From Myxococcota bacterium (GTDB taxonomy: Bacteria; Myxococcota_A; UBA9042; DTJE01): DNA of 39,404 nucleotides. A model generated the notes under the pieces. The model was not told the origin of the DNA and did not search any database. It saw only the letters and a list, made by a program, of their open reading frames with translations. This document shows, piece after piece, positions 1 to 39,404 of this stretch (position 1 is the stretch's first letter; the number at the start of each line of letters is the position of its first letter). Made by a program: the position numbers and the translations under genes. The stretch covers positions 1 through 39,404 of the forward strand of contig JAGOKF010000034.1 of the NCBI GenBank assembly GCA_017994695.1, given 5' to 3'.

Positions 1-2
1 CG

Positions 3-1169
3 GCGACGCACATCGACGGTCAGGTGCAGGTGGTCGGGGGTGCGTGCAACTCGTGCCACGGGAGCGGGACGAACGCGGCGCCGCCGGTGGACACGGCGGG
101 GCGGAGCGGGACGGGGGAGGTGACGGTTGGGGCGCACCAGTCGCACCTGCGGGCGACGCTGGGGAAGGCGGTGGCGTGCGAGGCGTGCCACGTGGTGCCG
201 GGGACGGTGGACGCGGCGGGACACCTGGACGGGACGCCAGAGGCGGAGGTGGTGTTCGGGGGGCTGTCGGTGACGGACGGGGCGACGCCCGCCTGGGACC
301 GGGGGACGGCGACGTGCGGGGGTTCGTACTGCCACGGGGCGACGCTGGACGGGGGGAGCCTGTCGGCGCCGAAGTGGACGGTGGTGGACGGGAGCCAGAA
401 GGCGTGCGGGACGTGCCACGGGGCGCCGCCGCCATCGCCCCATCCCGCGTCCCCGGTCTGTGGGACGTGCCACCAGGACGCCACGCTCCAGGGCGGCATC
501 GCGGACGCCTCCCGGCACATCGACGGGAACCTGGACGTCCGGTCCGACTACGCGTGCAATGCCTGCCACGGCAGCGTGGACAACCCGGCTCCGCCCCGGG
601 ACCTCGACGGGGGCGACCAGACCACCCGGGTGACGGTGGGGGCCCACCAGGCCCACCTGGGGGCCCCGTCGGCCATCGCGAATGCCCTGGCCTGCGGGGA
701 CTGTCATCAGGTTCCGGCGACGCTGGAGGCGGTGGGGCACATCGACACCCTCCGGCCTGCCGAGGTCGCGTTCGGATCTCTTGCCCGGACGGACGGGGCC
801 AATCCCCAGTGGAACCGGGCCTCAGGGACCTGTTCGGGCACCTACTGCCACGGCGCCACGCTGAACGCCGGCGGCACCGCCACGGCGCCCCTCTGGACCC
901 GGGTGGACGGGTCCCAGGATGCCTGCACCTCGTGCCACGGGATGTCGCCGCCGACGGGACGCCACCCCGGCGTCTTCCAGAAGCACGCGTCGATCACCGA
1001 CTGCAACCAGTGCCACAACGGCGTGGCCAACGCGGCGGGCACCGCCATCGTGGCCCCGGCGCTGCACATCGACGGGACGGTCCGGGTGCAACTGAAACTG
1101 GGGGGCTCCTGGGTCCCGGGGACCCGGACCTGCGACCCGGCCTGTCATGGAGCCGAGACGTGGAGGTAG
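3..1169 (+). CDS. Multiheme c-type cytochrome, GSu C4xC/C2xCH repeat type (5' partial)
   Basis: The frame is open to the left edge, and the first residues (ATHIDGQ) already match the internal HIDG repeat element, so the true start lies outside the window. The protein carries eight CxxCH motifs, two Cx4CH motifs (CGGSYCH, CSGTYCH) and one Cx3CH near the C-terminus, giving up to 11 heme sites. Two long modules repeat in tandem, each with an ACxxCH, a W-bearing stretch before YCHGATL, and a VDGSQ-AC-x2-CH element. This is the repeat style of Geobacter-type outer-surface cytochromes. Family knowledge suggests an exported electron-transfer protein. Placement directly before a predicted beta-barrel and a second multiheme protein suggests it is the outer-face or extracellular partner of a porin-cytochrome conduit (inference). 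Codon use changes sharply near position 430-480. Confidence 0.88.
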   Translation, partial: ATHIDGQVQVVGGACNSCHGSGTNAAPPVDTAGRSGTGEVTVGAHQSHLRATLGKAVACEACHVVPGTVDAAGHLDGTPEAEVVFGGLSVTDGATPAWDRGTATCGGSYCHGATLDGGSLSAPKWTVVDGSQKACGTCHGAPPPSPHPASPVCGTCHQDATLQGGIADASRHIDGNLDVRSDYACNACHGSVDNPAPPRDLDGGDQTTRVTVGAHQAHLGAPSAIANALACGDCHQVPATLEAVGHIDTLRPAEVAFGSLARTDGANPQWNRASGTCSGTYCHGATLNAGGTATAPLWTRVDGSQDACTSCHGMSPPTGRHPGVFQKHASITDCNQCHNGVANAAGTAIVAPALHIDGTVRVQLKLGGSWVPGTRTCDPACHGAETWR

Positions 1170-1236
1170 GCCGGCAGGCCTCGAATCATCACCCTGTGGG
1201 AGACGACCGGCCCGGGGGGCCGGCGGGGAGGGAGGG

Positions 1237-2589
1237 ATGAGAGGGACGCGACAACCGGGGCTCGGGTGGGCCGTACCGGCCCTGCTGGTCCTGGGATCGA
1301 TGCTACCGGCGGTCGCCGGGGGCAAGGAGGTCGAGGCCCGGGTCTACGGAAGCACCGAAACCTTCTTGATGACGCGCCAGGTCCTGGACCCGGCGGATCC
1401 GACCTCCCGCCTGTTCCAGTTGCCCATCTACGAGTACCTGACGGTGGGCGCCGACGACATGGGAGTTCCGGGGCTCTCCCTCCAGGTCCGGGGATTCGGC
1501 CGGGTCCACCCGCTGAACCGGGCCGATGACCGGGTCTTCGACGGCGACCTGCTGGTCGGGACCCTCTCCTACCGGGACCCCCGGGGCCGGGTCCAGGCGA
1601 CCCTGGGACGGCAGTTGCGGACGACCGGAGCGGGGAACCTGCTGCTGCTGGACGGGGCCTTCGTCCGGGTGCGGCCCGGCGTGGACCTCACCCTGGAGGC
1701 CTACGGAGGCTGGGTGCCCGATGCCCGGTTCGATCATGCCCTGGACCGGGCGGCCTTCGGGGCCCGGGTCGCCTGGGAGCCCTGGGACTGGGGACGCCTG
1801 GGACTGTCCTGGTCCGGGGAGCACGACCAGGGCATCCTCTCCCGGTCGGCCATCGGGATCGACTACGGAGTCCGGGCGATCCGGAACGTGGAGTTCGGCG
1901 GGTTCCTGGCGGTGGATCTCCAGACCCGGGCCTTCCAGGAGACCCGGAACACCCTGGCGTGGCGCATCGATGGCCAGTGGCGCCTGGCCTTCGACGTGAA
2001 CTACTACGACCCCGTCGCCCGGCTGCCCCTCACCTCGATCTTCCGGGTCTTCACGAACCGCAGGAACCTCTCGGCGGGTGCCGAGGTGGACTTTTCCTCC
2101 CGGGGAGCCCTGTCGTCCCACGTCCGGGGACGGTACTTCGCCTACGGCTTCCAGGATCACGGCTTCGAGGTGGGCTGGAAGCCGGTGCTCCGCTTCGGCG
2201 AACGGGGTGGAGTCCGGGGCCTGACGGGGCTGGAACTGGTCTACCTGAAGGGGCCGGACAACGGCTATTTCGAGACCCGGGTGTTCGGGTCGATGCGGCC
2301 GATTCCCAGGCTGGAGGTTGCACTGGACTACGACCTCTACGTGTACGACCGCGCCCTCAGGGGCTGGGAGTCCTGGCGGCGGGCCGACCCCCGGGGAACC
2401 ACCCCCTACCTGTACACCGGGGAGGGCGGGACTCGGACCAGTCACGTGACCAGTTTGAAGGTGGGGGTGGACCTGTTCCAGGGAGCCTCCCTGCTGGCCG
2501 AGGCGGGCGTGGCGGTGACCCCCGACTTCCTCCAGCAGTGGTCGGGTCTCCTGAAGTTCTGCTACGCCTTCGACCGGCGCGTGAAGTGA
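1237..2589 (+). CDS. Predicted outer-membrane beta-barrel protein (conduit porin candidate)
   Basis: The protein has 450 residues. The ATG at 1237 follows a GGAGGGAGGG ribosome site and opens a clear signal peptide (Arg residues, then AVPALLVLGSMLPAVAGG). An in-frame GTG/ATG further upstream would bury this signal inside the protein. The mature part is a run of amphipathic, aromatic-rich strands broken by short Asp/Gly/Arg turns, as expected of an outer-membrane barrel. It contains no heme motif and only one cysteine near the end. It lies 67 bases after one multiheme gene and 8 bases before another. In known porin-cytochrome systems (MtrB type, or Geobacter OmbB type) a barrel holds a cytochrome across the outer membrane, and that role is inferred here from context. 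No specific family is recognised from the sequence alone. Confidence 0.82.
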   Translation: MRGTRQPGLGWAVPALLVLGSMLPAVAGGKEVEARVYGSTETFLMTRQVLDPADPTSRLFQLPIYEYLTVGADDMGVPGLSLQVRGFGRVHPLNRADDRVFDGDLLVGTLSYRDPRGRVQATLGRQLRTTGAGNLLLLDGAFVRVRPGVDLTLEAYGGWVPDARFDHALDRAAFGARVAWEPWDWGRLGLSWSGEHDQGILSRSAIGIDYGVRAIRNVEFGGFLAVDLQTRAFQETRNTLAWRIDGQWRLAFDVNYYDPVARLPLTSIFRVFTNRRNLSAGAEVDFSSRGALSSHVRGRYFAYGFQDHGFEVGWKPVLRFGERGGVRGLTGLELVYLKGPDNGYFETRVFGSMRPIPRLEVALDYDLYVYDRALRGWESWRRADPRGTTPYLYTGEGGTRTSHVTSLKVGVDLFQGASLLAEAGVAVTPDFLQQWSGLLKFCYAFDRRVK

Positions 2590-2597
2590 GGTGGGCC

Positions 2598-3653
2598 ATG
2601 GCGGAAGGACGTCGTTGGTTGCGATGGAGCATGGCACTGGGGGCGGGCCTGGCGGCGGTCCACGCCTGCGGGACGCTGGTCCAGCGGGAGGATCGCATCC
2701 GGTTCTCCCACAAGTTCCATGTGGAGGAACAGGGCATCGAGTGCAAGGACTGCCACCAGGAGGTGATGCAGTCGGATCGGCTTCCGGGGCTTCCCCGGGA
2801 GGCGTCCTGCCTGGAGTGCCACGAGAAGAAGGATGACAACTGCGGGTTCTGCCACCTGGATCCGGCCCGTCCCAGGTCCTGGGGCATCGACCGGGAACCG
2901 GGCCTGCAGTTCAGCCACAAGGCGCACCAGGAACCCTCGAAGGGGGACTGCGCGACCTGCCACAAGGGCGTCGAGACCCGGACCGCCCCCCCGGCCCGCT
3001 ATGACGTCACCCACGACGACTGCATGTCCTGCCACCGCCAGGATTTCCGGAAGATCGACTGCCGGCGGTGCCACGGGAATCTGGTGGACTCGGAGGCTGC
3101 TCCTCTGGGCCTCTACTCCCACGAGGGGGACTTCCTGAAGCGCCACGGGACCCTGGCCCGGGGCGACTCCCGCGTCTGCGAGCACTGCCACCGTCCCTCG
3201 GACTGCACGGACTGCCACCAGCGCATGGACCCCCTGACCCCGGCCGAACGGTTCTCCGAGCAGATCGGCAGGTCCCTGGTCCACCGGGCCGACTACCTGA
3301 CCCGGCATCCCATCGAGGCCCGAGCCGACCCCTCGTCCTGCCGGTCCTGCCATGTGGACAGCCAGTGCGTGTCCTGCCACCAGTCCAGCGGCATCGGACA
3401 GAGCGAGCGGGGATGGGACCGGGCTTCTCCCCATCCCCCGGGCTTCGCGATGAACCGGTCCTCGCCGGATTTTCACGGAAAGGCCGCGTCCCGGGACATC
3501 GCCGCCTGCGCAACGTGCCACGACCGGGGGGCGTCGTCCAACTGCGTGACCTGCCACAAGGTGGGCGGTCAGGCCGGGCGCAGTCCCCATCCCAGGGGCT
3601 GGAACCCGGCCGTTTCGAAGGACGGCCCGGCCTGTCGGGGGTGCCACCGATAG
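2598..3653 (+). CDS. 13-heme c-type cytochrome, probable lipoprotein
   Basis: The protein has 351 residues and starts at the ATG at 2598, 8 bases after the porin stop. The N-terminus has basic residues, a hydrophobic stretch and a possible lipobox ending VHAC at residue 24, so it is exported and perhaps lipid-anchored. Thirteen CxxCH motifs can be counted (CKDCH, CLECH, CGFCH, CATCH, CMSCH, CRRCH, CEHCH, CTDCH, CRSCH, CVSCH, CATCH, CVTCH, CRGCH). Extra His residues in FSHK-type motifs look like distal heme ligands. This heme density (about one per 27 residues) is typical of electron-wire cytochromes. Position between the porin and a sensor kinase suggests it is the periplasmic or barrel-inserted electron carrier of the conduit. 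Which face it occupies cannot be told from the sequence. Confidence 0.9.
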   Translation: MAEGRRWLRWSMALGAGLAAVHACGTLVQREDRIRFSHKFHVEEQGIECKDCHQEVMQSDRLPGLPREASCLECHEKKDDNCGFCHLDPARPRSWGIDREPGLQFSHKAHQEPSKGDCATCHKGVETRTAPPARYDVTHDDCMSCHRQDFRKIDCRRCHGNLVDSEAAPLGLYSHEGDFLKRHGTLARGDSRVCEHCHRPSDCTDCHQRMDPLTPAERFSEQIGRSLVHRADYLTRHPIEARADPSSCRSCHVDSQCVSCHQSSGIGQSERGWDRASPHPPGFAMNRSSPDFHGKAASRDIAACATCHDRGASSNCVTCHKVGGQAGRSPHPRGWNPAVSKDGPACRGCHR

Positions 3654-3683
3654 TCCTCGCTGGAACCGGGGGGCACGGAGACC

Positions 3684-5432
3684 ATGCGGCCGAAGTCCGG
3701 TCCCGGGAACCGGATCCGACGGGGGTGGGGGCCGTGGGTCGCCTTCGCCGCGCTGCTGGTCGGCATCGCCTGGATCCCCAGCGCCAGCCATCGGTTCACG
3801 TCGGAAATGCTGCTCCAGCGGGAGGTCGATCGCCACCAGTTCCTCGGGAGGCGGGTGGCAGGGTGGCTCCAGGAGGAGAACGTGCACCTGCTGGGTTCCC
3901 TGGAGGCCCTGGAGGACATCGTATCCCGGGAGGGGGCTTCCTCGATGGTGACGTCTCTCCGGGTCCAGGCGGCCTGGGAGGCCCTTCACCCTCTCCACGC
4001 GGTGCGTGCCCTGGTGGTTCAGGACGCGGTGGGGCAGGCGATCGTCGCCCTGGGAGACATCCCGGTCCGCTGGAACGATCGGACCCGGGACTTCCTGGAA
4101 GGGCTGAGGAACGGTCCGGGGGTTCCGGGAGGTCGGCTGCTGGCAGGGGATCCACTGCTCTGGGTGCTGGGCCTGGGGGTGGCGGGACCCGGGGAGGCAG
4201 GCCCCGCCACGATCTGCCTGGTCGCGGACCTCTCGGGGGTCTTCGGGCGCCTGATCGGGATCGAGGCCCAGGACGTGGACGTGTCCTTCACGCTGATGAG
4301 CGACGACGGGGACCTGCTGCTGCACAGCGGCGCCGGGATGCCCGGGGGGATGGATCGCCTGGCGGACTGCCGGCGATGCCATGAACCCGTGCCCAGGCCC
4401 GGAGGCGCGGAGGGCCGCTCGCGGCTCCGATACCCCGTCGCCGGTACCGAGCGGCTGGTGGTCCAGGTGCCGGTGGACCTGGGAACCGCCCGGTGGACGC
4501 TGTGGGCCAGCACGCCCACCCGGGACCTCCTGCGGCCCTTGAGCCAGCAGCAGATCTCGCTGCTGGTCTTCACGCTGCTGCTGCTGGTCCTGCTGCTGGG
4601 ACTGGGCCTGATCGTGCGCCGGCAGCAGATCGAGCGGCTGGGCCTCCAGTCCCGGCTCGCCGAGCAGGAGCGGGTCCTCCGCCTGGTCGAGGAGCAGGAT
4701 CGCCTGCGGAACGAGCTGGAGGCGACCCGCCACATGGCCACGGTCGGGCAGATGGTGGCCCGGGTGGCCCACGAGGTGAAGAATCCGCTCCAGTACATGG
4801 GCACGGGCCTGGAACTGCTGGGCCGCCGGGTGCAGGACGAGGAGGGGAAGGCCCTGGTAGAGGACCTCCGCACCGGGATGCGGACGCTGAACGCCATCGT
4901 CCAGGAACTGCTGGATTTCTCGCGCCCGATGAGACTGGAAAGGTCCCGGGTGGACCTCGGGGCGCTGCTGCAGGACGTGGAGCGGCGGTTCCAGGGCCAG
5001 GAAGGGCCTCGGGTGACCGTCGAGACAGGCCAACGACTTCCGGACCTGGAGGCCGACGTCGAGAAGATCCGACAGGTTCTGTGGAACCTGGTGCAGAACG
5101 CCCGGGAGGCCATCGAGGACAGCGGGAAGGGGAGCCGGGTGGCGATCCGGGGCGGACCGGTCCTGGGCAGAGAGGGCGAGTCGGTCTTCCTCGAGGTGCA
5201 GGATGACGGTCCGGGCATGTCCGTGGAGGTCCGGGATCGCATCTTCGACCCCTTCTTCACCACGAAGACCCACGGGTCGGGGCTCGGACTGGCGGTGGTC
5301 CAGCGCATCGTGACGGCCCACGGGGGCCGGGTGGATGTCCGGACGGCCCCCGGCGAAGGCACGACGTTCCGGGTCACCCTACCCGCCGGGGGGCGGGGAA
5401 CCAGGGAGGAGGCATGGAGCGATCCGTCCTGA
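3684..5432 (+). CDS. Membrane sensor histidine kinase with a periplasmic CxxCH heme motif
   Basis: The protein has 582 residues. A first membrane segment lies near residues 13-32 and a second, very Leu-rich one near 290-312, bracketing a periplasmic domain of about 255 residues. That domain contains CRRCH at residues 229-233, a c-type heme attachment motif. Cytoplasmic parts follow: a short coiled linker, the HisKA H-box with phospho-acceptor His363 (VAHEVKNP), the N box (LWNLVQNAREA), the G1 box (DDGPGM), the F box (DPFFTTK) and the G2 box (GSGLGLAVV). The last 19 bases overlap the response regulator gene, so the two are co-translated partners. The neighbouring cytochrome genes suggest it senses redox state or a heme ligand (inference). 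A non-heme role for CRRCH is possible but less likely given the context. Confidence 0.93.
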   Translation: MRPKSGPGNRIRRGWGPWVAFAALLVGIAWIPSASHRFTSEMLLQREVDRHQFLGRRVAGWLQEENVHLLGSLEALEDIVSREGASSMVTSLRVQAAWEALHPLHAVRALVVQDAVGQAIVALGDIPVRWNDRTRDFLEGLRNGPGVPGGRLLAGDPLLWVLGLGVAGPGEAGPATICLVADLSGVFGRLIGIEAQDVDVSFTLMSDDGDLLLHSGAGMPGGMDRLADCRRCHEPVPRPGGAEGRSRLRYPVAGTERLVVQVPVDLGTARWTLWASTPTRDLLRPLSQQQISLLVFTLLLLVLLLGLGLIVRRQQIERLGLQSRLAEQERVLRLVEEQDRLRNELEATRHMATVGQMVARVAHEVKNPLQYMGTGLELLGRRVQDEEGKALVEDLRTGMRTLNAIVQELLDFSRPMRLERSRVDLGALLQDVERRFQGQEGPRVTVETGQRLPDLEADVEKIRQVLWNLVQNAREAIEDSGKGSRVAIRGGPVLGREGESVFLEVQDDGPGMSVEVRDRIFDPFFTTKTHGSGLGLAVVQRIVTAHGGRVDVRTAPGEGTTFRVTLPAGGRGTREEAWSDPS

Positions 5433-6829
5433 TCGTCGAGGATGAGGCCATCAGCCGCAACCACCTCCGCCTGATCCTGCAGGAGGAGGGATACCGGGTC
5501 CGGGCCGTCCCGACCGCCGAGGAGGCCCTTCGCGGTCTCGCCGAGGAGGAATTCTCCTGCGTGCTCTGCGACTGGAAGCTCCCGGGCATGGACGGGATGG
5601 GGCTGCTGGCATGGGTTCGCCGGTACCACCCCGAGACCCCGGTGGTGATCATGACCGCCTTCGCGACCATCGAGAACGCGGTGGCGGCGATGACCCAGGG
5701 AGCGTCGGACTATCTGACGAAGCCCTTCGGCATCGAGCAGGTGCGGCTGGTCCTGGCCCGGGTGCTGGAGCGCCAGGAACTGCAGCGGGAGGTTCTGAGG
5801 CTCCGGAGCGAGGTCTCCCGGCGCTATTCCTTCGACCAGATCCTCGGCCGCAGCCCCGGGATGCTGCGGGTCTTCGAGGTGATCCGATCGGTGGCGGAGA
5901 CCGATTCCACCGTGCTGATCATCGGGGAGACCGGCGTGGGAAAGGAACTGGTGGCCCGGTCCATCCACGTCCACAGCCTGCGCAAGGACGGTCCGTTCGT
6001 GGCCGTCAACTGCGGAGCCCTGGCCGAAGGGCTGCTCGAGAGCGAGCTGTTCGGGCACGAGAAGGGGGCCTTCACCGGGGCCATCAAGCGCCGGGAGGGA
6101 CGGATCGACCTGGCGCAGCGGGGAACCCTGTTCCTGGACGAGGTCTCCGAGATGTCCCCAGCGATGCAGATCCGCCTGCTGCGGTTCTTGCAGGAGGGGA
6201 CCTACGAGCGGGTGGGGGGGACCGAGACCCTCCGGGCCAGCGTCCGGGTGATCGCGGCGACGAACCGGGACCTCCGGCCCCTGATGGCCGCGGGATCCTT
6301 CCGCGAGGACCTCTACTACCGGCTCCACGTGGTGCCCCTGGAGGTCCCTCCCCTGCGGGAACGGGTCGAGGACATCCCCCTGCTGGCGCTGCATTTCCTG
6401 GCGGAGTTCCGGCGCCAGTTCGGCCGGTCGGTCGATGCCTTCAGCCGGGAGGCCCTGGACCAGATGCTCGCCTACTCCTGGCCGGGAAATGTCCGGGAAC
6501 TGCGCCATGTCGTGGAACGGGCGGTGCTGCTGAACCAGACCCCGGTGATCGAGCGCGTGGACCTTCCCCGGGAGAGACGCGCGGCCCGAGACGTCCGGGG
6601 GCCGGAATGTCCCGTGTCTCCCGGCACGCCTCTGAGGGAGTTCCTGGTCGAGGCCGAGCGTCGCTACTGGAAGGATCTCCTGGACCGCCAGAAGGGCAAC
6701 GTCACGGCGGCGCTGAAGGAGGCGAGGGTGCCCTCCAAGACCTTCTATCGCCGCATCCGGGCCCTGGGAGTGGACCCTCGGGACCACCGTCCCCGGGAAG
6801 AGAAGGCTTCCCCGGAGACGAAGGACTAG
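5414..6829 (+). CDS. NtrC-family sigma-54-dependent response regulator
   Basis: The protein has 471 residues, and the ATG at 5414 follows a GGGAGGAGGC ribosome site inside the end of the kinase gene. The receiver domain (1-120) has the acidic pair E9/D10, phospho-acceptor Asp53 and the late Lys in TKPF. The central AAA+ domain (about 145-375) has Walker A GETGVGKE, the sigma-54-contacting GAFTGA loop, and Walker B GTLFLDEVSEM. A Fis-type helix-turn-helix closes the protein (NVTAALKEARVPSKTFYRR). Family knowledge: on phosphorylation such proteins form rings that open sigma-54 promoters. The partner kinase is adjacent and rpoN is at 25067-26542. Its targets are probably the cytochrome-porin genes, although no clear GG-N10-GC promoter was found inside the window. 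Confidence 0.97.
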   Translation: MERSVLIVEDEAISRNHLRLILQEEGYRVRAVPTAEEALRGLAEEEFSCVLCDWKLPGMDGMGLLAWVRRYHPETPVVIMTAFATIENAVAAMTQGASDYLTKPFGIEQVRLVLARVLERQELQREVLRLRSEVSRRYSFDQILGRSPGMLRVFEVIRSVAETDSTVLIIGETGVGKELVARSIHVHSLRKDGPFVAVNCGALAEGLLESELFGHEKGAFTGAIKRREGRIDLAQRGTLFLDEVSEMSPAMQIRLLRFLQEGTYERVGGTETLRASVRVIAATNRDLRPLMAAGSFREDLYYRLHVVPLEVPPLRERVEDIPLLALHFLAEFRRQFGRSVDAFSREALDQMLAYSWPGNVRELRHVVERAVLLNQTPVIERVDLPRERRAARDVRGPECPVSPGTPLREFLVEAERRYWKDLLDRQKGNVTAALKEARVPSKTFYRRIRALGVDPRDHRPREEKASPETKD

Positions 6830-6902
6830 AGCCGCCCGGATGACTCCGGCCCTGTCGCGGCGAATCCTCAAGCCCGGGGAGTCCGGTTCCGGGAATCGTC
6901 CG

Positions 6903-7331
6903 TCAACGGACCTGGACCGGGACCTCCACGGGGACCTGCTTGAAGACCCGGCACTCCTGGGCATTGCAGATGCTGAAGTCCGCCAGGGCCTTCACCCGCC
7001 CGTCCCCCGCCTCGGACGACAGGACCGGCACTTCCAGGACCCCCACGCCGTCCCGGGAATGGAAATCCTGGTCGGCCCCCGAGAAGGTCTCCCGCAGCGG
7101 CTTCACGCCCTGGGCCTCCTGGATCCTCAGGCGTGCCGGGAACTCCTCGTTCCAGTGGTAGCCTTCCCGGGGAACGAAGCGCAGGCTCACCCGGCCTTCG
7201 GCCCCGGCCGCCAGGGGTTCGGAGGCGGTCTCGATGCGGTACTCCGATCCCGCGGCTCGACCCTGGCAGGCCGCCAGGAACCCCGCCAGGATCGCCACGG
7301 GAAACGCAGGGACGAATCGACGGATGGTCAT
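6903..7331 (-). CDS. DsbD alpha-domain-like lipoprotein
   Basis: The protein has 142 residues with a signal peptide and lipobox (GFLAAC, Cys22). The start is supported by AGAAAGGA upstream. The single domain has the features of the periplasmic N-terminal domain of DsbD-type thiol reductases: a beta-sandwich with GYHWNEEFP early and a conserved late Cys pair in FSICNAQECRVFK (Cys122, Cys127). The membrane and thioredoxin domains of a full DsbD are absent, so this is an orphan alpha-like domain. It ends convergently with the sigma-54 regulator and lies 42 bases downstream of the giant Cys-rich lipoprotein gene on the same strand, so co-transcription with that gene is likely. A role in disulfide or cytochrome maturation chemistry is plausible but inferred. 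Confidence 0.75.
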   Translation of the reverse strand: MTIRRFVPAFPVAILAGFLAACQGRAAGSEYRIETASEPLAAGAEGRVSLRFVPREGYHWNEEFPARLRIQEAQGVKPLRETFSGADQDFHSRDGVGVLEVPVLSSEAGDGRVKALADFSICNAQECRVFKQVPVEVPVQVR

Positions 7332-7373
7332 GGAGATGGTCCTTTCTGGGCATTCTTCCTGTGCGTGCCCGCG

Positions 7374-10300
7374 TCAACCTCCTGAGAAGAGATACTTCCC
7401 GTTGGAGATCTCGATGCGGTAACTGTCGCAAGTGACGGGCTCGTTCGGCAGCCTCCGGACCTGGATGAAGAAGGTGGAGGTGCTGTCCTCGCAGAGGTTG
7501 GCCTCCTGGGCCCCGTAACCCGGGCAGGTGCCGCACTTGAAGACGTTCTTCTCCTTCGCCATGCACGCCGCGTAACTGGGTGTCGGCGGGTCGCAGGACG
7601 GGATGATGGCCGGACTGCAGGGGCACTCGCCGGCGTCTTCCGTGTAGAACCGGGTGGACCACTCGAAGAGGCTGCTCGGGTCGCACAATTCAGCGCTCAG
7701 CTGGCAGGATCCCCGCCGGACCGTGACCGCGAAGGCCCCGTTGGGGTTCGTCAGGAAGGCGACCCGGAGGTTGAAGAGGTCGCAGGAGTCCGTCTCGGCG
7801 TTCCAGGTGGCGTCCTGGGCGTTGACCACGAACCAGTCCGAGGCCCCGGGTTCCGACAGGTTGCCGGTGATGACCCGGGAGGACCCGTCGTCGGGCAGGT
7901 TTCCCAGATCCACGGCATGGTCGCAGTCTTGTCCGCCGTGAACCTCCCAGACATCCCCCTGGCACTCGCAGCCGTTGCGGTGGTTCCGGTCCAGGTCGTG
8001 CCAGCCGGCCGAGCCGTTCGAAGGGCTGTCGCAGACCACCACGCAGGTCGTCGTGCATTCCAACATTCCGTGAAGGTCTACGGGGTCGGTGGGACACAGG
8101 ACGCTCAACGGGGCGTCGTCGGGGGTCCCCGAGCAGTCGTCGTCCACCTGGTTGCAGACTTCGGTCCGTCCCGGGTTCACCGTGGCCGCGCCGTCGTTGC
8201 AGTCGCCGCCCCGGGTCACCACGTAGGGAGCCTTCGGCCCGCACAGGCACTGGGTGGTGCTGGAGTCCCCGTACCCGTCGCCGTCCCGGTCGGCGTAGTA
8301 GTCCCGGCAGCCGGAGGACCCCGGGGGATCCGTGACGCCGTTGCAGTCGTTGTCCTTGCCGTCGCAGATTTCTCCCGCCCCGTAGTGGACGGCCGGGTCT
8401 CCCTCGTCGCAGTCGCCCTGTTGCAACGCGCGATACACGCCCGTCGCCGCGCACAGGCACTGGCCGTCGTTGATGACCCCGTACCCGTCCCCGTCGGCAT
8501 CCCGGTAGTAGAAGATGCATCCCGGGGAATTCTCCGGGTCCGTGAATCCGTCGCAGTCGTCGTCCCGGCCGTTGCAGACCTCGGGGGTCCCGGGACGGAT
8601 CGTCAGGTCGTCGTCGTCGCAGTCACCCGCCCGGGCCGCGCTCCAGGGGGCGTCGGGACTGCAGAGGCACCGGTTTTCCGACGCGATGCCGTATCCGTCC
8701 CCGTCGTTGTCCAGGTAGTAGATGGTGCATCCCGGGGCCCCCTCGGGATCGGTGATGCCGTCGCAGTTGTCGTCCACGCCCGCGTTGCAGATTTCCTGGG
8801 CGCCCGGGTCCAGCACGGACCATCCGAACTGGTTCACCGCGGGGGAACAGGCCTCGCAGGGACGGTCGGGGTTGGGATATCCGGCGGAGATGCACTGCCC
8901 TCCGATGACGCAGACGTCCTCCCGGAGGGGGTTCGCGCATCCCCCGGACCCGTCGCAGAGATCGTAGGTGCACGGGTCGTTGTCGCTGCACGAGTAGGGG
9001 GTTCCCACGCACCGGCGGTTGCTGCACGTGTCGTCGATCGTGCAGGAGTTCCCGTCGTTGCAGGCAATCCCGTTCCGGGCCGACCAGTCGATCGGGTTCT
9101 GGGAGGCGTCGCAGACCCGGCAGGGGCTCACGGGGTCCACCTGGCCGTCGCCGTAGCAGACCCCCTGGATCTGGCACCAGCCCGGTTCGAGGGGGTGCTG
9201 GCAGCCGCCCTGGCCGTCGCAGAGGTCCCGGGTGCACTCCTGGCGATCGTCGCAGGAATAGGGCGCCCCGGAGCACCTCCCGTCGCCGCAGAGGTCCAGG
9301 ATGGTGCAGGCGTTCCCGTCGTCGCAGGCCTGCCCGTCCCGGGGCGACCACCGCCAGGGATCGATGGAGGGCACGCAGCCCAGGCAGGGGTTGGCGGGAT
9401 TGGGGGCCAGGTCGCTCCAGCAGAGACCGTCGATCAGGCAGGAGTTCCCGACCATCCGGGCGGTGCAGGTGCCGTCCCCGTTGCAGAGGTCCGTGGTGCA
9501 ATCCAGGCCGTCGTCGCAGGCGTAGGAAATCCCCTGGCAGGACCCCATCAGGCACGCGTCGTTCCGGGTGCAGGACTCGCCGTCGTCGCAGATCGCCCCG
9601 TCCCGGTCCGTCCAGTTCCACGGATCCTGCAGCGGGTCGCAGCCCAGGCAGGGGTTGTCCAAACTCAACTGTCCCGCCTCGGCGCACTGCACCCCCCCGA
9701 TCGCGCACCAGCCGGGGATCACCTCCCGGATGCAGCCCCCCTGCCCGTCGCAGCGTTCGGTGGTGCAGAGCAGTCCGTCGTCGCAGGAATAGGCAGGTCC
9801 CGTGCAGGACCCCGCCGAACAGGAACTCGACAGGGTGCACGGATTGTCGTCGTCGCAGACCGTCCCGTCGGTGACCGGCTGCCAGACGCCAAAGGACTGG
9901 ACCGGGTCGCACCGTTCGCAGGGATTGTCGGGATTCGGCGTGCCGGCGGGGACGCAGCCGGTGCCGTAGATGTTGCACCAGCCTTCCCGGACCTCGTGGA
10001 TGCAGGTGGCATTCTCGCACCGGTCGTCGGTGCAGGGGATGCCGTCATCGCAGGTCAGGGGAACCCCGACGCAGACGCTGTCGATGCAGACGTCGTCCAG
10101 GGTGCAGGAGTCGCCGTCCGTGCAGGCCTCGCCCTCGGCCGAGGTCCAGGCGTCCGTGGCCACCGATGGGTCGCACTTGCTGCAGGGCTCGCCGGGCGCT
10201 CGGGACCCGGACTGGTGGCACGTTCCGTCGATCAGGCACCAGCCCTCCATCAGCAGGTGGTCGCAGCCGCCGCCCGGAAGGCAGACGTCCGCTGTGCAGG

Positions 10301-13028
10301 CCAGACCGTCGCTGCAGGCCGAGGGACCTGGCTGGCAGAGACCCGAGGCGCACCGGTCCTCCAGCGTGCAGGAATCGCCGTCGTCGCAGGCGAGTCCCTC
10401 CCGGGCCGGGGACCACTCGACGGGGGACAGCACCGGGTCGCACGCCTCGCAGTCATTTTGGGGATTCAGGTCTCCGGACAGGTGGCATGCTCCGTCGATC
10501 CGGCACCAGCCCTCCCGGGGAATGAAATTGCACCCGCCGGTCCCGTTGCACAGCCCTTCGGAGCAGGGCAGCCCATCGTCACAGGAGTAGGGGGTGCCCT
10601 GGCAGATGCCCTGTTGGCAGACGTCCCCCGTGGTGCAGAGGTCCCCGTCGTCGCAGTCGGCGTTCTCGGGTTTCGGCGACCACTGGCCCGGACTCGTGGC
10701 CGGCCAGCACCGCTCGCAGGCGTTGGCGGGGTTGGTGGCGCCCTGGCGCTGGCATGTCCCGTCGATCAGGCACCAGCCCGTCGCCAGGGAGTGGGTGCAT
10801 CCCCCGATCCCGTTGCAGAGGTCGTTGGTGCAGGCCAGGCCGTCGTCGCAGGAATAAGGGGTGCCCGCGCACAGGAGTCCCTGGCAGGTGTCGTCGGTGG
10901 TGCAGAGGTCGCCGTCGTCGCAGGGGCCCTCCCGGGGGCTGAATCCCTGGGGGTTCTGTTCGGGATCGCAGCGCCGGCAGGGATTCGTTGGGTCCACCCA
11001 GGTCCCGGTGCGGCAGGTACCGTTGATCAGGCAGTATCCCGACTGCACCACGTAGGAGCATCCGCCGTTCCCGTCGCAGAAATCCTGCGTGCAGAAGATC
11101 CCGTCGCTGCACGAGTAGGCGGTGCCCCTGCAAGTGCCGTTGATGCACTGGTCGGCCCGGGTGCAGAGGTTCCCATCCTGGCAGGGCGTTCCGTTGAGCC
11201 GGTTGGCCCGACGGCAGGACCCGGTGCTCGGGTCGCAGACGCCGTCCTCGTGGCACTGGTCCCCCGGTTCGCAGACGACCGGGTCCGACCCGACGCAGAC
11301 CCCGTCCTGGCACGTATCGGAACGGGTGCAGAGGTTCCCGTCGTGGCAGGGAGACCCGTTGGGCTTGATGGGCTGGGTGCAGAGACCGGTGGAGGGGATG
11401 CAGACGCCGACGGAGTGGCACTGGTCCAGCGCCCGACACGCCACGGGGTTCTCGCCGCGGCACACCCCCATGCGGCAGACGTCGCTCTGGGTGCAGCGGT
11501 TGTAATCGTTGCAGGGCTCCCCGTCCAGTTTCGCCTGGGCCGTGCAGGTCCCGGTCCGGGGGTCGCAGGAACCGGACTTGCAGGGATCGGGCTCGGGGCA
11601 GACCACCAGGTCGGACCCGACGCAGACCCCGTCCTCGCACCGGTCGGTCCGGGTGCACCGGTCGCCGTCGTTGCAAGGGGTCCCGGTTTCCTTCGGGGGA
11701 TGGACGCAGCGCCCCTCCCGGCAGACGTCGAACGTGCACTCCGAGTCGTCGGGCGTGCAGGGCGTGTCGTCGTCCTTCGGGGTCGCCACGCAGCCTCCCT
11801 GTCCGTCGCAGACCACGGAGGCCTCGCACTCCGACGGTGTGCAGGCGTATGGGATGCCGGCACACCGCCCGTCCCCGCAGGTGTCCATCGCCGTGCAGGG
11901 GTCCCCGTCATCGCACGGGCGGGTGTGGTTCCGGTGCACGCATCCCGTGGCCGTGCACTCGTCGTCGGTGCAGGGGTTGTCATCGTCGCAGGAATGGGTG
12001 CCCACGCAGGTCCCCTCCAGGCAGTGGTCGTCCCCGGAGCAGGGATCGCCGTCGTCGCAGGGGGTCCCGGTCAGGGGATCGTGGCGGCAGGAAAGACCTT
12101 CGTCGCAGAGGTCCCGGGTGCACGGATTCCCGTCGTTGCACCCGCCCACCCCGATGCAGATCCCGTCCTGGCAGCGGTCGTCGGCGGAGCAGGGGTCTTG
12201 GTCGTCGCAGGGGGTCCCGGTCAGGGGCGCGAAGACGCATCCCACCAGCCGCTCGCAGGAGTTCGAGGTGCAGGGGTCGCCGTCGTCGCAGGTCACCGGG
12301 TCTCCCCGGCAGACTCCCTCGATGCACCGGTCGTCGCGGGTGCAGAGGTCCTGGTCGTCGCAGGAACCCTCGAAGGGCACGAAGACGCAACCCGAACCGG
12401 CAACGCACGAATCGACGGTGCAGGGGTCGTTGTCGACGCACTGGATGGGCGTCCCGGTGCAGACCCCCTCGATGCAGCGGTCGTCCCGGGTGCAGAGGTC
12501 CTGGTCATCGCAGGGGTCCTGCTCGGCCAGGGCATCGAGCCGGCAGGATCGGTTCACGCACCGGGCCCGCTGACAGGGGTCCGGGGACAGGGCCTCCTCG
12601 CAATCCTCGTCCCGCACGCAGGGAATCCCGGCGTCGTCCGGGACATCCGCCGGGGCCTGGTCCTCGTCGGAATCCCTGGGCGGCACGTCGCGGCCCGGGT
12701 CGCCCGCGGGATCCGTCTCGCCATCCTGGGGGAGGTCCTTCGGGGCATCCTCGGGGACCTCGCTGTCTTGAGCCGCGTCGGCCGGATCCGGGGGAATGTC
12801 CTCCCCGAGGTCCGCCGAATCGCCCCCCTGGTCCAGGAAGGCCAGGTCCCGGCCGCCGCCCTCGTCGGGAAGGTCGGCCGGCAGATCCGACGCCACCTCG
12901 GTCCCCGGGTCCGGAACGTCCCGGACGTCCTGGGATCCCGGGTCGCCGGGGAGGTGGGGAGCGACTCCTCCGCCGGTGCAGGCGGCCAGCAGAACCAGGA
13001 AGCCCGTCAGGGAAACGCGTCCAGACAT
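7374..13028 (-). CDS. Giant cysteine-rich repeat lipoprotein with MopE-like motifs
   Basis: The protein has 1884 residues. The start at 13028 (AAGAGGTGACGAC upstream) gives a signal peptide with lipobox LLAAC. The longer reading frame upstream would hide it. Domains in order: an acidic Asp/Pro/Gly-rich tether (about 22-138); short Cys repeats of the CDDGDPCT...C type (about 140-614); nine longer modules of about 88 residues (about 614-1409); three full and one partial MopE-like units with DxDGDGYG loops (about 1411-1640); and a C-terminal region of about 240 residues with further Cys and no recognised fold. Such repeats are common in secreted Myxococcota proteins and are probably disulfide-rich, with the Asp loops likely binding calcium or another metal (inference). 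It contains no CxxCH heme sites. Catalytic activity is not evident; a structural, adhesive or metal-binding surface role is most likely. Confidence 0.88.
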   Translation of the reverse strand: MSGRVSLTGFLVLLAACTGGGVAPHLPGDPGSQDVRDVPDPGTEVASDLPADLPDEGGGRDLAFLDQGGDSADLGEDIPPDPADAAQDSEVPEDAPKDLPQDGETDPAGDPGRDVPPRDSDEDQAPADVPDDAGIPCVRDEDCEEALSPDPCQRARCVNRSCRLDALAEQDPCDDQDLCTRDDRCIEGVCTGTPIQCVDNDPCTVDSCVAGSGCVFVPFEGSCDDQDLCTRDDRCIEGVCRGDPVTCDDGDPCTSNSCERLVGCVFAPLTGTPCDDQDPCSADDRCQDGICIGVGGCNDGNPCTRDLCDEGLSCRHDPLTGTPCDDGDPCSGDDHCLEGTCVGTHSCDDDNPCTDDECTATGCVHRNHTRPCDDGDPCTAMDTCGDGRCAGIPYACTPSECEASVVCDGQGGCVATPKDDDTPCTPDDSECTFDVCREGRCVHPPKETGTPCNDGDRCTRTDRCEDGVCVGSDLVVCPEPDPCKSGSCDPRTGTCTAQAKLDGEPCNDYNRCTQSDVCRMGVCRGENPVACRALDQCHSVGVCIPSTGLCTQPIKPNGSPCHDGNLCTRSDTCQDGVCVGSDPVVCEPGDQCHEDGVCDPSTGSCRRANRLNGTPCQDGNLCTRADQCINGTCRGTAYSCSDGIFCTQDFCDGNGGCSYVVQSGYCLINGTCRTGTWVDPTNPCRRCDPEQNPQGFSPREGPCDDGDLCTTDDTCQGLLCAGTPYSCDDGLACTNDLCNGIGGCTHSLATGWCLIDGTCQRQGATNPANACERCWPATSPGQWSPKPENADCDDGDLCTTGDVCQQGICQGTPYSCDDGLPCSEGLCNGTGGCNFIPREGWCRIDGACHLSGDLNPQNDCEACDPVLSPVEWSPAREGLACDDGDSCTLEDRCASGLCQPGPSACSDGLACTADVCLPGGGCDHLLMEGWCLIDGTCHQSGSRAPGEPCSKCDPSVATDAWTSAEGEACTDGDSCTLDDVCIDSVCVGVPLTCDDGIPCTDDRCENATCIHEVREGWCNIYGTGCVPAGTPNPDNPCERCDPVQSFGVWQPVTDGTVCDDDNPCTLSSSCSAGSCTGPAYSCDDGLLCTTERCDGQGGCIREVIPGWCAIGGVQCAEAGQLSLDNPCLGCDPLQDPWNWTDRDGAICDDGESCTRNDACLMGSCQGISYACDDGLDCTTDLCNGDGTCTARMVGNSCLIDGLCWSDLAPNPANPCLGCVPSIDPWRWSPRDGQACDDGNACTILDLCGDGRCSGAPYSCDDRQECTRDLCDGQGGCQHPLEPGWCQIQGVCYGDGQVDPVSPCRVCDASQNPIDWSARNGIACNDGNSCTIDDTCSNRRCVGTPYSCSDNDPCTYDLCDGSGGCANPLREDVCVIGGQCISAGYPNPDRPCEACSPAVNQFGWSVLDPGAQEICNAGVDDNCDGITDPEGAPGCTIYYLDNDGDGYGIASENRCLCSPDAPWSAARAGDCDDDDLTIRPGTPEVCNGRDDDCDGFTDPENSPGCIFYYRDADGDGYGVINDGQCLCAATGVYRALQQGDCDEGDPAVHYGAGEICDGKDNDCNGVTDPPGSSGCRDYYADRDGDGYGDSSTTQCLCGPKAPYVVTRGGDCNDGAATVNPGRTEVCNQVDDDCSGTPDDAPLSVLCPTDPVDLHGMLECTTTCVVVCDSPSNGSAGWHDLDRNHRNGCECQGDVWEVHGGQDCDHAVDLGNLPDDGSSRVITGNLSEPGASDWFVVNAQDATWNAETDSCDLFNLRVAFLTNPNGAFAVTVRRGSCQLSAELCDPSSLFEWSTRFYTEDAGECPCSPAIIPSCDPPTPSYAACMAKEKNVFKCGTCPGYGAQEANLCEDSTSTFFIQVRRLPNEPVTCDSYRIEISNGKYLFSGG
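8107..8796 (-). repeat. MopE-like metal-binding motif repeats (3 full + 1 partial)
   Basis: Within the giant lipoprotein, the pattern E-[IV]-C-N-x-x-x-D-x-[CD]-x-G-x-T-D-P, then GC-x2-YY-x-D-x-DGDGYG, occurs three times at a spacing of about 68 residues. A fourth copy stops after VCNQVDDDCSGTPDD. The DxDGDG loops resemble calcium-binding loops, and the motif matches the family named after the copper-binding protein MopE. Confidence 0.82.
8800..11190 (-). repeat. Nine tandem ~88-residue cysteine-rich modules
   Basis: Each unit of about 265 bases encodes C-x-DG-x2-CT-x2-D-x-C ... YSCDDGL-x-CT-x2-LC-x-G-x-GGC ... GWCLIDGTC ... NP-x2-C-x-x-CDP ... W. Unit starts can be recognised by CQDGNLCT, CDDGDLCT (twice), CDDGDSCT, CTDGDSCT, CDDDNPCT, CDDGESCT, CDDGNACT and CNDGNSCT. 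The copies are diverged in DNA, so the array is old and maintained at protein level. The same module occurs in the protease at 35068-39255. Confidence 0.82.
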
Positions 13029-13088
13029 GTCGTCACCTCTTGACCAGGGCGCCGGGAGGGGTCGTCTTTGGGACCGACCGCCGGAAGT

Positions 13089-13117
13089 AGTGTAGCGAGT
13101 TCCCGCGGACCCGTCAT
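13089..13117 (-). promoter_or_regulatory. Candidate promoter of the giant lipoprotein gene
   Basis: On the minus strand ATGACG and TACACT are separated by 17 bases, about 60 bases before the ATG at 13028. This is a fair match to a sigma-70-type promoter. The element begins 35 bases past the stop of the exporter operon. Confidence 0.4.
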
Positions 13118-13134
13118 CCCGCATTTCGTCGGGT

Positions 13135-13150
13135 CCGTCGTCCCCGACGG
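13135..13150 (-). terminator. Hairpin just after the exporter operon
   Basis: CCGTCG and CGACGG form a perfect 6-bp stem with a 4-base loop, starting 2 bases past the last permease stop. No T-run follows, so if it ends transcription it is not a classic intrinsic terminator. Confidence 0.4.
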
Positions 13151-13152
13151 GG

Positions 13153-14292
13153 TCAGAAGAGGCGCTTGCGGAACCGGATCATCGCGGCCGACAGGATGGC
13201 CGCCCCGAAGAGGCCCATCGCGGCCAGTTCGGGCCAGACGTCGGCCGGTTGCGCCCCTTTCAACAGCACGGCCCGGAGCATCGTGACGTAGTACCGGATG
13301 GGATTCAGGGCCGTGAGGGGGCGCAGCCAGGCGGGCATGCTCTCGATGGGGGTCATCACGCCGGACAGCAGGATGCCCGGCATGATCACTCCGAAGGCCA
13401 TCAGGAAGGCCTGCTGCTGGCTCCGGGCGAGCACCGACAGGAAGATGCCGAGCCCCACCGTGGACAGGATGTAGAGGAACGTCCCGGCCACCAGCAGGGC
13501 CAGGCTGCCCCGCACCGGGACCCCGAAGATCAGGCCGCCCACCGTCAGGATGAGCAGCACGTCCAGGGCCCCCAGGGCGATGAACGGGAGCACCTTCCCC
13601 AGCAGCAGTTCCCAGCGTCGGAGGGGCGTCACCAGCACCTGTTCCAGCGTGCCCAGTTCCCGCTCCCGGGCCAGGTTCATCGACATCACGACCGTCGTGA
13701 CCACCAGCAGGATCATCGCCGCCACGCCGGGCACCATGAAGATCCGGCTCTTCAGGGCGGGGTTGTACAGGACCCGGAGGGACAGGTCGATACGCGGGGG
13801 AGTCGGGTCGGTTCCCGTCGCGGCCCTCATGGCCTCCAGGCGGGCCATCCGGCCGTCGGCCCCGAGGGCCTCTGCAGCCCCCAGGGCCACCTGCCGGGCG
13901 AATCTCCCGTCCAGGGGGTTGGTGCCGTCAGCCAGGACCTGGAACGACACCGGACGGTCCCGGGCCACTTCCCGGGAGAGACCCGGCGGGAACAGCAGGG
14001 CGACGTCCGCCTGTCCGCTCCGGATGGCATCCTCCGGGGCCCGGCACCGATCGTCCTCCCCGGTGTCGCGGAAGGAACCGTCGGCCACCAGGCGCCCGGT
14101 CCAGTCCCGGGACCGGGCCCGGTGGTCCGCGTCGCAGACCAGGGTCTTCAGGTGGTCCACGTCGAAGTCCACCGCGTATCCGAAGACGATCAACTGCAGC
14201 ACCGGGGCGACCACCAGCAGTGGCATCATGCGGCGGTCCCGGGTCACCTGGAGGATTTCCTTCCGGAGCACTGCCAGCAGGCCTGGTCTCAT
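13153..14292 (-). CDS. ABC-2 type exporter permease (YbhR/YbhS-like)
   Basis: The protein has 379 residues and starts at an ATG that shares ATGA with the upstream permease stop. It has one N-terminal membrane segment after the KEILQVTRDRR motif, a large extracytoplasmic domain (about 40-175), then five hydrophobic segments from about residue 180. The signatures LARERELGTLEQVLVTP and PFIALG-x-LD are typical of ABC-2 drug-exporter permeases. It is the last gene of the six-gene operon and pairs with the preceding permease to form the channel. Substrate is not determinable; related systems export drugs, cations or other amphiphiles. Confidence 0.93.
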   Translation of the reverse strand: MRPGLLAVLRKEILQVTRDRRMMPLLVVAPVLQLIVFGYAVDFDVDHLKTLVCDADHRARSRDWTGRLVADGSFRDTGEDDRCRAPEDAIRSGQADVALLFPPGLSREVARDRPVSFQVLADGTNPLDGRFARQVALGAAEALGADGRMARLEAMRAATGTDPTPPRIDLSLRVLYNPALKSRIFMVPGVAAMILLVVTTVVMSMNLARERELGTLEQVLVTPLRRWELLLGKVLPFIALGALDVLLILTVGGLIFGVPVRGSLALLVAGTFLYILSTVGLGIFLSVLARSQQQAFLMAFGVIMPGILLSGVMTPIESMPAWLRPLTALNPIRYYVTMLRAVLLKGAQPADVWPELAAMGLFGAAILSAAMIRFRKRLF

Positions 14293-15431
14293 GCGATCCT
14301 CCTGGGAAACCGCCGCACCGCCAGCGAGAGCACGACGACGACGAAGACCCCCAGGGCCACCAGATGGGGCCAGAGCGCCTCCAGACCGGCGCCCTTCAAC
14401 AGCACGCCACGCAGGATCGACACGTAGTAGCGGGCGGGGAAGATCGATGCGAGGGCCTGGAGAGGCCAGGGCATCCGGGTCACCGGGAACAGGAAGCCCG
14501 AGAGCAGCACCGCGGGGAGCAGGGAGATCAGGGCCCCGACCTGGGTGGCGACCTGCTGGCTCTTCGCGACCACGGATATCAGCAGTCCCTGGGCCAGGGC
14601 GGCGCCGAGGAACAGCACCGTCGCGAGGGCCAGCAGCGGAAGGGATCCGGCGAAGGGCACGTCGAAGAGGACGCCACCGGCGGCCAGCACCAGGAGGGCC
14701 TGGACCAGTCCCAACGCCAGGTAGGGAAGCAACTTGCCCACGATGATCTCGAATGGACCGACCGGCGTGGCGAAGAGCTGTTCCAGGTTGCCTCTCTCCG
14801 ATTCCCGGGCGACGGTCAGGGCGGTCAGCAGCACCCCGGCCACGGCCAGGATGTATGCCGTCAGGCCGGGGATGAAGAAGAGCGAGGACCGGAGCCCCGG
14901 GTTGTAGAGCAGTTGCACCCGGGCCTCCACCGGGGGAGGCGCGTTCCCGGCCGACTCCCGGCGGATCTGCTGCTGCAGCATCGGCAGGCCGGTGGCCAGG
15001 ATCCCCATGGCCCGGGTGTTGTCGCTGCCGTCCAAGATCCACTGCAGTTCGGTCCGGCGGCCCCCGGCCAGGTCCGCCGCCGTTCCCGGGGGGATCACCA
15101 GCGCCGAGGCGGCCTCGTTGCGCCGGAAGAGGGACTCGATCGCCTCCGGGTCGTCCTCCAGCCGGGTCACGACCAGTTCTTCCGTGGCCGTCAGGGCCTG
15201 CACGATCCGACGGGACAGGGGGCTCCGGTCCTGGTCCACGACGGCCAGGGGGGACCGGTCGAGGTCGAAGGAGACCCCGTAGCCGAAGATCACGAGCAGC
15301 ACCAGGGGCAGTCCCAGGGCCAGGAAGAACGTGACGGGGTCCCGGAGCAGGTGGGCGACCTCCTTCCGGGCCAGTGCCCGGATCCGGTGGATCCTTCTCC
15401 TGAAGGGGCTCATCGTCCCGGAGGGCGTCAT
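14289..15431 (-). CDS. ABC-2 type exporter permease (YbhS/YbhR-like)
   Basis: The protein has 380 residues. It shares ATGA overlaps with both neighbours (15428-15431 and 14289-14292), showing tight translational coupling. The architecture matches the next permease: an N-terminal cytoplasmic helix with ARKEVAHLLRDP, one membrane segment, a large outer domain (about 55-195), and five C-terminal segments preceded by VARESERGNLEQLFATPVGPFEIIVGK. The two permeases are clearly paralogous and probably form a heterodimer. Two nearby Met codons (1 and 7) could serve as start; the first keeps the 4-base overlap. Confidence 0.93.
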   Translation of the reverse strand: MTPSGTMSPFRRRIHRIRALARKEVAHLLRDPVTFFLALGLPLVLLVIFGYGVSFDLDRSPLAVVDQDRSPLSRRIVQALTATEELVVTRLEDDPEAIESLFRRNEAASALVIPPGTAADLAGGRRTELQWILDGSDNTRAMGILATGLPMLQQQIRRESAGNAPPPVEARVQLLYNPGLRSSLFFIPGLTAYILAVAGVLLTALTVARESERGNLEQLFATPVGPFEIIVGKLLPYLALGLVQALLVLAAGGVLFDVPFAGSLPLLALATVLFLGAALAQGLLISVVAKSQQVATQVGALISLLPAVLLSGFLFPVTRMPWPLQALASIFPARYYVSILRGVLLKGAGLEALWPHLVALGVFVVVVLSLAVRRFPRRIA

Positions 15432-16348
15432 GGGTCCTCCCGTCGATGGACCGCCAGGAAGACGTCCTCCAGCGTCGGCTCCGAGTCCTCGACCTCGGTT
15501 CCCGGGACGGCCCGGCGGATCGACGCGATCACCCGGTCCTCGTCCCCGGCATTCCAGCAGGCCCGGACTCCCCCGCCGACCCGCTGGCGGCTGCGGACCG
15601 CGGGGCTATGGGCCAGGACCTCCCACAGGGCCTCCTGGGGTCCCTTCAGCAGGCACCAGCGCCCCGGGGCATGACGCGCCTTCAACGCGTCGGGAGTGTC
15701 CAGGGCCACCAGGGATCCGCGGACCATCAGGCCGACCCGGTGGCAGTACTCCGCCTCGTCCAGGTAGTGGGTCGTCAGGAAGATGGTCGCGCCCCGGCGG
15801 GCCCGTTCCCGGACGATGGCCAGGAACTGCTGGCGGGAAGCGGGGTCCACGCCGGCGGTCGGTTCGTCCAGGAACAGCACCGCCGGGTCGTGGAGCAGGG
15901 CGTTGGCCAGGGCAACCCGCTGGCGCCTTCCGGCGGGCAGCATTGCGACCCGGGACCTGCGGTTCTCCTCCAGTCCTGCCTCCCCGATCGTCTCGTCGAC
16001 GCGTCGGCGGAGGGCCTTCCCCCAGAGCCCGTAGGCCCCGCCGAAGAAGGCGAGGTTCTCCTCCACCGTCAGGTCCTGGTAGAGGCTGAACCGCTGGGAC
16101 ATGTAGCCGATGCGCTCTTTGACCTTCTCGGGGTTCCGGCGGAGGTCGTGGCCTGCCACGGTGGCCTCCCCCGACGTCGGGGCCAGCAGTCCGCAGAGCA
16201 TCCGAATGGTTGTGGATTTTCCGGCCCCGTTGGATCCCAGGAAGCCGAAGATCTCCCCGGGGAACAGGTCCAGCGAGAGGTGCCGGACCGCCTCGAAATC
16301 CCCGAAACGACGTCCCAGGTCCCGGCATTGGACGGGGGAGGGGATCAT
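15428..16348 (-). CDS. ABC exporter ATPase (second half of a split YbhF-type pair)
   Basis: The protein has 306 residues. Walker A is GSNGAGKSTT and Walker B is VLFLDEPTAGVDP. The H-loop is TTHYLDEAEYC. The usual LSGGQ-type signature is replaced by LPAGRRQRVALANALL, so this subunit may have a weak or altered ATP site partner face. The C-terminal extension (about 220-306) is typical of drug-exporter ATPases of the CcmA/NatA type. It shares 4 bases with the other ATPase upstream and with the first permease downstream. In E. coli YbhF both ATPase halves are on one chain; here they are separate genes. Confidence 0.94.
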   Translation of the reverse strand: MIPSPVQCRDLGRRFGDFEAVRHLSLDLFPGEIFGFLGSNGAGKSTTIRMLCGLLAPTSGEATVAGHDLRRNPEKVKERIGYMSQRFSLYQDLTVEENLAFFGGAYGLWGKALRRRVDETIGEAGLEENRRSRVAMLPAGRRQRVALANALLHDPAVLFLDEPTAGVDPASRQQFLAIVRERARRGATIFLTTHYLDEAEYCHRVGLMVRGSLVALDTPDALKARHAPGRWCLLKGPQEALWEVLAHSPAVRSRQRVGGGVRACWNAGDEDRVIASIRRAVPGTEVEDSEPTLEDVFLAVHRREDP

Positions 16349-17268
16349 GGCTCCTCCTCCGTCGCCCGGACCAGGAAGAGGTCCTCGAAGGTGGGCGCCA
16401 CGGGCTTCGCCCTCGCCCCCGCTCGTTCCAGCGCCTCGAGGGCCCAGTCGGCCCGGTTGGGATGGACCACCAGCCGGAGGTGCCCTCCCTGGGGGTGGAT
16501 GAGGCCCAGATCCGCCCGGTCGGGCCCCAGGCGGTCCCAGAGGTGCTCGACGGTCCCCTCGAACGGATCGGCTCGCAGGACCATCCGGTCGAACCCCGCC
16601 ACCAGGTCCAGGGGAGGTCCGAAGGCGACCATCCGTCCCCGGGACAGGATCCCGGCCCGGGAGCACCGGGTGGCCTCGCCGAGGTAGGAGGTGGCCACCA
16701 CCAGGGTCATCCCCTGTCCCGAGAGTTCCCCGATCCGTTCCCAGATGTCGGCCCGGCTGTCGGGGTCCACGCCGTTGGTCGGCTCGTCGAGGATCAGCAG
16801 GGCCGGCTCGTGGAGCAGCGCGCAGGCCAGGGCCAGCTTCTTGTACATGCCTCCCGAGAGCGCGTCGGCCCGGCGGTCCAGAAAGGCCCCCAGGTTCATG
16901 ATTTCCATCAGACGATCCCGCCGCCGTCGCCAGGTGGTCCGATCCAGGCAGAAGAGGTCCCCGAAGAACCGCAGGTTCTCGTCCACGGTCAGGTCGCCGT
17001 AAAGACTGTACCGCTCGGGCATGTAGCCGAAGTGCTCCTGGACCCCCGAGGACCGGTCCTGGGGGTCCCGGCCCAGGATGCGGACCCTGCCTTCCGAGGG
17101 CCGGATGAGTCCGGCGAGGCAACGGAGCGTGGTGGTCTTCCCCGCGGCGTCTGGACCCACCAGGCCGATGACCTCCCCGCGGCCGGCCTCGAAGGACAGG
17201 CCCCGCAGCACCTCCGCCGCGCCGAAGCGGTGGCGGAGATCCCGGACCTCCAGCACAGGTTCGTTCAA
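16345..17268 (-). CDS. ABC exporter ATPase (first half of a split YbhF-type pair)
   Basis: The protein has 307 residues. The TTG start at 17268 is chosen because AGGAGG lies 6 bases before it and its last two bases form the TGA stop of the HlyD gene (TTGA overlap), matching the ATGA overlaps of the other junctions. Walker A is GPDAAGKTTT, the Q-loop region is GYMPERYSLYGDLT, the signature is LSGGMYKKLALACALL and Walker B is LLILDEPTNGVDP. The H-loop position reads ATSYLGEA, lacking the usual His (TTH/STH), which is common in this subgroup. The catalytic partition between the two ATPases is therefore asymmetric: this one has a good signature but no H-loop His, the other the reverse. Confidence 0.92.
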   Translation of the reverse strand: MNEPVLEVRDLRHRFGAAEVLRGLSFEAGRGEVIGLVGPDAAGKTTTLRCLAGLIRPSEGRVRILGRDPQDRSSGVQEHFGYMPERYSLYGDLTVDENLRFFGDLFCLDRTTWRRRRDRLMEIMNLGAFLDRRADALSGGMYKKLALACALLHEPALLILDEPTNGVDPDSRADIWERIGELSGQGMTLVVATSYLGEATRCSRAGILSRGRMVAFGPPLDLVAGFDRMVLRADPFEGTVEHLWDRLGPDRADLGLIHPQGGHLRLVVHPNRADWALEALERAGARAKPVAPTFEDLFLVRATEEEP

Positions 17269-18329
17269 GACCCGCCTCCTGCCGGCTCCGACGGCCCGGC
17301 CAGCCGGACCTCGACGGGCATTCCCGGGCGCAGCCTCCGGGACGGATCCCGGATCACCGCCTCGACGGCATAGACCAGCCGGTCCCGGTCCTCCCGGGTC
17401 TGGACCGTCCTGGGGGTGAACTCGGCCTCCCGGGACACCCGCCGGACCGTTCCCTGGAACCGTTCCCCCGGCCAGGGATCCGCCTGGACCTCCACGGGGA
17501 TCCCGACGTCCACCCGGCCCAGGTCCCGGTTCGGCACGTAGAAGGTCACCGTCAGTTCCTCGTCGTCGGTGATCTCCAGGATCAGGGTTCCGGGCAGGGC
17601 CAGTTCCCCTGGCTCCCGGGCCCGGAGGGTGACGAACCCGGATCTGGGGGCCTTCAGGCGGCATTCCCCTGCGGCGACCCGGAGGCGGTCCAGGGCGGCC
17701 TCTCCCGCGACCACCTGCTGCCGTGCCGCCTCGGCCTGCCGCTCGGCCGCCCGGGCCTGGGCCTCGGCGGCCCGGGCCTGCTGGCGGGCGGCGTCCAGTC
17801 CCTGGAGGGCGGCCCGGTGCCGGAGGGACAGGTCCTCGGCGGTCGTTTCCAGGGTCTCCCGCTGGGCCGCCGGGAGGGCCCCCGCCCCGTCCAGTCGGAC
17901 CGCCCGATCGGACTGGCGCCGGGCATTTCGGGCCTGGGCCGAGATCGACCCCGCCTGGGCTTCCTGGACCCGGGCCTGGCCCAGCACCGCCCGGGTGCTC
18001 GCCGCTACCGCCTCCGCCTGGGCCTCCGCCGCGAGGACCTGGGCCCGGGCCGCCTCCAGGCGGGCCTCCGCCTCCCGCACCGCCGCCAGGGGTTCCTGGC
18101 AGTCCAGTTCGACCAGCACGTCCCCCTCCCGGACCCGGTCTCCCTCCCGGACCCGGATGGCCTCGATCCGGGCGCCGATCCGGGCGGTCACGGCCACCCG
18201 GGTCCCTTCCAGCACCCCGGAGGATCCCGGCGGGGCCCGGTCGGCCGATCGCTGGCGGTGGATGTGCCAGGCGAGGAGCGACGACAGCAGCAACGCGAGC
18301 ACCCCCAGCACCCCCACGAAGCGCCTCAT
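17265..18329 (-). CDS. HlyD-family membrane fusion protein (YbhG-like)
   Basis: The protein has 354 residues. An N-terminal membrane anchor (about residues 4-25) is followed by a first lipoyl half-domain (VTARIGARIEAIRVREGDRV), a long Ala/Arg/Gln/Glu-rich coiled-coil hairpin (about 80-210), the second lipoyl half (CRLKAPRSGFV), then beta-barrel and membrane-proximal domains (LTVTFYVPNRDLGRVDVGIPV). It connects the inner-membrane ABC pump to the outer envelope. The ATG shares ATGA with the TetR stop upstream, and the stop overlaps the next TTG start. Confidence 0.95.
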   Translation of the reverse strand: MRRFVGVLGVLALLLSSLLAWHIHRQRSADRAPPGSSGVLEGTRVAVTARIGARIEAIRVREGDRVREGDVLVELDCQEPLAAVREAEARLEAARAQVLAAEAQAEAVAASTRAVLGQARVQEAQAGSISAQARNARRQSDRAVRLDGAGALPAAQRETLETTAEDLSLRHRAALQGLDAARQQARAAEAQARAAERQAEAARQQVVAGEAALDRLRVAAGECRLKAPRSGFVTLRAREPGELALPGTLILEITDDEELTVTFYVPNRDLGRVDVGIPVEVQADPWPGERFQGTVRRVSREAEFTPRTVQTREDRDRLVYAVEAVIRDPSRRLRPGMPVEVRLAGPSEPAGGGS

Positions 18330-18976
18330 GCCTCCTCCTGTCGGTCCCGTTCCAGGATTCCCCGGAACAGGATCTCGGCCACCTCCCCGACTCCCGACCC
18401 GGCCATCGCCTCCGGCGTCCGGTCTCCCAGGACCCCCCGGGCCAGTTGCGGCACCAGCATCGGCAGCGCGATGGCGCCGAAGAGGGTCGTCAGCACGAAC
18501 CGGAGGTCCAGCTCCCTGCGCACCAGGCCCTCCCGGGCCGCCCTCCGGAGAACCTTCATCGCGGCCCGCTGGTTGTCCCAGACGGGTTCCATCGCCTCCT
18601 CGCCGAGGGGGCTGTCCTCCCGCAGCAGTTCCGAAAACATCAGCCGGAAGAAGGGGCGCTGCTCCTCCACCTGGGCCACCAGCGATTCCAGGAAGGCCCG
18701 GAGGTGCGCCTCCGTCAGCGTCGGGGTGTGGCCCAGTTCCTCGATGACCTCCCGGAGGCGCCGGATCCGGGGCCTCATCACCTCCCGGAGCAGGCCTTCC
18801 TTGGACCCGAAGTAGTAGCCCACCAGGGACACGTTGCAGCGGGCCGACCGGGCGATCTCCCGGACCGAGGCACCCCGGTAGCCCCGGGTGGCGAAGAGGT
18901 GCTCCGCCGCCTTCAGCAGCCGTTCTCGGGTGTCCGGTTGGGGGACGGACGAGGCGTCGTCGGGCCGATCGCTCAT
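18326..18976 (-). CDS. TetR-family repressor of the exporter operon (CecR/YbiH-like position)
   Basis: The protein has 216 residues. The N-terminal helix-turn-helix (about 17-65) has LLKAAEHLFATRGYRGASVREIARSA then NVSLVGYYFGSKEGLL, a textbook TetR DNA-binding domain. A ligand domain of about 150 residues follows. The start at 18976 is preferred over an ATG at 19015 because the latter lies upstream of the -35/-10 pair. It is the first gene of the exporter operon, as in E. coli cecR-ybhGFSR, and a palindrome touching the -35 suggests autorepression. The inducing ligand is unknown. Confidence 0.95.
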   Translation of the reverse strand: MSDRPDDASSVPQPDTRERLLKAAEHLFATRGYRGASVREIARSARCNVSLVGYYFGSKEGLLREVMRPRIRRLREVIEELGHTPTLTEAHLRAFLESLVAQVEEQRPFFRLMFSELLREDSPLGEEAMEPVWDNQRAAMKVLRRAAREGLVRRELDLRFVLTTLFGAIALPMLVPQLARGVLGDRTPEAMAGSGVGEVAEILFRGILERDRQEEA

Positions 18977-18982
18977 GGCTGG

Positions 18983-19023
18983 ATGGTATCGGCAGGGCCG
19001 GACCGTGTCAAACAAACGTTTGA
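18983..19023 (-). promoter_or_regulatory. Exporter operon promoter with abutting palindromic operator
   Basis: On the minus strand TTGACA (19006-19011) and TACCAT (18983-18988) are 17 bases apart, close to consensus. The perfect palindrome CAAACGTTTG occupies 19013-19022, one base from the -35, and lies within TCAAACAAACGTTTGA. This is the likely TetR binding site. The -10 ends 7 bases from the TetR ATG, implying a leaderless transcript. Confidence 0.72.
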
Positions 19024-19095
19024 TTCATCCCTGGAGGACTGCCTCCTGGGGTCCGGTGGGGTAGAATGCCACGCCCGGATGGGAAGGAGTCTTCG

Positions 19096-20235
19096 ATGGG
19101 GTCGCCCTGGGACAAGACGCTGGATTCGCTGCTGGAGGGGATGCAGGACTCGCGGGTCGCCTCGGCGATTGGAGGCCCCCTCCGGCCGCAACTGGAGGAA
19201 TTCCTTGGGCAGGCCCTGGCCCCGCGGATGCGGGAACGGCTGGCCGCTGCCGGAGTGGAGGTTCCCGAGGCGCCGGATCCGGAACGGGAGGATCCGGGTC
19301 CCCTCTGGGAGTGGGTCGTCGAGGAACAGCCGGAGGCCTCTCGGGCGACCATCGAGGCCCTGGCCCTGTGCATCGGGGAATTCGTCAGCCGGCACCGGCA
19401 GGAGGTGATCGGGGCAATGGCCGAGCGGGGCGAGGCCCCGGCGGCGGACCTGGAGGATCGGGTCCGGGGCACCGACGCGGTGCTGGAACAGGCCCGGACC
19501 CTGCTGTCCCGCCTCGAGGATCCCGGGGGTCCCGGCAACGAGGAGGACCTCCACCGGCTGGTGGACCCGGTGGTGGAGTCCCTGGAGGAGGCCCGATCGG
19601 TCCTGCAGGAAGCCGAGATGGACGAGGCCATCCTCGGGACGCCGGTCTCGGGCAAACCGGCCCGCACGCGCCGCCGGGAGGCCTGGCTGCTGGAAGCGGC
19701 GATCCACCGGTCGGTGGCCGATCGCCTGGGACCGCCGGTCCGGGGCCAGGGGGTCGGGACCCCGGAGCAGCAGAGCGCCCTGCTGGATGCCATCGTGGCG
19801 ATTCAGGAGGCGCTGACCATCGAGGCGGATCCGGCCACGATGCTCGACCTGGCGGACCTGCGCCTGGCGAAGGGGGACACGGGGGAGGCCAGGGCCCTGG
19901 TGCGCCACGTCCGAGAGGCGGGTTTGGGCGAGGACCTCGGGGCCCGGGTCGAGGCGTTGGAACAGGCCATCGAGGAGGCCTCTCCGCTGGCGAAGGACCG
20001 GCGGTGCTTCATCGCCACGGCCGCCTTGTCCGAGGATGCCCCGGAACTGGAAGTGCTCCGGGCCTTCCGGGATGAACGCCTGCTGCCCCGCTGGTGGGGC
20101 CGGACCCTGGTCCGCCTCTACTACCGGTGCTCGCCGCCCCTGGCCCGGTGGCTCGCCCGGTCTCCCGGCCCCCGGGCCTTCGTCGGGAACCGGATCGTCC
20201 GTCCCCTCGCCCGTCGCCTGGTCGGTACCCGCTGA
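19096..20235 (+). CDS. Uncharacterised protein with C-terminal CFI-box domain
   Basis: The protein has 379 residues. The ATG at 19096 follows AAGGAG at ideal distance; a Met 10 codons upstream lacks a ribosome site. The body is mostly helical and charged, with segments resembling helical repeats ([19 protein letters not shown]; then a TPR-like [19 protein letters not shown]). The last 75 residues form the CFI-box element: [11 protein letters not shown] at 304-314, then [32 protein letters not shown]. This C-terminal box is known from many bacterial proteins of varied N-terminal content, with no settled function. It has no signal peptide or membrane segment. It is divergent from the TetR operon, and TAGAAT at 19062-19067 may be its -10 element. 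Confidence 0.82.
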
Positions 20236-20250
20236 TCCCCGGACGTTTCT

Positions 20251-20280
20251 TTGTCCCTGGACCCGGCGTCCCCCTAGAAT
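20251..20280 (+). promoter_or_regulatory. Candidate promoter of the kinase-cyclase-like gene
   Basis: TTGTCC (20251-20256) and TAGAAT (20275-20280) are separated by 18 bases. Transcription would begin near 20287. An in-frame ATG at 20279 overlaps the -10, so translation must start downstream, at the TTG at 20306. Confidence 0.5.
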
Positions 20281-20305
20281 GGTCCCGGGGTCTCGGGGGG
20301 GATCG

Positions 20306-22090
20306 TTGGAAGCGGCGCGGTATTGCAGGACCTGCCGGCGAACCTACCGGGGGGGGGTCGAGACCTGTCCCCTGGACCTCCGGTCCCTGGAACCCCTTCC
20401 GGGGGAACTCCCCCGGATCGGCCAGTGGGTGAACCGGCGGTACCTGGTCCAGGACCGGATCGCCGACGGGGGCATGGGGGTCGTCTTCCTGGCCCACGAC
20501 AGTCACCGCCGGTACCCCGTGGCCCTCAAGGTGCTCCGCCCGACGCTGGCGCTCCAGGAAACCGCCGCCCAGCGCTTCTTCCGGGAGGCCCGGGCCGCGG
20601 GACGGCTGTCCCATCCCAACGTCGTGGCCCTGTTCGATTTCGGCGTATCCCTGGAAGGGTGGCTGTTCCTGGCCATGGAACGGGTCGAGGGGGAGACGCT
20701 GGCCGTCCGGCTGGCCCGGCGCGGCCGCCTGCCGGTGCCGGAGGCCCTGCTGGCGGCTCACGGGATCGCCGAGGCCCTGGTGCATGCCCATGCCCACGGG
20801 GTCGTCCACCGGGACCTGAAACCCGAAAACATCGTGATCGGTTGCCAGGATCCCGACGGCGGCAACGTGAAGGTGCTGGACTTCGGCATCGCGGCCATCG
20901 CCGACGTCCCGGTCCGGGGGGCCCTGGAGCGGGGCGAGGTGCTGGGAACCCCGGCCTACATGAGCCCGGAACAGGTCCGGGGAGACGTGGTGGACCCCCG
21001 GAGCGACCTCTATTCGCTGGGCCTGCTGATCTTCGAGATGGTCGCGGGGCGGCCTCCGTTCGAGGGCGCCACCCCCGTGGAGGTGATGCGCCGCCAGTTG
21101 CACGACCCCATCCCGCCGCTGCCGGCCCTGACCCTCGACTACGCCATCCGGAAGGACCTCCAGGGGCTGGTCGAGGACCTGACCCGGAAGGACCCGGTCC
21201 TCCGGCCTGGGGACGCGGTCGCGGTCCGGGATCGGATCCGGAGGATCCTGGATGCCCTGACGCTCCAGGAGGTCGATGCCTCCGAGGGGCGGATCCTGGC
21301 CGACGCCCTGGCTCCCCTCCGCTCCCTGATCCCGTTCCACGAGCGACCGACGCTGGACCTGGCGGCGGTCCCCGCCACGGGATGGTCCCCCGGGGCCGGG
21401 GGGCACGGGATCGGGATGGTCGCGGTGTCCGAGGTCCCGGGGCCGATGCCGTTTCCGGCTCCCGGGCCCCGGGTGCGCCTGGTCTCCCTGGGATCCGTGG
21501 CCGAGTGGGAGACGCCTTCCTTCTGCTGCCTCCCGGCCCCGGAACCCGAGCAGGACCCGAGGACCGGGGAGGTCTTCGCCACCCTGGTCCACGCGGAGTT
21601 CGACTGGGGGGAGGCGGACCGGGAGGCCCGGGACATCTTCCGTCCCGAGATCGAGGCCTTCGAGACAGCCGCGATGGCTGGCGGGGCCTGCCTCTGTTTC
21701 GACGACGGCAGGGAACTGCGCCTCGTGCACGGGCTCTACGACTCGACCGACAACCCCGTGGAGCGGGGGATCCGGGCGGCCCGGGACCTGGGGCGTCGGG
21801 TCGCCCGTTTCCGGAGGGACACGGGCTTCCCGGTGAACCTCCGCATCGGGGTGGCATCGGGTCCCCTGGCAAGACACCTGGTGCACGTGACGGCGCCCGA
21901 CCTGGGCGTCCGCGGATCCCGCCTGGACGTGGCCGTGCGGCTGTGCCGGATGGCGCTCCCGGGCCAGGCGCTCCTGGACGAGGTCTCCCGCCGGCGCCTG
22001 CCCCCGGTTCCGGCCTTTCCCGAGGTGGCCCGCCTGAAGGTCCGGGGGGACTCGAATCCGAGCGTGATCTACCGGCTGGAAGACTTCTGA
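20306..22090 (+). CDS. Ser/Thr protein kinase fused to a degenerate class III cyclase-like domain
   Basis: The protein has 594 residues. TTG at 20306 follows a G-run and lies downstream of the promoter. The N-terminus is a short zinc-ribbon-like knuckle (CRTC...CPLD). The kinase domain (about 40-325) has the Gly loop IADGGMGVVF, VALKVL, HRDLKPEN (catalytic Asp170), DFG and GTPAYMSPEQ, so it should be active. After a proline-rich linker, residues about 420-594 align by eye to a nucleotide cyclase fold: LRIGVASGPLARH, then D-x-GVRGSRLDVAVRL and LPGQALLDEVS. The metal-binding FAD-like segment reads HAEFDW, so this part is probably a non-catalytic ligand or scaffold domain. No membrane segment is visible. 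The gene ends convergently with parA. Confidence 0.9.
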   Translation: MEAARYCRTCRRTYRGGVETCPLDLRSLEPLPGELPRIGQWVNRRYLVQDRIADGGMGVVFLAHDSHRRYPVALKVLRPTLALQETAAQRFFREARAAGRLSHPNVVALFDFGVSLEGWLFLAMERVEGETLAVRLARRGRLPVPEALLAAHGIAEALVHAHAHGVVHRDLKPENIVIGCQDPDGGNVKVLDFGIAAIADVPVRGALERGEVLGTPAYMSPEQVRGDVVDPRSDLYSLGLLIFEMVAGRPPFEGATPVEVMRRQLHDPIPPLPALTLDYAIRKDLQGLVEDLTRKDPVLRPGDAVAVRDRIRRILDALTLQEVDASEGRILADALAPLRSLIPFHERPTLDLAAVPATGWSPGAGGHGIGMVAVSEVPGPMPFPAPGPRVRLVSLGSVAEWETPSFCCLPAPEPEQDPRTGEVFATLVHAEFDWGEADREARDIFRPEIEAFETAAMAGGACLCFDDGRELRLVHGLYDSTDNPVERGIRAARDLGRRVARFRRDTGFPVNLRIGVASGPLARHLVHVTAPDLGVRGSRLDVAVRLCRMALPGQALLDEVSRRRLPPVPAFPEVARLKVRGDSNPSVIYRLEDF

Positions 22091-22131
22091 AACCCTCGAG
22101 GCCGCCTGCGGCTTCGCGGGAACGTCGGCCC

Positions 22132-22986
22132 CTAGGCCGCCCGGGACATCTCCTCGATGCGGGCCGACAACTCCCCGGCGAGCATCCGGTAGGCCCCGGC
22201 CCCGGGGGAATCGGCGGCGAAGTCGAAGACGGGCAGGCCGGCCATCTGGGCCTGGGCCAGGGCCGTGCTGACGGGGATGCGGGTGCGGGTCACCAGGCCG
22301 GCGAACCGGCTTTCCAGTTCCTGGAGCACCGCCCCGGTCACCCGGGAGTTCCTCCGGTCGACCCGGGTCGGAAGGATGCCCAGGGGGCGCACCTCGTGGT
22401 CCAGGCGGTCCCGGAGCGTCTCCACCACCTCCATCAGGTCGGACACGCCCGCGAGGGCCAGGACGCTCATCTCGCAGGGGATCAGCAGGCCGTCCGCGGC
22501 CATCAGGGCGTTCAGGGTCAGGTTGCCCAGGTTGGGAGGGCAGTCGAGGACGATCAGGTCGAAGTCCGGCCGCACCGGGCGCAGGGCCTGGCGCAGCAGG
22601 AATTCCTTGCCGATGCGCCCCGCCAGCACCCCTTCGGCCGATGCCAGGTTCCGGTCCGAGGGGGTGACGTAGAGCCGTTCCTCGGACGTCGCCCGGACCA
22701 GGGGCCGGAGGGCCCGGTTGCTTCCCAGCAGCACCTCGGTCAATCCCCATCCTTCTCCGCCGGTCTTCAGCAGGCCCCGGAGGGACCGCTCGACGTGGCC
22801 CTGTCCGTCGAGGTCGATCAGCAGGGTTCTGCGATGGGCGAACCGGGCCATTGCGACGGCCAGGTTCACGGCCGTGGTCGTCTTGCCGACGCCTCCCTTC
22901 TGGGCCGCGACCGCCAGCACGGTGGCACCCGACGTGTCCTCGGTCAGTCGGCTCGTCCAGCGCAGCAGCCGTTCGGAGATGCTCAT
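22132..22986 (-). CDS. ParA/Soj-family ATPase
   Basis: The protein has 284 residues. A deviant Walker A KGGVGKTT lies at 30-37, switch I at LLIDLDGQGHVE, and Walker B at FDLIVLDCPPNLG. Extended N-terminal residues (1-20) precede the ATPase core. Family members position plasmids, chromosomes or large protein complexes as ATP-dependent dimers on DNA. No parB or parS-like repeat is seen nearby, so a chromosome-partition role is unlikely. The gene follows the HEPN/zinc-ribbon gene by 11 bases with GGGAGG before the ATG, so the two are almost certainly co-transcribed and may act together. Confidence 0.93.
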   Translation of the reverse strand: MSISERLLRWTSRLTEDTSGATVLAVAAQKGGVGKTTTAVNLAVAMARFAHRRTLLIDLDGQGHVERSLRGLLKTGGEGWGLTEVLLGSNRALRPLVRATSEERLYVTPSDRNLASAEGVLAGRIGKEFLLRQALRPVRPDFDLIVLDCPPNLGNLTLNALMAADGLLIPCEMSVLALAGVSDLMEVVETLRDRLDHEVRPLGILPTRVDRRNSRVTGAVLQELESRFAGLVTRTRIPVSTALAQAQMAGLPVFDFAADSPGAGAYRMLAGELSARIEEMSRAA

Positions 22987-22997
22987 GGCGCCCTCCC

Positions 22998-23627
22998 TCA
23001 GTTCCCGGAAACGAGTCGCATCGGCCGGTTGCAATGAGGACAGGGGGCTCCGCGCCCGGTCTGGCGGGTCCGGGGCAGCCGGACCCCGCACCGCTCGCAC
23101 AGCCAGACCTGCCGGACGTAGGGGCCCGGTCCCGGGGGTCCCCTCCGGCGTCCCTCCTCCGGGGTCTCCGCGGCCGGTCCATCGTGCTCGGCGGGGGCCT
23201 GGGCCGGATCCGGGGAACGCGCCTCCTCCAGCACCGGGGCCGCCTCGGGCGGCGGCAGGTCCTCCCCCATGGCCGTCCGGACATGGTAGCGGACCAGGCG
23301 GGCGGTCCGGATCCCCTCGGCCACCATCCCTCCCGCCACTCCGGCCTTGCCGGGGGTCGCATGTCCCGCGAGCCTCCCGACGGCCTCGGCCAGGGGCGCC
23401 AGGTCCGGCAGGTCCCCGCAGGCATCGAAGACTCTTCCAAGATCCCAGTGCAGCGGCGCCGGGCGGCCCCGGGCCTGGGCCAGGGCACGGAGGAACTTCT
23501 CGGCGCTCTGGGAGGCCTGGTAGAGGGCCATCGAGAGACTTCCGGGCCTGCGTCCCAGGTCCTCGGCGTCCCGGAGGTCGTCCTCGGCCTCCTCCAGCAG
23601 TTCGTTCACGACGGGGTCCTCGGTCAT
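22998..23627 (-). CDS. HEPN-domain protein with C-terminal zinc ribbon
   Basis: The protein has 209 residues. The N-terminal 120 residues look like a HEPN helical bundle: an acidic first helix (ELLEEAEDDLRDAE), MALYQASQSAEKFLRALA (the usual A-x-Q-x-AEK-x-LKA pattern), HWDLGRVF, and a last helix with R110-L-V-R-Y-H115, which fits the R-phi-x3-H pattern of HEPN ribonucleases. A Pro/Glu-rich linker (about 125-170) leads to a zinc ribbon with C177-x2-C180 and C196-x2-C199. Function is not known. HEPN proteins can be nucleases or antitoxin/toxin components, or structural. TAGAAT on the minus strand at 23660-23665 could be its -10, separating it from rapZ. Confidence 0.7.
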   Translation of the reverse strand: MTEDPVVNELLEEAEDDLRDAEDLGRRPGSLSMALYQASQSAEKFLRALAQARGRPAPLHWDLGRVFDACGDLPDLAPLAEAVGRLAGHATPGKAGVAGGMVAEGIRTARLVRYHVRTAMGEDLPPPEAAPVLEEARSPDPAQAPAEHDGPAAETPEEGRRRGPPGPGPYVRQVWLCERCGVRLPRTRQTGRGAPCPHCNRPMRLVSGN

Positions 23628-23715
23628 GGCGTCCTCGCAAAGGGCAGCATCCCTGGGGGATTCTATCGGCGATGCATCCGGGACCGGAAGGAAACGACAA
23701 TGTTCCGGGCGGAGG

Positions 23716-24570
23716 TCAGGCCAGTTCCCGGTGGTTCAGGGTGACGGTCCTGCCGGACCGGCCCAGGTCCTCGGCCACCTCCTCGGCCATCGCCACCGAA
23801 CGGTGCTGTCCCCCGGTGCAACCGAAGGCCACCGTCAGCACGGGCCGCCCTTCGGCCTCGTGCAGGGGGAGCACGGTGTCCAGCAGTTCCCGGATCCGCT
23901 CCCGGGTGGCGGACCATTCGGGACGGGCCCGGAGCCATTCCCGCACCGGGGCATCCCTTCCGGTGAGCGGCCTCAGGGTCTCCTCGAAGAAGGGGTTCGG
24001 GAGGCCCCGGCAGTCGAAGACGTAGTCGGCCTCCCGGGGCACCCCGGTGCGGTAGGAGAACGAGGTCAGCAGGATCCCCATCTCCCTCCGGGGACCGCCC
24101 CAGGCTCCCTGGATCAGGGATTTCAGGCGGTGGACGTTCAGGTCGGTGGTGTCGATGACCCAGGTCGCCTGGTCCCGGATCGGATCCAGCAGGCGCCGTT
24201 CCTGCAGGATCGCCTCGGTCAGGGACCCGGCCTCGGCCTCCAGGGGGTGCCGCCGGCGGGTCGCCGAGAAGCGCCGTAGCAGTTCCTCGTCCTGGGTATC
24301 CAGGAACAGCACGTCCACGGACTGGCCCAGGGACCGGACCCGTGCCAGGACCTCGGAGAAATGGGCCAGGAAGGACTTCTCGCGGACGTCCACTCCCAGG
24401 GCGACCCGGCGCACCTGGTCATGGTCCTTCGCCAGGAACAGGAAGGTGTCCAGCAGCGGCAGCGGCAGGTTGTCGATGCAGAAGAAGCCCGCGTCCTCCA
24501 GGGCGCGAATCGCCGTGGTCCGGCCGGATCCCGACAGGCCCGTGACGATCACCAGGTGCGACAGGTTCAT
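23716..24570 (-). CDS. rapZ: RapZ/YvcJ-family nucleotide-binding protein
   Basis: The protein has 284 residues, the family's usual length. The N-terminal P-loop region reads GLSGSGRTTAIRALEDAGFFCIDNLP, and the C-terminal domain has AFGCTGGQHRSVAMAEE, both diagnostic. DVLFLDTQDEELLRRFSATRRRHPL is also well conserved. In enterobacteria RapZ is an RNA-binding adapter for RNase E in amino-sugar control; in other bacteria the role is less defined. The Walker A Lys is replaced by Arg (Arg17), unusual for the family. It follows hpf by 37 bases in the rpoN cluster, a classical linkage. ptsN and npr are absent between them. Confidence 0.95.
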   Translation of the reverse strand: MNLSHLVIVTGLSGSGRTTAIRALEDAGFFCIDNLPLPLLDTFLFLAKDHDQVRRVALGVDVREKSFLAHFSEVLARVRSLGQSVDVLFLDTQDEELLRRFSATRRRHPLEAEAGSLTEAILQERRLLDPIRDQATWVIDTTDLNVHRLKSLIQGAWGGPRREMGILLTSFSYRTGVPREADYVFDCRGLPNPFFEETLRPLTGRDAPVREWLRARPEWSATRERIRELLDTVLPLHEAEGRPVLTVAFGCTGGQHRSVAMAEEVAEDLGRSGRTVTLNHRELA

Positions 24571-24607
24571 CGGGATGGCTCCCGGAGGAAGGAGATCGGC
24601 CCGTTCT

Positions 24608-24916
24608 TCAGTTCCGGGCCTTCCGCCGCTCCTGCAGCAGGTCCTTGTGGCGATGCACCTGCCGTTCCACCTTGTCCAGGGCGCCGTCCACCGCGGGCTC
24701 GATGTCGTCGGTGGTCTTCTCGGAGGCCTTGAACACCTCGCCTCGATGGGTGACCACGACCTCCACCGTGGTCCACGCCTTCTCCGTGGCCAGGATCACC
24801 CGCACCTCGCTGCTCCCGTTCAGCAACCCCTCCAGGCGCTTCCGGACCTTCTGCTCGATGAACGACTTCAATTCCTCGCTGGCCTCGAACTGCCGAAGGA
24901 CGAACGTCATTTCCAT
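24608..24916 (-). CDS. hpf: Short ribosome hibernation promoting factor
   Basis: The protein has 102 residues. The start is the ATG at 24916, preceded by AAGGGAGA. A longer reading to 24979 would place non-homologous residues in front. The beta-alpha-beta-beta-beta-alpha fold is evident: VLRQFEASEELKSFIEQKVRKRLEGL, VRVILATEKAWTTVEVVV, FKASEKTTDDIEPAVDGALDKVERQVHRHKD. It belongs to the short HPF/YfiA group with no C-terminal dimerisation domain. It binds the 30S subunit in stationary phase. It sits between rpoN and rapZ, as in many proteobacteria. Confidence 0.95.
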   Translation of the reverse strand: MEMTFVLRQFEASEELKSFIEQKVRKRLEGLLNGSSEVRVILATEKAWTTVEVVVTHRGEVFKASEKTTDDIEPAVDGALDKVERQVHRHKDLLQERRKARN

Positions 24917-24933
24917 GGCTTTCTCCCTTCCGC

Positions 24934-25066
24934 GGAGCGGCCTTGCCGCCCCGCTCCCGCAGGTCGCCCCGGGGGCCATCCCCGGAACGTCTTTCCCGGA
25001 GCCGGCTTGCCGAACCGGCGATCCTCCTTGCCAAAGTCCGCCAGGCCCCGGAGCCCCCTTCCGGGG
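24934..25066 (-). other. Hairpin-rich rpoN-hpf spacer
   Basis: Three inverted repeats occupy the 150-base spacer: 25046-25052/25060-25066 (7 bp, CCCCGGA, directly after the rpoN stop), 25001-25005/25015-25019 (5 bp, GCCGG) and 24934-24940/24951-24957 (7 bp, GGAGCGG). The last ends 17 bases before the hpf ATG. None is followed by a T-run. They may limit read-through or form a structured hpf leader. Confidence 0.5.
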
Positions 25067-26542
25067 CTACACCAGGGCGCGCCTCCGGGAGGAGGGGAGG
25101 ATCCCCAGTGCCTCCCGGTATTTCGCCACCGTCCTCCGAGCGATCACCACGTTGACCGCCCGCAGACGCTCCACGATGTCCTGGTCCGAGAGGGGGGACC
25201 GGGGGTCCTCCGCCTCCACGATGGCCTTGATCTGGGCCTTCACGGCCTCGCTGGCCTGGTCCTCCCCCTGGACGCTGCCGATCCGGCTGTTGAAGAAGTA
25301 CTTCAGCTCGAAGATTCCCCGGGGGGTGTGGACGTACTTGTTCGAGGTCACCCGGCTGATCGTGGACTCGTGCATGCCCACGTCCTCGGCGACGTCCCGG
25401 AGCACCAAGGGCCGGAGGTGGGTGACGCCGTGGTCCAGGAAGTCCCTCTGGAAGCGCATGATGCTCTCGGTGACCTTCCGGATCGTGCTCTGGCGCTGCT
25501 GGATGCTCCGGATGAGCCACATCGCGGACCGCAGCTTGTCCTGGACGAAGTCCCGGGCCTCCCCGTGGGACTGCCCCGACAGCACGCTTTCGTAGTAGGC
25601 GCTGATCCGGAGCCGCGGCAGCCCGTCCTCGTTCAGCACCGTCACGTACTCGTCCCCGACCCGGAACACGTACACGTCGGGCTGCACGTAGACGATGTCG
25701 TCCTGGTTGAAGGCCCGGCCCGGTCGGGGGTCCATCCGGCACACCGTCTCCACCAGGGCCTTCACCTCGTCCAGCGAGCACCGGAGTCCCCGGGCGATGG
25801 CGCTGAAGTTCCGCCGTTCCAGGTCCGGCAGGAAGCGTTCCAGCAGCAGTTGGAGCCGCTCGTTGCCCGGGTGGTGGGTGCGGGCCTGGATCAGCAGGCA
25901 CTCCTGGAGGTCCCGGGCGCCGACGCCCACGGGATCGAAGGTCTGGATCCGCCGCAACACGCCCCGGACCCGTTCCTCGGGCACGCCCAGCCGGGCCGCC
26001 GCCTCCTCCACCGTCAGGTCCTTCAGGAAGCCGTCCTCGTTCAGGTTCCCGACCAGGAAGGCCCCGATCTCCCGGTCGGCCTCCCGGAGGTCCGAGAGCT
26101 GCAGCTGCCACAGCAGGTGGTCCGTCAGGTTGCCCTTGCGGCTGACGGTGGCCTCGACCGAGGGATACTCCTCGTTGGAGACCCGGACCTGGGGTCCGCT
26201 GCTGAAACGTCCGTAGTCCTCGACGAACTGCTCCCACTGGACCTCCTGGTCCTGGGAGGACTGTCGCCGGTCCGCCTCCTCGCCGACCGCCTCCTCCGGT
26301 TCCGACCGGGGCGGTGCCACCGACGGCTCCCCCTCGGAGACCTCCCGGGTCGGATCGTCGTAGGAAAGGGTCTGCTCGTCGATCCCGTCCTCCTCGAGGA
26401 CCGGATTCGACTCCAGTTGCTGCCGGACCTCCTCGACCAGTTCCATCCGGGACAGCTGCAGCAGGCGGATGGCCATCTGCAACTGGGGGGTCAGCACCAG
26501 TTTCTGAAGGAGTTTGAGGGACTGCTCCTGCCGGATTTCCAT
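25067..26542 (-). CDS. rpoN: RNA polymerase sigma-54 factor
   Basis: The protein has 491 residues from the ATG at 26542. The activator-interacting region I is intact (LKLLQKLVLTPQLQMAIRLLQLS ... LESNPVLEE), followed by an acidic region II, the core-binding domain, the helix-turn-helix (DVGMHESTISRVTSNKYVHTPRG) and the RpoN box ARRTVAKYRE near the C-terminus. An in-frame ATG at 26596 is rejected because it overlaps the -10 of a good promoter, and the 26542 start matches the usual length of the N-terminus. It would serve the NtrC-type regulator at 5414-6829 and any others in the genome. Confidence 0.97.
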   Translation of the reverse strand: MEIRQEQSLKLLQKLVLTPQLQMAIRLLQLSRMELVEEVRQQLESNPVLEEDGIDEQTLSYDDPTREVSEGEPSVAPPRSEPEEAVGEEADRRQSSQDQEVQWEQFVEDYGRFSSGPQVRVSNEEYPSVEATVSRKGNLTDHLLWQLQLSDLREADREIGAFLVGNLNEDGFLKDLTVEEAAARLGVPEERVRGVLRRIQTFDPVGVGARDLQECLLIQARTHHPGNERLQLLLERFLPDLERRNFSAIARGLRCSLDEVKALVETVCRMDPRPGRAFNQDDIVYVQPDVYVFRVGDEYVTVLNEDGLPRLRISAYYESVLSGQSHGEARDFVQDKLRSAMWLIRSIQQRQSTIRKVTESIMRFQRDFLDHGVTHLRPLVLRDVAEDVGMHESTISRVTSNKYVHTPRGIFELKYFFNSRIGSVQGEDQASEAVKAQIKAIVEAEDPRSPLSDQDIVERLRAVNVVIARRTVAKYREALGILPSSRRRALV

Positions 26543-26594
26543 CGCCACCAGTTCTTTCAGTCGCGCCGGCCCTTCCTTTGGCCCGGACAGGTCC

Positions 26595-26624
26595 ATTATG
26601 AAGCCGGGTCCAGCCCTTGTAAAG
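26595..26624 (-). promoter_or_regulatory. rpoN promoter
   Basis: Minus strand TTTACA (26619-26624) and CATAAT (26595-26600) are 18 bases apart. This is a strong sigma-70-type match in otherwise GC-rich sequence. Transcription would start near 26588, leaving a leader of about 45 bases before the 26542 ATG. Confidence 0.65.
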
Positions 26625-26691
26625 GCGGCCGCCCCTGGACTTCCCTCCCGGGAGGGATAGACTCGGGGCATCGAAGGGGCAGGAGAGGGAC

Positions 26692-27756
26692 ATCGACTCG
26701 ATCGGTCGGCCGAGGTGGGAGGCGGGGCTCAGTCTCGCGGACGTGGACGCGGTGCGCCTGCTGCTCCGGGGCGGGTCGGTGGTGGACTGGCCCCGGCTCC
26801 ACCTCAGCACGTTCGCCGAGGCCGCCTCCTTCCTGCGGGTCAACGGCTACGACCTGGAGGAGGCGATTGCCCAGCAGCGCCTCCGGGACCTGCTCTGGAG
26901 ATCCGTGGAATACCTCGAAAAGACCTTCGACTACCGGTTCCCCGGGGAACTGACCCGATCGGACTCGATCCCGGAACTGCTGATGGTCGCCTCGGACATC
27001 CGGAATCCCTGGCAGCGCTTGGCCTGCGTGCTGCTGAAGACGATGCACATCATCAACCACGTCGAGGCGGCCGAACTCCGGTCCCGCCTGCCCCTGGACG
27101 AGGAGGTGCTGTTCCGCCGGGCTTCGGAGGCCCTGGACCGGGCCGTGGCGGAACTGCAGGCCGAGGGGATCTCCCTGGTCTCCTACCGGTCGAGCCGGAA
27201 GTCCTCCCACAGCCTCTTCACCAAGATTCTCGGCCGCAAGAGCACCGTGGCGGCCCAGATCTACGACCGGGTCCGCTGCCGCCTGGTGTGCGAGAACGCC
27301 CGGGACATCGTCCCCCTGCTTTCGGGCCTGAAGGACCGCCTGCTGGCCTGGAACTACGTGGTGCCGGGACAGTCCCGGAACGAGATCGTCCGGAACGAGG
27401 CCCTGGTGGAGGCCCTGCGGGCGGACCCCGACGCCCGGCGCCGCCTGTGGATCCGCCTGGCGGTCGAGGATGCGGCCGACCGGCAGGACTGGAACCGGTT
27501 CTCGGCGGCGGGTTTCCGCATGGTGAATTTCGTGGTGGACATGCCCATCGCGGTGACGGACCTGACCCGGACTCATTCCCTGGGAGACCGGCTGGGATTC
27601 CTGGTCATGCAGCCGGTGGAGTTCCAGGTCTTCGACCGCCAGACCTGGGCCTGGAACGAGGAGGGGGAGGGCAGCCACCCCCGATACAAGGACCGGCAGC
27701 GCTGGGAGGTGATCCGCCGCCTGGAGCGGGAGGGGGAGATGGGCGGCGGATCCTAG
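26692..27756 (+). CDS. Divergent RelA/SpoT-type synthetase-domain protein
   Basis: The protein has 354 residues if it starts at the ATC at 26692, or 337 from a GTG at 26743. ATC is preferred because AGGAGAGGG lies just before it, the GTG has no ribosome site, and residues between the two look coding. The C-terminal half matches the RelA/SpoT synthetase fold by eye: S-x-RKSSHSLFTKI (169-179; compare R-x-K-x2-YSI-x2-KM), QIYDRVRCRLV (189-199; compare YDLLAIR), and VEFQVFDRQTWAWNEEGEGSHPRYK (compare VEVQIRT ... AE-x-G-x-AH-x-YK). No HD hydrolase, TGS or ACT domain is present. Some core residues differ, so alarmone synthesis is uncertain; a synthetase-like or inactive regulator is possible. It may correspond to an uncharacterised family known in Myxococcota (recollection, unverified). 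Confidence 0.75.
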   Translation: MDSIGRPRWEAGLSLADVDAVRLLLRGGSVVDWPRLHLSTFAEAASFLRVNGYDLEEAIAQQRLRDLLWRSVEYLEKTFDYRFPGELTRSDSIPELLMVASDIRNPWQRLACVLLKTMHIINHVEAAELRSRLPLDEEVLFRRASEALDRAVAELQAEGISLVSYRSSRKSSHSLFTKILGRKSTVAAQIYDRVRCRLVCENARDIVPLLSGLKDRLLAWNYVVPGQSRNEIVRNEALVEALRADPDARRRLWIRLAVEDAADRQDWNRFSAAGFRMVNFVVDMPIAVTDLTRTHSLGDRLGFLVMQPVEFQVFDRQTWAWNEEGEGSHPRYKDRQRWEVIRRLEREGEMGGGS

Positions 27757-28568
27757 ACCCCTCCCGGGACCCGGTTCCGCAGCATCCTCCGGACCTGCCG
27801 GCGGACCTCCCGGGCGGAGGGCCGGGCTTCGGGATGGGGGGCCAGCATCGCCTCCACCAGGGGCGCGAGGTCCGGGTCGAGGGACCGGATCGCGCCCAGG
27901 TCCGGTCGCCGGGTCCGGGCCACTTCCCTGGGAGGAGCGGCTCCGGAGGGGAGTTCCAGCGCTCCCAGGGCCCGGCAAGTGATCCACCCCATCGAGGCGA
28001 CCTCCGCGGCGGGGGTGGGGGCATCTCCCTCCAGCACCTCCGCCGCCAGGTAGGGGAGCGTTCCCACCCGGATTCCATCCTCTGGAGTCGCGACCCCCGG
28101 TCTGTCGCCCCGGAGGTCCACCAGCACTGCCCGCCCCCGGGGTGTCAGGATCAGGTTTCCGGGCGAGACGTCTCCGTGCAGCCTCGGGGCCGCAGGACTG
28201 TCCTCGTGGATCCACGCCAGTCCCTCGGCCAGGTCCGCGAGGACCGGGATCCACCGGGAGGGGAGGAAGGGGCCCTCCGACAGGGCATCCCGGAGGGACC
28301 GCCCCGGAACCTGCCGGAACAGGTGCCAGGTCGCCCCCTCGGAGTCGATTCCCCAGGCCACCAGCCGCTCCACCCGGGGATGGGGGGGGGCGATGCCTTC
28401 CACCTCGGGAGGGGGCGGCCACGGGTCTCCTGGGCGCCGGGGTGCGTGTCGCCGGACCACCAGGACCCGTCCCCGGAGGGTGCACGTCCAGGTTTCGCAA
28501 CGGGGGCGCAGGGAGAGCGGGTGGCACAGCCGCAGGAGGGTCGGATCCAGGGTTCCCGAGTGGTCCAT
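27753..28568 (-). CDS. Atypical protein-kinase-fold protein
   Basis: The protein has 271 residues. GGGGAGCGGA precedes the ATG at 28568. The kinase C-lobe is visible: RLHGDVSPGNLIL (His131, Asp133, Asn138), then VLVDLRG with Asp151 where DFG would be, then GTLPYLAAEVL and a second E-x-ASMGW segment. The Gly-rich loop is not recognisable, and the usual Lys region reads VLVVRRH. Asp and Asn for catalysis and metal are present, so it may be active on small molecules or proteins, or it may be a pseudokinase. The stop shares CTAG with the convergent RelA/SpoT-like gene. It lies 71 bases after dnaJ on the same strand, with a strong hairpin between. Confidence 0.78.
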   Translation of the reverse strand: MDHSGTLDPTLLRLCHPLSLRPRCETWTCTLRGRVLVVRRHAPRRPGDPWPPPPEVEGIAPPHPRVERLVAWGIDSEGATWHLFRQVPGRSLRDALSEGPFLPSRWIPVLADLAEGLAWIHEDSPAAPRLHGDVSPGNLILTPRGRAVLVDLRGDRPGVATPEDGIRVGTLPYLAAEVLEGDAPTPAAEVASMGWITCRALGALELPSGAAPPREVARTRRPDLGAIRSLDPDLAPLVEAMLAPHPEARPSAREVRRQVRRMLRNRVPGGV

Positions 28569-28579
28569 TCCGCTCCCCG

Positions 28580-28621
28580 GTCGCGGCGCCTTCCCGCCGG
28601 GACGCCCGGCGGGCTCGCGAC
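28580..28621 (-). other. Strong nested hairpin between dnaJ and the kinase-like gene
   Basis: A perfect 9-bp stem (CCCGCCGGG at 28593-28601 with CCCGGCGGG at 28605-28613, 3-base loop) sits inside a 6-bp outer stem (GTCGCG at 28580-28585 with CGCGAC at 28616-28621). It has no T-run and ends 11 bases before the next ATG, next to its ribosome site. It could block read-through, or mask translation of the kinase-like gene. Confidence 0.6.
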
Positions 28622-28639
28622 GGCATTCCGAACGCCCGT

Positions 28640-29707
28640 TCAGTGGGACTCTTCCAGGTCCCGGATCTGTTCGTAGAGTTTCCGGACGGCTCGGGAGGGG
28701 TCCCGGGGCACCACGACATTCAGGCGGACCCAGAGGTCTCCCCGCCCGCCGCCACCCAGGCGGGGCATCCCCTCGCCGACGATCCGGATGTCGTCGCCCG
28801 GCTGGCTCCCCTTGGGGATCGTCACGGTCACGGGGCCCAGGATGCCTTCCAGCGTCCGTTTCCGCCCCAGCACGGCGTCGTGGACCGGGATGCTCAGTTC
28901 CATCAGCAGGTCGTCCCCTTCCCGCTTGAAGCGCGGGTCGTCCTGGACCTGGCAGATCACATAGAGGTCCCCCGCCTGGCCGGACCCGGCGCCGCCGGCC
29001 CGGGGCACCCGCAGCGTGTTGCCGCTGTCCACTCCCGGGGGGATGCGCACCGTGACCCGATCCTCCTGGCGTCCCCGGCCGGTCCCCCGGCACTCGGGGC
29101 AGGCGTTTCGCAGAATGCGCCCGGCGCCCCGGCAGTGGGGACAGGTGGTGGTGATCGTGAAGAGGCCCTGGCTGTGGGCCACCCGACCGTGGCCCCGGCA
29201 GGTGGGGCAAACCTCCGGGGCACTGCCCGGGGCCGCGCCGCTTCCCTTGCAGGATTCGCAGACCACCTCCCGGGAGACCCGGATTTCCTTCTCGACCCCC
29301 GTGGCGGCTTCCTTCAGGGAGATCGACACCTGGACCTGCTGGTCCCGGCCCCGATGGCCGGAACGCCGGGAGGAGGATCGCCCGAAGAGGCTTCCCAGGA
29401 GGTCCTCCAGCCCGCCCTCGCCCTGGAAGAACTGGTCGAAGATGCTGAAGAAGTCCTCGGGGGATGGGTTGTAGCCGCGGCCCTTCAGGCCCGCCTCTCC
29501 GTACCGGTCGTAGATGGCCCGCTTTTCCGGGTCCGACAGGACGTCCCAGGCCTCGGCGATGGCCTTCATCTTCTCGGCCGCCGAGGGATCGTCCGGGTTC
29601 CGGTCCGGGTGGTACTGGAGCGCCAGGCGTCGGAAGGCCTTCTTGATCTCCTCCCGGTCCGCGTCGCGGGAGACACCGAGGACCTGGTAGTAGTCCGTCG
29701 CGCTCAT
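28640..29707 (-). CDS. dnaJ: Chaperone protein DnaJ
   Basis: The protein has 355 residues. The J-domain (1-70) has YHPDRNPDD with the essential HPD. A Gly/Phe region follows (about 75-115, [14 protein letters not shown]), then the zinc-finger region with four C-x2-C-x-G-x-G repeats ([32 protein letters not shown]), then the substrate-binding C-terminal domains. It stimulates DnaK ATPase and delivers unfolded clients. dnaK and grpE are not in the window, so this may be a second or dispersed copy. TTGACA occurs on the minus strand at 29740-29745, but no good -10 accompanies it. Confidence 0.96.
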
Positions 29708-29825
29708 GGCCTGCCAAGAAAGGGGCCGGGACGGGCGTTTGTCAATCCCCGTCCCTGCATTTTTCCTCTTCGGGTTCCCGGGACGCCTGATCTATCGTCA
29801 TCAGGGTACCGTTCGAGGAGGATCC

Positions 29826-30893
29826 ATGCGGCGGGAGATGGTGCGGATTCAGGCGGCCTTGTGGGCGTCGCTGGTGCTGGGATGTTCGGGGACGGCGGGA
29901 AGTCCGGGGCCGGATGTTTCCGGAGAGGTCGTCGCGAGGGACCCGGGGACCGGCGATCCGGGATGGGAGGATGTGGGTTCCCGGGACGGGGAGTCCGGCG
30001 GCGGACGGGATCCGGGGGCGGGGGGGACCGACGACGATCCCGGGTCGGCGGAGGACCCGGGAGCCGGAGACCCGTCCGCCGGGGAGGAACCGTCCGGGGA
30101 TCCGGGGGAGGCGGGAGATCCGGGACCGGACCCGGGTGGGGACGGGGAGTTGGGAGACGGAGGCGGCCCCCCCGGGGACGGCGGCGTTGGGGACCCGGGA
30201 GGAGAGGAACCGGGTTCGGGTCCCTTCACGGTCCGGGTCCGGCCGGCCGTACGGGAGGACGTCGTGGCCTCGTACCTGATGTCCGTGAACCCGTCGGCCT
30301 GGAACCTGTTCGGGGGGGATTCCCTGCCCCTGGGGCGGCACTTCGACGGGGAGATGGGGCACGTGGGCTACCACTCGGCCATCCGGTTCCCTGGGCTGGC
30401 GATTCCAAGGGGGGCCCGGATCCTGTCCGCCACGCTGTCTTTCCTTCCCACCAACGAGGTCGATTCCTCGAACATCCTCTGGCTGGCCATCCATGCCGAG
30501 CAGTCGGCCGACAGCAGGCCCCTGTCCCTGTCGGACTACGAGCAGGGACGGCCCGACCAGCGCCTTCGGACCGTCGCGGCGATCGACCAGTGGGTGATCC
30601 GGTGCAACGCCTCCTGCACCGAGGTGACCGAGTATGACTGCCCCCAGCGGAAGCGCGACTGCTGGGACCGGACCGTCCGCTTCCAGTGCCCCAAGGACCT
30701 GAAGGCCCTGGTGCAGGAGGTGGTCGATCTGCCCGGGTGGCAGTCCGGCAATGCCCTGACCCTGATCCTTCAGCCCAACGTGCCCCAGGAGTACCGGGAT
30801 CGGGACACCGGAGCCCGGCATATCGTCGGCGTCGAGGACGGGCGGCCCGAGGAGGATCGCCCCCTGCTGGAGGTGACCTGGGATCGGCCGTGA
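29826..30893 (+). CDS. Lipoprotein with acidic tether and DNRLRE-like domain
   Basis: The protein has 355 residues. GAGGAGGATCC precedes the ATG at 29826, which opens a lipoprotein signal (SLVLGC). Residues about 22-135 are low-complexity Asp/Gly/Pro/Glu. The rest resembles a DNRLRE/CBM96-type beta-sandwich: AIRFPGLAIPRGARILSATLSF, a middle part with four Cys (probable disulfides), DLKALVQEVVDLPGW, then NALTLIL and a final RPLLEVTW strand. Such domains are found in cell-surface and spore-coat-like proteins and often bind glycans or stabilise surfaces. Enzyme activity is not seen. It ends 22 bases from a convergent lipoprotein gene. Confidence 0.85.
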   Translation: MRREMVRIQAALWASLVLGCSGTAGSPGPDVSGEVVARDPGTGDPGWEDVGSRDGESGGGRDPGAGGTDDDPGSAEDPGAGDPSAGEEPSGDPGEAGDPGPDPGGDGELGDGGGPPGDGGVGDPGGEEPGSGPFTVRVRPAVREDVVASYLMSVNPSAWNLFGGDSLPLGRHFDGEMGHVGYHSAIRFPGLAIPRGARILSATLSFLPTNEVDSSNILWLAIHAEQSADSRPLSLSDYEQGRPDQRLRTVAAIDQWVIRCNASCTEVTEYDCPQRKRDCWDRTVRFQCPKDLKALVQEVVDLPGWQSGNALTLILQPNVPQEYRDRDTGARHIVGVEDGRPEEDRPLLEVTWDRP

Positions 30894-30915
30894 CGGTTCC
30901 GGGATCCCCCCGTTC

Positions 30916-31776
30916 CTACGGCCCCCGGACGCACCGGGTCGCGGCGCTCCCCATCGCCTGGCCGGGGGGCGGGACGTTGACCGCCGCGTCGTAGAAGGTC
31001 ACGTACCAGGAACGGAGGTCCGAGGCGGAGGTCTTCCGGACCTGGGTGTTGGACCAGAACAGGTTGCACAGCCAGTCGAAGGAACTGTCCAGGTAGCACT
31101 TCCTGTCGGGATCTCCGGGTTTCGGCACCGGGCCCTGGTTGAGGCCGCACCCCTTGGTGCAGGAATCGGGGATGGGGTCCGGTGGGTCGATCGTGGTGGC
31201 ATGCACCGGGCACGCCCCGTTGGGACCGGTGTTGGCATCGCATCCGACGATCAGCGTGCGAAGCTCGTCGATCGTCGGCAGCCGCCAGTCGCTGCGGCCG
31301 GCGAACTGCTCCTGGTTCAGGAGGTTGCAGGTCTCCCGGGCGGTCGAGAGGTCGGAGTTCGAGGTGTAGCCCTTCTGCCAGGTGAGCCCCGTGCGGGTGT
31401 CCGTCAGGGTGCCGTCGCAGTTGTCCCGCATCCCCCAGGGGCTGACCGGGTACTCGCAGGGCGGCCCCGGATCGACCCAGGTATCGACGACGCCGGGGTC
31501 GACGGGAGGGGCGCCCGGATCCTGCGTGGCGCCGGGGTCCCGCCCCGGATCGGTGCCCGGCAGGTCGCTTCCGCCGGGATCCGTCGGGGGCAGCCAGCCG
31601 TCCCCGCCCCCCCGGTCCCCGGGTCCGTCGTCCCGGTCCTGCCCGCAGGACTCGGAGTAGCAGATGTCCAGCAGCAACCCCGGATCGGGCCGGGGCACGT
31701 CCTCGTTCGCAGGAGTCGAGGAACCCCCGCAGGCAAGCACGGCCAGCATCCACGGCAACGGCACCAGGCGATTCAT
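30916..31776 (-). CDS. Lipoprotein with DUF1566 (Lcl C-terminal-like) domain
   Basis: The protein has 286 residues. GGAGGTGGTCCC precedes the ATG at 31776; the lipobox reads AVLAC. After an acidic, Pro/Gly/Asp-rich tether (about 20-115), the C-terminal 160 residues carry the DUF1566 pattern: DNCDGTLTDTRTGLTWQKG, ARETCNLLN, GRSDWRLPTIDELRTLI, then W-x-NTQVR and a final GSAATRCVR. This domain, related to C-type-lectin-like folds, is common in surface and secreted proteins of Legionella and deltaproteobacteria and is thought to bind glycans or collagen. TAGAAT lies on the minus strand at 31798-31803 and may be its -10. Confidence 0.88.
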   Translation of the reverse strand: MNRLVPLPWMLAVLACGGSSTPANEDVPRPDPGLLLDICYSESCGQDRDDGPGDRGGGDGWLPPTDPGGSDLPGTDPGRDPGATQDPGAPPVDPGVVDTWVDPGPPCEYPVSPWGMRDNCDGTLTDTRTGLTWQKGYTSNSDLSTARETCNLLNQEQFAGRSDWRLPTIDELRTLIVGCDANTGPNGACPVHATTIDPPDPIPDSCTKGCGLNQGPVPKPGDPDRKCYLDSSFDWLCNLFWSNTQVRKTSASDLRSWYVTFYDAAVNVPPPGQAMGSAATRCVRGP

Positions 31777-31834
31777 GGGACCACCTCCCGACGGGGCATT
31801 CTAGCGAAAGGGGAGTCCGGCAACGAGGGGGGAA

Positions 31835-33493
31835 TCAGACTCGGATGCGGAACTCCTTCCAGGCGGCGTGTTTCAGTTCGTCCCGGAAGCGGGGGTCCGC
31901 GACGCTGATCAGGTTCCGGACGAACCGGTGCTGGTCCTGGCCGGACAACTGGGCGACTCCGTGCTCGGTCACCAGGAAGAAGCGGGCGCCGTCCCGGCCT
32001 CCCATCAGGTCTGGGCCGATGTAGGAAATCGGGGTCCCCTCGGGGAGGAACGGGAAGATGGACGACCGCAACTTGCCCTCGGGGGTCGTGTGGGTGGACT
32101 TCATGCAGAAGTAGGAGACGCCGCCCTTCGAGAGCCCCCGGTTGATCGTCGCACCGCCCCCGACGCCCGAGAAGTGGTTCCGGTCCCGGCCGCCGGCGTT
32201 GATGTGCCCCTGGAAGTCGATGGAGAGGCAGTTGTTGATGCCCATGCCATAGTGGAAACCCTCGGGGATCACGACCCGGGAGGCCGGGGCCACGATGGCG
32301 GCCGGGTTGTTGTGCAGCTTCCGGTAGAAGTCGCTGCCCTCGGTGCAGATGGTGAAGGTCGCCACCATCTTGCCGTCCAGCATCGTGCGCCGTCCGTCCC
32401 GCTCGATGAAGTGGGTTCCGGCGATCTTCCCCGCCTCGAAGAGGTCCCAGGTGAAGGGCTCCAGCATCTCGGTGTAGCAGCGCCCCGTCCACGAGGATCC
32501 ACGCAGGTGCTTGATCACCAGCACGCCCGTCCCCCCGAATCCCACCTGGATGGCCCGGCCGGCCGTGAAGCGGAGGTTCGTTTCGATGTGGTTCGCCGCG
32601 TTCTCCGCGATGGTCACCTCGGCCGGCGCCGGGTTGTCGAAGGAGTTGGCCGGGAGGGCCGGGAGGCGTCCCTGGTCCTCCACCACGAACAGTTTCCCCG
32701 CCCGGGCCAGTCCCTCGAACTTCTGGATGTGGACGGTGTTCGGGGCGTCGTCCCCGTACCCGCGGGTGAAGGGGTACTGGGGGTTCAGGTAGAGCAGGAT
32801 GTTGATGGTCCGGAATTCCAGCGCCTTGTCCAGGATCTCCCCGTTGGCCCCGTTGGCGAGTCCGTGGGACAGGAGGCCCTCCTCGTTGGGAGGGGTCATC
32901 ACCAGCACGAAGGTGTCCACCTGGGGATTGTTGTCCGGGTCGAACCCCATGCTGTCCACGGCGTCGGGGAAGTGGATGGACTGCATTCTCGTGATGCCCA
33001 TCCGGGTGGTGTTGCGCCCGACATATTCGCTGTAGAGCAGGCGGGTGATCAGGTTGTCCGGGATCACCGCGTTGGTGGCCGGCCCGATGAAGGGGGACGT
33101 GAAGGTGATCCGGCGGCGCTGGAGTTCCTCGTAGTGGGCGATCAGGCGCCGGAGGCCGTCCAGTTTCTTCGTGGTCAGGTGGAACTTCCGGGCCAGTCTT
33201 CCCACCAGCGAGTCGGCCGCCGAGGAGGTCGCCAGTCCCTCCATCCAGCCCTTCGCCTGGAGGGCATCCCCCAGGCAGACCTGGTAGGGCGCCATGAACA
33301 GGGCCTGTCGGATGTCCAGGTCGTGGAGGTCCTCCCGGAGGATGTGGGCCCACAGGCTCTCGTAGAAGGTGGTCGGCTCCGAAGTGGCGAAGCCCGAGGC
33401 CACGGTCATCCCGGAACGCACGCTCCGCCGAAGGGCCTCCTCGTTGGACAGGACGCAGTCCGCGAAGAACGACGGGTAGGACGCCAGAGCCAT
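31835..33493 (-). CDS. Acetyl-CoA hydrolase/transferase family protein (acetate-type CoA transferase)
   Basis: The protein has 552 residues. The start at 33493 is used because an upstream Met (33577) overlaps promoter sequence. The C-terminal core has NCLSIDFQGHINAGG, the Gly-rich GVGGGATINRGLSKGG, and VTEHGVAQLSGQDQHRFVRNLISVADPRFRDEL, all family signatures. Enzymes of this family move CoA between acyl-CoA (acetyl, succinyl, butyryl, propionyl) and acetate, or hydrolyse acetyl-CoA. In anaerobes this saves the CoA bond energy. The acyl partner cannot be assigned from sequence. It lies downstream of PPi-phosphofructokinase on the same strand but has its own candidate promoter. Confidence 0.88.
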   Translation of the reverse strand: MALASYPSFFADCVLSNEEALRRSVRSGMTVASGFATSEPTTFYESLWAHILREDLHDLDIRQALFMAPYQVCLGDALQAKGWMEGLATSSAADSLVGRLARKFHLTTKKLDGLRRLIAHYEELQRRRITFTSPFIGPATNAVIPDNLITRLLYSEYVGRNTTRMGITRMQSIHFPDAVDSMGFDPDNNPQVDTFVLVMTPPNEEGLLSHGLANGANGEILDKALEFRTINILLYLNPQYPFTRGYGDDAPNTVHIQKFEGLARAGKLFVVEDQGRLPALPANSFDNPAPAEVTIAENAANHIETNLRFTAGRAIQVGFGGTGVLVIKHLRGSSWTGRCYTEMLEPFTWDLFEAGKIAGTHFIERDGRRTMLDGKMVATFTICTEGSDFYRKLHNNPAAIVAPASRVVIPEGFHYGMGINNCLSIDFQGHINAGGRDRNHFSGVGGGATINRGLSKGGVSYFCMKSTHTTPEGKLRSSIFPFLPEGTPISYIGPDLMGGRDGARFFLVTEHGVAQLSGQDQHRFVRNLISVADPRFRDELKHAAWKEFRIRV

Positions 33494-33577
33494 CGACACC
33501 CCCTTCTGGAAGGAAAGACCTGGCGGGCCGTCGCCCTTCGCACAATCAGCATCCCGGTCCGGTCCGCCCTGGCGCAA

Positions 33578-33606
33578 TAACTAGCATCATCGGGAACGGG
33601 GAGCAA
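33578..33606 (-). promoter_or_regulatory. Candidate promoter of the CoA transferase gene
   Basis: Minus strand TTGCTC (33601-33606) and TAGTTA (33578-33583) are 17 bases apart, giving a start near 33571 and a leader of about 78 bases. Confidence 0.4.
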
Positions 33607-33688
33607 GATTCTCTTTTCAGGCCGGAAATCGCGGACTCGGGGGCCGGAAACCTGGCTTCCCGCCTGGATTCGCGGGGATCGAAGGCGG

Positions 33689-34936
33689 TCAGGACATGCC
33701 CCGGAGACGCCCGCGCACCGGGGAGGGACCGGCCAGGGGGCGGGCGTAGTCCAGGAATGCCTGGGTGACGTCCGGTCGGCCGGGATCCAGGTACTCCGGC
33801 GGAAGCGCCCGGGTCTCCCGGGAGACGTTCCGCAGTTCGGTCCGGTCGTAAGAGACCCGATAGGCCGGTCCCCCGTCCCGGATCATCACCACCGACCCGT
33901 CGGCCCACTGCCCCGAGAGGGCGAAACGGACCGCCTGGCGACCGCACTCCCGGGCCTCGATGGCATCCACCTCGGACACCACGCCCGGGAAGGACCGCTG
34001 GAGATAGCCGAAGGTGTCGGCGCGGATCCGCAGTTTCCGGCCCAGGCGACCCTCCACGCCGAGTCCCTGGCGGACCTGGTCCGCCAGCCAGTCCCCGAGC
34101 ATCCCGCTGCCCGACAACTGGACGTTCGCGTGGGTGTCCCGCTCGACCTGCTTCGCGGCCTTCTCGGCCAGCGTCTCGGCGACGGTGCGGCCCCGGGGGT
34201 CGGTCCCGTCCACGATTCCCTCGGAAACGGCCACGACGCAGCGGCCCAGTCGCCGGTAGACGTCCTCGACGTCCGCCAGGAACCGGTCCAGGAAGAAGGG
34301 GCGTTCCGGGGGATAGACGAGGTGGGGGCCGTCGTCGGGGTCCCGGCGGAACAGCGCCGAGGCGGCGGTCAGGAAGCCGGCATGGCGTCCCATCACGACG
34401 TCGATCTTGATCCCAGGAAGCGACCGGTTGTCGAGGTCATCGCCCAGGAAGGCCGAGGCCACGAATCGGGCGGCGCTGCCGTACCCGGGGCAGTGGTCCG
34501 TCACCCGCAGGTCGTTGTCCACGGTCTTCGGGATGTGGAAGCAGTGCAGGTCGTAGCCCGCCGACAGGGCCGCCTCGTGGACGATGTGGACGGTCTCGGC
34601 CGAATCGTTTCCCCCGATGTAGAAGAAGAACCGGACGTCCTGGCGCCGGAGCACCTCGAAGACCTGGTGGCACTCCTCGTGGGAGGGCTTGTGGCGCACG
34701 CTGCCGAGCGCCGACGAGGGGGTCCGGGCCACGTCCTCCAGCACGTCCCCGGGCTCCGCGAAGAGGTCCACGAAATCGTTGGCCAGGATGCCCCGGATGG
34801 CATGACGGGCTCCCAGCAGCCTGGGAATGGCCCCGCTGGCCCGGGCGGCCTCGATCACCCCCACCAGGCTCTGGTTGATCACGGCGGTCGGTCCGCCGGA
34901 CTGGCCGACGACGGCGTTGCCGGAGATGCGGTTCAT
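33689..34936 (-). CDS. pfp: Diphosphate-type 6-phosphofructokinase
   Basis: The protein has 415 residues, and GGGAGGATCTTG precedes the ATG at 34936. VVGQSGGPTAVINQS forms the N-terminal nucleotide/diphosphate loop. GGNDS (108-112) replaces the GGDGS of ATP enzymes, and PKTVDNDL (136-143) supplies Lys and catalytic Asp; both changes mark the PPi-using type, as does TDHCPGYGSAARF. MGRHAGFLTA is the substrate-site segment. The reaction is the reversible phosphorylation of fructose 6-phosphate with PPi, so it can act in glycolysis and gluconeogenesis and saves ATP. It is common in anaerobes. It would need an assay to exclude ATP use. Confidence 0.9.
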   Translation of the reverse strand: MNRISGNAVVGQSGGPTAVINQSLVGVIEAARASGAIPRLLGARHAIRGILANDFVDLFAEPGDVLEDVARTPSSALGSVRHKPSHEECHQVFEVLRRQDVRFFFYIGGNDSAETVHIVHEAALSAGYDLHCFHIPKTVDNDLRVTDHCPGYGSAARFVASAFLGDDLDNRSLPGIKIDVVMGRHAGFLTAASALFRRDPDDGPHLVYPPERPFFLDRFLADVEDVYRRLGRCVVAVSEGIVDGTDPRGRTVAETLAEKAAKQVERDTHANVQLSGSGMLGDWLADQVRQGLGVEGRLGRKLRIRADTFGYLQRSFPGVVSEVDAIEARECGRQAVRFALSGQWADGSVVMIRDGGPAYRVSYDRTELRNVSRETRALPPEYLDPGRPDVTQAFLDYARPLAGPSPVRGRLRGMS

Positions 34937-34992
34937 CAAGATCCTCCCTGTCCGGAGTGGTCCGCCCGGCCGACCCGGCACGGACGAACCGC

Positions 34993-35021
34993 TTTCTACG
35001 GGAGGCGGGTCCGGTCGTCAA
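34993..35021 (-). promoter_or_regulatory. pfp promoter
   Basis: Minus strand TTGACG (35016-35021) and TAGAAA (34993-34998) are 17 bases apart, a good sigma-70-type match. Transcription would start near 34986, about 50 bases before the ATG. Confidence 0.62.
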
Positions 35022-35067
35022 GACGAAAGACCGGTCGATGGAAGGGCGCGGGAAGCGGGGTGAACAA

Positions 35068-38000
35068 TCAGGTGTTCCGGGTCGCGCGGTTCCGGCGGAA
35101 TCCCCACAGGACCAGCGGCAGCAGCCAGACCGGGAGTGCGGTCCGGGGCGCCCGGGAGGAGCACCCTCCCCCCTTGCCCTGGGACCCGGCGTCCTCCCCG
35201 GCATCCACGGTCACCAGGTCCAGGGGAATGGTCCCCCGGTCCGTTCCCGCGTCCGCCCCCGGCTCCCGTCCGTCGGTTCCCGGATCGGGCGGCACGGCAT
35301 CGCCTCCCGGTAGATCCTGGCCCGGGGTCGCGTCGGTTCCCGGGAGATCCTCGGCCAGGGCCTCCGGCGGCGCCGTGTCGCTGCCGGGCAGATCCCCGGG
35401 GGCCGCATCCCCGGCTCCCGTGTCCTCGCCCTCGGGCATCCCGGTGTCCTCCCCGGCATCGGGGGGAACCGGGACGTCCCGGACCACGATGGAGACCTGG
35501 TCGGGCGCGCTGGTCGCGATCCCGTCGAACACAACGAGCTGGAAGACCAGCACGGTGTCCGCCTCCACCGACGGCCCCGTGAAGGAGGGGCCCGGGACCC
35601 GGGAGTCGTCCAGGGAGACCTCGGGGCCGGCGACCTGGACCCAGGCAAAGGTGAGGGAATCCCCGTCGGGGTCGCTGGAGGCGCTGCCATCGAGCCGCAC
35701 CGCGGTCCCCTCGGCGACCTCCTGGTCGGCCCCGGCGTCGGCCACGGGGGCCCGGTTGGCGATGCAGGCCGCCCCGACGCACCGGTAGCCCGGGATGCAG
35801 TCCCGGCCGTCGTCGCAGGTGCTCCGGCAGGTCTTTTCCTCGGTGCATCCCGCATAGGGACTGCAGTCCACGGTGCCCCCGTCGCGGCAGGTCCCGTCGA
35901 TGCAGGAATCCGGCCTGACCAGCAGCCCGTCCCTGCATGAGTAGCCGTCGCCGCAGGCGGTCCCGTCGAGACGATTCTCGGCGATGCAGGATCGGGTCGT
36001 TTCGGAACAGACGCCGATCCGGCATTCCTCGGTGAGACCCGAGCAGTCCCTGGGGTCGCCCGCCGTGCAGACCCCCGCGAGGCACTGGTCGGACACGGTG
36101 CAATAGAGGCCGTCTTCGCAGCGGGTGCCATCCTCCTTGCTGGTCCAGGCGACCGCCGTCTTCCCGGGCTGGCAGATCTGGCAGGGATTGCCTGGATTCT
36201 GGGCATCGGCGGGGTGACAGGTCCCCTCGATCAGGCATCCCGACGTCACGGGGTGGACACAGGCCCCCTGGAAGCACCGGTCGGAGGTGCACGAGAGGCC
36301 GTCGCTGGCACAGGCCGTCTGGTCCTCCACCGGGACGTGCTCGCAGACCCCGCCGCGGCACTGGTCCAGCGTGCACTCGTTCTGGTCCGACAGGCAGGGG
36401 GTGCCGTCCTCCACCGGGGGCTGGCTGCACTGGCCGGTCGCGGGGTCGCAGGACCCGGCCTGGTGGCAGGCGTCCTGGGCGACGCAGGTCACCGGGTCCT
36501 CGCCGACGCAGGCCCCGGCGCGGCACCGATCCTGGCGCGTGCAGAGGTTCCCGTCGTCGCAGGGCGGGTCCCCCGGTACCGGGTCGTGGCGGCAGGTCCC
36601 GCTCCCGCAGACGTCCAGCGTGCACGGATTTCCGTCCGAGGTGCAGGCATTTCCGTCGTCGGCGGCGACGCAGGTTCCTCCGGCGCAGGCCTGGCACTCG
36701 GGGCACTGGACGTTGGCGCACAGATCCGAGCACTGCCCGTCGGCGGTGCAGCCGAAGCCCTCGGGACAGGTCCCGCAGAGGGTGCAGCCGTCCGGGGAGG
36801 TCCCGCAGACCCGGGTGCCGCAGGTGTTCGGGACGCCCGGGTGGGTGCAGGTCCCGGCCAGGCACCAGTCCTCGGTGCAGCGGTCGCCGTCATCGGGGCA
36901 GGGCGTCCGGTCCTCCCGGGGGACCTTCACGCAGGCCCGCAGCCCCTCGTCGCAGGTCGCGCCGTTGCACGCGTCGGCGACCGCCGAGCAGTCCCGGAAG
37001 GACCCGCCCTGGCAGACGGCGTTTGCGGCGCAGGTGTCCCCGGTCGTGCAGAAGAGGCCGTCCTCGCAGGGGCTGCCCGGGGGCTTGTCGGTCCAGCGGG
37101 TCCGGTTCGCCGGGGCGCACCACTGGCAGGGGTTCTGGGGGTTGTCCTGCCCCGAGGTCCGGCAGGTCCCGTCGATCAGGCAGCCGGTGGAGACGAAATG
37201 GGTGCAGGCCCCGACCGAGCAGACGTCCGAGGTGCACGGGAGTCCGTCATCCTCGCAGGGCGTCCCGTCGTCGACGGGGCTCCAGGCGGTGGGGTTCGCC
37301 GGGTTGCATGCCTGGCAGGGGTTGGCCGGGTTCGGCTGGCCGGGGGAGTAGCAGGTCCCGCCGATCAGGCAGCCCGCCGGTCCCGGGGCGTGGAGGCATC
37401 CCCGGACCTCGTCGCACTGGTCCGCGGTGCAGAACAGGCCGTCGTCGCAGAGTTCGGTCCAGCAGGGAACCGCGCGCACCCGGCCCCATCCATGGGCGTT
37501 GTCCCGTCCGGCGGGGCCCAGGTCCACGGCCGCCAGCCGCATCTGCGTCTCGGCCACGTCGGGGTTCCCGCCGGCCAGTTGCAGGAACAGGGCGGCCACC
37601 CCGGCCGCGTGGGGAGTGGCGGCCGAGGTTCCCCCGAAGCCGTCGGGGGTCGTGCTGTTCTTCGGGTAGGTGACCGTCGAGACGCTGGTCGGGGCCGTGA
37701 ACTCCGGCTTGGGGAGGGTCGTCCCGTCGGGGCGGGGATGGCTGGGACCCTGGCTGCTGTAGTCGGCCAGTGCGTCCGACAGGTAGGTCGCTCCGATGCA
37801 GATCACCCGCTCCCCAACGCAGGGGCTGACGACGCTCTGGGCCGGGGTCCGGAGCGCGGGCTCGATCAGAGGCAGTTCGTCCCCGAAGAGGTTCACCACG
37901 TGGAGGTCGAAGGGGCGGTTCGGCGCGGCGGTGCTCTTCTTCGCCACCACGACGCCGTACACCGCCTGCAGGGGAGCATAGACGCCGATCCACTCCCGGG

Positions 38001-39255
38001 GGAAGGCCGCCCCGTTCTGGGTGGTCGTCGAGGAGGTCACCAGGGCCCAGGTGGAATTCGCCTCGTCGAAATAGACCAGGTAGAGGTCGTAGTCCACCGT
38101 GGAGTTCGGCGTCCCGTCGTTCTGGCCCCAGTCGTCCCAGACCAGTCCCACCACGATGGGGGCGTCCTGGGGGATGTAGTAGATGTCGGTCCCGTCGTCG
38201 GCCAGGATCAGGATGTTGCCTCCCTGTGAATAGAACTGGTGGTACTCCGGGACCGAGGAGGGGGTGAAGGTGGCCCGGTAATGGGCATTTCCGTCATTGC
38301 CCGCCGCCGCGGTGAACAGGATCCCCGCGTCCCGGGCCGAGGAGGCCTTCCGGGCCGCCGGTCCCCGGCCGTCCACCCCCTCCCACTGGTAGGTCCCGGT
38401 GGAGGTGGTGATCACGTGGACGCCCTGGGAGATCAGCCAGTCCACGGCGCTCCGGAAGGTGACCTCCGAGTCGAAGTTCACCAGGTACAACTGGGCGTCG
38501 GGGACCAGGTCGTGGACCACCTCGGCCACCGCGACCCCGTGGACCTCCCCGCCTCCCGTGATGTCCCCGGGGGCCGCGCCGTAGAAGGACCGGGTGGTCA
38601 CCGAGGCGGGCAGTTCGCTTCCCAGCAGGGACTGGTAGCCGGAGAAGCCCACGTCCACGATGCCCACCTTCCGTCCCTGCCCGCGGATGTCCAGGGCGTG
38701 GAGCGTCGTCGCCTTCACGTGGGCCGCACCCTCGGACATCACGGTCCGTTCGGGCAACCTGGGCGCGGTGACGGCCCGGACGCCGGGGGCTGCCGCCAGC
38801 CGGGCCAGGTCCTCCAGGCGGACCCAGCCCTGGACCTGTCGATCTGAGGCCGCGTCCACCAGCACGTCCACGCCCTCGAGATCCAGGCGTTCCCCCCGGA
38901 AGGCGTCGGCCGGGCGATCCAGGTGAATCACCACCTGCACCCGGTCGTCGGCCACCCGGAGGCCCCGGAAGCCGGCCGCCTGGCGGACCTTCGCCGGATC
39001 CAAGGGCAGTCCGTCCTGGGACAGGAGGTCCCCGATCCCGTCGGCCAGGCGGGCCCAGGGGGTGGACTCCCGGGCCGCCCGGATCCCGATCGGTGCCCGC
39101 TGGAGGTCCTGGCGACTGAAGGGGGCACGGGGTCGGGCGACCTGGCCGTGGACGACCGGGGTCTCTGGCCGATCCCCGGTGGTTTCGAATCCGGGGGCAC
39201 CCTGGCATCCCAGCAGAACCATGCCGCACGCAAGGGACCATCCGACGCGACTCAT
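35068..39255 (-). CDS. Subtilisin-family (S8) protease with Cys-rich repeats, PKD domain and MYXO-CTERM-like tail
   Basis: The protein has 1395 residues. The ATG at 39255 follows AAGGAGGCCGGG and gives a signal with lipobox VLLGC (Cys17). A propeptide-like region (about 30-180) precedes the S8 domain with Asp201 (GIVDVGF), His239 (GEVHGVAVAEV), oxyanion Asn320 (AAAGNDGN) and Ser544 (GGTSAATPHAAGVAA), so it should be active. Cys-rich modules like those in the 1884-residue lipoprotein fill about 598-1165. A PKD domain follows (ADAGADQEVAEGTAVRLDGS). Next come an acidic Asp/Gly/Pro-rich linker and a tail of GGGCSS, a hydrophobic helix (LPVWLLPLVLWGF) and RRNRA, matching MYXO-CTERM sorting signals. 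It is a surface or secreted protease; the substrate is unknown. Confidence 0.92.
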   Translation of the reverse strand: MSRVGWSLACGMVLLGCQGAPGFETTGDRPETPVVHGQVARPRAPFSRQDLQRAPIGIRAARESTPWARLADGIGDLLSQDGLPLDPAKVRQAAGFRGLRVADDRVQVVIHLDRPADAFRGERLDLEGVDVLVDAASDRQVQGWVRLEDLARLAAAPGVRAVTAPRLPERTVMSEGAAHVKATTLHALDIRGQGRKVGIVDVGFSGYQSLLGSELPASVTTRSFYGAAPGDITGGGEVHGVAVAEVVHDLVPDAQLYLVNFDSEVTFRSAVDWLISQGVHVITTSTGTYQWEGVDGRGPAARKASSARDAGILFTAAAGNDGNAHYRATFTPSSVPEYHQFYSQGGNILILADDGTDIYYIPQDAPIVVGLVWDDWGQNDGTPNSTVDYDLYLVYFDEANSTWALVTSSTTTQNGAAFPREWIGVYAPLQAVYGVVVAKKSTAAPNRPFDLHVVNLFGDELPLIEPALRTPAQSVVSPCVGERVICIGATYLSDALADYSSQGPSHPRPDGTTLPKPEFTAPTSVSTVTYPKNSTTPDGFGGTSAATPHAAGVAALFLQLAGGNPDVAETQMRLAAVDLGPAGRDNAHGWGRVRAVPCWTELCDDGLFCTADQCDEVRGCLHAPGPAGCLIGGTCYSPGQPNPANPCQACNPANPTAWSPVDDGTPCEDDGLPCTSDVCSVGACTHFVSTGCLIDGTCRTSGQDNPQNPCQWCAPANRTRWTDKPPGSPCEDGLFCTTGDTCAANAVCQGGSFRDCSAVADACNGATCDEGLRACVKVPREDRTPCPDDGDRCTEDWCLAGTCTHPGVPNTCGTRVCGTSPDGCTLCGTCPEGFGCTADGQCSDLCANVQCPECQACAGGTCVAADDGNACTSDGNPCTLDVCGSGTCRHDPVPGDPPCDDGNLCTRQDRCRAGACVGEDPVTCVAQDACHQAGSCDPATGQCSQPPVEDGTPCLSDQNECTLDQCRGGVCEHVPVEDQTACASDGLSCTSDRCFQGACVHPVTSGCLIEGTCHPADAQNPGNPCQICQPGKTAVAWTSKEDGTRCEDGLYCTVSDQCLAGVCTAGDPRDCSGLTEECRIGVCSETTRSCIAENRLDGTACGDGYSCRDGLLVRPDSCIDGTCRDGGTVDCSPYAGCTEEKTCRSTCDDGRDCIPGYRCVGAACIANRAPVADAGADQEVAEGTAVRLDGSASSDPDGDSLTFAWVQVAGPEVSLDDSRVPGPSFTGPSVEADTVLVFQLVVFDGIATSAPDQVSIVVRDVPVPPDAGEDTGMPEGEDTGAGDAAPGDLPGSDTAPPEALAEDLPGTDATPGQDLPGGDAVPPDPGTDGREPGADAGTDRGTIPLDLVTVDAGEDAGSQGKGGGCSSRAPRTALPVWLLPLVLWGFRRNRATRNT
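35760..37460 (-). repeat. Cysteine-rich repeats within the S8 protease
   Basis: About 567 residues of C-x-DGL-x-CT-x2-D-x-C and CLI-[DEG]-GTC ... NP-x-NPCQ-x-C-x-P ... W units. At least three copies of the NP-x-NPCQ-x-C element (AC, WC, IC versions) are visible, plus shorter CNDG/CDDG units. The same units build the protein at 7374-13028. Confidence 0.8.
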
Positions 39256-39276
39256 CCCGGCCTCCTTCCTGGAAGA

Positions 39277-39335
39277 AATGTACCGCACCCGGTTCCCTGG
39301 ACACAAGTTTGTACCTGACGACGCCCGCCGGTCAA
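39277..39335 (-). promoter_or_regulatory. Two candidate promoters upstream of the S8 protease
   Basis: Minus strand pair 1: TTGACC (39330-39335) and TACAAA (39308-39313), spacing 16. Pair 2: TTGTGT (39301-39306) and TACATT (39277-39282), spacing 18. The region is AT-richer than its surroundings. The second would give a leader of about 15 bases before the 39255 ATG. Confidence 0.42.
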
Positions 39336-39404
39336 GGGGGGAGTCGACGCCGACGTTCATGCGGCCTCCTGGGGGCAGTCCCTGCGGGCCTGAGCTGGGC
39401 TCCG

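Follow-up and report, generated by a model that had tools for sequence, protein, structure and literature searches.

The window (the whole stretch of DNA that was analysed, 39,404 nucleotides from a bacterium of the phylum Myxococcota) contains a gene of the TIGR04552 family (26692..27756, plus strand; 354 codons and a TAG stop, with an apparent ATC start) whose product carries a RelA/SpoT-type (p)ppGpp-synthetase domain in its C-terminal half (about residues 160-345). As read from the aligned sequences, the active site has a standard donor and metal side and a rebuilt acceptor side. It is highly probable that the protein is an active pyrophosphokinase, whatever its acceptor, and the balance is somewhat in favor of an enzyme of the RelA/SpoT fold that uses a guanosine acceptor (GDP, GTP or GMP). 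Such an enzyme, encoded on the chromosome, would probably be a housekeeping one that acts beside the ordinary long Rel of the same genome.

Residues of the window protein are numbered throughout from the ATC codon at 26692, apparently the start codon in the simplest reading, which rests on the codon pattern shared with a sister species (L002, on the same contig as L035) and on an AGGAG six bases upstream. Protein conservation with the sister species reaches upstream to 26692, and the differences between the two sequences, counted by codon position, are of the coding type over 26692-26742 ([2,0,9]) as against [4,4,2] over the 39 bases before the ATC (26653-26691); GGGAG stands in L002 at the place of the AGGAG in the window. 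The earliest in-frame ATG, GTG or TTG is the GTG at 26743, with none between it and 26692, and in more remote relatives an ordinary start codon lies near this position. The sister-species comparison thus supports the start that the preliminary description had placed at 26692, the codon there being ATC and not ATG, GTG or TTG. An ATC start common to the window and the sister species could point to weak or regulated translation.

The protein matches NCBIfam TIGR04552 over essentially its full length (E=1.1e-83; 281.4 bits against a cut-off of 125; profile positions 2-351 of 352) and lies above the cut-off of the sister model TIGR04562 as well (264 bits against 140). TIGR04552 is a catalogued family name without a stated function, and the preliminary description, which had offered a new type of small alarmone synthetase (SAS) as one option, had missed that the family was already named and that some relatives already lie above the Pfam RelA_SpoT cut-off; of its three options, the new SAS type nevertheless fits best. 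Among the sampled genomes of the phylum, 143 of 237 (about 60%) have a TIGR04552 match, nearly always as one copy, and the window's genome has one; there was no match in 14 named control genomes, E. coli and B. subtilis among them. L004 (Reyranella), which had come up as a relative, was rejected as an ABC-transporter permease with a chance shared stretch. In the literature searched, TIGR04552 appears in one paper, on an evolution experiment with coculture in which one Bdellovibrio gene is listed as carrying an indel (PMC9888234), and TIGR04562 is not mentioned; we found no proposal of an alarmone-synthetase function for TIGR04552 in this literature, which leaves most subscription papers outside it, and no report there of enzymatic activity for any member, a point that counts against the active-enzyme reading. 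A 2011 survey of RelA/SpoT homologs (RSH) distinguished 12 SAS groups, bdRel and divRel among them (PMC3153485).

Assignment of the synthetase domain comes from the family as a whole. Taken alone, the window protein scores 16.2 bits against Pfam RelA_SpoT (PF04607), below the gathering cut-off of 27, which counts against the assignment. RelA_SpoT is matched at E<=0.01 in 19 of 36 family members (best E 1.5e-6) and is the sole biologically relevant family found in them, the other Pfam match being a single stray one (E 0.0098); when 113 genomes were searched with the Pfam model, the curated cut-off was exceeded at four TIGR04552 loci (G037:C15, G062:C241, G007:C25 and G090:C23), with alignments spanning model positions 4-112 of 113. 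The profile built from 51 relatives, compared by hhalign with the synthetase domain of the long Rel proteins of the same phylum, gave a probability of 95 and a score of 61, and compared with the small alarmone synthetases of the phylum it gave a probability of 97 and a score of about 83-84, the maximum score among one reversed and 99 column-shuffled controls being 24. P values across the RSH comparisons ran from 4e-8 to 5e-11, and the signal was confined to the C-terminal half. When the family profile was searched against the PDB, RSH synthetases made up nine of the ten matches, B. subtilis YwaC ranking first (2.2e-4), and RelSeq (1vj7) aligned at both ends of the domain in the correct order.

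AlphaFold2 models were built from three sequences and are of low confidence (mean pLDDT 56.3 at full length and 51.5 for the domain). Foldseek placed RSH synthetases at all of ranks 1-26 for the full-length model and 1-47 for the domain model, with low global TM-scores (0.2-0.5); because both the scores and the model confidence are low, a point against the assignment, we used the ranking of matches and not the geometry. At this low confidence, the models do contain the synthetase core. The three motifs from which the preliminary description had recognized the domain are present where it had placed them (RKSSHSLFTKI at residues 169-179, IYDRVRCRLV at 190-199 and VEFQV ... GSHPRYK at 309-333) and align, in the order expected, with the active site of the synthetases by both HMMER and hhalign; the TIGR04552 match, the invariance of the residues and profile scores above the shuffled controls place them beyond chance. 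Its remark that other alarmone domains are lacking is right for the window protein, and the genome additionally encodes one ordinary long Rel with hydrolase (HD) and synthetase domains, in one copy (G000:C20).

Across 36-51 relatives, with identities as low as 22-25%, the motif residues do not vary. In RelSeq, the residues that bind pppGpp or catalyze include R241, K243, S247, K251, D264, K297, Y299, K304, N306, H312, E323 and Q325, and synthesis is abolished by D264G and by E323Q (PMC13299517); the adenine is sandwiched by R241 and R269 and the guanine is stacked on by Y308 (PMC7983052). The equivalents of RelSeq K243, S247, K251, D264, R269, E323 and Q325 are K170, S174, K178, D192, R197, E310 and Q312 in the window protein, and each is present in 51 of 51 relatives. 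By HMMER and hhalign, RKSSHSLFTKI (27196..27228, plus strand) supplies the three residues that correspond to the nucleotide-phosphate ligands K243, S247 and K251. DRVRCR (27265..27282, plus) supplies the counterparts of the catalytic, metal-binding D264 and of R269 of the adenine sandwich, and EFQVFD (27619..27636, plus; aligned to 1vj7) those of the catalytic E323 and of Q325, together with an invariant, family-specific D315. HPRYKDRQ (27676..27699, plus) combines the HxxYK common with RSH proteins and a family-specific RQ that follows it. The R241 equivalent is out of register, shifted by one residue with an arginine there in 42 of 51 relatives, and counts against the assignment.

On the acceptor side, the family has PGQSRN (27364..27381, plus; N230 invariant and family-specific) where Rel has PGRFKDYI, and K297 and Y299 are lost. 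Next, in the G-loop region, comes a variable insertion of about 35 residues (231-265; 27382..27486, plus) that is absent from Rel and SAS, appears as a gap in hhalign, has low pLDDT, and occupies the stretch between 'FKDYI' and 'PKxNGY' of Rel. The segment after it, NRFSAAGFRMVN (27493..27528, plus), was matched in the comparison of the profile with the PDB to GYRSLHLIIEMPVNL of YwaC. Here F275 corresponds to Y308, a position that is aromatic in all 51 relatives (Y in 37, F in 14), and N279 to H312, where 50 of 51 have N, H or Q; at the position of the guanine-contacting A335, 34 of 51 relatives have alanine. The invariant N268 is aligned by hhalign with N306, an equivalence that we hold tentative because S is frequent at that place in known SAS. 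K297, Y299, K304 and the PK of 'PKxNGY' are not kept, which again counts against the assignment, and of the SAS acceptor loop 'DYI..PK(N/S)GYRSLH' the Y/F and a partial H alone remain. Residues N230, D315, Q336 and R343 are invariant and specific to the family.

The helical N-terminal region (residues 1-157; 26692..27162, plus; secondary structure taken from the model) is family-specific, with G27, S29, D32, C112, H119 and H123 nearly invariant. The preliminary description had called an N-terminal region of about 150 residues unlike Rel, and these roughly 157 residues match neither the HD nor the synthetase (SYNTH) profile of RSH proteins. On this lack of a profile match we rejected a degenerate HD domain as an explanation of the region; the control comparison of HD with SYNTH was uninformative, the segments overlapping. 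The region probably controls or assembles the enzyme.

The gene has a chromosomal setting. Its divergent neighbor in the window is rpoN, recognized by a reading of the sequence, and a degenerate-looking protein-kinase gene (27756-28646; PF00069 marginal, at its cut-off) is convergent and is followed by a DnaJ gene. The neighborhood of rpoN, an hpf-like gene and rapZ is restricted to the window's own family, and we therefore rejected any functional inference from these neighbors. At 14 of 57 related loci, in several families of the phylum, and in the window as well, a Ser/Thr kinase gene is found within 1.5 kb in a tail-to-tail arrangement; this recurrence may be old synteny, and kinases are common in Myxococcota. 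Beside the TIGR04552 gene, with rpoN divergent and the kinase convergent, no antitoxin-like small partner gene was seen. PADLOC gave no match, nor did a phage collection searched with the window protein or a plasmid collection searched with one relative, and scans of viral contigs found no relatives. Outside the window's own family, a zinc-ribbon/GYF_2 gene adjoins the TIGR04552 gene, mostly divergently, at six loci (L040, L041, L043, L044, L046 and L117). In family f16 (L099, L100, L094, L053 and L054), DUF507 and guanylate-kinase-domain genes lie nearby, and the second of these may merit attention beside a putative guanosine alarmone enzyme.

If the homology extends to function, D192 and E310 would hold Mg2+, ATP would be bound by K170, S174, K178 and R197, and the beta-gamma pyrophosphate of ATP would be transferred to an acceptor nucleotide at its 3'-hydroxyl, with the acceptor stacked on F275. 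The acceptor would most likely be GDP, GTP or GMP, yielding a (p)ppGpp-type alarmone additional to that of the long Rel, and the rebuilt loop would leave room for a different one. An active pyrophosphokinase whose acceptor is an adenosine nucleotide, another nucleotide or an RNA 3' end (for example, tRNA CCA) is possible and clearly less probable than one that uses guanosine; its donor side would be standard, and the remodelled loop together with D315 and N230 would recognize the new acceptor. The loop is indeed the part that has changed, through the loss of K297, Y299 and K304 and the gain of the insertion, and the invariant N230, N268, D315, Q336 and R343 are absent from Rel; moreover, tRNA modification and (p)ppApp synthesis are known among RSH relatives (PMC11559606, PMC12691689). 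Against such an acceptor speak the Y308 position, which is always Y or F, and the alanine kept by most relatives at the guanine-contacting A335 position, as do the lack of a toxin-antitoxin setting and a retention in most of the phylum that is unlike that of the known tRNA-modifying toxic small alarmone synthetases (toxSAS).

The protein might instead be catalytically silent and serve as a sensor of ATP, GTP or (p)ppGpp or as a regulator of another protein, perhaps the neighboring kinase, and the recurrent tail-to-tail kinase gene, the displaced R241 and the several acceptor-side residues that are not kept are consistent with this. We consider it improbable, since both essential carboxylates and every donor-side residue are invariant at 22-25% identity, which is more than selection for mere binding would require; the inactive relative that the preliminary description had offered as one option is hard to square with the same residues. 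Its toxin-like option finds no support in context or distribution. The known toxSAS are divergent single-domain synthetases (PMC11559606, PMC11782079), which speaks for this option, but a toxSAS or an anti-phage effector is very improbable for a gene that has no small partner, matches nothing in PADLOC or in the phage and plasmid collections, and occurs phylum-wide near single copy (143 of 237 genomes) instead of in the sporadic, mobile distribution of toxSAS. We give practically no credence to an enzyme from elsewhere in the nucleotidyltransferase superfamily whose likeness to RSH would be one of general fold: structures of TdT and polymerase X do appear lower in the fold search, but they rank behind 26-47 RSH matches, and two motifs specific to RSH, HxxYK and EFQ, fall in the expected order in the alignment.

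The family, present in about 60% of the sampled Myxococcota genomes, keeps the whole alarmone-synthetase catalytic set, and the changed acceptor loop makes the identity of the product a directly testable question. If the pyrophosphokinase is active, one enzyme has escaped work on the stringent response in these social and predatory bacteria, and deletion of the long Rel to make a ppGpp0 strain may leave some alarmones behind. A bolder reading, to which we attach a rather low probability, takes the family to be a second pyrophosphokinase, phylum-wide and chromosomally fixed, under the control of a new N-terminal sensory domain; its product would be an alarmone distinct from (p)ppGpp, or it would pyrophosphorylate a different target, and in that case it would constitute a separate branch of alarmone signaling in Myxococcota and predatory bacteria.

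Other proteins with RelA_SpoT or RelA_SpoT-like domains came to light in the phylum. For four divergent ones that may be CapRel-like (L135-L138), comparison with the family profile gave no match (probability 2.4). A second unnamed group consists of 429-582-codon frames from family f9, which lacks TIGR04552 (L085, L086 and L087), and family f3 (L088 and L089); its C-terminal part is very divergent and RelA_SpoT-like (motifs KDVFGVK, GW.A.K, FEVQ and SH.(S/T)F), its hhalign probability against the Rel synthetase is 78, and L088 and L089 have no NCBIfam match. Further frames of 521-840 codons carry a RelA_SpoT domain (L092, L083, L084 and L142), and in one of these (L092, G110:C28, 546 codons) the domain stands behind an N-terminal region that, read by eye, resembles a membrane/HAMP-like sensor.

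With respect to known systems, the window protein belongs over its full length to NCBIfam TIGR04552/TIGR04562 ('TIGR04552 family protein') and does not differ in kind from its members. It shares the catalytic residues of the synthetase domain with the long Rel of the RelSeq type but lacks the hydrolase, TGS and ACT domains, and its N-terminal part does not match HD. With CapRel and the toxSAS FaRel2 it has in common a divergent RSH synthetase fold (in the Foldseek search with the full model, the structure of CapRel from Salmonella stands at rank 40), whereas the TIGR04552 gene is without an antitoxin partner or a phage context. It also resembles the small alarmone synthetases RelP (SAS2, YwaC) and RelQ: SAS gave the best score in the profile comparison, YwaC is the best solved relative, and the window protein, like them, has a SYNTH domain without HD, TGS or ACT (and no other Pfam domain), with K, S, K, D, R, Y/F, E, Q and HxxYK in the same order. 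Compared with RelP and RelQ, the window family has about 157 extra N-terminal residues, an insertion in the acceptor loop, no 'DYI..PKxNGY', an R241 equivalent out of register, and four additional invariant residues in N230, D315, Q336 and R343.
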